NCBI GenBank assembly: GCA_021790935.1 | Contig: JAJYFL010000016.1 | Span: 1 to 49,073 of the forward strand | Reading direction: 5' to 3' | Source of the DNA: a bacterium | GTDB taxonomy: Bacteria > Vulcanimicrobiota > Vulcanimicrobiia > Vulcanimicrobiales > Vulcanimicrobiaceae | DNA: 49,073 nucleotides | Part shown: piece after piece, positions 1 through 49,073 of the stretch | Layout of the letters: every line of letters begins with the position of its first letter | Position numbering within the stretch: the first letter of the stretch is position 1 | Notes under the pieces: generated by a model | Database searches by the model: none | The model's input: only the letters and a program-made list of their open reading frames with translations | What the model was told of the DNA's origin: nothing | Translations under genes and position numbers: made by a program

Positions 1-117
1 GCCATTGTGGAAGCACTGGCGAAACGCGTACAACGGATCGGTTCCGATGTCGCCGAACACGACCCCGAGCGCCGCGAGCGCCATGATGCCTTTCGGACTC
101 GCCTTGCCGTCCTTCAT
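1..117 (-). CDS. kup: Potassium uptake protein Kup, N-terminal fragment
   Basis: The first 39 codons of a gene that runs off the left edge of the window. The translation carries the Kup N-terminal signature [17 protein letters not shown], the first transmembrane segment of the KUP/HAK/KT potassium-proton symporters. ATG at 117 is the start because an in-frame TAG lies three codons upstream. The variant DPLY replaces the usual SPLY. The protein would take up K+ across the inner membrane. Only the N-terminus is visible, so whether the gene is intact cannot be judged. Confidence 0.85.
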
Positions 118-211
118 CCCGCGCTAAGATATGCAATCGCACCGCTGGCTTCCCGTCGCACTCGGACGGCTCGAGCGCCCTGGCAACCTGCCCCGGGCGA
201 TGGCGCGCACC

Positions 212-472
212 TCAGCGGTGGAATAGCACCGCGAGGATCGTGGTGATCCAGGTGCCGACGACGAGCGCGGTCGTGCGCCACTGCAGACCGTCGATCTTGC
301 TCGTAAGGGATTCGCGAGCCCCGTCGATCTTCTGATCGAGGCCCGTAAAGCGCGTCTCCATCTTCTGGTCGAGTGTGGTGAGGCGAGATTCGACCGCGCC
401 GAGGCGCCGGTCGATCTGCTCGTAGCCTCCTTCGAGGTGGGCCATACGGATCTCAAGGGGTTGGGTGGTCAC
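212..472 (-). CDS. Small coiled-coil protein with C-terminal membrane anchor
   Basis: An 86-residue protein of unknown function. Residues about 8-65 have heptad-like repeats rich in Leu, Arg, Glu and Asp with four recurring L-x-x-K/R units, predicting a coiled coil. Residues about 66-84 form one hydrophobic segment ending in HR, so the protein is probably tail-anchored with the coil in the cytoplasm. The start is GTG at 472, supported by a strong Shine-Dalgarno sequence AAAGGAGG a few bases upstream. Small proteins of this layout are common and usually uncharacterised. Confidence 0.7.
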   Translation of the reverse strand: MTTQPLEIRMAHLEGGYEQIDRRLGAVESRLTTLDQKMETRFTGLDQKIDGARESLTSKIDGLQWRTTALVVGTWITTILAVLFHR

Positions 473-543
473 GTCGCCTCCTTTCGCCTAGTATGTTACG
501 CGCTATGGCTACGCCGCCCAGACAGAGGCGCCGGTCGAAGGCC

Positions 544-1653
544 TCACGGGCTCTTCTTCCGCAACGCTTCTACGCGTACTTCTAGCGAACGAAGTACCGT
601 CGCGCGCGTGATGAAACCAACGAGACGATCGCCTCCGTCGACGACCGGCAGTTGATGAAACCGCGAACTTGCCAGAGTCCGGAAGGCCTCGACGGCGGGC
701 ACCTCCGGCGTCACGGTTCGGAGCTCCGGGCGCGGGGTCATAATAACTGAAACCGGTGTGTTCGCCGGATCGCGGCCTTCGAGCTTCGCGAAGTCGCTCA
801 GCGTTACCAGACCGCTCAAATGCCCGTCTGCGTTTACCGCCAGCGCGCGATGGGAGGTGCGAATCATCTGCTCGAGCGCCTGAGCGCAGCTAACCCGCGG
901 AGCGGTACCGCTTTCCGGCGGGTCGGCCACGTCGCCGGCCCGCGCCGCACCCAGGTGTCCAAGAGTCAAGTCGCTCGCGCGCTCCGCCCTAGCCGCACCC
1001 ATGATAAACCATGCGAGCAGGCCGATCCAAATCCCCTGCACGATGTCTCCCGCAAAGAACAACAGCAGGGCTACTCCGAGCATCATCGCGCCCATCGCGG
1101 TGCTCACCCCAACCGCGATCGCGGTTGCGCGATCCCGGCTCCCGGTCATCCCAAGCAGCGCCGCATGCAGCACGCGGCCGCCATCGAGCGGGTAGGCCGG
1201 CAGAAGATTGAACGCGGCGAGCAAGAGATTGAGCCCGCCCAGATAGAGCAGGGCTTCATGCAGCGCCGGCGACGGAACGGCCAGCGTGGCTGCCAGGCCC
1301 AGCAGCAAACCCAGGACGATGCTGGCCAGCGGACCCGCCGCTGCGACCGCAGCCTCTTGGACGGGCTGGTCGGGTGGCGTTTCGATCTGCGAGACGCCGC
1401 CGAAGACGAACAGCGTGATCCCGCCGACCGCGATCCCGAACCGGCGCGCGACCAGCGCATGCGCCGTCTCATGGATCACGATGCAAGCAAAGACGGCCAG
1501 CACGGTGAGAACCGCCGCGAGCAGCCTCCACGGCGCCGGGAGCCCGGCAAACGGGCCGGCGCCGGAGGCCAGCATCCACGCGAAGAGCACGAAGACCACC
1601 AGCCAACTGGCGTCAACCCGAACCGGGATTCCGAAAATTCGTCCGATCAGCAT
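544..1653 (-). CDS. Site-2-type membrane metalloprotease (M50) with CBS pair
   Basis: A 369-residue intramembrane zinc protease of the SpoIVFB/Rip3-like M50 group. The zinc motif HETAH is at residues 61-65 within a membrane segment, and the third ligand lies in NLLPAYPLDGGR (149-160, Asp157). About six hydrophobic segments fill residues 1-225. Two CBS motifs follow (about 245-300 and 305-360), which in this family bind adenine nucleotides and are thought to gate the protease. Such enzymes cleave transmembrane anti-sigma factors or other membrane substrates; no substrate gene is adjacent. ATG at 1653 sits only 8 bases after a perfect TATAAT, so the transcript may be leaderless. Confidence 0.9.
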   Translation of the reverse strand: MLIGRIFGIPVRVDASWLVVFVLFAWMLASGAGPFAGLPAPWRLLAAVLTVLAVFACIVIHETAHALVARRFGIAVGGITLFVFGGVSQIETPPDQPVQEAAVAAAGPLASIVLGLLLGLAATLAVPSPALHEALLYLGGLNLLLAAFNLLPAYPLDGGRVLHAALLGMTGSRDRATAIAVGVSTAMGAMMLGVALLLFFAGDIVQGIWIGLLAWFIMGAARAERASDLTLGHLGAARAGDVADPPESGTAPRVSCAQALEQMIRTSHRALAVNADGHLSGLVTLSDFAKLEGRDPANTPVSVIMTPRPELRTVTPEVPAVEAFRTLASSRFHQLPVVDGGDRLVGFITRATVLRSLEVRVEALRKKSP

Positions 1654-1661
1654 ACCTGGCT

Positions 1662-1667
1662 ATTATA
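1662..1667 (-). promoter_or_regulatory. Perfect -10 box next to the M50 protease start
   Basis: TATAAT on the minus strand with 8 bases between it and the ATG at 1653. Transcription normally starts about 7 bases after a -10 box, which would leave essentially no 5' leader. A convincing -35 box is not visible. Confidence 0.5.
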
Positions 1668-1723
1668 GCGCTGCGTGCAGCGCGCGTAACGGTGAGCGGA
1701 CGCGCGCCCCGCGCCGCGCCGCA

Positions 1724-1753
1724 TTGACAAGCAACCGGACTGTCGGTTAGGAT
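1724..1753 (+). promoter_or_regulatory. Sigma70-like promoter for the DUF3592-like gene
   Basis: A perfect TTGACA (1724-1729), an 18-base spacer and TAGGAT (1748-1753, four of six matches to TATAAT). It lies about 35 bases before the ATG at 1788 and points towards it. Confidence 0.55.
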
Positions 1754-1787
1754 TGGCGAGCCGCCGCGCGTTTCGAAAGAGGCCTTC

Positions 1788-2195
1788 ATGCGTCGCCAAA
1801 CCGTTTTGTTCACGCTACTCACGGTGCTCGTTGTGGGCGGAGTGGTGTTGCTCGTCCTCTGGGCGATCCGCAGCCACGATGCGGCGATCAAAACGATGAC
1901 GTCGCAGGCGCCCGTTACGATCGTGGCCGGAATGACCGTGCAGGATCAAAGCCAGTCGGACGAGCAGACGGACCAATACGTCGTCGTCTACAGGTATATC
2001 GTCGCCTCGCGCAAGTACACCGTGCAAGCCTCTTTTGGAAGCAAGGACGAGTTCACCGGATTCGCCGCGAAGGGCGTCAAGACGTGTTACGATCCGGCCA
2101 ATCCGGCATCGTCGGCCTTGGTCGGCGCATCCTTCACGTGCGGAACCCCGTCGGGCGAGGCCGTCATTAGCGACCCCGCGCAAACCTCACCATAG
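1788..2195 (+). CDS. DUF3592-like single-pass membrane protein
   Basis: A 135-residue protein. Residues about 6-28 form an N-terminal transmembrane helix; the rest is predicted to be outside the inner membrane. The segment with VVYRYIVASRKYTVQ followed by VKTCYDPANPASSAL resembles the YRY...CYDP-NP pattern of DUF3592 proteins. The match is from memory of the family and is moderate. A promoter-like sequence lies just upstream. Function is unknown. The gene ends shortly before the LigD-type genes on the same strand. Confidence 0.65.
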   Translation: MRRQTVLFTLLTVLVVGGVVLLVLWAIRSHDAAIKTMTSQAPVTIVAGMTVQDQSQSDEQTDQYVVVYRYIVASRKYTVQASFGSKDEFTGFAAKGVKTCYDPANPASSALVGASFTCGTPSGEAVISDPAQTSP

Positions 2196-2208
2196 CGGCC
2201 GCGCCGTC

Positions 2209-2778
2209 GTGGCATCCCACGACGACGCGATTGAGGAAACGCCAGCCGATCGTCGAATCGCTCCGACAGCGATGCAATCTACGCGCGCTCGCCGGCTGCG
2301 GTTCGTTATTCAAAAGCATCGGGCAAGTCATCTGCACTATGATTTTCGCCTGGAGGCCGGCGGCGTTCTAAAATCGTGGGCGATCCCCAAAGGCCCGTCG
2401 CTCGACCCCAAAGACCGGCGCTTGGCAATGCACGTCGAGGACCATCCGCTGGAGTACCGCCGCTTCCAAGGAACCATCGCCAAGGGCAACTACGGCGCGG
2501 GCGAAGTGATCGTTTGGGACAAGGGAACCTATGCGCTCTCCGAGGGGAGCGACCCGGCCGCTGAGATCGGCAAAGGCAAGATCGCGTTCGTGCTGCGCGG
2601 CAAGAAGATGCGTGGTGAGTTCGCGCTGGTGCGCATCAAGCGGCGCAGCGGCGAGAGCGGCGATCCCTGGCTGCTGATCAAAGGCCACGACGAGTACGCC
2701 GATCCGGCGTACGACATCGAGAAGGATCCGCGCAACTGCGTGAGCGAGCGTTCCGTGCACGGCGATCGGATCGCGTAG
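2209..2778 (+). CDS. LigD-type 3'-phosphoesterase domain protein
   Basis: A stand-alone version of the phosphoesterase (PE) domain of the NHEJ ligase LigD, which trims 3' phosphates and ribonucleotides at DNA ends. Family motifs are QKHRASHLHYDFRLE, then LKSWAIPKGPSLDP, then VEDHPLEY and YGAGEVIVWD; the His and Asp of HYDFRLE and the His of VEDHP are the expected metal and catalytic residues. The start is uncertain: GTG at 2209 follows the previous gene's stop, while ATG at 2272 begins just before the conserved domain. The stop is followed two bases later by the polymerase gene, so the two are probably co-transcribed. No ligase domain is attached. Confidence 0.85.
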   Translation: MASHDDAIEETPADRRIAPTAMQSTRARRLRFVIQKHRASHLHYDFRLEAGGVLKSWAIPKGPSLDPKDRRLAMHVEDHPLEYRRFQGTIAKGNYGAGEVIVWDKGTYALSEGSDPAAEIGKGKIAFVLRGKKMRGEFALVRIKRRSGESGDPWLLIKGHDEYADPAYDIEKDPRNCVSERSVHGDRIA

Positions 2779-2780
2779 GC

Positions 2781-3734
2781 ATGCCGCGCTCTACGCAGAC
2801 GGCGGCGGTCGTCGGCAGGACGCTGACGTTTTCGAACCTCGAAAAAGTTCTCTGGCCACGCGACGGTTACACCAAAGGCGATCTGATCGCATACTATCGC
2901 AGTGTGGCGAGATGGCTGATTCCCCATTTGAAAGACCGGCCGCTCACGCTGCAGCGGTGGCCCGACGGCATCGAGCAGCCCTCGTTTTTCGAAAAGAAGG
3001 CGCCGCGTTTCACGCCGGATTGGATCCCGACGGTATCGCTAGCGGCGGACGAGAGCTCGCGCGAGGTCGCCTACCTGCTGTGCAACGACGAAGCCGCGCT
3101 CGCGTGGTGCGCGAATCTGGCGGCTATCACTTTGCACGTGTGGTATTCGCGCGTCCCCACAACGGATTCGCCCGACTACGCGCTCTTCGACTTGGACACT
3201 TGCGAGCGCACGACAACGGGTACGCTGGCGAGCGTGGCGCTGGCGTTTCGCGAGAGTTTGACGGAGATAGGCCTGCCGTCCCTGGTGAAAACCTCGGGCG
3301 GCTCCGGCCTGCACGTCGTCATCCCGCTGGAGACCGGGTACTCCTACGAGACGGTGCGCGCGTTAGCCGAGATCACCGTCCGGCACGTCGCCGCGCGACT
3401 GCCGCACCTTACGACGATGGAACGCGCCGTCAGCAAGCGCCCACCGGCCGCCGTTTACCTGGACTACGCGCAGATCGGGCGCGGCAAGACGGTGGTGCCG
3501 CCTTATGTCGTGCGCGCGCGCGACCGCGCGCCGGTTTCGATGCCGCTGGACTGGGCCGAGCTCGAGGAGCTGCGGGGCAAGCGCACGCGCCCGCAAGCAC
3601 TGGCGGCGCAGTGGACCATTGCCAATGCGCGCAAGCGGCTGGAGGCCGATGGCGACCGCTGGTCCGGCCGCGCTTGGAAACGCGCCCGTTTGGAGACGGC
3701 TATGCGCAAAGCGCAGCGCGCCTGGGCCCGCTAG
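2781..3734 (+). CDS. LigD-type polymerase domain (archaeo-eukaryotic primase family)
   Basis: A 317-residue stand-alone LigD polymerase, which fills in or adds nucleotides at broken DNA ends during Ku-dependent end joining. Metal-binding acidic residues are visible in FDLD (Asp137 and Asp139) and VYLDYAQ (Asp228). The nucleotide-binding motif SGGSGLHVV is at 172-180. Length and order match the POL domain alone. The gene follows the PE gene by two bases. Neither an ATP-dependent ligase nor Ku is encoded in this window, so a complete NHEJ pathway would need those elsewhere. Confidence 0.9.
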   Translation: MPRSTQTAAVVGRTLTFSNLEKVLWPRDGYTKGDLIAYYRSVARWLIPHLKDRPLTLQRWPDGIEQPSFFEKKAPRFTPDWIPTVSLAADESSREVAYLLCNDEAALAWCANLAAITLHVWYSRVPTTDSPDYALFDLDTCERTTTGTLASVALAFRESLTEIGLPSLVKTSGGSGLHVVIPLETGYSYETVRALAEITVRHVAARLPHLTTMERAVSKRPPAAVYLDYAQIGRGKTVVPPYVVRARDRAPVSMPLDWAELEELRGKRTRPQALAAQWTIANARKRLEADGDRWSGRAWKRARLETAMRKAQRAWAR

Positions 3735-3779
3735 CCACGCGATCGGCTTCGATGGGCCGCGACGTTTCCACCCGCGATG

Positions 3780-4592
3780 CTATCTCAAGTATCGCAGCGG
3801 GTTCACGTACGTCAGGTTCGGGTTGAGGCGGACGAACTCACGGAGCAGGTATTCGTGGCCTTGTCCCATGAGCACGACTACTCGATCGCCGGGACGAATA
3901 ACGCTGAGGATATTCGAAAAGATGTAACAATTTCGTGTATACCATTGCGCCACGTACGAAGCCCCCGCATTGTCGGCTTCGCGCCCCGTTCCGGCGAAAA
4001 TGGCGTACCAGGAAGCATTCGCCCGGATCGCACTGTCGGTGTTAAGGTAGCGCAATTCGTCGAGGTACGTACCGTGCAACTGCAAGTAATGGTCCCGTGC
4101 GATGCTGGCATCGGACTCCGCATCTCTCACACTGTTGAAATGCTTCGTGAGATACGCATCGATGCGCTTTCCGGAGGGGGAATTGTCTTCATAGATTGAT
4201 GGTCCCCACGTATCGACGGGGTAGATCGTCCTGTTGCCGGATCGCGCGGCAAGTTTGAATCCGTATTGGTATACTTCGTTCGCGCCAAGCGTGAACCGTC
4301 CCGCGAGATACTCGCGGTATTGGTCGGGATATTTTCGATCTCCGAACGGAGCCTCGATCAGCACTTTGGTCGGGTGAAAACGCGCGAGACGGGCGACGAT
4401 CTCATCGATCTGCGCTTGCCGCTTTGCCGAGAGCGGGCTATCCGTGTAGACGCTGTTGTGGATGTCGCGCCTAGCAACCAAGTGCGAGACGCCGACGATC
4501 ATGACGTCAGTCTTTGGCGCTTGCGCCTCTGCGATTTGTGCTCCAATGAGCGAGAAACATACCGTCGCGCAAAATACCCGCAGTATCCGCAC
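3780..4592 (-). CDS. Exported DUF5694-like protein
   Basis: A 270-residue protein with a clear signal peptide (MRILRVFCATVCFSLIGAQ followed by an AEAQA cleavage site). The mature part starts with TDVMIVGVSHL, contains LIEAPFGDRKYPDQY, and ends with a VVLMGQGHEYLLREFV segment. This layout matches DUF5694, a group resembling the TraB/Tiki-like hydrolase fold in which conserved His and Glu residues lie at the two ends. The family has no firm function. It is convergent with the LigD polymerase gene, 45 bases away. Confidence 0.7.
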   Translation of the reverse strand: MRILRVFCATVCFSLIGAQIAEAQAPKTDVMIVGVSHLVARRDIHNSVYTDSPLSAKRQAQIDEIVARLARFHPTKVLIEAPFGDRKYPDQYREYLAGRFTLGANEVYQYGFKLAARSGNRTIYPVDTWGPSIYEDNSPSGKRIDAYLTKHFNSVRDAESDASIARDHYLQLHGTYLDELRYLNTDSAIRANASWYAIFAGTGREADNAGASYVAQWYTRNCYIFSNILSVIRPGDRVVVLMGQGHEYLLREFVRLNPNLTYVNPLRYLR

Positions 4593-4711
4593 CGTTACCT
4601 CCGTTACAGCCTAGACAACCGGAAACCCCATATGACCGTTCCTTTCGAGCCGCTGCCGGACGATTCCGGCCGTTCGCGAGACTCTCGGCAAGTCGAACCA
4701 TCGGTTCGGGG

Positions 4712-4808
4712 GCCGCGCGCTTTCGCGCGCGGAGATCCAGTACGAATCGCCGTACACAACCTCATCGCCCTGCTTCAATGGAGCCGCGCGCTTTCGCGCG
4801 CGGAGATC
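4712..4808. repeat. Two direct copies of a 26-bp hairpin unit
   Basis: The same 26 bases occur at 4712-4737 and 4783-4808, 71 bases apart. Each holds a perfect 8-bp stem CCGCGCGC / GCGCGCGG with a TTTC loop (4713-4732 and 4784-4803), followed by GAGATC. The second copy ends 13 bases before the IS5 left end. They could be REP-like hairpins or terminators; no T-run follows. Confidence 0.7.
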
Positions 4809-4821
4809 TGTGGAGGTCTAG

Positions 4822-5971
4822 GGCAACTCTGATTAATTCGCGTGGTTGTGTTACAATTTGTGCATGAGTATGCGCGAGCAAATGACGTTTGCGACAACCG
4901 GCTTCGAGCGGCATTCGAAGGTGACGCGACGCGAGAAATCCTTGCGAGAGATGGATCTCATTATTCCCTGGAAGCGCTTGCGGCAGATAGTCAAGCCGTT
5001 CTATTTCAAGGGGGATGGCGTTGGGCGACGGCCCATCGAGCTGGAGCGCATGCTCCGTATCTATTTTCTCCAGCACCGGTTCAACCTCAGCGATCCTGGC
5101 GTTGAAGAGGCGCTTTACGACATGCTTTCGATGCGCGCGTTCGCGCGAATCGACCTGGGTGAAGCCGGAGTGCCCGACGAGACGACCGTCTGTAATTTTC
5201 GCCACCTCATCGAGAAGCATGAACCCGGCAAGACGCTCTTTGCCGAGGTGAACCGCCATCTGGCCGACTGCGGCATCGTCGTGAGCGGGGGCACGATTGT
5301 CGATGCGACGATCATCAACGCGCCGAGCTCGACGAAGAACGAAGAGAAAGCGCGCGATCCGGAGATGCACCAAACCAAGAAAGGCAACCAGTAGTACTTC
5401 GGTATGAAGGCGCACATCGGTGTCGATAGCCGCCATCGGATCGTGCATACGATCGTTGCAACGGCGGCAAACGTTCATGACAGCGCGGTACTTCCCCAGT
5501 TGCTTCATGGGAAGGAAACACGGGTGTACGGCGACTCAGCCTACGTCGGCAAGACCGAGGCGATCCGCGAGAAATCGCCACGAGCGCGCGCATTCATCAA
5601 CAAGCGTGCATATCGCAATCGTCCGTTGACCGATCGCGATAAAGAGACGAACAGGCGGAACTCGTCCACGCGCTCGCGCGTGGAGCACATCTTTGGTACG
5701 GTCAAGGGACTCTTTGGCTTCAGGAAGGTCCGTTACCGCGGCCTTGCTAGGAACGACAATTGCCTCAACGTCCTATTCGCCCTTTCGAATCTTTTCATGG
5801 TTCGCAAGAAATTGCTGCGCCTTTCTACGGCGTAGCTGTCTCTCGACATCGCAAAACGCGGAAAATTCGCTCCCCACACGGGTGGGTGAGGGCTCGAAAA
5901 ACACGATGGTCGCTCAAAAGGTCACGTCCTGCCCGACCGCCCGAGCTTGAGGTCAATAAATCAGACTTGCC
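4822..5971 (+). mobile_element. IS5-family insertion sequence, 1,150 bp
   Basis: Imperfect terminal inverted repeats are visible: the left end reads GGCAACTCTGATTAATT and the right end, reversed, reads GGCAAGTCTGATTTATT (15 of 17 identical). The flanks are CTAG on the left and TTAG on the right, giving a perfect 3-base TAG or an imperfect 4-base YTAG duplication, as expected for the IS5 family. The element carries one transposase frame broken by an amber codon. About 135 bases after the transposase gene are non-coding. Confidence 0.85.
4864..5835 (+). pseudogene. IS5-family transposase interrupted by one amber codon
   Basis: A DDE transposase reading frame of 323 codons with a single in-frame TAG at codon 177 (5392-5394). 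Before the stop are the N-terminal domain and the first catalytic Asp in GGTIVDATIINAPSS. After it the frame resumes at once with YFGMKAHIGVD, and later VYGDSAYVG (second Asp) and RVEHIFGTVKGLFGFRKVRYRG (with the catalytic Glu). The usual family sequence here is KKGNQWYFGMK, so the change is Trp TGG to TAG. No frameshift or other lesion is seen, so inactivation looks recent, or the stop is read through. The start is ATG at 4864. Confidence 0.85.
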
Positions 5972-6057
5972 TTAGAACCAAACGCTCGGTGGGGTTTAAC
6001 GCGCTCTCTTGCTCGTCGAACCGGCCCTTCCGGCGAGCCAAGGTGCCCTTCGAGGGC

Positions 6058-6080
6058 CCTTCGACAAGCTCAGGATGACA
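6058..6080. repeat. Dispersed repeat, copy 1
   Basis: CCTTCGACAAGCTCAGGATG plus ACA, in the gap between the IS5 element and the toxin gene. The core TTCGACnnGCTCAGGATG recurs at 6823, 8915, 8944 and 9273. No other signal is seen in 5972-6178. Confidence 0.75.
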
Positions 6081-6178
6081 AGGCGGACAGGGAGATCATC
6101 TTTGACGAACTTCGGGTTATTGACCGAGGTCATTATCGAATACGTCGCCCGCGCTCGCGTTAAGCCGGCTGGAAGAAG

Positions 6179-6535
6179 TCACGTGCTCGTCGCCTCAACG
6201 CACGCCACGACCTGCGCTCGAATGCGGGCGAGTTCCTCCCTCGTCACGTGCGAAGCCGTTTCGGCGATCCGCCGGTGCGGTACCGTTTGCACGTTCCACG
6301 CAAGGGCATAACACGGTTTCGTGCAGCCATTGCCGGGCGCCGGCAGAATGCGAAGCGATGCGCCGACGAGAGCAAGAGCGTCCTCCCCGGTGAGCGGCAC
6401 GACAATCTCAAATGGAATCCCGCCATCAAAGAAGCGCGGCGACCCAACGACAACCGCAGGCCGCTGCTTGTTTGGTTCGCCCGAACCCGGCAGCGCGTCA
6501 CGCCAATCAACCATCACGATCTGCCCGGCCTTCAC
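6179..6535 (-). CDS. MazF/PemK-type toxin
   Basis: A 118-residue protein of the PemK/MazF fold, an mRNA endoribonuclease in type II toxin-antitoxin systems. The N-terminus MKAGQIVMVDWRDALPGSGEPNKQRPAVVVG has the family layout: a short beta strand, a loop and then the RPAVVV strand with the conserved Arg. Its start codon overlaps the antitoxin stop in ATGA, the usual antitoxin-first arrangement. A C-terminal helix (HVTREELARIRAQVV) also fits the family. The MazF assignment is by motif; RNA target specificity cannot be told. Confidence 0.85.
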   Translation of the reverse strand: MKAGQIVMVDWRDALPGSGEPNKQRPAVVVGSPRFFDGGIPFEIVVPLTGEDALALVGASLRILPAPGNGCTKPCYALAWNVQTVPHRRIAETASHVTREELARIRAQVVACVEATST

Positions 6536-6786
6536 GCGTCGGGTCCGCTAGGCGCGAAGAAATCCGCGGGATTATCGCCCCAGCCATCCGGATGGTCGCG
6601 AAGGTAGCTGACGGCGCGATCGATGCTGGCGCTCCGTTGCTCCGCGAGGGTACGGGCGACCCATTGCTCGAGAATGTCCCGAGCCAGCGCTGAGGCCCCA
6701 GCGGCATTGTGCGTCGGGGCGGCTTCAGCCAAGACGCGGCGGGTCTGTGCGTCGAGCCGGACAGAGAGTGTTTCAGTCGTTGCCAT
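6532..6786 (-). CDS. Antitoxin of the MazF-type toxin, ribbon-helix-helix-like
   Basis: An 84-residue protein. The N-terminus ATTETLSVRLDAQTRRVLAE looks like the beta strand and first helix of a ribbon-helix-helix DNA-binding domain. The acidic, aromatic tail (GWGDNPADFFAPSGPDA) is the type of segment that wraps around MazF toxins. ATG at 6786 was chosen; the same frame is open far upstream but only as the antisense of recG. It ends inside the toxin's start (4-base overlap), so the pair is translationally coupled and probably autoregulated. Confidence 0.8.
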   Translation of the reverse strand: MATTETLSVRLDAQTRRVLAEAAPTHNAAGASALARDILEQWVARTLAEQRSASIDRAVSYLRDHPDGWGDNPADFFAPSGPDA

Positions 6787-6822
6787 ACGGATATTGTAAC
6801 ACACAGGTCGTAGTATGGACAA

Positions 6823-6846
6823 CCTTCGACACGCTCGGGGTGACGC
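6823..6846. repeat. Dispersed repeat, copy 2 (diverged)
   Basis: CCTTCGACACGCTCGGGGTG plus ACGC, 15 bases beyond the recG stop and before the antitoxin start. It differs from copy 1 at a few positions. Confidence 0.6.
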
Positions 6847-6860
6847 AGGTGCCGGGGGGG

Positions 6861-8930
6861 TTAGGATGAGAGGAGCATGGCGCGGGCGCTGGGTTCCGAG
6901 TCCAGGAGGGTGCGCAGCGGAGCGTGCGCGGGCCGGCTCAGGCTTGGGTCTTCTTCTACGATCTTTGCGGCGGTCGAGCGGGCGCGTTCGTAGACGGCGA
7001 AATCGCGGATGAGGTCGCCGTAGCGGAAATCCATCTTGCCGGCCTGCAGCGTTCCCGCGAGGTTGCCGGCGCCGCGCAATTCGAGATCGGCTTGCGCGAT
7101 CTCGAAGCCGTCGGTGCTGCGGCGCAGGATCTCGAGGCGCGCGGGACCTTCGGCGAAATCGTCGGGATAGACGAGCAGGCAGTACGATTTCGCGGCGCCG
7201 CGGCCGACGCGGCCGCGCAGTTGGTGCAGCTGCGCGAGCCCGTAACGGTGCGCGTCGAGAACGACCATGATGCTTGCGTTCGGGATGTCGACGCCCACTT
7301 CGACGACGGTCGTCGCAACGAGCACGTGCAACTCCCCGCGCTTGAAGCGTTCCATCACCGCTTCCTTTTCGCGCGGCGTCTTGCGGCCGTGCAGCAAACC
7401 CAAGCGCAGATCCGGAAAGACCTCCTTCTGCAGGCGTTCCGCTTCGGCGACGACGCTCGTGAGCTCGGTCTCGGATTCGTCGATCGCGGGCGCGACGATG
7501 TACGCCTGGTGGCCGAGTTCCACGTTCTTGCGCACGAACGCGTAGGCTTCGTGCAGACGGCTCGCGCGCAGGTGATAGGTCTCTATCGGCGTTCGGCCGG
7601 GCGGGAGTTCGTCGACGGTTGAGATGTCGAGATCGGCGTAGGCCGACTGCGCGAGCGTGCGCGGGATGGGCGTCGCCGTCATGTGCAGCGTGTGCGGCGC
7701 CGCGCCCTTCGCGCGCAGCCGCGCGCGCTGCTCCACGCCAAAGCGGTGCTGCTCGTCGATGACCACCAGGCCCAGGCGCTCGAACTCGACGCCCTCCGTG
7801 AGCAGCGCGTGCGTGCCGACGGCGAGCGCCGCCTCGCCGCTTGCGAGCCTGCCGACGGCACTTGCGCGCGCCTTCGCGCCCTGGCTGCCGAAGACGGCTT
7901 CGACGGCGATGCCGAACGGAACGAGGAGCGGAGCGAGTTTCGCGGCGTGCTGCGACGCGAGGATCTCGGTCGGCGCCATCAACGCCGATTGCACGCCGTT
8001 GCGCGCGGCGAGCACGACCGCAGCGGCTGCGACGAGCGTCTTGCCGCTGCCGACGTCGCCCTGCAGGAGGCGGTTCATCGGCGCGTCGCTGCCCATGTCG
8101 TCCCAAATCTCCGCGATGACGCGGCGCTGCGCGCGCGTGAGTTCGAACGGCAGCTCGCGTTCGAACTCTTCGAGCAGGCCGGGCGGCGCCCGCAGCGCGT
8201 GCGCGTCGTGCCCGGCTTCGCGTTGGCGGCGCTTGATCTGCGCGGCGAGCGCGAGCGCGAGAAACTCCGTGAAGATGAAACGCTCGCGCGCTTTCGCCGC
8301 CTCTTCCGGCGACTGCGGGGCGTGCATGCTGCGGTACGATTCGCGTAGCGGCGCGAAGCCCCGCTCCGTCGCAAGTTCCGGCTGTAGCGGGTCGTCGCCG
8401 GCGAGCTCGAGCAGCTTGGGCAGATTGCGCTGCACGACTTGACGGATCTTACGCGACGCGAGCGCCTTGCTCGCGGAGTAGACGGGGACGACTTCGCCGC
8501 GGTAGGGCTCGTCTTCGGCGAGCACTTTATGCGCCGCGACGTTCATTGCGGCGCCGGCGAGCGTTCGCTGCGCGCGGCCGCGCACGAAGAGGCGCATGCC
8601 CGCCTTCAACGTGCCCAGAAGGTACCTACGCCCGAACCACTTGGCGACGAAGGTGCCGGAGTCGTCCTCGATCTCCGCTTCGACGATCGCGAGATGGCGA
8701 GCGCGTCGCTCGCGCACGCGCACGACGCGGCCGACGGCGTTCTCCTCGCTCGCGTCACCCCGCGCAGCCAGCAGCGCGGCGGGCGTCGGAAAACGCAAGT
8801 CGTCGTAACGAAACGGAAAGTCGTTCAGCAGATCGCCGGCGGTGCGGAGGCCGAGTTCGTGGAACTTCGCCGCCGTCTCTTTGCCGACGCCCGCAAGTTC
8901 GGAGATCGGGGTATCCTTCGACGTGCTCAG
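6861..8930 (-). CDS. recG: ATP-dependent DNA helicase RecG
   Basis: A branch-migration helicase that rescues stalled forks and processes Holliday junctions. The N-terminal wedge region begins PISELAGVGKETAAKFHELGLRTAGD. Helicase motifs follow: Walker A GDVGSGKT (about residue 295), DEQH box VIDEQHRFG, MTATPIPRTLA, and motif VI HQLRGRVGRG. The frame contains no ATG, GTG or TTG before codon 45, where TTG at 8798 would cut off the wedge start. A CTG at 8930 gives 689 residues, the usual RecG length, but it lies inside a dispersed repeat. The true start is therefore uncertain. The gene follows hisIE by 25 bases and is probably the last gene of its operon. Confidence 0.85.
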   Translation of the reverse strand: MSTSKDTPISELAGVGKETAAKFHELGLRTAGDLLNDFPFRYDDLRFPTPAALLAARGDASEENAVGRVVRVRERRARHLAIVEAEIEDDSGTFVAKWFGRRYLLGTLKAGMRLFVRGRAQRTLAGAAMNVAAHKVLAEDEPYRGEVVPVYSASKALASRKIRQVVQRNLPKLLELAGDDPLQPELATERGFAPLRESYRSMHAPQSPEEAAKARERFIFTEFLALALAAQIKRRQREAGHDAHALRAPPGLLEEFERELPFELTRAQRRVIAEIWDDMGSDAPMNRLLQGDVGSGKTLVAAAAVVLAARNGVQSALMAPTEILASQHAAKLAPLLVPFGIAVEAVFGSQGAKARASAVGRLASGEAALAVGTHALLTEGVEFERLGLVVIDEQHRFGVEQRARLRAKGAAPHTLHMTATPIPRTLAQSAYADLDISTVDELPPGRTPIETYHLRASRLHEAYAFVRKNVELGHQAYIVAPAIDESETELTSVVAEAERLQKEVFPDLRLGLLHGRKTPREKEAVMERFKRGELHVLVATTVVEVGVDIPNASIMVVLDAHRYGLAQLHQLRGRVGRGAAKSYCLLVYPDDFAEGPARLEILRRSTDGFEIAQADLELRGAGNLAGTLQAGKMDFRYGDLIRDFAVYERARSTAAKIVEEDPSLSRPAHAPLRTLLDSEPSARAMLLSS

Positions 8931-8936
8931 GATGGC
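8915..8936. repeat. Dispersed repeat, copy 3, over the recG start
   Basis: CCTTCGACGTGCTCAGGATG plus GC. Read on the minus strand in the recG frame it encodes ILSTSKDT directly before the conserved wedge motif. Confidence 0.75.
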
Positions 8937-8943
8937 AGCGGCT

Positions 8944-8966
8944 CCCTCGATGGGCTCAGGATGACT
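8944..8966. repeat. Dispersed repeat, copy 4, over the hisIE stop
   Basis: CCCTCGATGGGCTCAGGATG plus ACT. The hisIE stop codon TGA (8956-8958) lies inside it, so the last residues of HisIE come from the repeat. Confidence 0.7.
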
Positions 8967-9600
8967 CGGGCGGGTGGGCTCGCGACAGGAGGTGGGCGCC
9001 CACGGCGTCTAGGGGGACGTTGAGGTGTTTGAGCAGCACGAGCAGGTGAAAGAGCAGGTCGGACGACTCCCAGATCAGCTCCTCGCTCGAAGCGTTCTTC
9101 GCGGCGATCACCACTTCGGTTGCTTCCTCGCCGATCTTCTTGCCGATCTTGTCGACGCCGCCGGCGTAGAGCTTCGCGACGTACGAGGAGTCGGGCGACG
9201 CGTTCTTGCGCTCCTCTAGCACGGCCTCGAGGTGGGCGATCGCTTCAGCGAACGCGCCGGCCTCCGTCGTGTCCTTCGACGGGCTCAGGAGCATGTTGTG
9301 GAAGCAGGTGGGGTGGCCGGTGTGGCAGGCGGGGCCGCTCGGGATGACGCGGTAGAGGAGGGCGTCGGCGTCGCAGTCGTAGGCGATCGAGACGACCTGC
9401 TGCGTGTTCCCGGAGCTCTCACCTTTCTGCCAGAGCGCGGCGCGGCTGCGGCTGTAGAGATGCGTCGAGCGCGTCGAGAGCGTGCGTTCGAGCGCCTCGC
9501 GGTTGGCCCACGCGAGCGTGAGCACCTCGTTGGTGCGGGCGTCGGCGATCACCACGGGGACGAGGCCGTCGGCATTCCATTCGATCCGGTCTAACTGCAT
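8956..9600 (-). CDS. hisIE: Bifunctional phosphoribosyl-AMP cyclohydrolase / phosphoribosyl-ATP pyrophosphatase
   Basis: A 214-residue fusion performing steps 2 and 3 of histidine biosynthesis. The HisI part (about 1-110) has [11 protein letters not shown], the metal-binding DCDADALL, and the two Cys in [12 protein letters not shown]. The HisE part (about 118-205) has the helical pyrophosphatase pattern [19 protein letters not shown] and [14 protein letters not shown]. Between them the linker LLSPSKDT is encoded by a dispersed repeat (9273-9290). ATG at 9600 overlaps the last 10 bases of hisF, indicating translational coupling. The C-terminal tail is also repeat-derived. Confidence 0.93.
9273..9290. 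repeat. Dispersed repeat, copy 5, inside hisIE
   Basis: CCTTCGACGGGCTCAGGA lies within the hisIE coding region, at the junction of the HisI and HisE domains, and keeps the frame open. The same frame of the repeat is used as at the recG start. Confidence 0.7.
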
Positions 9601-10361
9601 GGCCGTATGGGAATCCCCCGCGCGCGCAGCGCTTCCTTTAAATCGCCGATCGCGAGCTCGCCGAAGTGGAAGAGCGAGGCCGCGAGCGCCGCGTCGGCGT
9701 CCGCCCGCTGGAAGACGTCGGCGAAGTCCTCGACGCTGCCTGCGCCGCCCGAAGCGATCACCGGCACGATCGTCGCGTCGCGTACGGCTTTGGTGAGCGC
9801 GAGATCGAAGCCCGATTTCGTGCCATCGCGGTCCATGCTCGTGAGCAGAATCTCGCCGGCGCCGCCCTCGGTGCCGAGCTTCGCCCATTCGACGGCGTCG
9901 AGCCACGTGGGCGTACGGCCGCCGTCGATCACGACCTGCCAGCCCGAGCCGCCGGGCTTCGCGCGCGCGTCGATCGCGAGCACGATGCACTGGCTGCCGA
10001 ACTCGGCCGCCGCGTCGCGCAGCAGCTGCGGGTTACGCACGGCCGCGCTGTTGAGGGAGACCTTGTCGCAGCCCGCGCGCAGCAGGCCGCGAATATCGTC
10101 GACGCTGCCGGTGCCGCCGCCGACGGCGAACGGGATCGTGAGCTCGGCGGCGACGGCGCGCACCATCTCACGCGTTGCCTTGCGTCCCTCGACCGTCGCG
10201 GTGATGTCGAGGAAGACCAGCTCGTCGGCACCCGAACGCTCGTAGGCTGCGGCCAGTTCCACGGGATCGCCCGCGTCGCGAAGGTCCGCGAAACGCACGC
10301 CCTTTACGACGCGGCCGTCTTTGATGTCCAAGCACGGGATGATCCGGCGCGTAAGAGGCAC
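9591..10361 (-). CDS. hisF: Imidazole glycerol phosphate synthase, cyclase subunit HisF
   Basis: A 256-residue TIM-barrel enzyme that, with the glutaminase HisH, makes IGP and AICAR in histidine biosynthesis. The N-terminus [23 protein letters not shown] holds the catalytic Asp (CLDI). Further motifs are [40 protein letters not shown] and the second catalytic Asp in [15 protein letters not shown]. Length is typical. It starts 10 bases after panE and overlaps hisIE by 10 bases. No hisH or hisA is present in the window. Confidence 0.95.
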
Positions 10362-10371
10362 GGCTGCGCGC

Positions 10372-11319
10372 TCAGCCTGCCGGCTCGATCGTCTTCGCCA
10401 GCGCGTAGACGGTCTCGAGGTGCGGAACCGGAACGCGCAGCCGAGCGGCTAGCTCGACGACGGCACCCACGATGGGCTCGAGTTCCAGAGGCCGGTTGGC
10501 TTCCAGGTCCTGCAGCATGGAGGTCTTCACGTCGGCCAAGCCTTCGATATACGCCACGCGATCCTCCAGGCTTTCGGCGACGTCGATGCCGCTCGCGGCC
10601 GCGACCGCGCGGCACTCCTCCACGATGGAGCGGATAAGCGCGCGCGTGCGCGGGTCGCGCAGCATCGTCTGCGTCGTCGCCCGGGTCAGCGCGCTGACTG
10701 GGTTAAGCGCGGCGTTACCGAAAAGCTTCCGCCAGACCGCCCGCCGAATCTCCACTTCGACCGGCGCGACGAGGCCCGCACGCACGAATGCGGCGGCCAG
10801 TTGCCGGGTGCGCGCCGATTCGCCGCCGGCCGGCGCGCCCATCGGGAAGATCCACTGCCCGAGGTGGCGTACGACCCCCGGCTCCACGACGTTCCCCGAT
10901 GCGTGCACGACGCCGCCGACCAGCCGCTCGTACGCGAAGGTGCGTAGGATGCGCCCGCCCGGATCGACGCTTTCCAGCCACTTGTCGCGGTAGTACCAAA
11001 ATGGGAAGCCGTTCTGAAACGTCGCGACGGTCGTATCGTTCTCAGCGTAGGGAGCGAGCTGTTCGAGCAGCGGCAGCCACTGGTGCGATTTGACCGTAAC
11101 GAGAATCGCATCGAAGGAGCCGAGCGCTCGCAGGTCCGGAGCCGCCTCGACTCTGGCAACGAAGTCGCCTAGATGCGCGCTGCGCACCGCAAGGCCGTGG
11201 CGCCGGATCGCTTCGAGATGTGCGCCGCGGGCCACCACCGCGACTTCGGCGCCGCTGCGCGCGAGCGCGCCGGCGATCAAACCGCCGATCGCTCCCGCAC
11301 CAACGACGGCTATGCGCAT
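10372..11319 (-). CDS. panE: 2-dehydropantoate 2-reductase (ketopantoate reductase)
   Basis: A 315-residue ApbA/PanE-family reductase that uses NADPH to make pantoate for coenzyme A. The nucleotide-binding motif [19 protein letters not shown] is at the N-terminus. [10 protein letters not shown] holds the conserved Lys, and the C-terminal helical domain has [15 protein letters not shown] with the catalytic Lys and Asn. It is the first gene of a probable panE-hisF-hisIE-recG operon. Paralogues of this family act on other 2-keto acids, so the substrate is inferred. Confidence 0.85.
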
Positions 11320-11344
11320 CGGGCTCTCATCATTGCAGAGATGT

Positions 11345-11419
11345 TGGAGGCGACGGGCAGATTCGAACTGCCGAATGGAGCTTTTGCAGAGCTCTGCCTT
11401 ACCACTTGGCTACGTCGCC
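11345..11419 (-). tRNA. tRNA-Cys (GCA)
   Basis: A complete cloverleaf on the minus strand: acceptor GGCGACG/CGTCGCC, anticodon stem GAGCT/AGCTC with loop CTGCAAA (anticodon GCA), T arm GGCAG-TTCGAAT-CTGCC. The discriminator is T at 11348, followed by an encoded CCA. Confidence 0.95.
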
Positions 11420-11434
11420 GGATATGCTTGCCTT

Positions 11435-11505
11435 AGCGGGTAGCGGGAATCGAACCCGCACATCAACCTTGGGAAGGTCGCAGGCTGCCATTACATCATA
11501 CCCGC
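11435..11505 (-). tRNA. tRNA-Gly (CCC)
   Basis: A cloverleaf with acceptor GCGGGTA/TACCCGC, anticodon stem CGACC/GGTTG with loop TTCCCAA (anticodon CCC) and T arm GCGGG-TTCGATT-CCCGC. CCA is not encoded (the 3' end continues AAGG). It lies 15 bases upstream of tRNA-Cys on the same strand, so the two are probably one transcript. Confidence 0.93.
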
Positions 11506-11553
11506 AACGAGGCGAGGCCATCCGTTCTCCCCTGCGGTCGCTGCGTCCTATCG

Positions 11554-12249
11554 TCACGAGAGGATGTTGACCGCCCGGCCGGCGACCACGGCGATGGTGA
11601 CCAGCGACGTCAGCGCTTCGCCCATCATGAGCACCTTGGCCGTCTGGGTGAGCGGGAAAGCGTCGGTGGGGCTAAACGCCGTCGCGTTCGTAAACGCGAG
11701 AAAGACGTAATCGAAGAAGCGCGGGCGCCAGTTCAGCCGCGCGCGGACATCGGCCGGCAACGCGCTCTGTGGAAAGAGAAAGTCGGTCCGGCCGTCGATC
11801 GCGGAGCCGGCCGCGTGGGCGCGTACGTCGGGGCCGTCGCCGTCGATCTCCCAAAACCACAGCGCGTAGACGATGACGTTCGTCAGCCAGATCTGCCCGG
11901 CCGAAAGCAGAAGCGTCCGGCCGCTGACGCTGCTGTGAGCGTGGTTCGCCAACTCGATCACCAGCAGCACGACGGATACGACGTTGAAGAGATTCAGCGC
12001 AGCGATATGCGCGATCGAGACGGCGCGGTGGAGCGGCGACTCGTTGTGCCGTTTGGGCTTGAGGATCAAGAGTGGGACCATGGTGCCGAAGATCAGCAGC
12101 GGCAACAGCCAGTAGGGACCGAACGTCAACTTCGGGGGCAGCGTGATGTAGAGCGCCAGCGCCACCAGCGACGCCAGGGCGGCATGCCAGCGCGGCTCTT
12201 CGTACTCGGTCCCGGGGTAGCCGGGCTCCGCAACGTTCCCGTCTTGCAT
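11554..12249 (-). CDS. Polytopic membrane protein, DUF1345-like
   Basis: A 231-residue inner-membrane protein with about five hydrophobic segments. The last part, RFFDYVFLAFTNATAFSPTDAFPLT followed by a final transmembrane helix, has the pore-loop-plus-helix layout of DUF1345 and ion-channel-like proteins. The assignment is tentative. ATG at 12249 was chosen; the frame is open to 12342, but the upstream part is Ala/Cys-rich and does not look like this family. The gene is divergent from the DUF5069-hydrolase gene. A transport function is possible but not shown. Confidence 0.65.
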   Translation of the reverse strand: MQDGNVAEPGYPGTEYEEPRWHAALASLVALALYITLPPKLTFGPYWLLPLLIFGTMVPLLILKPKRHNESPLHRAVSIAHIAALNLFNVVSVVLLVIELANHAHSSVSGRTLLLSAGQIWLTNVIVYALWFWEIDGDGPDVRAHAAGSAIDGRTDFLFPQSALPADVRARLNWRPRFFDYVFLAFTNATAFSPTDAFPLTQTAKVLMMGEALTSLVTIAVVAGRAVNILS

Positions 12250-12335
12250 GCCGCATGATTCGCAGCCCGCCGCCCGATTGCATCTACCGGATGCGCCGGC
12301 GGAACTTCCGGCAGCCGCGGCGGGTTCTAGGGCAC

Positions 12336-13364
12336 GTGGCAACCGACTTTCGCGACGGGAAGACGTTCCCGCGCCCAGGGCGCCAGCCGATAGGCGGCGT
12401 CCTCTGGCTTGCGCGCCTCTTCGATAAAGCGCGCGCCGCTGCGGCGGGGACGATCTTCGATTACATCTATCCCTGCCCGATGGACCGCGGCGTCATGGAG
12501 CGCTGGGGCATCACGCCCGAAGCATTCGACGAAGCCATCGCCACGCACAGGACCGACGATGCGATACATCGCTGGCTGAGCGTGCGCGTGGCGCCCGAGC
12601 ACATCGCGGAAGCAAACCGATGGCTCCTCGTTGAAAAAGCCGAAAACCTGGACCGACAAGACGCCGAAGAAGGCGTGACAAGGAGTACGCCGATGGGACA
12701 GACGATCGAGTACCCGCGCCCGGACGGTGCGCAGGCCCCGGGCTATCTCGCCCTCCCCGCCGATCCCGAGCACGCTCCCGGTATCGTCCTCATCGAGGAG
12801 TGGTGGGGCGTCAACGACAACATCAAGGGCATCGCCGATGCGTACGCCGCAGCCGGATACCGCACGCTCGTACCGGATCTCTACCGCGGCCGAGTCGCCG
12901 CCACCGGCGACGAAGCCAATCACCTGATGCAAGGGTTGGATTTCATCGACGCGGCGACCCAAGACGTGCGCGGCGCCGCCGTTTACCTCAAGCGCCAACG
13001 CGCAAAAGTCGGCGTCACCGGCTACTGCATGGGCGGCGCTCTGACGCTGCTTGCGTCGATGCACGTCCCGGAACTGGATGCGGCCGTGGTATTTTACGGC
13101 TACCCGCCGCCCGAAGCGGGCGACCCCGCAACGATCTCGATTCCTCTGATGGCGCATTGGGCGAAGCGCGACGAATTCTTCAAGAGCGATGGCGTCGCAC
13201 CGATCGAGGAGCGCCTGAAAGCCGGAGGCGTGGCCTACGAGTTTTATTGGTACGACACGGGCCACGCGTTCAGCAACCCGACCGGTATCGGAAACTACGA
13301 CGCGGCTGCCGCGCAGCTCGCATGGGAGCGTACGCTCGAGTTCTGGAACCGCACGCTGCGCTGA
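12336..13364 (+). CDS. DUF5069 domain fused to dienelactone hydrolase
   Basis: One uninterrupted frame encodes two domains that are usually separate. Residues 1-110 match DUF5069: FPRPGRQPIGGVLWLARLFDKARA, then YIYPCPMDRGVM, then WL. From residue 120 the protein is a dienelactone hydrolase-type alpha/beta hydrolase: GIVLIEEWWGVN, the nucleophile Cys in GVTGYCMGGALTLL, the acid in HWAKRDEFF and His in YDTGHAFSNP. An internal AAGGAG and ATG (12693) could start the hydrolase alone. GTG at 12336 is the proposed first start, with ATG at 12255 and 12291 as alternatives. A one-base slip may have joined two genes. Confidence 0.75.
   Translation: MATDFRDGKTFPRPGRQPIGGVLWLARLFDKARAAAAGTIFDYIYPCPMDRGVMERWGITPEAFDEAIATHRTDDAIHRWLSVRVAPEHIAEANRWLLVEKAENLDRQDAEEGVTRSTPMGQTIEYPRPDGAQAPGYLALPADPEHAPGIVLIEEWWGVNDNIKGIADAYAAAGYRTLVPDLYRGRVAATGDEANHLMQGLDFIDAATQDVRGAAVYLKRQRAKVGVTGYCMGGALTLLASMHVPELDAAVVFYGYPPPEAGDPATISIPLMAHWAKRDEFFKSDGVAPIEERLKAGGVAYEFYWYDTGHAFSNPTGIGNYDAAAAQLAWERTLEFWNRTLR
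12681..12695 (+). promoter_or_regulatory. Internal ribosome binding site and start for the hydrolase
   Basis: AGGAG at 12681-12685 (AAGGAG counting the preceding base) lies 7 bases before ATG at 12693, exactly where a dienelactone hydrolase normally begins (MGQTIEYPRPDG). It suggests separate translation of the second domain. Confidence 0.55.
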
Positions 13365-13366
13365 TT

Positions 13367-13831
13367 ATGACGTGGACCGTCGGGATGGGCAGCGATAACG
13401 GCGATCCGATAATCGTGACCATCAATGACGATTACCGGGATCGGGCAAAGCGCGGCGGGCTTACGACGCGTCTCTCGATTCGCTTTCTCGGCAATCACAT
13501 GTTGCAGTCGATCGAGAATCGGGCGTCGTTTGAAGAGTCGCTCGAACCGTTGCTGCAAACCCATGACGGAGTCTTGGTCGCGGGCGTCACGCGTACGCGG
13601 CCGGCTTCGTACACGTTCCATGCGTACTGCGCCTCGCAGCGACTCGATCCGGATGCCGTTCCGATAGACGAAAAACTTCGGCCCATCTGCACCGTCAGCG
13701 TCTATGACGACCCGGGCTGGGCGGAGTACGAGGCGTGGCTTCCTGCCGAAAGCGGCAGAATCGCGGAGTTCTTCCGCATGGCCTCTCTTACGGTTCGCAG
13801 CACGTTCATGAACATCCGCAAGCGGCTCTAG
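13367..13831 (+). CDS. Hypothetical protein, DUF695-like
   Basis: A 154-residue cytoplasmic protein starting at ATG 13367, just after the hydrolase stop. The pattern of an N-terminal strand with NDDYRD, a central GGLTTRLSIRF strand, SFEESLEPLL and SYTFHAYC resembles DUF695, but the similarity is weak and judged from memory. No catalytic motif is obvious. It probably shares a transcript with the upstream gene. It could equally be an unrelated lineage-specific protein. Confidence 0.55.
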   Translation: MTWTVGMGSDNGDPIIVTINDDYRDRAKRGGLTTRLSIRFLGNHMLQSIENRASFEESLEPLLQTHDGVLVAGVTRTRPASYTFHAYCASQRLDPDAVPIDEKLRPICTVSVYDDPGWAEYEAWLPAESGRIAEFFRMASLTVRSTFMNIRKRL

Positions 13832-13874
13832 CAGGTTTCGCCCCCGTCCGTCCGGCCGGGTACTTCGTCGCCGG

Positions 13875-14501
13875 TTAGAGCGCCTGGAAAGCCGTGTCGA
13901 CGCGCAGTCCGCCGAGATGATCGTCGACGCACTCGTCGAGTAATTGCCAGATCCCGTCGCCGATCGCGAACCGGGCATATCCCCCGTTGACGACGCGCGG
14001 CTCCCACAACCGCGCGGCGGAGTGATGCGTCGCCTCAAGGATGGCGAGGCGCACCACCACGTCGTGCGTCACGAGAAGCACGTCATCGTTCCCCCCAAGT
14101 TCGCCGGCAAACGTGCGCCAGCGCTCCAACACCTGGCCGAGCGACTCTCCGCCGTCGAAAGCAACCAGCTGCGGCTGCTCGCGCCAAGCGCGCATCGTCG
14201 TGGGGTCCTCGCGTTCGATATCGGCGCGGAGCCGCCCCTCCCACGTGCCGTGTGCGATCTCGATCAAGCGCGCGTCCTTCTCCAGCGTAACGCCATGCTG
14301 CAACGCGATCGGTTCGGCAGTCTCCGCACACCGCGCGAGCGGGCTCGAGACGACGCGGCCGACGGAAACGCCTTCCAGCGCACGCGCGAGCGCCGCGGCC
14401 TGTGCGCGGCCTGTCGCCGTAAGGTGCGACTCGCGCCGGCCCTGATAGCGTCCCTCACGATTCCAGTCGGTCTCGCCGTGCCGCGCGACGTAGACGATCA
14501 C
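13875..14501 (-). CDS. Histidine phosphatase superfamily protein (possible phosphoserine phosphatase)
   Basis: A 208-residue member of the phosphoglycerate mutase-like family. The phosphate-accepting His is in VARHGETDWNREGRYQG at the N-terminus; VSSPLARCAETAEPI has the conserved Arg, IAHGTWEGR holds the acid, and LVTHDVVVR holds the second His. The start ATG overlaps the serA stop by 4 bases. Some bacteria use enzymes of this family as metal-independent phosphoserine phosphatases, so in this position it may supply the SerB step. Sequence alone cannot separate that from a broad-specificity phosphatase. Confidence 0.85.
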   Translation of the reverse strand: MIVYVARHGETDWNREGRYQGRRESHLTATGRAQAAALARALEGVSVGRVVSSPLARCAETAEPIALQHGVTLEKDARLIEIAHGTWEGRLRADIEREDPTTMRAWREQPQLVAFDGGESLGQVLERWRTFAGELGGNDDVLLVTHDVVVRLAILEATHHSAARLWEPRVVNGGYARFAIGDGIWQLLDECVDDHLGGLRVDTAFQAL

Positions 14502-16111
14502 AGGCTGACCAAGCGAATCGCCGTGATGTTCTCCGCTGCGGCGATCGCCTCCACGACGGCGCGCTCGACCTCGCGATCGACCGCCAGCACCATCATCGCC
14601 TCGCCGCCTCGCGCCGAGCGCGCGACGTGCATGGTCGAGATGTTGACGTTCTCCCGGCCGAGGATCGTGCCGATGCGCCCAACCATCCCGGGCACGTCGC
14701 GATGGCGCGTGACGAGCATCGTTCCGGCGGCGACGGCGTCGACTTCGAATCCGTCGATCTCGACGATCCGGGGGCCGTGCGGCAGAACCGTGCCGACGAT
14801 ACGATGCTCGCCTGCCGCGACGATGAGCGTGGAACGGAACGGCGTGCTGCTGCGTTCGTGCGAGATCACGACGCGCACGCCGAGCTCGTGGGCGACCGCC
14901 ATCGCGTTGACGACGGTCACGCGCCGGTCGGTCACGTACGGCAGCGCACCCGCGAGCAGCGCCGCTACGAACGGACCGGCATCGAGCGATTCGATCTCCC
15001 CCTGCAGCACGATGGCGATCTCGTGGCGCAGCGCTTCGTCGAAGAGCTGGGGCAGCAACGCGCCGAGCGTGTACGTAAGATCGACGAAGCCGCCCGCGCG
15101 CTCGGCATCCGCACCCGTGAGCATCGGCGCGTTGACCGCACCATTCGCGGGGCGGCCGCCGAGCACGCGTACGACGTCGCCCGCGAGTTGCATGGCGATC
15201 CGCTCCAAGGCTTCGAACGTAGAGCCGCCCAGGTGCGGCGTCGCGACGACGCGTTCGTGCGCCATCAACTGCGCCGACGCGGAACCGGCCGGCGGTGGTT
15301 CTTGGGGGAAGACGTCGATCGCGACGGCGCGCAAACGCCCGGCATCGAGCGCCTCGAGCAGCGCTTGGGCGTCGATGACGGCGCCGCGCGCGCAGTTCAC
15401 CAGCACCGCGTCGTCACGCATCAGGGCGAGCGTCCGCGCGCCCATCATGCCGCGCGTCTGCGTGGTGAGCGGAACGTGCAGCGTCACCACCTGCACGCGC
15501 CCCAGCAGATCGTCGAGGTCCACGAGCTCGACGCCGAGCGCGCTCGCGCGCGACGCCGGAATGTAGGGATCGTGCGCGAGCACCGTCATGCCGAAGGCTG
15601 CGGCCCGTGCGGCTACGTTGCTGCCGATCCGCCCGAGGCCGACGATACCGAGCGTCTTGCCGTAGAGTTCGTAGCCGATAAAGGGCTTACGATCCCATGC
15701 TCCGCGGTGCACCGCCGCGTGGGCTTGCGGCACGTTGCGCATTGCGGCGAGAAGCAGCGCGAAGGTGTGCTCGGTAGCGGCGAGGGTGTTCGCGCCGGGC
15801 GTATTGACAACGACGATTCCCGCCGCCGTGGCCGCGTCGACATCGATCGCATCGACCCCGACGCCCGCTCGCGCGACTACCTCCAAGTGCGGCGCCTGTT
15901 GCAGCAGTTCGGCGTCGACGTGCGTTTCAGAACGAACGATCAGCCCACGCGCGCCGCGCAGCGCTTCATGCAACGCGTCTTTGGGCTTGCCGACCACCGA
16001 GACGACCTCGGCTCCGGCGTCCCGAAGCACCGCCATCCCACGCTCGTCAAAGGGTTCGGCGACGACGATTCTCCCTAAGGGGGATTCAACCATGGCCACC
16101 AGTTCGCCCAA
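14498..16111 (-). CDS. serA: D-3-phosphoglycerate dehydrogenase
   Basis: A 537-residue long-form SerA, the first step of serine biosynthesis. The N-terminal catalytic domain is followed by the NAD-binding motif GLGRIGSNVAARA, the substrate Arg in VNCARGAVIDAQAL, the Glu region DVFPQEPP, and the catalytic His in ATPHLGGSTFEA. An intervening domain follows, then a C-terminal ACT domain (RDVPGMVGRIGTILGRENVNISTMHV) that usually binds serine. TTG at 16111 has a GGGAGGGG ribosome site 6 bases upstream; ATG at 16093 is the alternative. It forms a 4-base overlap with the phosphatase gene. Confidence 0.94.
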   Translation of the reverse strand: MGELVAMVESPLGRIVVAEPFDERGMAVLRDAGAEVVSVVGKPKDALHEALRGARGLIVRSETHVDAELLQQAPHLEVVARAGVGVDAIDVDAATAAGIVVVNTPGANTLAATEHTFALLLAAMRNVPQAHAAVHRGAWDRKPFIGYELYGKTLGIVGLGRIGSNVAARAAAFGMTVLAHDPYIPASRASALGVELVDLDDLLGRVQVVTLHVPLTTQTRGMMGARTLALMRDDAVLVNCARGAVIDAQALLEALDAGRLRAVAIDVFPQEPPPAGSASAQLMAHERVVATPHLGGSTFEALERIAMQLAGDVVRVLGGRPANGAVNAPMLTGADAERAGGFVDLTYTLGALLPQLFDEALRHEIAIVLQGEIESLDAGPFVAALLAGALPYVTDRRVTVVNAMAVAHELGVRVVISHERSSTPFRSTLIVAAGEHRIVGTVLPHGPRIVEIDGFEVDAVAAGTMLVTRHRDVPGMVGRIGTILGRENVNISTMHVARSARGGEAMMVLAVDREVERAVVEAIAAAENITAIRLVSL

Positions 16112-16221
16112 TTGCAGCCCCTCCCTTGGCCTCGCGCTACGGTAAAATCGTATGCGATGGGAACGACGTTATGAACCAGAACCGGGGACCTCAGGCATCG
16201 TCTGCAGTTGCGTCTGCAGCG

Positions 16222-18396
16222 CTACTCCATCAATTTCATCGTGAAGTACGTCCACTCCAGCGCCGAGGTATGAGCACGCTCCTTTAGGTTTGCGCCCGCA
16301 CCGTGCCCGCCTTCGGTTACCTCATAGAAGAGGTAGGGCACGCGCATGGCCGCGAGCTTCGCCGCGAACTTGCGCGCGTGCTGTGGGCCGACGCGATCGT
16401 CCTTGGTCGTCGTCCAGATGAAGGGCTCTGGGTAGGCGACGCCGCCTTTGAGATTTTGGTACGGCGAGTGCGCCATCCAGAACGCCAGGACTTTCGGATC
16501 GGCAAGGTTGCCGTACTCACCCTCCCACGATGCGCCCGCCTCGATCTTCGCGATGCGAATCATATCGAGCAGCGGGACTTGGATGTCGACGGCGTTCCAT
16601 TCGCTCGGATGCTCCACGAATTCGACACCCATCAGCAGACCGCCGTTCGAGCCGCCTTGGATGCCGAGTCGTCGCGGGCTCGTGATCTTGCGCGCGATGA
16701 GATCCTGTGCGACGGCGTAGAAGTCGTCGTACGCGCGCTGGCGGTGGATCGTCATCGCCGCCTCGTGCCAGGCTGGGCCGAACTCGCCCCCGCCACGGAT
16801 GTTGGCGAGCACGTAGACGCCGCCGCGCTGCAGCCACAGCTTTCCGAGGATACCGGAATAATCCGGCGTCATCGAGATCTGAAAGCCGCCGTACGCGTAC
16901 AGGACGGTCGGATTGCGCCCGTCGAGTACCATGTTCTTCGGATGTACGATGAAATACGGAATCTTCGTCCCGTCTTTGGAGGTCGCTTCATGTTGTTCGA
17001 CGACGTCGTTCGAGGCGTCGAACTGGGCTGGGAGCGACTTCGCGACGGCAACGCTGCCGGTGTTGGTTTTCACCGACCAGAGCGTCGTAGGCATGAGGAA
17101 GCTCGTGACCGCGACGTAAGCACGGTCGCTGCGCAGATCCGTGTCGACGATATCGATCGACGCATTGTCGGGAAGGTCGAGACGGCGCGAGGTCCACGCT
17201 CCGTCCGCGCGGGGCCTAAAGACGAAGCAGCGTCCGCGAACGTTTTGATAGATCGAGACGAGCAGGCGCGATTTCGTCGCCGCGACGCCGCCGATCGACT
17301 CGCGCGGGCCGGGAAGGTAGATCAGCGCCGGCTTGAGGTGCAAGGGATCGGCCGTCATTGCCGCGGCATCGAGCGCGAGTAGCGATCCCGCTTTGTAGGT
17401 CTTGCCGTTCGTCGCCCAATCTTGATCGAGCGCGAGCACGAGCTTCCCGTCGACCATCGCATCGAGTTCGACCTTTTCAGGGAGCGCGACCGGTTCGACG
17501 CCGTGCGGCGTTACGAGATAGTACTTCGAAGTGAAGAACGTGACGCCGCGATCGATCATCGTGAGCCGATGGCCGGTGCCGTCGTGCATGGTGAAGGGCT
17601 GCACGGAGACGTCGGTCGGTTTGCCGCGAAAGATCTCCGTCGCTTGCGCGAGCGGCTGTCCGCGCCGAAGGCGCTTGACAACGTACGCGTAGCCCGATTT
17701 CGTCAGCTGCCCTGGCTTCCATGCACGCGAGACGAGCAGCGTGTTGCCGTCGAGCCAGGTTGCGTTCTGCTTGCCGCGCGGTAACACGAAGCCGCCCTTG
17801 ACGAACGAATGCGTTCGAAGATCGAACTCGCGAATCGTCTGCGCGTCTTCGCCGCCGCTCGAGAGATGGATCAAGCAGCGCGTCTCCTGCGGCCAGTTGC
17901 AGTTCGCGCCTTCCCACACCCAGTTCGCATGCTCCGCGCGCGAGACCGCGTCGAGATCGAGAACGGTCGTCCAACGCGGCGCCGCCGTTGCGTAACTTGC
18001 GCGCGTCGTGCGGCGCCAGATTCCGCGAACGTGGTGCGGATCTTGCCAGAAGTTATAGACGTAGCCGCCGATCGACCTCGGGTACGGGATCCGTCCTTTG
18101 GCTTGCGCAACGGCGAGCGCTTCTGCGTTGAGCTGCTTGTAGTGCGGATCGCTTTCCAAGATGGGTAGCGTGCGCGCGTTCTGCGCGTGCACCCAGGCCA
18201 TCGCGCGCTTGCCGTTCTTCTTCTCGAGCCAGAGGAACGGGTCCCCGCCGTTCGGCCCGGTGGGCGGGGCTTTGGCGACCGTGGTTTGCGCTTCGCCGGC
18301 CGCGGTGCCGGCGTAAGCCGGAACGGCGGCTCGCTGGGAGAGGACGATGGCGCAGAGAATCGCTGGGACGCAAAGGCCTCGGAAAATACGTTTCAC
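16222..18396 (-). CDS. Prolyl oligopeptidase family serine peptidase (S9A), exported
   Basis: A 724-residue protein with an N-terminal signal peptide (MKRIFRGLCVPAILCAIVLS, then AYA). A beta-propeller spans roughly residues 60-440 and an alpha/beta hydrolase domain follows. The nucleophile is in IQGGSNGGLLMG, the Asp in TTKDDRVGPQHARKF and the His in TEGGHGAGAN. FLWLEKKNGKRAMAWV near the N-terminus is typical of the S9A group. It would cleave proline-containing peptides in the periplasm. The coding region is complete and stands alone. Confidence 0.93.
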   Translation of the reverse strand: MKRIFRGLCVPAILCAIVLSQRAAVPAYAGTAAGEAQTTVAKAPPTGPNGGDPFLWLEKKNGKRAMAWVHAQNARTLPILESDPHYKQLNAEALAVAQAKGRIPYPRSIGGYVYNFWQDPHHVRGIWRRTTRASYATAAPRWTTVLDLDAVSRAEHANWVWEGANCNWPQETRCLIHLSSGGEDAQTIREFDLRTHSFVKGGFVLPRGKQNATWLDGNTLLVSRAWKPGQLTKSGYAYVVKRLRRGQPLAQATEIFRGKPTDVSVQPFTMHDGTGHRLTMIDRGVTFFTSKYYLVTPHGVEPVALPEKVELDAMVDGKLVLALDQDWATNGKTYKAGSLLALDAAAMTADPLHLKPALIYLPGPRESIGGVAATKSRLLVSIYQNVRGRCFVFRPRADGAWTSRRLDLPDNASIDIVDTDLRSDRAYVAVTSFLMPTTLWSVKTNTGSVAVAKSLPAQFDASNDVVEQHEATSKDGTKIPYFIVHPKNMVLDGRNPTVLYAYGGFQISMTPDYSGILGKLWLQRGGVYVLANIRGGGEFGPAWHEAAMTIHRQRAYDDFYAVAQDLIARKITSPRRLGIQGGSNGGLLMGVEFVEHPSEWNAVDIQVPLLDMIRIAKIEAGASWEGEYGNLADPKVLAFWMAHSPYQNLKGGVAYPEPFIWTTTKDDRVGPQHARKFAAKLAAMRVPYLFYEVTEGGHGAGANLKERAHTSALEWTYFTMKLME

Positions 18397-18490
18397 GGCG
18401 GTCTCCTTCTCGTTCGGTTGGCCGGCGTACGTTACGCGGGCTGCGGCAGAAAGATCACAGGCAGGTCGATAGGGCAGGATCTGTGCGTTG

Positions 18491-18900
18491 CTAGTGTCGT
18501 GATTCGTAAATGGAGTGACATTTACGAATCTTCGTCATGATCGATCGCGCAGATGTCGTCCACACGAACGGCTTGGCATCGGTATTGTGGCCGACCACAT
18601 AGGCAGATATGGCCTTTACCAATTTGGTGACGCTACGGAATGTCCCGCGCCGTACGCGCTTGGCAGTAATCTCGGCGAAGCACCGCTCAACGGCGTTGAG
18701 CCAAGACGAGGAGGCCGGAGTAAAATGCGTATGGTAGCGCGGATGTCTCGCGAACCACGTCTTGACCGCGGGGTGCTTGTGCGTAGCGTAGTTGTCCATG
18801 ATGATATGAATGTCCAGATTTCGCGGAACATTGCGGTCGATGTGCTTGAGAAACTCGACGAACTCGGTATGTCGGTGACGCGGCAGACACCGCGATCGAT
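18491..18900 (-). pseudogene. IS630-family transposase, 5'-truncated
   Basis: The C-terminal half of a DDE transposase. The readable frame covers PRHRHTEFVEFLKHIDRNVPR, the second catalytic Asp in IIMDNYATHKHP, TPASSSWLNAVERCFAEIT with the Glu, and PFVWTTSARSIMTKIRK. The first half, including the helix-turn-helix and first Asp, is missing beyond about 18900. The downstream end, GTGTCGTGATTCGTAAATGG next to a TA, matches the end of the element at 48947, so both belong to one IS. No terminal repeat is seen on the truncated side. Confidence 0.85.
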
Positions 18901-18956
18901 CGCGTCATGGTGCTGAATCGAATCGAATTGGAACCTTCGCTAATCGAGTGTGCGCT

Positions 18957-19874
18957 TCAGGCGGTGACGGCGGCGGCCGGTGCCGTGGTGACGTAGGGCT
19001 TGTTGGGGTAGCGCCAAGCGACGAATGCAAGAACGAGCAGCAGTTGGACCGCCGTAAAGATGCTGCCCTCGGGGCCGACGCTGCCGCCGGTAATCCAGAC
19101 GGTGTGCCCGGCGATCGCAGTGTGAAGCAAGTTTTGCGGCGACTTCAGACCGCTGTCGGGGACTCCGTAGAAAAACGTCTGCCCCCAATCCCACGCCATA
19201 TGGTAGCCGATGCCGAACCATAGATTGCCGGTACGCTGCAACATGACGCAGAAGACGATGCCAAACAGAAAGACCTGCGCGATTCCCGCGGGCGTTTCAC
19301 CGCCGTTCCGTGTGTGCATGAATGCGAAGAACGCCGATGTGAGGATCGCGGCGGGCCAAAAATACATGCCGGTGGATAACGTATACTGAACGTAACCCCG
19401 GAACGCGAACTCTTCGAAGAACCCAGCCGCGAGAAATGCAAGCAAGCATAGGGCGAATGCGCCGGCGAGCGCGGGCGTCAGCGCAGGCAATCCACCGAAA
19501 CGGACGCCCCCCCCTGCGAGTTCGATCATGCCGATCACCACGGATATGCCGGTGAAGCCGATCAGCGCGCCCATCCAGAACTTCGCGCCGAACGCCTGGC
19601 GGAGCGGAATTCCGTACAGCCCCATCGGCCGCTTCTCAATCTTCGACATGATGAATGCAGCGAGAAGCACGAATCCAAAGAGCGCCGCGTCGGCTAGAAG
19701 GATCGTCCACGCCGTGAGCGGAGGCGCATGCTTGCCTTTCGGCGGCTGCATCGGCAGGTGGAATAGCTTGAACAGCCCGACGAGCAGCAAAAGTTCCGCG
19801 GCGATGAGGGCTACGAAGATCAACATCCGCCAGCCGGCGCGGATACCGTTTGAGCCGATAAAGACGCTGGTCAT
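18957..19874 (-). CDS. CPBP family intramembrane metalloprotease
   Basis: A 305-residue integral membrane protein of the CPBP/Abi (Rce1-like) family. Family motifs are present in order: FFEEFAFRGY (the Glu-Glu-x3-Arg motif), AFFAFMHT (His), and GYHMAWDW (His). About eight hydrophobic segments are visible. ATG at 19874 is well supported by GGGAGGAAAGAG directly upstream; the frame continues to 20027, but without family features. Related proteins cleave prenylated or membrane substrates or give bacteriocin immunity. A fragment of a second CPBP protein lies 270 bases upstream. Confidence 0.88.
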   Translation of the reverse strand: MTSVFIGSNGIRAGWRMLIFVALIAAELLLLVGLFKLFHLPMQPPKGKHAPPLTAWTILLADAALFGFVLLAAFIMSKIEKRPMGLYGIPLRQAFGAKFWMGALIGFTGISVVIGMIELAGGGVRFGGLPALTPALAGAFALCLLAFLAAGFFEEFAFRGYVQYTLSTGMYFWPAAILTSAFFAFMHTRNGGETPAGIAQVFLFGIVFCVMLQRTGNLWFGIGYHMAWDWGQTFFYGVPDSGLKSPQNLLHTAIAGHTVWITGGSVGPEGSIFTAVQLLLVLAFVAWRYPNKPYVTTAPAAAVTA

Positions 19875-20141
19875 CTCTTTCCTCCCGATGTGCTTTGGCC
19901 TCGACGGCCGGGTTCCGAAGGAGTCGTCACATACGCGGTATTCGCCAATTGGCCGCCCATTTCGAGTGCCTGGGGACGCGACTCCCGCCGCATTTCCGTA
20001 TACCGGGCAAGTTGAGGGCCGATTCAAGGCGCGACGATTTCTCCGCCGGTCCGGCCGGCGGCGAGGATCCCCGTGGCACGGGGTCCAGCAGATAGGATGC
20101 TACCTTTGAAGCCGGCGCGCTGACCACGCCACCGCGCGTTG
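19875..20141. other. Gene-free spacer with two strong hairpins
   Basis: No convincing gene. Two adjacent inverted repeats lie at about 20041-20059 (CCGCCGG / CCGGCGG) and 20067-20088 (ACGGGG / CCCCGT arms extended by GGA/TCC with a one-base bulge). On the minus strand they would be in the 5' leader of the CPBP gene, so a structured leader RNA is possible. They do not match a riboswitch class I can recognise. Confidence 0.4.
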
Positions 20142-20310
20142 TTAAACGCCGCCTAGATTGCCCAATGCATGGAGGATGATGCCATACCATAGGTTCGACG
20201 TGCGCTGGTAAATGTCGCCGGTCACGAGCGCAAGTAAAAGGGCGGAGAGAACTTCGAGGCGCACACGCGGCGGCGCGACCTGATCTATCAGCAGCAAAAA
20301 ATGAGAGCAT
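20142..20310 (-). pseudogene. C-terminal fragment of a second CPBP family protein
   Basis: About 50 codons read VLSALLLALVTGDIYQRTSNLWYGIILHALGNL and then stop. This is the last transmembrane region of a CPBP protease, with the typical Y-x-R-T-x-x-L-W and the His-x3-Asn motif. Upstream the frame runs into unrelated sequence and then the right end of an IS1380 copy at 20399. The remainder of the gene is absent, so it is a remnant. Confidence 0.6.
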
Positions 20311-20398
20311 AAAGAAAGAAATGCAGAAATCAACGTGTCCAAGCGAAATGATAAAAAGGTGTGCTGTCCGCGCGAAGTGCTGTTAATGGATGTTTGAA

Positions 20399-21424
20399 CG
20401 GGTATCCCCCATACGGCTGACCTTTTCGACCGTGGATTGTCGGTTTCCCACCTTGCGGGGCTCGGCCCGGCGATGTGATTCGGACTTTGGGTGTCATTTG
20501 GGACGCGAGAGACGATCTCACGTGCCACCGAACGCTGAAAAAGCCGGACGCACGGAAGGGCGCAGCTCTCCCGTCGTTTTCGCGACGTACGCAGCCACCG
20601 GGTCGCTCATGCCAACGCGGAAGCTGGGGGCGAGCGTAAGTCGGCAATCGGGCGCAGAATGTCAGCGAACAGCGATCGTGGGATCGCGATCCCGGCCATC
20701 TGAAACGCGACGTACCGGCCGTGGCTGACCACCTTCGCACCGATCTTGATCAGCTTCTCCCGAAGCGTCGTCAGCGACCATTCGGCAATCGCCTCTGGAA
20801 TCGCCAGAGTCCGAAGGAAGCTGCCAAGATTATAGGCCAGCGCGTGAAGCTAAAGACGAACCGCGTTCGCATCGAACGAGCTGCATGAAAGTCGCCTGCC
20901 TTTCGAGGTGCGTTCCCATTCTATCATCCATTGCTCGCATGTGCCGCGTTTATTATAAAAGGTGACTACATTCGTAGACTTGCAGCGCAGGTTCGTAACG
21001 ATGAAGCCGACGCGCGGAAACCGTTCGCCAGGGTGCCACTCCACCTTGGCGACAACCCGACGAGGTCGCGACCAACTCGCCGCCTTGTGGCGGAAGCTCT
21101 TGTGGACTCGCTGCACGTAGTGCGCCGGCCGTCCAACCGGCCGCCACAGCACGTGAGCTGTCTCTGCCTGGAGAATTTGATTCACCGGAAGTCGGATCGT
21201 GTACTCGATGCCTTCTGATTCGAGGTAATCGTACATTTCTGGCTCGGCGAAGGCGGCGTCTCCACGAAAGGCGATGCCTTGGGTAGATTCTTGGTAACGC
21301 GCAACGGCCGGCTTGAGCACCGCTTCCCAGCCGTCGGCGCTATGTCGGTTGCCGGTGCGCAGAGCGGCTCGTGCCGGATCGTTCTCCTGATTCAAAAACG
21401 AAGAGCGGATGGTAGGAAGAGCGG
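20399..21424 (-). mobile_element. IS1380-family element, 5'-truncated copy
   Basis: On the minus strand the right end reads ATGGGGGATACCCG, ending at 20399 with flank TGAA. It matches the ends of the copies at 36765, 39435 and 44906. The left part of the element is missing: homology to the intact copy starts near 21424, inside a broken esterase gene. Between the transposase stop (20607) and the end lies the usual non-coding tail of about 200 bases. Confidence 0.75.
20607..21424 (-). pseudogene. IS1380-family transposase remnant
   Basis: Alignable to the intact transposase at 37875-39230 from about its residue 190 to the end. Readable blocks are NRHSADGWEAVLKP, GIAFRGDAAFAEPEMYDYLESEGIEY, RPVGRPAHYVQRVHKSFR, RVVAKVEWHPGERFPRVGFIVTNLR and YNKRGTCEQW. 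Lesions: the first half is lost, a small indel near 21400 breaks FVFNQ, and a TAG at about 20850 replaces the Gln of RLQLHALAYNLG. The frame then continues to the normal C-terminus. Confidence 0.85.
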
Positions 21425-21886
21425 CGGATAGGCTGTCTGTAGCCAAAGCGTCGCTCAGCCACCAGATGAATGGCCGCCGACGAATCGCGTTTGCGCTGAC
21501 CCGATAGCGCGAAAGCGCCATTCGATTGCCAGCATCAGCTCGCTTACCAGCGCAGTTCCCCACGGCCCATTGTTGGCCGAATCCGCGAATACGTCGTCCA
21601 TGCCGCTAGACATGCCGTCCAAAAAGACCATGATGTCGCCGGTGCCGTCAAAGCCGGGGATCAAGTCGAGAATCGGAAAGCGGCGCTCCGGTTTCTTATG
21701 AAACGAGTCCGGTGTTAGCACGAACGCATTCATTTGAATAGGCCGATGCCGAAACCCCGTGGCGTGGCCTGCCATCGCGATCTTCGCGCTCGCTTCAGTC
21801 GTTGGTTTCGTCCGCGCCGCAACGCATTCGCCCGGAGGTCGCGCGGGCGGTGTTAGGATCGAGACCGACGTGCCACCGTAACGCAA
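21425..21886 (-). pseudogene. Enterochelin-esterase-like alpha/beta hydrolase, interrupted
   Basis: The N-terminal part of an esterase D-like hydrolase: FVLTPDSFHKKPERRFPILDLIPGF, then a loop region, SELMLAIEWRFRA, and the nucleophile elbow VGGHSSGG. At the elbow a frameshift occurs: one GGCT of an expected GGCTGGCT appears lost, giving GGC TGA. The other frame continues WLSDALATD, as expected for the family, before the IS1380 remnant cuts it off. The gene starts 9 bases after the flavin reductase stop, so it was probably part of that operon. Confidence 0.65.
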
Positions 21887-21895
21887 TGGGACTTG

Positions 21896-22723
21896 TCAGA
21901 ACGTACGCTGCCAGGGTCTGAGGCTGAAAGGACATCCCGCTCTCACCAATGGATCCCTCGCGATCAAGCCCTGTGCTTCCTCAGACGAGGCAGCTTTCAG
22001 GACGATCAAGCCGTCATCGCCATCAAGAAAGGACCCGGCCATGGCTAACCTTCCGTCGCTGCGGAGTGTCGCCAGATATTGGAGATGTCGTGCCAACAGA
22101 TCCTCTGCGACGGAGAAGGGCCCGAGCTTGACGAGGAACATGCTGCTGCGGAGCGGCGGGGTGCTCCCAACCTGACGCGCTGCATCCAGGCTGCCATAGG
22201 TCTTTTCTTCTAAGTAAAAGATGGGATCGAGACGAGCGTAACGTTCAAATGCTGTGCCAATAAGGCAAGCAGAGCTTATGGCTACGTGTTCGATCGTGCC
22301 GAAGATATAGACCTCATTCCCCATGTACTTGATGTCGATCCGCCGGCATTCGATGTGACCCAGGCACTCCTCGATCCAGGGCGCAGAGACACGCGCCGCA
22401 GGCACAAGCGTAAGGCCGGCGGCGGCAATCCGTTCTGCTCCGTGGCGCTCCGCCATGGCCCAGATGATTTCGGCCAGCCGTGCCGGAGGTACGTTGACCA
22501 CGAAATCGCCGGTAGCTCTGATATTACGGTACGTCTGATGGGTCACGTTGCAGCCGAAGCCCAGGATCGGGCCGTCAAAGGCCGCCATCGACGCCCAACT
22601 CTTGGGGGCGATGTCAGCGATTCCATTGGCATCGACCGATGAAACGATTACGATCTGTTGAAGCAGTAGCGACGTGACCCAAGCCCGTTTATCGAGGGGC
22701 ATTGCTACCTTAGGATCAATCAC
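21896..22723 (-). CDS. Flavin reductase-like protein fused to a YCII domain
   Basis: A 275-residue two-domain protein. Residues about 1-185 match the flavin reductase (FMN-binding split barrel) family: VSSVDANGIADIAPKSWASMAAFDGPILGFG, TYRNIRATGDFVVNVPP, and a C-terminal HVAISS strand. Residues about 192-275 match the YCII/ferredoxin-like fold: FLVKLGPF, HLQYLATLRSDGRLAMAGSFLDGDDGLIVL and ARDPLVRAGCPFSLRPW. The fusion is unusual. The first domain would reduce FMN or bind it for a partner oxygenase; the second may be catalytic or regulatory. It is followed by the broken esterase. Confidence 0.8.
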   Translation of the reverse strand: MIDPKVAMPLDKRAWVTSLLLQQIVIVSSVDANGIADIAPKSWASMAAFDGPILGFGCNVTHQTYRNIRATGDFVVNVPPARLAEIIWAMAERHGAERIAAAGLTLVPAARVSAPWIEECLGHIECRRIDIKYMGNEVYIFGTIEHVAISSACLIGTAFERYARLDPIFYLEEKTYGSLDAARQVGSTPPLRSSMFLVKLGPFSVAEDLLARHLQYLATLRSDGRLAMAGSFLDGDDGLIVLKAASSEEAQGLIARDPLVRAGCPFSLRPWQRTF

Positions 22724-22797
22724 TCGGTTCCTCCGCTATCGCGGCCCGAATCCCCCATTCCGTCAGAGGTTCTGTCGCGTTTGGGGATGGCCTTCAG

Positions 22798-22819
22798 CCG
22801 TGACGCGAATAGGTCACGG
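22798..22819. promoter_or_regulatory. Perfect 7-bp inverted repeat before the MFS fragment
   Basis: CCGTGAC and GTCACGG separated by 8 bases, between the divergent flavin reductase gene and the MFS fragment. It has the size of a dimeric repressor site. No regulator gene is adjacent. Confidence 0.3.
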
Positions 22820-22849
22820 TCATGAGGGCAGCAACGGAATCGGCGGCCG

Positions 22850-23311
22850 CCGCTGGATCAGAGCATCACGATCTTGGGCGCTGGCGGTTTGCTGGCCTCG
22901 CTGGTGTTGTCGCGCACGCGCACAAGAGCGCCCGTTCTCTTCTTGTTGCTGACGCTGTGTTTCGACGGCGCATCGCTACTGGCGTTCACGTTTACTCGCG
23001 TGCTGATCTCTAGCGTGATTCTCATGTCGGCGCTCGGAGCCATAGGGGCTATCTTTCGCGTTACCATTCGGTCATATCTGCAGACGAATACGGCGTCGAA
23101 TGTGCGCGGTCGCGTGATGGGTTCATTTCTTGGCATGCAGGCGCCGATCGAATCGCTGTCGCTGACTTTGGGCATCGTTCTTGCCAGCCGACTTCCAGCC
23201 TGGGTGATTCTCCGAGGCGGCGCAATCGCGGAACTGATTGTGGCGAGCGGCGCCATTGCGGTGTCTTTCGCGCTTGCGCGCGGACCCGCGATCCTGCCTT
23301 TTCATGAGTGA
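22850..23311 (+). pseudogene. C-terminal fragment of an MFS transporter
   Basis: About 150 codons with four to five hydrophobic helices, including RAPVLFLLLTLCFDGASLLAF and IRSYLQTNTASNVRGRVMGSF, a pattern seen in the last third of MFS drug exporters (TASNVRGRVMG is the typical loop). It ends at a normal stop, but no N-terminal two thirds can be found upstream, and only a TTG (22874) could start it. It is a truncated gene rather than a functional transporter. Confidence 0.6.
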
Positions 23312-23784
23312 CGCACGAAGGAAGACCGGAAGGCAAAGGCCTCGGAGCGGAATCCCGTCATCCCCAAGCTTCGGCTCCAAGAGTTTCGCGAGGGGAAGGC
23401 CCGACCAAAGGGAAGCTGCCGCGAAACATCATGAGATATAGAACGACCCCGAGCGCACGGCTTCCGAGAAACGGAGGACAATCATACGACAGCCTCCTAG
23501 GGCAATTTACCGGTGGAGACTGACGTTCCGTCGGGCGCGCCAACGAGGTCGTTGCCGAAGTTCTTCAAGCCCCGTCCCTTGGATATTCCCGGCGAGAGTT
23601 TCGTCGATTCCCCTTACGTTCGAGGCGCATGAGCCCGCCGGCTTAAAGGACGCTACGGATTCCGCCTCAAATCGAAACGACCCGTGTTGGACGAGTGAGG
23701 GCCTAATCGTGGAAAGAACACACTCTTTGAGCCGCCTGCACGATCTTCGCTCCTTGATTGAAGCGGTATCCGTAGCGATTATCG
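23312..23784. other. Gene-free stretch
   Basis: No convincing coding region on either strand: open frames here are short, Arg/Ser-rich and lack recognisable motifs. No tRNA or clear terminator is seen. Given the remnants on both sides it is probably decayed mobile-element or transporter sequence. Confidence 0.4.
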
Positions 23785-23920
23785 TTGCGGATGGTTGCGG
23801 CCAGATTTCCCTGGCGATCTGAAGCGCCTCATGCACGGCGTGGAACATCCGATCTTCTTGATTGTGGATGGGCATCCGTCGCACCGCACAAAGATGACGA
23901 AGTGTCTTGTCGGGTCACGC
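23785..23920 (+). pseudogene. IS630-type transposase remnant
   Basis: A short block reads LKRLMHGVEHPIFLIVDGHPSHRTKM, the strand with the second catalytic Asp and the following helix of winged-helix IS630-like transposases. A frame change just before it separates AARF from LKRLMHG. Nothing else of the element is recognisable. It is a different subgroup from the copies at 18491 and 48947. Confidence 0.55.
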
Positions 23921-23986
23921 GTCTGGCGGCACGTCAAGCGTCACGACCGCGGGGGATTATTCTTCGACGCTGTGGGAGAAACCAGA

Positions 23987-24103
23987 ATGCGGATCGGACT
24001 CCTCGATTGCGGAACCGTTGGGCGAGCGCTCGTCGATGGTCACCCCGCGGCAATTGCCGCCGTCGCGCGTTCGCAGTCTCTTCGCGGCGCGAGCCAACGG
24101 TGA
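23987..24103 (+). CDS. 38-codon ORF overlapping the Nramp start
   Basis: It starts ATG and reads MRIGLLDCGTVGRALVDG, like the nucleotide-binding N-terminus of homoserine dehydrogenases, then ends in TGA. That stop overlaps the GTG start of the transporter in GTGA. It may be a leader peptide coupling translation, or a chance fragment of a dehydrogenase gene left by rearrangement. There is no further dehydrogenase sequence. Confidence 0.35.
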   Translation: MRIGLLDCGTVGRALVDGHPAAIAAVARSQSLRGASQR

Positions 24104-25338
24104 AGCGCACGCGGGTGTCCGAACGGTTGCGAACGATGGTGCCCGGCATCGTTTCGGCCGCGTCCGACAACGATCCCACGACCGTCGCATCGCTCGCCGT
24201 CATCGGATCGACTACCGTGTATACGCTGGGGTGGCTGGTTCTGCTGGTCATCCCGATGCTGGCCGCCATCCAAGCGATCAGCTCCCAAATAGGTGCCGTC
24301 ACCAAACGGGGTCTCGAAGATCTCGTTCGCCGGCGCCATGGTGCGTTCGCCGCGATAGTCGTGCTCGTCGCCGTTCTATGCGTCAATATCTTAACGTTCG
24401 CGGCCGATTTGGAAGGCGGCGCCTCCGCGCTTCAATTGCTTTCGCACGCATCCTACCTCTGGTGGATCGTGCCGCTCGCCGCAGTCAGTCTCGCCGTCCT
24501 GATCTTGGGAAACTACGCAAAGATTGAGCGTATCCTCGTGTACATTCCGCTTGCGTTCATCACGTATGTGATTGCGGCATTCTTGGCGCACCCGCATTGG
24601 GGCGATGTGCTGCGCGGGACTTTCTTGCCGCACATTCGCCGCACCCAGGACTATTTTGCCGGCGCGATCGCACTCTTGGGCACGACGCTCACCGCATATG
24701 CCTACGTGTGGCAGCAAGTCGAGATGACCGAGGAGCCTCCACCGATTCGGCGCATCGGCCTGGTCCAGCTCGATGCAACGGGAGGCGCAGTGGCTGCCGG
24801 CGTCACCTTTTGGTTCATCGTCGTCGCGACCGGCGCCACCCTGGGAGTGACGCATCGCCACGTGCAGACCGCGGCGGAAGCGGCCTCCGCGCTGGCGCCG
24901 GTTGCGGGGCGTTTTGCCCCGTACCTCTTCGGCGTCGGACTCTTGGGTTCGGCGCTGCTCGCACTTCCGGTGCTGCTCGCCACGTCGGCGTACGTGGTCA
25001 GCGAAATGTTCCGGTGGGTCGCAAAGCTCGATGCCGGATTCTTCCGGGCTCAACGTTTCTATTCGACGATGCTGGTCATCGCCGTCATCGGCTGCGGGAT
25101 CGCCTTTGCGGGCATTTCGCCAATCAGCCTGCTCTTCACGAGTTCGATCGTGGGTGGCATCGCCACCCCCGTCACGCTTGTCTTCATGCTGTTGGCCGCA
25201 AACGACACGGCAAGCATGGGCGAGCACACCGTCGCGCCGTGGCTGCGTTTTGTGGGGTGGGCAACGACAGCGGTTGTCACCTTCGCGGCCATCGCGTTCT
25301 TGGTAACCACCTTCGATCCACACGTTTTGGGATCGTAA
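24100..25338 (+). CDS. Nramp family divalent metal transporter
   Basis: A 412-residue polytopic membrane protein. The first helix has VPGIVSAASDNDPTTVASLAVIG, the Nramp motif (normally DPGN) in the variant DNDP. About eleven hydrophobic segments follow, with LTFAADLEGGASALQLL as helix 3-4 and LLGTTLTAYAYVWQQVE in place of the conserved helix 6 MPH motif. These changes suggest a substrate other than the usual Mn2+/Fe2+, as in Nramp-related Mg2+ or Al3+ carriers. GTG at 24100 was chosen; ATG at 24136 is an alternative but begins just before the motif. It is followed by an MFS gene on the same strand. Confidence 0.8.
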   Translation: MKRTRVSERLRTMVPGIVSAASDNDPTTVASLAVIGSTTVYTLGWLVLLVIPMLAAIQAISSQIGAVTKRGLEDLVRRRHGAFAAIVVLVAVLCVNILTFAADLEGGASALQLLSHASYLWWIVPLAAVSLAVLILGNYAKIERILVYIPLAFITYVIAAFLAHPHWGDVLRGTFLPHIRRTQDYFAGAIALLGTTLTAYAYVWQQVEMTEEPPPIRRIGLVQLDATGGAVAAGVTFWFIVVATGATLGVTHRHVQTAAEAASALAPVAGRFAPYLFGVGLLGSALLALPVLLATSAYVVSEMFRWVAKLDAGFFRAQRFYSTMLVIAVIGCGIAFAGISPISLLFTSSIVGGIATPVTLVFMLLAANDTASMGEHTVAPWLRFVGWATTAVVTFAAIAFLVTTFDPHVLGS

Positions 25339-25373
25339 GGGTCTGCGAGAACGAAACGACCGATCGGAATATA

Positions 25374-26819
25374 ATGAACGTCCATCCCGACCACGCCGCT
25401 ATGACGCGGATGCTGGACGAGAGTCCGATGCGCGCTATCCATTACCGCCTGTGGGCACTGTCCACGGGAGGCACGCTACTCAGCGGCGTGTCGATGTTTA
25501 TGCTTGGAGTGGCACTGCCCCTGGTCATTCCCGTTTTCCACATGCGAGCCCATATGATCGGCCTGATTGCCGCCATGCTCATGGCCGGCACGGTACTCGG
25601 TGCCCTGCTCGGCGGCCATCTCGCCGACCGCTTCGGTCGAAAGCCTATCCTCGTGCTGGATATGGCCCTGCTGACCATCGCTGCGGTGCTGAGCGCGCTA
25701 TCCACCGATGACACCATGCTCTTGATCTTTGAACTGCTGGTGGGGGTGGGCATCGGCATGGACTTCCCTGTCGGCAGCAGCTACGTGGCCGAATTCATGC
25801 CTCAAGGGCAACGTGGCCGTATGATGGCCGCCTCCATCTCCACCCAGTCCGCCGGCATGCTGTTTGCGGCCGCCATTACGCTCGTCCTTCTGGCCCAGAC
25901 GCAGCCAAACAATGCAATCTGGCGCTGGCTGCTGGCCAGCGAAGCCATCCTGACAATGCCTTACGTAGTCGCGCGCTTCAGCCTGCCGGAAAGCGTGCGC
26001 TGGTGTATGAGCCGCGGTCGTAATGCGGAGGCGGCTCGCGTGCTAACTCTTATCGCTCCGGCGCAGGCCGAGCGGCTACGCGCCATGGGGCAAGGCCTGG
26101 GCGCGGAGATCCATTACGTTGCCAAGGTCCCGAAAAAAACTACCCAACTGGGCATAGCAGCGCTGTTTTCAAAGGTATATTTGCGTCGAACGGCACTCGT
26201 CACTCTGCCATGGTTCCTAATGGATATGGCCACCTATGGCGTTGGCTTGTTCACGGCTATTCTGCTCGGCAACCTGCATCCTGCCGGAGGTAGCACAAAC
26301 ACAATTGGTCGCGACCTCGCTGACGCCCTCGCGAGCGGAAAGGTCGATCTCTTTCTCCTGCTCGGGTCCGTGGTCGCGCTCTGGGCAGTGCCCCGCTTCG
26401 GCCGTATCCACATGCAGTTATTGGGTTTTGCCGGCATGATGCTCGGCATGGGCCTAGCGTTCATCACTACCACGATGCACGGTGGGGCGACGGCGCATGC
26501 GGAGGTGATCTTTATCGGTTTCATTATCTTCAATCTGTTTATGAGCGCCGGGCCCAATGCGACCACCTTCATTCTGCCCACCGAGATGTACCCCACGCAG
26601 GTGCGTGCCTTCGGGGCTGGCTTTGCTGCTGCCATCGCTAAGATCGGGGCCACGCTGAGCGTATTCCTCTTGCCAGTCATCCAGGCAGATCTGGGCGTAC
26701 CGATAGTGCTCATCCTGATGAGTATCGTCAGCCTGCTCGGTCTGTTCTTCACCTATATCTTCCGCGTACAGGGCCGTGGGCTTACGCTGGAGGAACACCA
26801 CATCCCGGAGTCGCCCTAG
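25374..26819 (+). CDS. MFS transporter, sugar porter type
   Basis: A 481-residue major facilitator with twelve predicted helices. The loop 2-3 signature is GGHLADRFGRKPIL, the second half has WAVPRFGRIHMQLLGF, and PTEMYPTQVRAFGAGFAAAIAKIGA is the typical sugar/phosphate-porter segment before helix 11. The large central loop lies around residues 225-280. ATG at 25374 follows the Nramp stop by 35 bases. The protein resembles carriers for sugars, organic acids or phosphate; the substrate cannot be told. It is complete, unlike the MFS fragment at 22850. Confidence 0.88.
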   Translation: MNVHPDHAAMTRMLDESPMRAIHYRLWALSTGGTLLSGVSMFMLGVALPLVIPVFHMRAHMIGLIAAMLMAGTVLGALLGGHLADRFGRKPILVLDMALLTIAAVLSALSTDDTMLLIFELLVGVGIGMDFPVGSSYVAEFMPQGQRGRMMAASISTQSAGMLFAAAITLVLLAQTQPNNAIWRWLLASEAILTMPYVVARFSLPESVRWCMSRGRNAEAARVLTLIAPAQAERLRAMGQGLGAEIHYVAKVPKKTTQLGIAALFSKVYLRRTALVTLPWFLMDMATYGVGLFTAILLGNLHPAGGSTNTIGRDLADALASGKVDLFLLLGSVVALWAVPRFGRIHMQLLGFAGMMLGMGLAFITTTMHGGATAHAEVIFIGFIIFNLFMSAGPNATTFILPTEMYPTQVRAFGAGFAAAIAKIGATLSVFLLPVIQADLGVPIVLILMSIVSLLGLFFTYIFRVQGRGLTLEEHHIPESP

Positions 26820-26906
26820 GAGTTTGTCTGACTTGAGCGCGTTTCCGTCTTTGGGCCGCCCATGCCCGAATAGTTGCCGTTGCTATCTTCGTGCGCGAAC
26901 GTTCTC

Positions 26907-28181
26907 CTAGAGTTTGTCGCCGGCTGCGCGGCGCAGCGCCGCGGCGGCGATATCGAAACGAGCTTGCGCGCGCAGCACGGCTTCTCTGGCGTTTGCGGTA
27001 ACCGCTAACGCATCGAGAACTTCGAGTTGGATCCCTTTGCCGGAGCGCTGGCGCAGCTGCGTTACCTGCAACGTCTTTTCGGCGTCGACGAGGCCGGTTT
27101 GCGCGGTTTCCACGTTGCGCCGTGCAGCCGTGAGTTCGCGCCAGGCATTGGCGACGTCGCGCCGTACCGACAACTCGCGCCGCTCCAATTCGATCTGCGC
27201 CTTGGCGAGTTCCGCATCCGCTTGCGCGACGGCCGCGCCACGCGCGCCGCCGTCGATGAGGGGCAACGAGACCGTAACGCCGATCTGCGAACCGGCCGCG
27301 CCGAGCGGAGGCGCCGAGGCTCCGTTATAGGTTTGGGCGGAGAGCGTCGCCAGCGGCGCATAGGCCGTCTTCGCTGCGCGCAGTGTGGACGCCGCGGCAT
27401 CGACGCGCGATCGCGCAGCCGCGATCTCCGGGCGCTGCCGTAAGGCTCGCGCGGTAGCCGACGGAAGCGTGTCGTCGAACGGCTCCGGATCGAGGCCGTC
27501 CGCGAGCGTCATTCGCGATCGAAGACCGAGATCGAGCAGGGTCAAGAGGTCGTTGCGCGTCTCGTCCCGGCGTGCGTCGGCATCCTCCTGCGCCTGCTCG
27601 GCACTGGCTAGGGCGGCGCGCGCCTGAGCCAGCACGTAGGTTGCGGCTTTGCCCGCTCGCACGCGCAATGCGACCACGCGCACGTTCTCTCGTTGTTCGG
27701 AGACGTCGGCTCTGCGGGCAGCCGCGACGGACCCCGCGAGCACGGCCAGATCGTACGCCTGCACCGCCGCAAACGCGGCGTCGTTAGTTGCTGCCGACAG
27801 ATCTCCCGATACCGCCGCGGCGGAGAATCTACCGGCGCGAGCTCGCGCCGCTCCCGGAAGGTTCACGAGCGGAACCGCGAGCGATACGCCGACGTAGCTT
27901 TGGCGCGCAACCGGCATCCCAAGCTGAGGCATGTTGACATCGCTTGCCGTTCCCGCAACCGAGAGTTGGGGCAGGATTCCGGCCCGGTCTCCGCGCGCCG
28001 CCGCGGACGCCGCCCGGGCCTCCGCTCGCGCGATGCGGACCTCGAAACCCTGGCTCGTTGCGAGCGCAATCGCTTGCGCGCGCGTGAGCGGCCCGTTCCA
28101 TACCTGCGCGGCGTGCGAATCCGCCAAGGCCGCGCGCGCGAGCAACGCGATGAGTACGGCAACTAACGCCACTCTACGCAT
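26907..28181 (-). CDS. TolC-family outer membrane channel
   Basis: A 424-residue outer membrane efflux protein with a signal peptide (MRRVALVAVLIALLARAALA). Two internal repeats each carry long amphipathic helices rich in Ala, Arg and Glu (for example around residues 45-75, 150-200, 320-400), which form the periplasmic alpha barrel. The start overlaps the end of the RND pump gene by 8 bases. It is the last gene of the BlaI-BlaR1-MFP-RND operon and would provide the exit duct. Confidence 0.9.
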   Translation of the reverse strand: MRRVALVAVLIALLARAALADSHAAQVWNGPLTRAQAIALATSQGFEVRIARAEARAASAAARGDRAGILPQLSVAGTASDVNMPQLGMPVARQSYVGVSLAVPLVNLPGAARARAGRFSAAAVSGDLSAATNDAAFAAVQAYDLAVLAGSVAAARRADVSEQRENVRVVALRVRAGKAATYVLAQARAALASAEQAQEDADARRDETRNDLLTLLDLGLRSRMTLADGLDPEPFDDTLPSATARALRQRPEIAAARSRVDAAASTLRAAKTAYAPLATLSAQTYNGASAPPLGAAGSQIGVTVSLPLIDGGARGAAVAQADAELAKAQIELERRELSVRRDVANAWRELTAARRNVETAQTGLVDAEKTLQVTQLRQRSGKGIQLEVLDALAVTANAREAVLRAQARFDIAAAALRRAAGDKL

Positions 28182-31100
28182 CGTGCGGCTCCGTCGCAGG
28201 CCGGGCGCGCCGTGCCCGCCACCAAAGACCGAGATCGTCGAAACTCGCGTGCAGCACGGGAACGACCAAGAGCGTCAGCACCGTCGAGATGGTCAGGCCG
28301 CCGATGATCACGGTCGCAAGCGAGGAGTATGCGTCAAGGCCGGTCTTCGGGAAGAACGCGACGGGAACGAGTACGACGACGCTTACGATCGTCGTCATCA
28401 GGATTGGCCGCAGACGGATCGGGCCCGCTTCCAAGATTGCGGCGTCGCGTTCCATACCCTCCTTACGCTTGCGCACGATCAGATCGAGCAGGAGGATCGC
28501 ATTGCTCACGGCCATGCCGTTCGCGACCACGATGCCGAGAATCGAGACCGTCGAGAAGTTCTGGTGCGCGAGCAGCAAGGCGCCGAAGATGCCCAGAAGT
28601 TCCAGCGGAATCGCGAACAGCATCTCCAGCGGCCGCACGAAGGAGCGGAACTGCGCGACGAGCAGAAGGAAGACAAAGACGATCGCGAGCTTCATGGCAT
28701 CGATGAGGCGAGCGAAGCTCGACGTCATCTCGGTCATGTCGCCGCGCAATTCGATGCCGTAGCCGACGGGGAAGGCAATCTGCGCGAGCGCGAGCGTCTC
28801 CACGCTCGTCTCGAGCGCCATCGTACCCGGACCACCCTTGCGATAGTATCCGAGCACCGAGACCGTGCGCCGCAGATCGTGGTGCTCGATCAGCGTCGGA
28901 CCGACCGATCGCTCGATGCGTGCCACCGCACTCAGCGGTACGACGGTGCCGCTATTGCCGACGATCTGCACGTCCGAAAGATCGCCCGTCACGTTGCGGT
29001 CCCGCCGCGCATAGCGAACCAAGATCGTGTCGTGGCGGAGGTTCTCCGGATTGAAGTACTGCGTCGTCAGCCCGCCGTGCGTGGCATAATACGCCTGCGA
29101 CAGAACGTCCTCCGGCGTGAGCCCGAGTTGCGAAGCCCGGGTCCGGTCGACGATCACGCGTTCTTCGGGCTGCGCAAGCGCCGACGAGGTTCCCACTTGC
29201 ACGAGGCCCGGGACGCCCCGGGCGATCGCCGCGACCCGTGCGGCGAGCTCGTGCAGCTCGACCAGGTTTGGACCGTACACCAGCAGGTCCACCGGCGCGG
29301 CGGTCGTCGACATCACGTCGCTGCCCATCGCTTGGAGTGCTACGCGGCGCAGGCCCGGCACCGTTCCCGTCGTTTGCTTGTAGACCGCGTCCATAACCTG
29401 CCAAATCGTCCGCCGGCGTTGCCCCTTCGGAGTGAGCGTGATGAGAAACGAGGCGGCGTCGACGCCGTTCATCGCCTGTCCCGTGAAATATGTCCCGCCG
29501 GCCTGCTCGCCGATCTCCGCCGATACTTTCTGCACCTCCGGCTGCGCGAGCAGGATACGCTCGAAAGCCTCCGCCTTCTTGCGCATCGCGGCGAAGGAGG
29601 TTCCGGGGTCGGCTTCGAGATACGCGCTTGCCTGGCCGGTGTCGGCGAGCGGCATCATCTCGCTTCCGATGAACGGGAAGAGTGCGACGCCCAGGTAGGT
29701 TGCAATCGCGGCTGCGGCCAGCACCGTAACGCGGTTGCGCAGACTCCACCGCAAAGCAGAACCGTAGCCAGTCTCGAGGCGCGTGAGCCCGCGATGCACG
29801 GGCGCGAGTATCCTCGCAACCGCAACGTCCAGACGCGTCCGCCACGCCGGCGCGTTCCCCGCTCCGAAAAAGAGGTGAGCGGCCAGCAGCGGCGTGAGCG
29901 TCACCGAAACGAGAAGCGACGCGAGCAGCGCGAAGATGATCGGCCAGACCAAGCCGACGAACATGATCTGCGTGATGCCGCCGCTGGTCATCAGCGGGAA
30001 GACCGCCACGATCATCACGCCGGTCGCCGCACTAATCGGCAGGATGACTTCAAGGGTTCCGTCCACTGCAGCTTGGGCCGGCGGCTTGCCTTTCGCGAGA
30101 TGCCGGTGAACGGAGTGGATGACGACGATAGAGTCGTCCACGAGCCGCCCGATCGCGAGCAGCAAGCCTACGAGCGTCGAGCTGTTGATCGAGAAACCCA
30201 TCGGCGCGAAGAGCAGTATGGCGATGCCGAGGCAGGTCGGGATCGACGTCATGACGATGAGCGTCGCGCTCACGTCTTCGAGGAAGATCAAGAGCACGAG
30301 GCCTGCCAGCACGACGCTGACGAGCAACTCCTCGTACATGTTGCGCTGCAGAGCCGAAACGAAACGAGCGTTGTCGTAAGCGGGGGTGAACTTCATCCCG
30401 GGATGCGCCCGCTCGATCGCGGCGATGCGTTGCATGACCGCCGCAATCACGCGCGGCGAACTCGCCGTCGGATTCTCGATCACCGAAACTTCGACTGCGG
30501 GCTTCCCATTAAACTCGTATGCGGAGCGCTGCTCTGCCGGGCCGTCAACCACGCTTGCGACGTCTCGAAGGTAGACGGTGCGGCCGCCGACCGTTGCGAG
30601 TGGATAAGCGAGCATCTGCGAAGCCAGCGTTACGCGGTTAGGCCCGAGCACGAGCGTCTCCCGCGATCCGCCGGTGATGGTGCCCGCCGACCGGCTGATG
30701 TTCTGGCGGTCGATCGCGTCCTTGATATCGAGCAGCGAGAGGCCGTACGACGCGGCTTCGCTCCGGCCGACGATAACCTTCAGCTGGCGCTCGCGCCCCC
30801 CGAAGACCTGCACCGTCTTGACGTCCGGGACCGTCTTCAGATCTCTGACGACCTGGTTCGCAGCGAACTGACGCAGATCGAGCGGGCTCCACCCGGCGCC
30901 GGTGACGGCGAGCTGGAGGACCGGCGTGTTGAGCGGGTCCACCGGGATGACCCATGAGGGCTTGAGATTCGCCCGATCGTATGGCAGATCGGCCTGCGCC
31001 TGCTGCACGAGTTGTTGCACGTCCACGAGCGCCCGGCGCATATCGTAGCCGTAATGGAACTGCAGCGTGACCATCGAGAGGCCCGGCTGCGATATCGATT

Positions 31101-31356
31101 TGACGTAGCGGACGCCCTGCAGATCGGTCATCCGCTCTTCCATCGGTTTGGAGAAGTACGTCTCGACGTCTTGCGGCGAATAGCCGGGGACCATCGTGAC
31201 GACGGCGATCTGCGGGCTCTCGACGTAGGGCATCATGCGCGTCGGAAGAACGAAGAGCGCGCTCGCGATGGCAGCGGCGACCAGCCCGATGTAGAGCGCC
31301 ATGACGGCGTGCGGGTTGCGCAGCGCCCAGGCCGGGACCGAGAACTTGCCGTTCAC
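28174..31356 (-). CDS. RND family efflux pump, inner membrane subunit
   Basis: A 1,060-residue HAE1/HME-type pump with twelve predicted helices and two large periplasmic loops. Helix 4 has GLLLAIGRLVDDSIVVIHSVHRHL, with adjacent acidic residues of the proton relay. Other family marks are ESPQIAVVTMVPGYSPQDVE near the N-terminus, the repeat after helix 7, and ILEAGPIRLRPILMTTIVSVVVLVPVAF near the C-terminus. The start overlaps the MFP gene by 4 bases and the end overlaps the TolC gene. The substrate is unknown; the FixH-containing partner suggests metal ions but does not prove it. Confidence 0.93.
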   Translation of the reverse strand: MNGKFSVPAWALRNPHAVMALYIGLVAAAIASALFVLPTRMMPYVESPQIAVVTMVPGYSPQDVETYFSKPMEERMTDLQGVRYVKSISQPGLSMVTLQFHYGYDMRRALVDVQQLVQQAQADLPYDRANLKPSWVIPVDPLNTPVLQLAVTGAGWSPLDLRQFAANQVVRDLKTVPDVKTVQVFGGRERQLKVIVGRSEAASYGLSLLDIKDAIDRQNISRSAGTITGGSRETLVLGPNRVTLASQMLAYPLATVGGRTVYLRDVASVVDGPAEQRSAYEFNGKPAVEVSVIENPTASSPRVIAAVMQRIAAIERAHPGMKFTPAYDNARFVSALQRNMYEELLVSVVLAGLVLLIFLEDVSATLIVMTSIPTCLGIAILLFAPMGFSINSSTLVGLLLAIGRLVDDSIVVIHSVHRHLAKGKPPAQAAVDGTLEVILPISAATGVMIVAVFPLMTSGGITQIMFVGLVWPIIFALLASLLVSVTLTPLLAAHLFFGAGNAPAWRTRLDVAVARILAPVHRGLTRLETGYGSALRWSLRNRVTVLAAAAIATYLGVALFPFIGSEMMPLADTGQASAYLEADPGTSFAAMRKKAEAFERILLAQPEVQKVSAEIGEQAGGTYFTGQAMNGVDAASFLITLTPKGQRRRTIWQVMDAVYKQTTGTVPGLRRVALQAMGSDVMSTTAAPVDLLVYGPNLVELHELAARVAAIARGVPGLVQVGTSSALAQPEERVIVDRTRASQLGLTPEDVLSQAYYATHGGLTTQYFNPENLRHDTILVRYARRDRNVTGDLSDVQIVGNSGTVVPLSAVARIERSVGPTLIEHHDLRRTVSVLGYYRKGGPGTMALETSVETLALAQIAFPVGYGIELRGDMTEMTSSFARLIDAMKLAIVFVFLLLVAQFRSFVRPLEMLFAIPLELLGIFGALLLAHQNFSTVSILGIVVANGMAVSNAILLLDLIVRKRKEGMERDAAILEAGPIRLRPILMTTIVSVVVLVPVAFFPKTGLDAYSSLATVIIGGLTISTVLTLLVVPVLHASFDDLGLWWRARRARPATEPHDA

Positions 31357-33242
31357 GAGCGCGCCCGCACCCGCGCTATCGGCTGGCCTTCCTGCAGATT
31401 CTGTGCGCCTTGCACGACGACCAGATCTCCGCGTTTCAACTTGCCTTTCACCGATGCTTGCCGGCCGTCATCGTAGAGTACCGCAACGGGGATGCGATGA
31501 GCGGTGCCGTTGACCTCGCTCCACACGGAGGCGTCGCCCGCGCTTCCAACGACCGCGCCGGACGGCACTTGCAGCGCTCCCTTCATCTGCGCCAAGTGTG
31601 CCGCGATCGTAACGCTTGCGTACATGCCGGGCCGCAAACGGTCGCCGGGATTGGCGACGACCGCTTCGACGATTGCCGTATGCGTCGCCGGATCGGCAGC
31701 GGGTTGTACGGAGGTCACGCGCGCGCGTATCGTCGCGCCGCCGTCGACCGTCGCGTCGAACCGCGCCCCGACGGCGATGCCGCGTAGATACTCCTGCGCG
31801 ACGTTCGCCGCGATGCGAACCTCTTTCACGACCGCGATTCGAAGCACCGGCGTCCCGGCCTGCACGGTGCTGCCCGGGTCGGCCAGACGCTTCACGACGA
31901 CGCCATCGCCGGGCGCGACGAGCCGCGTGTACCCGGCCAACGCTTCTTGGGCGGCGGCGTTCGAAGCCGCTGCGGCCGCGCGTTCTCGCGCCCCTTGCGC
32001 CTGCGCTCGCGTTATCGAAACTTGGGCGTTCGCGTCGGCTAGCGCCTTGCGCGCCGCTTGCGCGGCCGAGAACGCCGCCGTAGCCTGGGCGCGCTCGTCC
32101 GTGAACTCTTGCGGCGATACGGCACCGTGCGCGAGCAGGAACCGCTCGCGCGCCAATTCGCCGCGCCAGTAGCGGGCCCGCTCCTCTCTCGCGCTCAACT
32201 CCGCTCGCGCGATCGCCACGCCGTTCGGCGCGCTCTGCCGCGCTGCGATCCTTGCGGCGCGCGCCGAGGCGAGATCCGATCGCCAGCCGGCGCGAGCCGC
32301 CGCCGCCTGCGCCGCAAGATCCGGTTCGTCGAGAACGGCGACGACCTGGCCCGCGCTGACGAGATCGCCGTTATAGACGAAGACGTCTCGTAGAACGCCG
32401 GCCGTTCTGGCCGCAACGTCCTGCATGTCGTACGCTTCCACCACGCCGGGAACGGTGACGTGGCGGTCGGCGCCGGCCGCGCGCACGGGCGCGAGCGTGA
32501 CCGGGATGGGAGCGGTCCCCGGCACGTTTGACATCGCGGCCATATCCATCGCCGAAGGTGCGAAGCGATTCTGCAGAATGGCGCTCCCGAGAATCACCAC
32601 CAACGCAATCGCGGCGAGGAGGATCGTCGTCGGAGTGAACCACTGTGGTTTCGAGCCGCGGCGCTCGGCTTCGCGCGCGAACTGGAACGCGGCGATCGCC
32701 GCCAGTGCAAAGAGGATCGCCAACGCAAACGCCGCCGTCTGCCACACGCCCGCTTGCCCCGCGCTCATCGAAGACGCAGCACTCGCGCTTGCACTCGCCG
32801 TTGGGCGTGGGCTTGCGCTCATCGAAGACGCGCCGGGAACTTCGAAGGTGAACGTGGCCGAACCATTCACGCCACCGGCGAAGCGCAACACGACCGACCA
32901 CTGGGCCGCGCTTCCCATTGGCAGATCGAAGGTCCAGCGCCCCGGTTCTCCGGCGACGGCGCGCGCCGTTCCGGAGGCGCCGCTCATCCCCATGGCGGGC
33001 ATCGACGAAGAGAACGTGACCGCCGTCTTCGAGAGCACGCCGTTTGGGACGCCGGCGACGGTCACCGTGGCTGCTTCGGTCCCGAGCCGCGGCGGATCGG
33101 GAGAGAGCGCGAACGTCACACGCGCCGCGCCCACGTTCGAAACCATCGGCGACGCTGCCGCTACATGCGGAGAAAGCACCGCGATGCTTAGCACGAGTGC
33201 GAATGCGAAACAACGGCTAAGATGCTTAGCACTTGCGCGCAA
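31353..33242 (-). CDS. Membrane fusion protein with N-terminal FixH/YtkA-like domain
   Basis: A 629-residue protein starting at TTG 33242, 19 bases after blaR1. Order: signal peptide (about 1-30); a beta-sandwich domain (about 35-125) with ALSPDPPRLG, SSSMPAMGMSG and GRWTFDLPMGSAAQWSVVLRF, as in FixH/YtkA proteins; a Ser/Ala/Pro-rich linker; two membrane helices (about 170-230); then the RND adaptor part with ARTAGVLRDVFVYNGDLVSAGQVVAVLDEP, a long coiled coil, and GDGVVVKRLADPGSTVQAGTPVLRI. MPAMGM is a Met-rich stretch that could bind copper. The frame is open to 33545, but the upstream part is antisense to blaR1. Confidence 0.85.
   Translation of the reverse strand: MRASAKHLSRCFAFALVLSIAVLSPHVAAASPMVSNVGAARVTFALSPDPPRLGTEAATVTVAGVPNGVLSKTAVTFSSSMPAMGMSGASGTARAVAGEPGRWTFDLPMGSAAQWSVVLRFAGGVNGSATFTFEVPGASSMSASPRPTASASASAASSMSAGQAGVWQTAAFALAILFALAAIAAFQFAREAERRGSKPQWFTPTTILLAAIALVVILGSAILQNRFAPSAMDMAAMSNVPGTAPIPVTLAPVRAAGADRHVTVPGVVEAYDMQDVAARTAGVLRDVFVYNGDLVSAGQVVAVLDEPDLAAQAAAARAGWRSDLASARAARIAARQSAPNGVAIARAELSAREERARYWRGELARERFLLAHGAVSPQEFTDERAQATAAFSAAQAARKALADANAQVSITRAQAQGARERAAAAASNAAAQEALAGYTRLVAPGDGVVVKRLADPGSTVQAGTPVLRIAVVKEVRIAANVAQEYLRGIAVGARFDATVDGGATIRARVTSVQPAADPATHTAIVEAVVANPGDRLRPGMYASVTIAAHLAQMKGALQVPSGAVVGSAGDASVWSEVNGTAHRIPVAVLYDDGRQASVKGKLKRGDLVVVQGAQNLQEGQPIARVRARS
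33216..33230. promoter_or_regulatory. Candidate BlaI-type operator 2
   Basis: A perfect 15-bp palindrome GCTAAG-ATG-CTTAGC just inside the MFP gene (codons 5-9). It closely matches the site before blaI. A half site CTTAGC also lies at 33187-33192. BlaI/MecI/CopY-type repressors bind short palindromes of this size. Confidence 0.45.
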
Positions 33243-33261
33243 ATAGACGCCGGCGCGAGCG

Positions 33262-34239
33262 TTAAACACGAAATCCGCCCATCGTACAGGTCGCGAGGTC
33301 GAGGAGCATCGCCAATACGGGGAAGAAGCCGAACGCAGCGACGGCGGCGAGCGACGCGAGCGCGGGTGCCCGCTGCGCGCCGCTGGCGTCTGGAACGTTG
33401 GCCACGCCGAGCAGCCGCTCCACGCGCTCGCCGAGGCGCTCCGGCCGGCCGTGCAGCGCGACCGACGATTGCGGCGCCCCGGCACCTTTGGCGATCGCGA
33501 CGATCGCGCTCGCGAGATCGATGCAATCCGAGCCGCGTACCGCATGCCGATCCGCCGCTGCTTCGCGCGCGTCGCAATACATCCGCACCGCCTCCACCAC
33601 CTTCAACGGGAAGAGTTCCACAAAAAAGTCGACGAGCGCGCCAACGAATGGATCGAAGCGCCGTACGTGTGCCGCTTCGTGCGAGAGCGCCGCGCGCAAC
33701 TCGCGGTCGGACAACAAGCCGAGCGTACCGTGCGAGACGAGCACGACCGGGCGGAAAGCGCCCGCCACCGCGCAGAGCGCGCCGGGCGCCGCAACTTCAC
33801 GCACCGCGACGCCGAGCTCGCGCCCGATTCGCGCGACGGCCGGCGAGGCGGGCAACGCGGCACGAAGTAGTGCCCGCACCTCGGCATGCCGCCGCCACGA
33901 AATGACGGCCGCGCGAACGAATGCGAACGCGGCGAGCGTAGCGAGCACGGCGAACATTGCTCGCCCCTGCGGATAGAGCAGGCATTGCGAACGCCACGCA
34001 AGCACCAGCCCCGCGACCGCAATGGCAAAGAACGCGCCGCCCGGAAGCGCCGCGGCAACGGCCGCGAGCGGCGCCTGCCACCCGGGGTCACCCTCCAGCG
34101 GCCGCAGCATCGCGAGCATCCGGCGCACGGCGAGGTACGTGCCGGGCGGAACGACCAGCAGCGCGCAAAGCGAGCCAAAGAGCGCACCGGAAAGCAAACA
34201 CTGCGCGACGGCTTGCGTCATATCGCTCATCGGGCTCAC
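33262..34239 (-). CDS. BlaR1/M56 family sensor metalloprotease
   Basis: A 325-residue membrane protein with about four transmembrane helices. The zinc protease motif is HEAAH, in LLSDRELRAALSHEAAHVRRFDP, followed by the distal acidic region DAREAAADRHAV. In BlaR1/MecR1 systems the sensor cuts the BlaI-type repressor upon signal. Here no extracellular beta-lactam-binding domain follows the protease; after a final helix the protein ends. The start overlaps the blaI stop by 4 bases. The signal is unknown and is presumably linked to the pump substrate. Confidence 0.85.
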   Translation of the reverse strand: MSPMSDMTQAVAQCLLSGALFGSLCALLVVPPGTYLAVRRMLAMLRPLEGDPGWQAPLAAVAAALPGGAFFAIAVAGLVLAWRSQCLLYPQGRAMFAVLATLAAFAFVRAAVISWRRHAEVRALLRAALPASPAVARIGRELGVAVREVAAPGALCAVAGAFRPVVLVSHGTLGLLSDRELRAALSHEAAHVRRFDPFVGALVDFFVELFPLKVVEAVRMYCDAREAAADRHAVRGSDCIDLASAIVAIAKGAGAPQSSVALHGRPERLGERVERLLGVANVPDASGAQRAPALASLAAVAAFGFFPVLAMLLDLATCTMGGFRV

Positions 34240-34655
34240 GAGCCGCGCTCCCTCCTCTTGCGTGCGATCAACTCTTCGAGTGCCGCGACGGTCGCGTCGT
34301 CGACTCCAAGTTCGTCGACCAGATGTGCCAAGAGCGGACCGCCGCGGGCCACGACCGGGCGCACGAAATCGCGCACCACGCCGCGCTCGGCCTCCGCCCG
34401 CGAACGCACCGGCTCGTACTCGTACGCCCGGCCGGCGACACGCCTGCGCAGATGGCCCTTCTCGCCAAGGTTCGTGAGGATCGTCTTGACGGTCGAATAG
34501 GCGAGCTTGCGGCGACGACCGGCATTGAGCGACTCGAGCGTATCGCCGACCGTCAGCCAGTCGCCCCGCGCCCAGAGAACGTCCATCACGCGGGCCTCCA
34601 GCGGCCCGAAGCCGAGATCGAAATCCTGAACGCTACGTTCGCGCGGCGACGCCAT
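34236..34655 (-). CDS. BlaI/MecI/CopY family transcriptional repressor
   Basis: A 139-residue winged-helix repressor. The typical helix-turn-helix region reads LGPLEARVMDVLWARGDWLTVGDTLESL, then LAYSTVKTILTNLGEKGHLRRRVAGRAYEYEPV, and a C-terminal helical dimer domain follows. The ATG is at 34655, three bases after a 15-bp near-palindrome likely to be its own operator. No Shine-Dalgarno is seen, so the message may be leaderless. It is the first gene of the five-gene operon and should repress it until the M56 protease cuts it. Confidence 0.92.
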   Translation of the reverse strand: MASPRERSVQDFDLGFGPLEARVMDVLWARGDWLTVGDTLESLNAGRRRKLAYSTVKTILTNLGEKGHLRRRVAGRAYEYEPVRSRAEAERGVVRDFVRPVVARGGPLLAHLVDELGVDDATVAALEELIARKRRERGS

Positions 34656-34657
34656 AT

Positions 34658-34672
34658 GTTAAGCACCTTAGC
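34658..34672. promoter_or_regulatory. Candidate BlaI-type operator 1
   Basis: On the minus strand GCTAAG-GTG-CTTAAC, a near-palindrome three bases before the blaI start. It differs from the site at 33216 by three positions and would cover the -10 region. Autorepression is the likely role. Confidence 0.5.
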
Positions 34673-34759
34673 AGAAACCGGATCCGGCGTAAAGAACCTT
34701 CCGCGAACGACTTGAGAATCCGCCAAGCGGGCAGCCACGTGGCCGCTGCGGGAAGCCGG

Positions 34760-34835
34760 TGGTGCCAAGGGCCGGAATCGAACCGGCGACACCGTGATTT
34801 TCAGTCACGTGCTCTACCGACTGAGCTACCTTGGC
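34760..34835 (-). tRNA. tRNA-Phe (GAA)
   Basis: A complete cloverleaf on the minus strand: acceptor GCCAAGG/CCTTGGC, D arm with AGCTCAGTCGGTAGAGC, anticodon stem GTGA/TCAC with loop CTGAAAA (anticodon GAA), T arm GCCGG-TTCGATT-CCGGC. Discriminator A and an encoded CCA follow. It is 105 bases upstream of blaI on the same strand. Confidence 0.96.
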
Positions 34836-34919
34836 AAGGTGACCGACCTTGGTTCCACGCGCGGGGCCGCTCCCCTTGTAGCGTGAGGGGCACGCGCACG
34901 GAGGTTCGCGCAGGTCACG

Positions 34920-35597
34920 CTATTCAAACTCTGCATCGAATAGATACGAGCCTGCAACGGGGCGGCAGTTCTCCAGCTGCGGCGCATACGTCGACGATCG
35001 CGCGGCCCGCAGCGCCGCCTGGTCGAGCAGCACGTTTCCGCTCGAACGGTAGATCCGCAAGGCGACGATGGCGCCCGTCGCCGACAAACGCACTTCGACG
35101 CTCGTTGCCCCGGTTATTCCTTCATCGCGGGCCGCTTGCGGTTCGTCGAGCAGGGCGACGTTCAGCGCCGTCGCCGCCACGTTCGGAACGGCGCAGGATG
35201 GCGTGGGGCTAGGCGTGCCGGCGGCCGGCGGCGCACTCGGCGAGCCGGAGGCAACTGTCGCCGGTCCGGCAGGCGGCGCCGGCGTGCCGGCGACGACGAC
35301 GAGCCCTTCGACGCGGCGCGTAGAGCGGCGCAGGTTGGGAAGGTGCACGGGATGCGATACGCGGATTCGATGAGCCGCGACCGGCCGCGGCACCGCCGGA
35401 CGCGGTCTTGGCGTCGGTGTCGGTGGCGGAGTCGGCGGCGGCGTTGCCACTCGAAAGATGTGGAGCGTCGTCGGAGGCTGCGGAGGCGCAGCGTGTACCT
35501 GACGCAATCCGTGAGTGGCGGCTGCAGCCACGACGTGCACGAGTATCGAAACCACGAATGCCAATTGCAGGATGCGGCGGCTCGCAGGTGCGTTCAT
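34920..35597 (-). CDS. TonB-like protein
   Basis: A 225-residue protein. One N-terminal transmembrane helix (about 10-30) is followed by a Pro-rich stretch (PPPTPPPTPTPRPRPAVPRP) and a low-complexity Pro/Ala/Ser linker. A C-terminal TonB-type domain holds ATSVEVRLSATGAIVALRIYRSSGNVLLDQAALRAARSSTYAPQLENC. TonB proteins transfer proton motive force to outer membrane receptors. No ExbB/ExbD or receptor is adjacent, so it could also be a two-partner-type TonB paralogue. ATG at 35597 was chosen; an upstream GTG or ATG in frame (35621) is possible. Confidence 0.8.
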   Translation of the reverse strand: MNAPASRRILQLAFVVSILVHVVAAAATHGLRQVHAAPPQPPTTLHIFRVATPPPTPPPTPTPRPRPAVPRPVAAHRIRVSHPVHLPNLRRSTRRVEGLVVVAGTPAPPAGPATVASGSPSAPPAAGTPSPTPSCAVPNVAATALNVALLDEPQAARDEGITGATSVEVRLSATGAIVALRIYRSSGNVLLDQAALRAARSSTYAPQLENCRPVAGSYLFDAEFE

Positions 35598-35742
35598 ATT
35601 CGCGTAACACGCCGGCCGCAATGCGTGTGACGCGCGCTACCATCAAGTTTGCAGTGTCGTCACAAAACGAAACGCACCGCGTTATAGGATGATGCGGAAA
35701 AGCCTGTCCGAGTTGCAGCTGTTGTTATCCGATTTAACTTAA

Positions 35743-36765
35743 CCCGCATTCACCGGATGGATGCGTAAAGTTGCTGCACGTTCGCAGCGATTTCGCTATA
35801 CTTAGCAAGTGATTTGCGCTGATGATGTAACGCCAAAGTTAACGAACCCGACGGGTGAAGCTCAGGACGGCGTTCTTAGACCCGATTTCGACCGGCGTAT
35901 CATGCTTCAGTTTCGCAGATCGGTTGTCACGTCGGATGCGGGTCTGCTCGCGTATCGGGAACTCGATGACGCACTTGGATTGACTCCAGCGGCCGGTGGC
36001 CTTCTCGCGGATGCGCGCACCGGAAAGAACGGTCGCCATGCACTCGTCGGCATGTTCCGCCAATCGGTCTTCGGCAGACTTGCGGGATACGAAGATGTGA
36101 ATGACGCCTTACGCTTACGTCACAACCCCGCCATGCGCTGGATCATCGGTGGCAAAGCAGCGAAAGGCTCGGGTGCGTCGCCGAGTCAGATGGGGCGGCT
36201 CGAAACGAACTGACTGGCAAGATCTGAAAACCTCGCAGCTCTCACCGATCTCTCGGGTCATTGGATCGACGAGGTCGCGAAGCGTCGCTCACGCCAACGT
36301 CGTTCGCCTGCAGCTTCATGCGCTCGCCTACAACCTCGGCAATTTCCTACGCCCGCTCGCGATACCCGCAGCGATTGAACAGTGGTCGCTCACGAGTCTG
36401 CGGGAGAATCTCATCAAGATCGGTGCCAAGGTCGTCAGTCACGGTCGCTACGTTACGTTCCAGATGGCGGAGGCCGCAATCCCGCGCAAGTTGTTCGCTG
36501 CGATCATGCGGAGAATCGCCACTTTGCGAGCGCCGCCGATGGCAACGGCAACATGAACACCCCGCCCGACAACATGCGCCGGAAACCAATGGGGAAGGTG
36601 CGTCCTGATGACAGTGCAGCGAGGTTTTTTGAGGCTTCGGGGCCGACGCGGGCTTCGTCTCGTGCCGAACCGACGGTTTGGCTCGCCGAGAGCCCGGAAA
36701 AACAACGGAATCGTCGAGCAGTGGTTCGAAAAGGACAGCCATATGGGGATAATGGGGAATACCCG
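35743..36765 (+). mobile_element. IS1380-family element with internal deletion
   Basis: Left end CCCGCATTCACCGG at 35743, right end GGGGAATACCCG at 36765, each next to TTAA (35739-35742 and 36766-36769), a perfect 4-base target duplication. It is 634 bp shorter than the intact copy at 37779. The non-coding left 130 bases and the right tail are conserved. The first ATG GGG of its right end reads only eight codons before a TAA. Confidence 0.85.
35809..36556 (+). pseudogene. IS1380 transposase with stop and 634-bp deletion
   Basis: The 5' part starts GTG at 35809 and follows the intact copy to SPSQMGRLETN, where TGA (36211-36213) replaces the conserved Trp. It continues readable to the WIDEVAKRR region. 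At about 36292 the sequence jumps to VRLQLHALAYNLGNFLRPLAIP and runs to the normal C-terminus APPMATAT. The missing segment holds all catalytic residues, so the copy cannot be active by itself. Short GCCAACG/GCGAACGCC similarity at the junction suggests deletion between small repeats. Confidence 0.85.
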
Positions 36766-36806
36766 TTAAACGCGTCGCAGCGCTTGCGCTTGCCGCGATC
36801 GCGATT

Positions 36807-37778
36807 GTGGCTAACGCTGCGCGAGCGGACGCGCCCGCGCCATCGGTCTATGTGGGCGTTGAGGATCCAACGACGCACGGTGGTGCAACCACCGGCGTCT
36901 TTTCGCTTATGATTTCAAGCATCGGCAGGCCATTCACATTCGACCCGCGGTCGCTGCATTTTTCGTGGCAAGCCGAATATGCCTACGGCGGGCTGACGGC
37001 AACGCGGATTCCGGCTGCGATTCGCATCGGAGCCTGGACGAAAGCCAATCTCTATCCGTCGTACATTGATACCAGCCCAGATCAAAACCTCGAACGCGCG
37101 TACCAAGCACAGCTGTACTTTGGCGCAGCGCCAGGTGCTCCGGGCCGCTACGAACTCACGGTCAGCGCGGATACTGGTTTCGCGCATACCGACCGGGGAG
37201 TCCCACTCGCTCTCCGCAATTCCAACGTGGTGGAAGTGTACTGGCCCGACGAACGCAACGGCGACGCCGCCTCAGCCGATCTTCGCCGACGCATCCTCGG
37301 ACGAACCGTCTACGCATTCGGCGGATCGCTCCTTGAATGCCGAAGCTCGAATAAAGTCGAACCGTTTAGCGTGCCGCTGCGCGTGACGCGCGTGAGCAGA
37401 CATGTCGGCACCGCATATTGGCTAGAAACGGGGGCGACGGGCCACGCGTACCCTACATCCTTTGTCGCAATCGATCCGATCGAAGTCAACGTAGACGGCT
37501 GTGACCCCGGTTTTCGATTCGCCGACCCATGGCAAGCCGGCGTTTCGATTACAACGCAGGCGCCGCCGCCGAGCCTTCAGCCCAACGCGACTATCGTCCC
37601 GGGAATGTCACGCAATGCGGTGCTGTGGTTGCTTGGCTATCCCGATCAGTTCGGCACGGCGCAGTATTTCAACGCTCTTGGCCAGTGGGAGTACGCTTGG
37701 CCTCAGGGGGTGTCCAAATCGGTGACCTTTGAGCACGACCGCGTCGTGCATTACACGCCGCCGGGGAATCCACTTTAA
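36807..37778 (+). CDS. Exported protein of unknown function, start lost at an IS junction
   Basis: A 323-residue frame whose translation from GTG 36807 reads VANAARADAPAPSVYVG. The preceding in-frame codons read KRVAALALAAIAI, which with it make a complete signal peptide without a start codon. They begin at the TTAA next to the IS1380 right end, so the insertion probably removed the native ATG. The mature part has GRPFTFDPRSLHFSW and a C-terminal domain with ATIVPGMSRNAVLWLLGYPDQFGT, resembling the SmpA/BamE-like fold that often begins G-M-S-x-x-x-V. The stop TAA coincides with the TTAA used by the next IS copy. Confidence 0.65.
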   Translation: MANAARADAPAPSVYVGVEDPTTHGGATTGVFSLMISSIGRPFTFDPRSLHFSWQAEYAYGGLTATRIPAAIRIGAWTKANLYPSYIDTSPDQNLERAYQAQLYFGAAPGAPGRYELTVSADTGFAHTDRGVPLALRNSNVVEVYWPDERNGDAASADLRRRILGRTVYAFGGSLLECRSSNKVEPFSVPLRVTRVSRHVGTAYWLETGATGHAYPTSFVAIDPIEVNVDGCDPGFRFADPWQAGVSITTQAPPPSLQPNATIVPGMSRNAVLWLLGYPDQFGTAQYFNALGQWEYAWPQGVSKSVTFEHDRVVHYTPPGNPL

Positions 37779-37833
37779 GCCCGCATTCACCGGATGGACG
37801 CGTAAAGTTGCTGCACGTTCGCGGCGATGTCGC

Positions 37834-37839
37834 TATACT
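37834..37839 (+). promoter_or_regulatory. -10 box of the IS1380 transposase promoter
   Basis: TATACT, 35 bases before the transposase GTG. The same box is kept in the copy at 35797-35802. No good -35 box is seen at the ideal distance; TTGCTG lies 20 bases upstream. Confidence 0.4.
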
Positions 37840-37874
37840 TAGCAAGTGATTTGTGCTGATGATGTAACGCCAAA

Positions 37875-39230
37875 GTGACGAACCCGACGGGTGAAGCTCA
37901 GGACGACATTCTCAGGCTCGATTTCGACCGTCGTGTCATACTTGAGTTTCGCGGATCAGTTGTCACGTCGGATGCTGGTCTGCTCGCGTATCGCGAACTC
38001 GATGATGCACTTGGATTGACTCCGGCAGCCGGTAAGCTTCTTGCCGATGAACGCACGGGAAAGAACGGTCGGCACGCGCTCGTCGGCATGTTTCGCCAAT
38101 CCGTCTTCGGAAGACTTGCAGGATATGAAGACGTAAACGACACGTTGCGCTTACGTCACAACCCCGCGATGCGCTGGATCATCGGTGGTAAAGCAGCGAA
38201 AGGCTTGGGCGCGTCGCCGAGCCAGATGGGGCGCTTCGATACCAACTGGCTTGCGAAGTCGGAAAATCTGGCAACGCTTAGCGATCTCTCCGGTCAATGG
38301 ATCGACCGTGTAGCGAAACGTCGCCAACGCAGTCGCGTGGTTCTCGATCTGGATTCGAGCGTAAGCCCGACGCATGGCGATCAAGAGCGTAGCGTTTGGA
38401 ATGGGCATTTCGGCTGCACCTGCTACCATCCGCTCTTCGTTTTCAATCAGGATGGCGATCTGGAACGATGCGCTCTGCGCCCCGGCAACGTGCATAGCGC
38501 CGACGGATGGGAAGCGGTCCTTAAGCCGGTCGTCGCACGTTACCAAGGGACGGCAACAGGCATCGCCTTTCGCGGCGACGCGGCCTTCGCTCAACCGAGT
38601 ATGTATGAGTTCTTGGAATCCGAAGGGATTGAGTATGCGATCCGCCTCCCGGCGAATCAAGTTCTCCAAGCGCAAATCGGTCATCTGCTCAAGCGGCCGG
38701 TCGGACGGCCGGCGCACTACGTGCAGCGTTTCTACAAGAGCTTCCGCTACCAGGCGGCGAGTTGGTCGCGTCCTCGTCGGGTTGTCGCCAAGGTGGAGTG
38801 GCATCTCGGAGAACTATTCCCGCGCGTCGGCTTCATCGTCACGAACTTGCGCCATGCGTCCAAGAATGTCGTCGGGTTTTACAACAGGCGCGGGACGGCT
38901 GAGCAATGGATCAAAGAAGGCAAAAATGCGATCAAGTGGACGCGGCTGTCGTGTCGCTCGTTCAACGCGAACGCCGTTCGCCTGCAGCTCCACGCGCTCG
39001 CCTATAATCTCGGGAACTTCCTTCGCACGCTGGCGACTCCCGAATCCATTGCCGAGTGGTCTCTGACGAGCCTGCGCGAGAAGCTGATCAAGATCGGCGC
39101 AAAGGTCGTTAGTCATGGTCGCTACGTCACGTTTCAGATGGCGGAGGTCGCGATCCCGCGCAAACTGTTCGGTGCGATCATGGAGAGAATCGCTGCTTTG
39201 CGAGCGCCGCCGATGGCGACGGCGACATGA
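37875..39230 (+). CDS. IS1380-family transposase, full length
   Basis: A 451-residue DDE transposase. Blocks include FRGSVVTSDAGLLAYRELDDALGLT, VFGRLAGYEDVNDTLRLRHNP, the first catalytic region VVLDLDSSVSPTHG, GIAFRGDAAFAQPSMYEFLESEGIEYAIRLP (second Asp), TAEQWIKEGKNAIKW (Glu region) and NAVRLQLHALAYNLGNFLRTLA. The start is GTG 37875; in the copy at 35809 an extra T keeps a longer N-terminus MICADDVTPKL in frame. It is the only apparently functional copy in the window and could mobilise the defective ones. Confidence 0.93.
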   Translation: MTNPTGEAQDDILRLDFDRRVILEFRGSVVTSDAGLLAYRELDDALGLTPAAGKLLADERTGKNGRHALVGMFRQSVFGRLAGYEDVNDTLRLRHNPAMRWIIGGKAAKGLGASPSQMGRFDTNWLAKSENLATLSDLSGQWIDRVAKRRQRSRVVLDLDSSVSPTHGDQERSVWNGHFGCTCYHPLFVFNQDGDLERCALRPGNVHSADGWEAVLKPVVARYQGTATGIAFRGDAAFAQPSMYEFLESEGIEYAIRLPANQVLQAQIGHLLKRPVGRPAHYVQRFYKSFRYQAASWSRPRRVVAKVEWHLGELFPRVGFIVTNLRHASKNVVGFYNRRGTAEQWIKEGKNAIKWTRLSCRSFNANAVRLQLHALAYNLGNFLRTLATPESIAEWSLTSLREKLIKIGAKVVSHGRYVTFQMAEVAIPRKLFGAIMERIAALRAPPMATAT

Positions 39231-39409
39231 ACACACGGGCCGTCTCCGTGCGCGCGGAGAAAACGACGGGAGAGCTGCGCCATTATGTGGATCCCGCGGG
39301 TTTGTTTAGCGGGCGGAGGTCAAAAAGCTGGCCCATTTCGTACCGAGCGAGCCAAACCGGCCGCCGAACCGTCCGCAAACCGCCGGAATCATCCGGCGGC
39401 GACTCGAAT

Positions 39410-39423
39410 AGGAGAGCCATATG
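39410..39423 (+). promoter_or_regulatory. IS-borne ribosome binding site and start codon
   Basis: AGGAGAG, a 4-base spacer and ATG at 39421, all inside the IS1380 right end. The ATG reads in frame through the junction into the exported protein downstream. Confidence 0.65.
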
Positions 39424-40035
39424 GGGAATCCCGGCTTAGGCAAATCCAGGCTTAGATCTGCAGCCGTGCTCGTAGCATTTCTCATGCTAGGGCCGCGGGT
39501 CTCTGCTGCTCAAGGCATTAACAAGATTTTCAATAATCGAGTGGAGCTTGCCGGAGGCGCCGCGGATTCGCTTGTTCAAGCGACAGCACAACTGGTCAAG
39601 GATGGTGCCTCGCTCTCGAGCCTACGGTCCTATACTGTCAAATACAGTTCTGGAGGGGGTGGCGCAGGCTGTGTTGTCACATTTACCGCTCCGAGCGGCC
39701 TAAAATCCACATTCGACGTTTCTGGCAATGTTGTGACGCAGAGACGCGCAGCCATACCGGCCAATTTGGGCTGGACGATTACCGGTGCATATGTCTCGGC
39801 TCTATATCAAGGCTACGCCATCTGGCATACGACGCCTATTGGTTCGCATTGGTCGCTATCAAGTGTAGGAGTTACAATCGTCCATCCTTTCAACAACGAT
39901 CCAGCGACCTATTGGATCTATTTTTCGCCACCGGAAATGAAGCATGCGGGACCAACGGTGGGCTGTGGCTCGTCCCGAGGCTTCTCCGTAAATGTTGATA
40001 CCTTTCAAGCGAACCCACTGAAACCGGTATGCTGA
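39421..40035 (+). CDS. Exported protein of unknown function, started by the IS1380 end
   Basis: A 204-residue protein. The first five residues MGNPG come from the IS right end; the native part continues LGKSRLRSAAVLVAFLMLGPRVSAAQG, a signal peptide with cleavage after SAA. The mature protein has no recognised domain: features are VKYSSGGGGAGCVVTFTAPSG, SNPATYWIYF-like aromatic strands and a C-terminal GCGSSRGFSVNV, with four Cys that could form disulfides. The native start was probably displaced by the insertion, and translation is now likely initiated from the IS sequence. Confidence 0.75.
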   Translation: MGNPGLGKSRLRSAAVLVAFLMLGPRVSAAQGINKIFNNRVELAGGAADSLVQATAQLVKDGASLSSLRSYTVKYSSGGGGAGCVVTFTAPSGLKSTFDVSGNVVTQRRAAIPANLGWTITGAYVSALYQGYAIWHTTPIGSHWSLSSVGVTIVHPFNNDPATYWIYFSPPEMKHAGPTVGCGSSRGFSVNVDTFQANPLKPVC

Positions 40036-40194
40036 GCAACTTGCGAGACCCCAATTCGATGCTTACAACAGCACGCGGCGCATATCGGTTTAGAGTATAT
40101 TCTCCTCACATCCCACGATACTGCCCGGCCGTCTTGATCTCATGGAGGGCGGCCCGCCAATCTGTAGATCGTGGTTCAGGCCAACAGGCTCATT

Positions 40195-41061
40195 CTAGGC
40201 TGTATCGGCGGTCGGTTTGCGTGCGAAAAGCTTGATGCCGAGAGCAGCGGTAACGAGCGCGTTCCGGGTTACCGGGCGCCGTACGCCTAGTGGTATCGCG
40301 GCAAGTGCTCGCTCTGCAGCCACGTACCAGCCGGCGCGAACTCTGAGTGTGCGGTTGCCGCGTCCTACGATCGCCGTCAAGTCAGTGAAACCGGCTCTTT
40401 GAAAGAGTTCGCACAACTCCCCCGCGCTGTATTCCCGGAGGTGCAGGCCCTGGGCCGTATCCGAAAAATAGCGCGATATATCGTGTGGACCCGACAAGCG
40501 GTTCGGCGTGATGCATAAGTATACGCCGCCCGGGCGCAGGATACGAAAAATTTCACGCAATTGATCGCTCGCGTCGTCCGGATGAAGATGCTCCATCAAT
40601 TGATTGCTATAGGCGACATCTACGCTGTTCGTCGGAAGGGGTATGCTGCTGCCGTCAGACAAGATGAGTTTGAAATTATCCGGGGGGTTCTCACTTTTCG
40701 CGATTTCGGCGGAGACGTCGACGCCGTAGGACAACGCAACACGGCGTGCCACAGCAAAGGCCAGAGCGCAGTCGCCAGCGCCAATCTCGACAAATGTTGA
40801 CTCGCGAAAAAGGTACGCCTCAAGGAGTCCGAGCTGGCGCGCTACCGCAGCGGCGCGATTTACGGCGTCGACGCGCTGAGTAGTCTGCGGATGATCCGGT
40901 ACGCTTCGAAAAAGCTCGTCGTAAACCGTAGCATAGAGTCGCCGACGCTCGGCTTTATCGGCCTCACGCAGTTTGCTCGCGAGGCGTCGCTCGATCTCGT
41001 AATGAGCTCGGAGACGCTCCGAAGAGCGTGCCCCCGGGTCATTGGGCGATGCAAACATCAT
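40195..41061 (-). CDS. Class I SAM-dependent methyltransferase
   Basis: A 288-residue protein. The SAM-binding motif I is FVEIGAGDCALAFAVARR, followed by LSYGVDVS (motif II acid), DGSSIPLPTNSVDVAYSNQLMEHLHPDD and FRILRPGGVYLCITPNR. This is a Methyltransf_11-type fold. A helical N-terminal extension (about 90 residues) precedes the core. ATG at 41061 was chosen; the frame is open to 41220, but that part overlaps IS1380-like end sequence. The substrate is unknown; such enzymes near surface-polymer genes often modify sugars or lipids, but none are adjacent. Confidence 0.83.
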   Translation of the reverse strand: MMFASPNDPGARSSERLRAHYEIERRLASKLREADKAERRRLYATVYDELFRSVPDHPQTTQRVDAVNRAAAVARQLGLLEAYLFRESTFVEIGAGDCALAFAVARRVALSYGVDVSAEIAKSENPPDNFKLILSDGSSIPLPTNSVDVAYSNQLMEHLHPDDASDQLREIFRILRPGGVYLCITPNRLSGPHDISRYFSDTAQGLHLREYSAGELCELFQRAGFTDLTAIVGRGNRTLRVRAGWYVAAERALAAIPLGVRRPVTRNALVTAALGIKLFARKPTADTA

Positions 41062-41693
41062 GGGTCTCGTTCCCCATATGGTCGCTCTTTCCCACTCCAG
41101 GATGACGGCTTCCGGCCTGGAGAGCGCAGACCGGCGCTTTGGTGACGGGGTTTGGTGAAGATCGACGCCCGTCGCCCTTAGTCCAGGCCTTCTTCGACGA
41201 GCGCGACGAAGGCCATCCAATGCCTCGGGTGCGGCACGCGTGTCCCGGCGCGGAACCGAGAGCAGGCCGCCGCGACAGGCCCGTCGCGCTGGCGATCGCG
41301 TTCACGCAGCGCGGAATGCTTATGCAAAAGCGCGCCGGGCCGCCGAGCTTCGGCGTCCCGGTGCGGAACCGCGAGTAGGTCGTGAGTGAGCGGCCCACCA
41401 CCTACGCGATAGCGTTCAGTCTGGTGCGACGCCTCTGGCTCGTTGACGCGGGCCGAGAGCGCCTTGGTGCCTTCATACGTTGGAGGTTTCATGGTGTTGC
41501 ACGGCGACCGTTTGCGATAGCATGGAGGGATGCGCGCTTAATCAGCAGTTTCTTGCCGCGTGCCTTCATTGCCGGTGTACCAATGGCAACAAACTCCTTC
41601 TTCTTCTTGTCGTTTCGTGGGAGATTCGTGGCCCTCACGGCAAGCGCACATGAGGCAGCCCCAACGCCCGGCCCTCTTATCCTTCGGCGGACG
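41062..41693. other. Gene-poor stretch with an IS1380-like end
   Basis: No gene can be supported. On the minus strand, CCATATGGGGAAC at about 41068-41080 resembles the IS1380 right end (CCATATGGGGAAT in the copy ending at 39435) and points towards the methyltransferase. The upstream sequence is not clearly transposase. A minus-strand frame around 41489-41640 is Lys-rich and short; it has no family signature. Confidence 0.35.
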
Positions 41694-42020
41694 CTAGCCG
41701 CCAAGTTCCGCCCGGTGCCCGATGGTGTAGAGCCACCAGCGTGGGGCGCCGCAGCGGGCTTGGCGTTCGAAATAGACTTGGGCGATGCGGCCATCTGGGA
41801 GCGCGAACTCGAACCAGTGGCGCTTGAGGTACGTATCGCCGCGATCCGTCTTCGTCGAGCGCCATGTGCGCAGTAGGCGCTGGACGCCGAGCTCCTCGCC
41901 GCGCCAGGTAAAGCGTGCCGGCAGCGGCGGCTCGCCGGCGGCGGCTGCGGTGACGTACGCGTCGCCCGCCGGTTCAAGCGGTTCGCTGACGAAGCGGCGC
42001 AGGGCGGCCTCAGGGCACAT
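41694..42020 (-). CDS. DUF6504-like protein
   Basis: A 108-residue protein. It begins PEAALRRFVSEPLEPAG and continues PARFTWRGEELGVQRLLRTWRSTKTDRGDTYLKRHWFEFALPDGRIAQVYFERQ, ending with WLYTIGH. The pattern of F-x-W-R-G, a conserved R-x-W and a final W-x-L-Y matches DUF6504, small proteins with an SH3-like or OB-like barrel, sometimes next to translesion polymerases. The assignment is moderate and from memory. The start is ATG 42020. No polymerase gene is near. Confidence 0.65.
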   Translation of the reverse strand: MCPEAALRRFVSEPLEPAGDAYVTAAAAGEPPLPARFTWRGEELGVQRLLRTWRSTKTDRGDTYLKRHWFEFALPDGRIAQVYFERQARCGAPRWWLYTIGHRAELGG

Positions 42021-42126
42021 AGACCGAACCCAACACGAAAAACTGCGCGCGCCGCCGGCCGTACTTACTCACGGCTTCGGGTGACTTTCACGGTTTCGCG
42101 CTCGTGCATCGAGTCTGCCTTTTCCG

Positions 42127-42954
42127 TTAGGTACGCGTACAGATCGCAATGAAATGGTTGCTGACAGCCAAAGCACTGGCTTCGGACTCGAAGGCGTTCG
42201 CGACTTCCAGGATCCACGAGCGGGTGGTCGGATTCTCCCATGCGCGGTCGAAGTCCGGGAGCAGTCCCGCCGGCCCTTCCACCGCGCACAGCTCGTCGAA
42301 GCGGAAGCCGGCTGCCTCGACTTCCGCTCGGAGTTCGTTCGGATGATGGAAGAAGCCGGTCGTGAAGTATCCTTCAATCTCGTCGTCGTTCCGGTGTTGC
42401 CCGGTCGCACGGTCGCCTGCGGCGATACGTTGAAACTTCGGGTCGGCGAACGTTCCCTTGAAGAGCCCTTCCAAGGTTGACACATAGCGACTGACGGCCG
42501 CAGCGATGAGTCTTCCACCTGGACGCAGGACGCGAAGACATTCCCGGAGGCTCACAAGCCGGTCTTCTTGGTCCGTCAGATGGTACAGCGGACCCAGGAG
42601 GAGTACCGCCTCCGCGCTGCGGTCCGGATACGGGAGTGACCTCGAATCACCGATTCGGGCACGAACGGCACCAACTCCGGAAACCGGGACTGCGCTCGCA
42701 CAACTGACATGGCTTTCCACCGCATCCAAGAGGTCCACGTCATATCCCCGGTCGGCGAGCCAGGCGGCATAGGAACCGGGGCCGCCACCGATGTCGTACA
42801 CGTGGCTCGGTGCCGGCGGTAGGCATCGCGTGAGGATGGCGCATGTCCGTGCGAATTCGAGTCTGAACGACCCGGACGCGAGACGCGATGATTCGTCGTA
42901 TCTACCGTAGAACCGCCGGATCGTGTCGATGATGGTGTCGTTTTCTGTTTCCAT
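42127..42954 (-). CDS. SAM-dependent methyltransferase
   Basis: A 275-residue protein starting METENDTIIDTIRRFYGRYDESSRL. Motif I is VYDIGGGPGSYAAWLADRGYDVDLLDAVESHV, followed by RIGDSRSLPYPDRSAEAVLLLGPLYHLTDQEDRLVSLRECLRVLRPGGRLI. This matches the Methyltransf_11/25 group seen with bacterial small-molecule methyltransferases. ATG at 42954 was chosen; an earlier start at 43011 would add MVGLRPAEASL... without conserved features. It stands upstream of the DUF6504-like gene. Confidence 0.85.
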   Translation of the reverse strand: METENDTIIDTIRRFYGRYDESSRLASGSFRLEFARTCAILTRCLPPAPSHVYDIGGGPGSYAAWLADRGYDVDLLDAVESHVSCASAVPVSGVGAVRARIGDSRSLPYPDRSAEAVLLLGPLYHLTDQEDRLVSLRECLRVLRPGGRLIAAAVSRYVSTLEGLFKGTFADPKFQRIAAGDRATGQHRNDDEIEGYFTTGFFHHPNELRAEVEAAGFRFDELCAVEGPAGLLPDFDRAWENPTTRSWILEVANAFESEASALAVSNHFIAICTRT

Positions 42955-43055
42955 GCTCAAATCCGTTATGATGCGATTGAGGCTCGCTTCGGCCGGCCTT
43001 AATCCTACCATTTAAGCAAAGAAACGAAAAGACTTCACTCTACGTGGAGGTCAGA

Positions 43056-44144
43056 ATGCTCCGAAACGCGATCGCCCCTATACTCGCCGCCGCTATAAGT
43101 CTTGCGCCGCTCGCGGTCGTTGCGACCACGCCGCTGCGCGCCGTCTCTGGTACGGTGCAAACGGCCCCCGTCAACGGAATCTTCATCCTCGATCGCGGCG
43201 GCAGTAGCCGTGTGCGCGTGCTCGCCGCTGCAGCGAAGCTGCTGGTGAACGGCCACCCCGGAACGATGCGTGCAATCGTCATCGGGCGAAAAGTGCGCGT
43301 AATCGGCCGTCTCGTCTACCCGCAGCTTACGGCAACTGAGGTAGACGTCATGGCGAACGCAACCGCCGCCGTGCCGCATGTTGCCCCTCCCTTGCATCGA
43401 ATGACGCCTCCGCACCTCGTGCAGTGCCCAGCGCATCGCGAACGCGCGAACGGGGTCGTTCTTTACGGCCCCGGTGATGTCGTTGGTGTCGACCCACGCC
43501 ACGTTATCCGGGTCTCGCCACCCAACTTTGGAACGAACGCTCGCCCCGATGCCGTTGTCGAGATCGATTTTGACGCGATCGATTTCCCTTGGCAATTTTC
43601 ACCGTGTCCTCCAACGCCCTGGATAACCCTCGTGCTGCTGAAGACGAGTGAGTTCACGCCGGCGGCCGGCCAATATCGCCCGTTGCCGGCCATTATGGTG
43701 ACCGACGCGGCTTCACTGCCCGACTTAAGCGCGATGCCGGCATACACTGGGGTGCGCGATCGGACTACGGGGCAGGATCGAGCCGGGCCGCCTTCACCCG
43801 CAGTTGCACAGCAGGTGATGGCGTCTCCAGCGTCTGCATTTTCGTATATCCGCAGCCCCCGCGCGCTCGAACCGAACACGTCGTATGTTGCGTTCCTCGT
43901 CCCGACGTTTTTCGCCGGCGTGCAAGCGGGCCTCGGCCAGAGCGCGACCCCAAATTCGACCACGTCGACGGACGCATGGGTATCGGGCCAGCGGAACGTG
44001 CTGTTACCTTATTACTATACTTTCCGTTTCAAAACGCAGTCCTTGACGCTACCAATGCGCGTGCCATATCGCATCACGATACCGCACCACCCAACAGCGC
44101 CCGCCCCCGTGCCATCGCCGGCGCCGTCGCGGCGCTCGCTCTAG
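43056..44144 (+). CDS. Exported protein, DUF5666-like N-terminal domain
   Basis: A 362-residue protein with signal peptide MLRNAIAPILAAAISLAPLAVVA and mature start ATTPLRAVSGTVQ. Residues about 28-105 resemble the DUF5666 barrel (SGTV...FILDRGG...VRV...IVIGRKVRVIGRL). The rest is a beta-rich region with the blocks DAVVEIDFDAIDFPW, TPWITLVLLKTSEF, SYVAFLVPTFFAGVQAGLGQ and LPYYYTFRFKT, of unknown function, and a Pro-rich tail. ATG at 43056 has GGAGGT 5 bases upstream. GTG at 43044 is unlikely because it overlaps that site. Confidence 0.75.
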   Translation: MLRNAIAPILAAAISLAPLAVVATTPLRAVSGTVQTAPVNGIFILDRGGSSRVRVLAAAAKLLVNGHPGTMRAIVIGRKVRVIGRLVYPQLTATEVDVMANATAAVPHVAPPLHRMTPPHLVQCPAHRERANGVVLYGPGDVVGVDPRHVIRVSPPNFGTNARPDAVVEIDFDAIDFPWQFSPCPPTPWITLVLLKTSEFTPAAGQYRPLPAIMVTDAASLPDLSAMPAYTGVRDRTTGQDRAGPPSPAVAQQVMASPASAFSYIRSPRALEPNTSYVAFLVPTFFAGVQAGLGQSATPNSTTSTDAWVSGQRNVLLPYYYTFRFKTQSLTLPMRVPYRITIPHHPTAPAPVPSPAPSRRSL

Positions 44145-44233
44145 CGGGATGCCCTGACCCGAGCCGGTCGGCCGGTTTCGGGGCCTCCCCCCTTGGCCGT
44201 TACGATTGCGGCGAGTGACGGGGTTGAGTACGC

Positions 44234-44297
44234 GTGATCGCAGTTCTCTCGTCGCTCGTCATTTCGCTCGCGTTGGCGCTTCTGTGTCTCGCGATTC
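44234..44297 (+). pseudogene. Truncated N-terminal membrane segment
   Basis: From GTG 44234 the frame reads VIAVLSSLVISLALALLCLAI, a single hydrophobic helix, then enters IS1380 sequence at about 44298. It looks like the first 20 residues of a membrane or exported protein destroyed by the insertion. No downstream part is recognisable beyond the IS. Confidence 0.4.
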
Positions 44298-44705
44298 CGC
44301 GTCGGCTTCATCGTTACGGACCTGCGCTGCAAGTCTACGAATGTAGTCGCCTTTTATAATAAGCGCGGCACATGCGAGCAATGGATAAGAGAATGGAAAG
44401 GCGCCTTGAAAGGCACGCGGCTTTCATGCCGCTCGTTCGATGCGAACGCGGTTTGTCTCCAACTTTACGCGCTGGCCTATAATCTTGGCAGCTTCCTTCG
44501 GACCCTGGCGATTCCAGAGGCGATTGCCGAATGGTCGCTGACGACGCTTCGGGAGAAGCCGATTAAGATCGGTGCGAAGGTGGTCAGCCACGGCCGGTAC
44601 GTCGCGTTCCAAATGGCCGGGATCGCGATCCCGCGGAAGTTATTCGCCGCGATTGTGGAGGGAATCGTCGCTTTGCGATCTCCGCCCTTGGCGACGGCAA
44701 CATGA
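44298..44705 (+). pseudogene. IS1380 transposase C-terminal remnant
   Basis: An open frame reads RVGFIVTDLRCKSTNVV, FYNKRGTCEQWIREW, LQLYALAYNLGSFLRTLAIPEAIAEWSLTTLREKP and ends APPLATAT-like (RSPPLATAT). It is closer to the copy at 20607 (shares RCKSTNVV, NKRGTCEQW and IAIPR) than to the intact one. Catalytic Asp residues are absent. Confidence 0.85.
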
Positions 44706-44906
44706 ACGCCCGGTCGGCGTCGGTCCAGCGAAAACAGCGGGAGATTTGCGCCCTTTCGGCCGTGCAACCTGGTTTTTGGGGCCCTGGCAGGCCGGTGTGG
44801 GCTGCATTTCGCCCACAACCGACGACTTCGCTTAGCCAATGCCCGGAAAACGACCGGAAGGCTCCGGCAGCAACCCGAACGGGAGGTCCAAATGGGGAAT
44901 CCCAGC
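44298..44906 (+). mobile_element. IS1380-family element, 3' third only
   Basis: Homologous to the last third of the intact copy. The right end GGGGAATCCCAGC stops at 44906 and is followed by TTAA (44907-44910). The left end is lost. The tail carries GGGAGG, 6 bases and ATG (44892), parallel to the intact copy. Confidence 0.8.
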
Positions 44907-45020
44907 TTAACATACGGTTTGTTCCGAATCCTGCGTTCTCCCCAATCTGCACCGCTTCGTGCATTCTACGCTATCAACTTCGTGCCGCGGTGCCAGGTCC
45001 CACCGGGGCCCTATCTCGAA

Positions 45021-45587
45021 ATGAGTCGCGTGACGCTGCGGAAGATTCCCGCGGGCCTCGCACTCGGCTTGGTCGCCTCGCTTACTGCGCATGTGGCGCT
45101 GTATGGCAGGGAGCACGCCGTCGGCGGCGCCTACCATGCCCTGCTGATGCAGATCAGCTCAGCGGCCGCGTTGGCGTTTATCGCGATGCTCGGAGCCCTC
45201 GCCTGGAGCCAGTCCCGTCACTTGGCCGACGGCCGTGCACTCGCTGCCTTCCTTCGCGAGCGGCTTCCCAGCCTCGGCACCGTCGTGACGTCGGCTGCCG
45301 CGTGGTACGCCGGTGTAGAGGCGATCGAACCGCATCACACCGGTGCATCGGGGTTCGCTCTGGTCGCCGCCCTCGGCGCGGCGTCGTACGCCGTACTGAG
45401 CCTGGCTCGCGCGATGACGGACACGTTCGCGCATGCGGCCATCACGATCTCCCGCACGTCCTTTTCGCCGCGCGTGCCGACGTGGCGACATCGTCCGCGC
45501 GAGCGCGTTGTCGCTCGTCATTCGTTCCAAGCGCGCCGTCGCTTCGCGCGCCCTCCTCCGGTCGCAGTAGCTTTCCCACGCGTCTAA
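45021..45587 (+). CDS. Polytopic membrane protein of unknown function
   Basis: A 188-residue protein with about four hydrophobic helices and a basic C-terminal tail (RVPTWRHRPRERVVARHSFQARRRFARP). ATG at 45021 (MSRVTLRKIPAGLALGLVASLTAHVALYG) is the likely native start. The frame also extends upstream to ATG 44892 in the IS1380 end, giving MGNPSLTYGLF, so an extended form is possible. It is followed by an outer-membrane-like protein and copper genes, and may belong with them. Confidence 0.7.
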   Translation: MSRVTLRKIPAGLALGLVASLTAHVALYGREHAVGGAYHALLMQISSAAALAFIAMLGALAWSQSRHLADGRALAAFLRERLPSLGTVVTSAAAWYAGVEAIEPHHTGASGFALVAALGAASYAVLSLARAMTDTFAHAAITISRTSFSPRVPTWRHRPRERVVARHSFQARRRFARPPPVAVAFPRV

Positions 45588-45626
45588 TCGCGCGCAAAGC
45601 ACTATCGTCTCCGACCGGAGGTCCCT

Positions 45627-46538
45627 TTGTCCCGATACATTGCGATGCTTGTCGTCGCGCTAACATGCATCCTTCTTATACGTTCGACCGCTCAGGCGCA
45701 CGTCGTCTGCGGGGACCGCATTTTCCCCACAACGCTTACGATGGACGATCCAGGCGTCGGCGACGAAGTATCGCTTCCCACGCTCCAGTTCACGCCGACG
45801 CCGAACTCGCAAAACAACAGCTACGGATTCGAATGGGATAAGACCATCACCAAAGATCTTACCTTGGCGATTAACGATGATTACGCCACCCAACGCAGCG
45901 CAAGCCAGCATTTAGCTGGATGGGACAACATCACGCTGACCCTCAAGGATCAGCATCCCTGCCTTACTCGTTACTCGCACGAAGAAGCTGTTTGGTCGAT
46001 CGGTGTGATACGCCTGATCCCCGGAACCGGTTCGACGCTGCTTCGGAACGCCGGCGCAATCGCGAAGTTCGGGAGCACCGCGCCAACGTTTTACTTCGGC
46101 AAGGGCATGGGCGCTCTAACGAATGGTGCCCTTCGCCCGATCGCGATCACCGGTGAAGTGAGCCGCGTCTTTTCCGACAGACAGAGCTTGAGCCCGAATG
46201 CCTGGAGCTATGCGGCGTCGTTGCAATACTCGATGCCGTATTATCAACAGAACGTTAAGGCGCTGAATATCCCGCAGTGGCTCACGCGTCTAACGCCGCT
46301 GGTCGAAGTCTCGATGATGAGTCCAGACGCGGGCACGCCGACGGGGACGATTGCGCCCGGCGTTCTCTACGATGCTCCCTCATGGCAGTTGGGCGCAGAG
46401 GCTGTAATCCCAGCCAACAACGCGACACGACAAACGCAAGGCACGGGATTCATCATTCAATATCACATGTTTCTCGATACGTTCTACAAGAGCTGGTTTG
46501 GGAAGCCTCTCATCAACAAGAATCTTTGGAGAAAATAA
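45627..46538 (+). CDS. Exported outer-membrane-like protein in the copper cluster
   Basis: A 303-residue protein with signal peptide (MSRYIAMLVVALTCILLIRSTAQA) and mature start HVVCGDRIFPTTL. The rest has alternating strands (SYGFEWDKTITKDLTLAINDDYATQ, NAWSYAASLQYSMPYY, PSWQLGAEAVIP, FIIQYHMFLDTFY) typical of a beta-barrel or transporter-like outer membrane protein, similar in style to the phenol-degradation MetA-type family. Exact family is not certain. TTG at 45627 is supported by GGAGGT 4 bases upstream. CopC follows two bases after its stop. Confidence 0.7.
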   Translation: MSRYIAMLVVALTCILLIRSTAQAHVVCGDRIFPTTLTMDDPGVGDEVSLPTLQFTPTPNSQNNSYGFEWDKTITKDLTLAINDDYATQRSASQHLAGWDNITLTLKDQHPCLTRYSHEEAVWSIGVIRLIPGTGSTLLRNAGAIAKFGSTAPTFYFGKGMGALTNGALRPIAITGEVSRVFSDRQSLSPNAWSYAASLQYSMPYYQQNVKALNIPQWLTRLTPLVEVSMMSPDAGTPTGTIAPGVLYDAPSWQLGAEAVIPANNATRQTQGTGFIIQYHMFLDTFYKSWFGKPLINKNLWRK

Positions 46539-46540
46539 CT

Positions 46541-46906
46541 ATGCGTTTCGTCGCTACCATGTTTGTGCTGCTTGCAATAATTATCGTTCCCGTAGCGGTT
46601 CGGGCGCACGCATTCCTCGACCATGCCGATCCGGCCGTGGGCAGCACCGTACCGACCGCACCTCCCGTCGTACACATTTGGTTTACGCAAGAGCTCGAGC
46701 CGGCTTTCAGTTGGATACGGGTCACCGATAAGGCGGGAGCCGCCGTCAGTGACGGGCCGTCCGCGGTAGATCCGACCAATAACCAGGAGATGGACATCAA
46801 GCTGAAGCCGTTGCCGCCGGGCACGTATACAGTGAAATGGCATGCGCTCTCGGTCGACACGCACACGACCCAAGGCGATTTCACGTTCCAGGTCAAGGGG
46901 AGCTAA
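46541..46906 (+). CDS. copC: Copper resistance protein CopC
   Basis: A 121-residue periplasmic CopC/YobA-type copper carrier. A signal peptide (MRFVATMFVLLAIIIVPVAVRA) is followed by the hallmark HAFLDHADPAVGSTVPTAPPVVHIWFTQELEP, with the N-terminal His that binds Cu(II). It continues VKWHALSVDTHTTQGDFTFQV, where the second His and Asp ligands lie. The Met-rich Cu(I) site of some CopC proteins is absent. ATG at 46541 follows the previous stop by two bases. The CopD gene begins around its stop. Confidence 0.93.
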   Translation: MRFVATMFVLLAIIIVPVAVRAHAFLDHADPAVGSTVPTAPPVVHIWFTQELEPAFSWIRVTDKAGAAVSDGPSAVDPTNNQEMDIKLKPLPPGTYTVKWHALSVDTHTTQGDFTFQVKGS

Positions 46907-48881
46907 GGCCATCGATCCGCTCTTATCCTCGACGCGCTTCATTCACTACACCGCGTGTGCGTTGCTGCAAGGCGTATTCGTATTCTGGTGTCTGATCGCA
47001 TGGCCGGCGTTTCGTCGAACGCAGACGTCGCCGGCGTTTGCAGAGCTACTCGATCGGCGGCTCTTCGCGCTCGCGTGGGCGAGTCTGCTCGTCGCGCTCG
47101 CAAGCGGCGCCGGTTGGCTGCTCGTCGTCGGTTCGAAAATGAGCGGCACGCCGCTCACCTCGGTTGTGCAGGGCGGTGTCCTGGGGATCGTCTTAACGCA
47201 AACGCACTTCGGCATCGATTGGTTGATACGCGCTGCGCTCATCGTCGTTATCGCGTTGTGCTTGGTCGTGCAGGCGCGAACGCGCGAACAGGCGGCGGGC
47301 TGGGTGGGTTTGCTCGCGGCTTCGGCGTTCATTGGTTCGTTGGCGTGGGCGGGTCACGGGGCGGCGACCGAAAACGTGCCGTTCGACGCCATCCATGCAC
47401 CCGCCGATATCTTGCATTTGCTCGCCGCCGGTGCGTGGCTCGGCGCACTCGTGCCGCTCGTGATATTTCTCGCTCAAGTATGGCGCGATAAGAGCACGCA
47501 AGCAGTTGCGATCGCGCGAACGGCGACCCTGCGCTTCTCGGTCCTGGGTCTCGCGAGCGTGGGAACCTTGATCGTGACCGGCGTCGTGAATACGTGGTTC
47601 CTAGCCGGCAACGTTCCGGCGTTGATCGGAACGTTATACGGTCAGCTTTTACTGCTCAAAGTAGCGCTCTTTGCAGCGATGATTGCCGTGGCGGCCGTAA
47701 ACCAGCGCCGGCTTCTACCGTGTCTCGCCGACAATGCAAGCCGACCCGGCCTCTGCCTGCAAGCGATTCGACAAGTGCGCCGCAACGCGTCGATCGAGGC
47801 AACTGTCGGTGTGCTCATCCTTGCCATCGTCGGCATCATCGGCATATTGCCGCCCGGCCTCCACACCGAGCCGCGCTGGCCGCTCCCGTTCCGGTTCGAT
47901 CTCGCCGAGGTTACCCCACGCGGGCAGGTGGTTTTCGAGGTCGCGGCTGTCGCCTTCGCGCTTTGTCTTGTTGCCACGATTGTTATTGCCGAGAGAAGAC
48001 GCTACCGCGCAATGACCGCGTCCGTCCCATTGCTGATTATTTTCGGGAGCGTCAGCTGGGTTGCGCTACGCCCGGGGATCGTGCATGCCTACCCAACGAG
48101 CTTCTACGCGTCGACGCAGCCGTATTCGGCACCATTTATCGCCAGCGGCGCGCCGCTTTACGCGCAGAATTGCAGCGTGTGCCACGGAGCCACCGGTCGC
48201 GGTGACGGCCCCCTTGCCGGCAAGCTTCCGGTTCGCCCCGCGGACTTGACCGAGCCGCATCTGTTCGCCCACAAAGTGGGCGAACTCTACTGGTGGGTGA
48301 GCCACGGGCGCGACAATGGAGTCATGCCGGGCTTTGCCGACAAACTGACTCCGGAGCAGCGGTGGGATCTGATCAATTTCGTGCTGGCGCGGACGGCCGG
48401 CGACCTTTCGAAACAGACGGGTTCCCAAATCAGCACGACGGCAGCCGTTCCATTTCCGGATTTCGCATTCGAGCAGAACGGTGCGCAAAATACACTGAGC
48501 CAGATGCTGAAGAACGGACCGGTTCTGGTCGTCTTGTTCGCAACGCCACCAAATGCGCGACTCGAGCAGCTGGCGAACTTGCAGCCGCGCCTTACGGCTG
48601 CGGGTTTACGCGTCGTCGCAGTTGGGCTCCGTTCATCAACCGACAAGGCACCCTTGATCGTCGACGTGGCGCATAACGTTCGCACCGCGCTTGCATTGTT
48701 CCGATCGTCAAAGGATGGCGGAGAGACGGAGCTGATGCTCGACCGAGGCGGCAACGTTCGCGCGCGCTGGACGGCAAGCGGACCAGGCGGCCTTGCAGCC
48801 CTCGGCACGCTCGTCAGCGACGCCGTGCGCGTGAAGAGCATTCCCGTGGCGGCTGCAAATCACGCCGGCCACGGCGGATAA
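46842..48881 (+). CDS. copD: CopD-cytochrome c-redoxin fusion protein
   Basis: A frame of 679 residues. The first part (to about 430) is CopD: nine or so helices with FIHYTACALLQGVFVFWC, HAPADILHLLAAGAWLGALVPL and TGVVNTWFLAG. A cytochrome c domain follows, with NCSVCHGATGRGDGP (heme motif CSVCH) and the axial Met in GVMPGFADKLTPEQ. The last 150 residues form a redoxin/SCO-like domain (FPDFAFEQNG, GPVLVVLFATPPN, MLDRGGNVRARWTAS) without the CxxC pair, ending NHAGHGG. ATG at 46842 overlaps copC by 65 bases; family similarity starts only at AIDPLLSS, where ATC (46911) is a possible rare start. Confidence 0.88.
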   Translation: MRSRSTRTRPKAISRSRSRGAKAIDPLLSSTRFIHYTACALLQGVFVFWCLIAWPAFRRTQTSPAFAELLDRRLFALAWASLLVALASGAGWLLVVGSKMSGTPLTSVVQGGVLGIVLTQTHFGIDWLIRAALIVVIALCLVVQARTREQAAGWVGLLAASAFIGSLAWAGHGAATENVPFDAIHAPADILHLLAAGAWLGALVPLVIFLAQVWRDKSTQAVAIARTATLRFSVLGLASVGTLIVTGVVNTWFLAGNVPALIGTLYGQLLLLKVALFAAMIAVAAVNQRRLLPCLADNASRPGLCLQAIRQVRRNASIEATVGVLILAIVGIIGILPPGLHTEPRWPLPFRFDLAEVTPRGQVVFEVAAVAFALCLVATIVIAERRRYRAMTASVPLLIIFGSVSWVALRPGIVHAYPTSFYASTQPYSAPFIASGAPLYAQNCSVCHGATGRGDGPLAGKLPVRPADLTEPHLFAHKVGELYWWVSHGRDNGVMPGFADKLTPEQRWDLINFVLARTAGDLSKQTGSQISTTAAVPFPDFAFEQNGAQNTLSQMLKNGPVLVVLFATPPNARLEQLANLQPRLTAAGLRVVAVGLRSSTDKAPLIVDVAHNVRTALALFRSSKDGGETELMLDRGGNVRARWTASGPGGLAALGTLVSDAVRVKSIPVAAANHAGHGG

Positions 48882-48946
48882 GCACCGCTTCGGCGATCGA
48901 ATTTTCCGTGTTTAGATTGCGCTGCCTTCTACACTTGAAGTCTAAG

Positions 48947-49073
48947 CTAGTGTCCCGATTCATAAATGGAATGACACTTGCGAATCTTCGCCATGATTGA
49001 TCGCGCAGATTTCGTCCACACGAATGGCTTGGCGTCGGCGTTGTGGTCAGCGACGTAAGCCGAGATGGCCTTC
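48947..49073 (-). CDS. IS630-family transposase, C-terminal part (cut by the window edge)
   Basis: The last 41 codons, KAISAYVADHNADAKPFVWTKSARSIMAKIRKCHSIYESGH, then TAG. It is nearly identical to the end of the copy at 18491 (for example SAYVVGHNTDAKPFVW). The sequence beyond the stop, TA then GTGTCCCGATTCATAAATGG, is the shared right end. The rest continues outside the window, so whether the copy is intact is unknown. Confidence 0.85.
   Translation of the reverse strand, partial: KAISAYVADHNADAKPFVWTKSARSIMAKIRKCHSIYESGH

Follow-up and report, generated by a model that had tools for sequence, protein, structure and literature searches.

A probable ISEcp1-like transposition unit in which an IS1380-family right end is joined in frame to a captured gene

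We propose that the right end of an IS1380-family insertion sequence (IS) is part of an ISEcp1-like unit that carries a captured gene, and that the start codon within this end is fused in frame to the gene by luck, a reading to which we assign a probability of about 0.8. The window, the whole 49,073-nucleotide stretch of DNA that we analyzed, corresponds to contig C24 of a genome of 2.65 Mb, for which most of the named relatives are assemblies of Candidatus Eremiobacterota / WPS-2; these relatives are largely metagenome bins, and some are fragmentary. The source genome contains five matches to the transposase, every one of them on the window contig. We also observed that an assembly from another genus (L012/L040, G078:C16; an 8.3-kb contig with a coverage of 1.8) matches the element and its surroundings at 100% identity over at least 5 kb, which suggests either cross-binning or very recent transfer.

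The element encodes an intact 451-aa IS1380-group DDE transposase (37875-39230, + strand) that matches PF13701 (DDE_Tnp_1_4), which we take to be the Pfam family of the IS1380 group, with E = 9e-131 over residues 15-443. Relatives of this transposase, 60-86% identical, are spread over many phyla. Imperfect terminal inverted repeats (TIRs) that recur in many copies are found at both ends (AGCCCGCATTCACCGGATG on the left, CATATGGGGAATCCCGG on the right). The left TIR, AGCCCGCATTCACCGGATGG (37778-37797, - strand), reads outward as CATCCGGTGAATGCGGGCT and recurs across the family. The right TIR, together with the junction bases CTTA, spans 39418-39438 (+ strand) and includes an ATG at 39421; its columns are near-invariant among 42 right ends, where the conserved block reads CATATGGGGAAT.CC.G.T.A. 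Based on its transposase group and terminal repeats, the element is a member of the IS1380 family. The insertion target is NTNA, at left ends as well as right ends, and inspection by eye of about 35 loci found mostly no target duplication, which in the IS1380 family measures 4-5 bp, at the true right TIR. Two further arrangements of these repeats were observed. A second outward terminal repeat (e.g. TAAGATGTATTTTTAGCATTCATCCGGCGAATCCGGGCTAA) lies within about 45 nt past the right end at three loci of one genome (G058: L207, L209 and L210), and a roughly 60-bp sequence with the TIR of this IS at both ends and purines before an ATG (L010 1805-1866; G000:C33 about 269801-269866) contains no transposase and looks like a MITE or a relic.

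The initial annotation had described the right end of the intact copy as a hairpin followed by a ribosome site and a start codon that read without a stop into a gene whose own start is missing. The features of the end and the open frame were confirmed, and the absence of the gene's own start is supported. The hairpin, CCGCCGGA-ATCA-TCCGGCGG (39380-39399, + strand; arms 39380-39387 and 39392-39399), forms an exact 8-bp stem in ViennaRNA and stands upstream of the Shine-Dalgarno (SD)-like sequence AGGAGAG (39410-39416, + strand), a position at which pairing to the anti-SD is enriched across the family. This hairpin is not followed by a T-run, it also partly repeats the TIR core CATCCGGCG, and it recurs with z < -2 in 17 of 65 right ends. 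The ATG at 39421-39423 is spaced 6 nt from GGAG and opens the frame ATG GGG AAT CCC GGC TTA GGC AAA, in which the first five codons are contributed by the IS end and no stop is encountered up to 40035.

The fused open reading frame (ORF; 39421-40035, + strand) is predicted to encode a 204-aa probable secreted protein, with a signal peptide assigned by eye, and its predicted peptides include MGNPGLGK and GNPGFSAISEAADK; internal candidate start codons are a GTG at 39466 and an ATG near 39487. A paralogue with an intact ORF (G000:C2:10154-10741) is 91% identical to the window gene in protein and 95% in DNA, and has a different N-terminus, MNLKACLGSATVLVAFLMLGSRVSAAQG (MNLK...), preceded by an AAGGA stretch. 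DNA homology between the two opens at 39442, which corresponds to codon four of the paralogue and lies a few bases beyond the IS junction; the window copy is consequently without the leader and first three codons of the paralogue. The IS-borne ATG is the sole in-frame ATG upstream of the homologous part. As the paralogue has a different start and homology begins only past the IS junction, the start of the window gene appears to be supplied by the IS. This comparison supports the conclusion that the window IS end provides a gene that is without its own start with both an SD and an in-frame start codon, and translation would then begin at the fused ATG. The idea that the start of the paralogue is itself a decayed IS right end was rejected (best local alignment score of 40; shuffle maxima up to 43).

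It could be argued that the secreted-protein gene is a dying relic, fused to the IS by chance and untranslated from the IS start. In-frame joining is a one-in-three event and the gene has a codon-usage score near zero, both of which are compatible with such a relic. However, the ORF is intact over 204 codons, its 95% identical paralogue is intact as well, and the IS start combines a strong SD with a 6-nt spacing, and we regard this explanation as unlikely.

The limits of the captured DNA argue for a transposition unit that extends beyond the gene. The captured segment (39442-40088, + strand) is a 647-bp blastn match, 95% identical to G000:C2:10151-10797, and exactly where this homology stops we found a candidate surrogate right end, CACGCGGCGCATATCGG (40072-40088, + strand). 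Including the junction bases (40072-40092), it agrees with the TIR at 12 of 14 fixed positions; its score corresponds to p = 0.006 per 100 nt of window and is the second-best + strand TIR match within 36901-41500. The sequence TTTA directly follows CACGCGGCGCATATCGG (40089-40092) and also directly precedes the left end of the IS (37774-37777), as expected of a 4-bp target duplication, and removal of 37778-40092 from the sequence rejoins the flanks so that the 323-aa gene on the left regains its stop codon, TAG. The TTTA repeat by itself is weak evidence, since NTNA is favored at either site.

From these boundaries we propose that the unit at 37778-40088 is an IS1380-family element mobilized together with a captured gene. 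An earlier IS insertion would have struck within the opening codons of the source gene, which would explain why the gene is without its leader and start. The transposase would then have paired the true left end with the TIR-like stretch just past the gene, bypassing the true right end in the manner of ISEcp1. The ATG of the TIR, which is preceded by AGGAG in this lineage, would have taken over as the start codon, in frame through luck at the junction, and transcription would probably come from the transposase promoter or from the right end. The paralogue on contig C2 differs from the window copy in the seven bases just ahead of the homology and has a decayed IS left end 236 bp upstream; judged by its sequence, this copy is not the direct donor.

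A second unit supports a capture mode for this IS subgroup. It is 5,006 bp long, occurs at 99.6% identity in two genomes whose flanking sequences are unrelated (L345+L346 8581-13586; L347+L348 13613-18618), and is the sole sequence common to the two carrier contigs. It begins exactly at the IS left end, extends 3.4 kb past the right TIR and carries three genes that we named by eye from their translations as sugar-nucleotide-type. Neither a clear target duplication nor a clear surrogate end was found for this unit. Gene capture may account for the rarity of target repeats at the true right TIR in most copies.

Beyond the window copy, we asked if the right end acts as a portable translation start, as had been proposed for these elements in general. 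The initial annotation had pointed to equivalent ends at three other places in the window, all of them in decayed copies. At two of them, copy A (35738-36775, + strand; ATG 36743) and copy C (44169-44910, + strand; ATG 44892), an ATG GGG with upstream purines was found; in copy D (20395-21395, - strand) the ATG lies at about 20412-20410, not at 20399. The effect on the neighboring sequence differs from that of the intact copy at all three. In copy A the ATG and the adjacent gene (36807-37778) are in different frames and the ATG frame halts at a TAA at the junction, the ATG frame of copy C stays open for 231 codons while the gene downstream carries an in-frame ATG of its own (45021), and the ATG frame of copy D ends after nine codons. 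Copy A, too, inserted within the opening codons of its neighbor, which is signal-peptide-like. Near its 5' end this gene (36807-37778) lacks an ATG and has only the GTG at 36807.

Across 99 family genomes, a 15-mer motif of the right end (at most one mismatch) gave about 104 matches versus 7 for the reversed pattern, well above the chance level. We gathered 67 right ends from genomes of the family, reduced to 64 once ends with homologous flanks were dropped. Among the 41 ends with a same-strand downstream gene, called with a codon-usage model trained on those loci themselves, the ATG was in frame in 16 and the other two frames accounted for 13 and 12 (16/41 versus 1/3, p = 0.51). For ORFs open from the junction the ATG frame was used in 6 of 25, the others in 9 and 10, and addition of three fusions missed by the codon model (the window gene, a GFA gene and a lipoprotein-like ORF) brings the in-frame count to 19 of 44. 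The expectation that the ATG would be in frame with the flanking gene in more than one third of cases therefore failed, a rate of about one third being the outcome that the annotation had named as speaking against it. With the in-frame rate at chance, a general start-codon device is not supported; what stands of the proposal is the window copy and the SD-like purines, present in 58% of Eremiobacterota right ends.

A rival reading is that the SD and ATG are kept because expression of a neighbor shields the insertion from purging. In its favor, SD-like pairing of -4 kcal/mol or below occurs in those 58% of right ends, compared with 27% at a control site placed 40 nt farther upstream, but the same energy threshold is also reached by 21 of 50 ends from relatives in other phyla (12 of 17 among transposase-linked Eremiobacterota ends). 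The ATG itself is part of the terminal repeat. The main set of right ends was picked by similarity to an ATG-bearing repeat, but the transposase-linked Eremiobacterota ends, which were not selected for the ATG, agree with it, 14 of 17 having the ATG. In the 50 other-phyla relatives this triplet reads CTG in 18, ATG in 18 and CCG in 11. The TIR also reads CATATGGGAAAT in Planctomycetes and Verrucomicrobia, and several Eremiobacterota ends of the CGCTTGCCATATG type retain the ATG without an SD. Taken with the lack of frame enrichment and the stop codons found at the junction, these data leave an evolved portable start improbable in our view, even with the orientation bias and the persisting in-frame fusions described below.

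With this NTNA target, a stop (TAA, TGA or TAG) occupies the codon after GGN in 31 of 64 ends, and a further 20 have TTA or TCA there. These stops in the ATG frame could make the right end a frame-independent leader, in which ribosomes load at the SD-ATG, translate a five-codon MGNPG, terminate at a TAA or TGA that the NTNA target contributes and then reinitiate at the neighboring gene's own start. Stop-restart layouts are present at several loci (TGATATG at L206, CCATGA at L233, TAAAATG at L244 and TAAGTG at L165), and right ends are strongly biased toward gene starts, as would be expected of such a leader. Yet the NTNA target preference alone accounts for the junction stops, left ends share the motif, and the neighbors' own starts lie at varied distances, so that we hold reinitiation to be doubtful.

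The orientation of the ends was unexpected: right ends face a same-strand versus an opposite-strand gene in 41:3 cases, and left ends read outward, a set likewise picked by pattern, do so in 19:24 (Fisher p = 5e-7). The bias holds across thresholds and is 18:0 among copies that still have transposase sequence.

Some in-frame fusions have persisted. A 0.5-kb segment with a GFA-family gene (PF04828) is found in six genomes with mostly unrelated flanks (L245, L246, L247, L248, L252 and L253). In five of the six an IS1380-type right end, or what is left of one, immediately precedes the gene, and in four the gene is in frame after the IS right end, with two different end types and a length difference that keeps the frame. 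The gene's own ATG is AAG in one genome (G006), leaving the IS start as the only one in frame near the 5' end; the IS end there is of a type without an SD. In another (G007) the ATG of the gene is joined directly to a sequence resembling the IS-end hairpin and leader, and the TIR is gone. A search beyond the gene for a TIR-like end bounding the mobile GFA segment found none. In two species (G035 and G038), the IS ATG is the candidate start of a lipoprotein-like 199-aa ORF that otherwise lacks an ATG near its 5' end, though GTG and TTG codons follow. A few of these fusions look domesticated, and together with the orientation bias they would fit either selection on the expression of neighbors or repeated capture of rightward DNA. 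A broader possibility, which we offer tentatively and with little confidence, is that the right end is a transferable expression leader composed of hairpin, SD, ATG and five-codon ORF, acting by in-frame fusion or by stop and hand-over; if true, it would account for the 41:3 bias and for IS-derived starts that outlive decay of the element.

The closest known system to our preferred reading, a captured gene within an ISEcp1-like unit, is ISEcp1 itself. This element, also of the IS1380 family, combines its left end with an imperfect right end located past the captured gene (Poirel 2005, via PMC12589106). The two systems share an IS1380-group transposase, an intact left end, imperfect right ends that carry downstream genes, and a captured gene collinear past the right end and reliant on IS signals. 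In this IS subgroup, genes are carried with the IS in the 647-bp segment and, in two genomes, in the 5,006-bp unit, and the window unit has the imperfect far right end. In contrast to the 5-bp target repeat of ISEcp1, the window unit has a 4-bp, NTNA-type repeat; the terminal repeats differ, and the host is an uncultured member of the Eremiobacterota. ISEcp1 is described as giving -35/-10 promoter boxes, whereas the window IS end appears to give an SD and a start codon (PMC12589106).

Partial parallels exist elsewhere. An IS1380-like element upstream of crxA in Bacteroides xylanisolvens likewise provides what is needed for expression, but by promoter activation, with transcription starting 160 nt before the start codon, and the excerpts of that report describe no translational fusion (PMC9472255). 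IS copies of Amoebophilus asiaticus have same-strand genes within 50 bp, some too close for upstream signals of their own; there, read-through transcripts were detected by RT-PCR, and an IS-borne start codon is not described in the sections consulted (PMC3196728). The piggyBac elements, for which IS1380 transposases serve as outgroup, insert at 4-bp sites resembling TTAA, TTAG and CTAA being among the variants, but are eukaryotic, and comparable gene capture is not described in the portion of the source used (PMC10813416). Nothing comparable to IS-supplied start codons appeared in the literature searched, which covered few subscription journals.

Insertion sequences lend promoters to the genes they move, and the capture route of ISEcp1 spreads CTX-M genes. 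Here, an IS would lend a ribosome site and the opening codons, and would carry genes by the same capture route as ISEcp1 and CTX-M, in a phylum for which most genomes come from uncultured members. The orientation of right ends toward gene starts may be a simple sign that this end does something for its neighbors.
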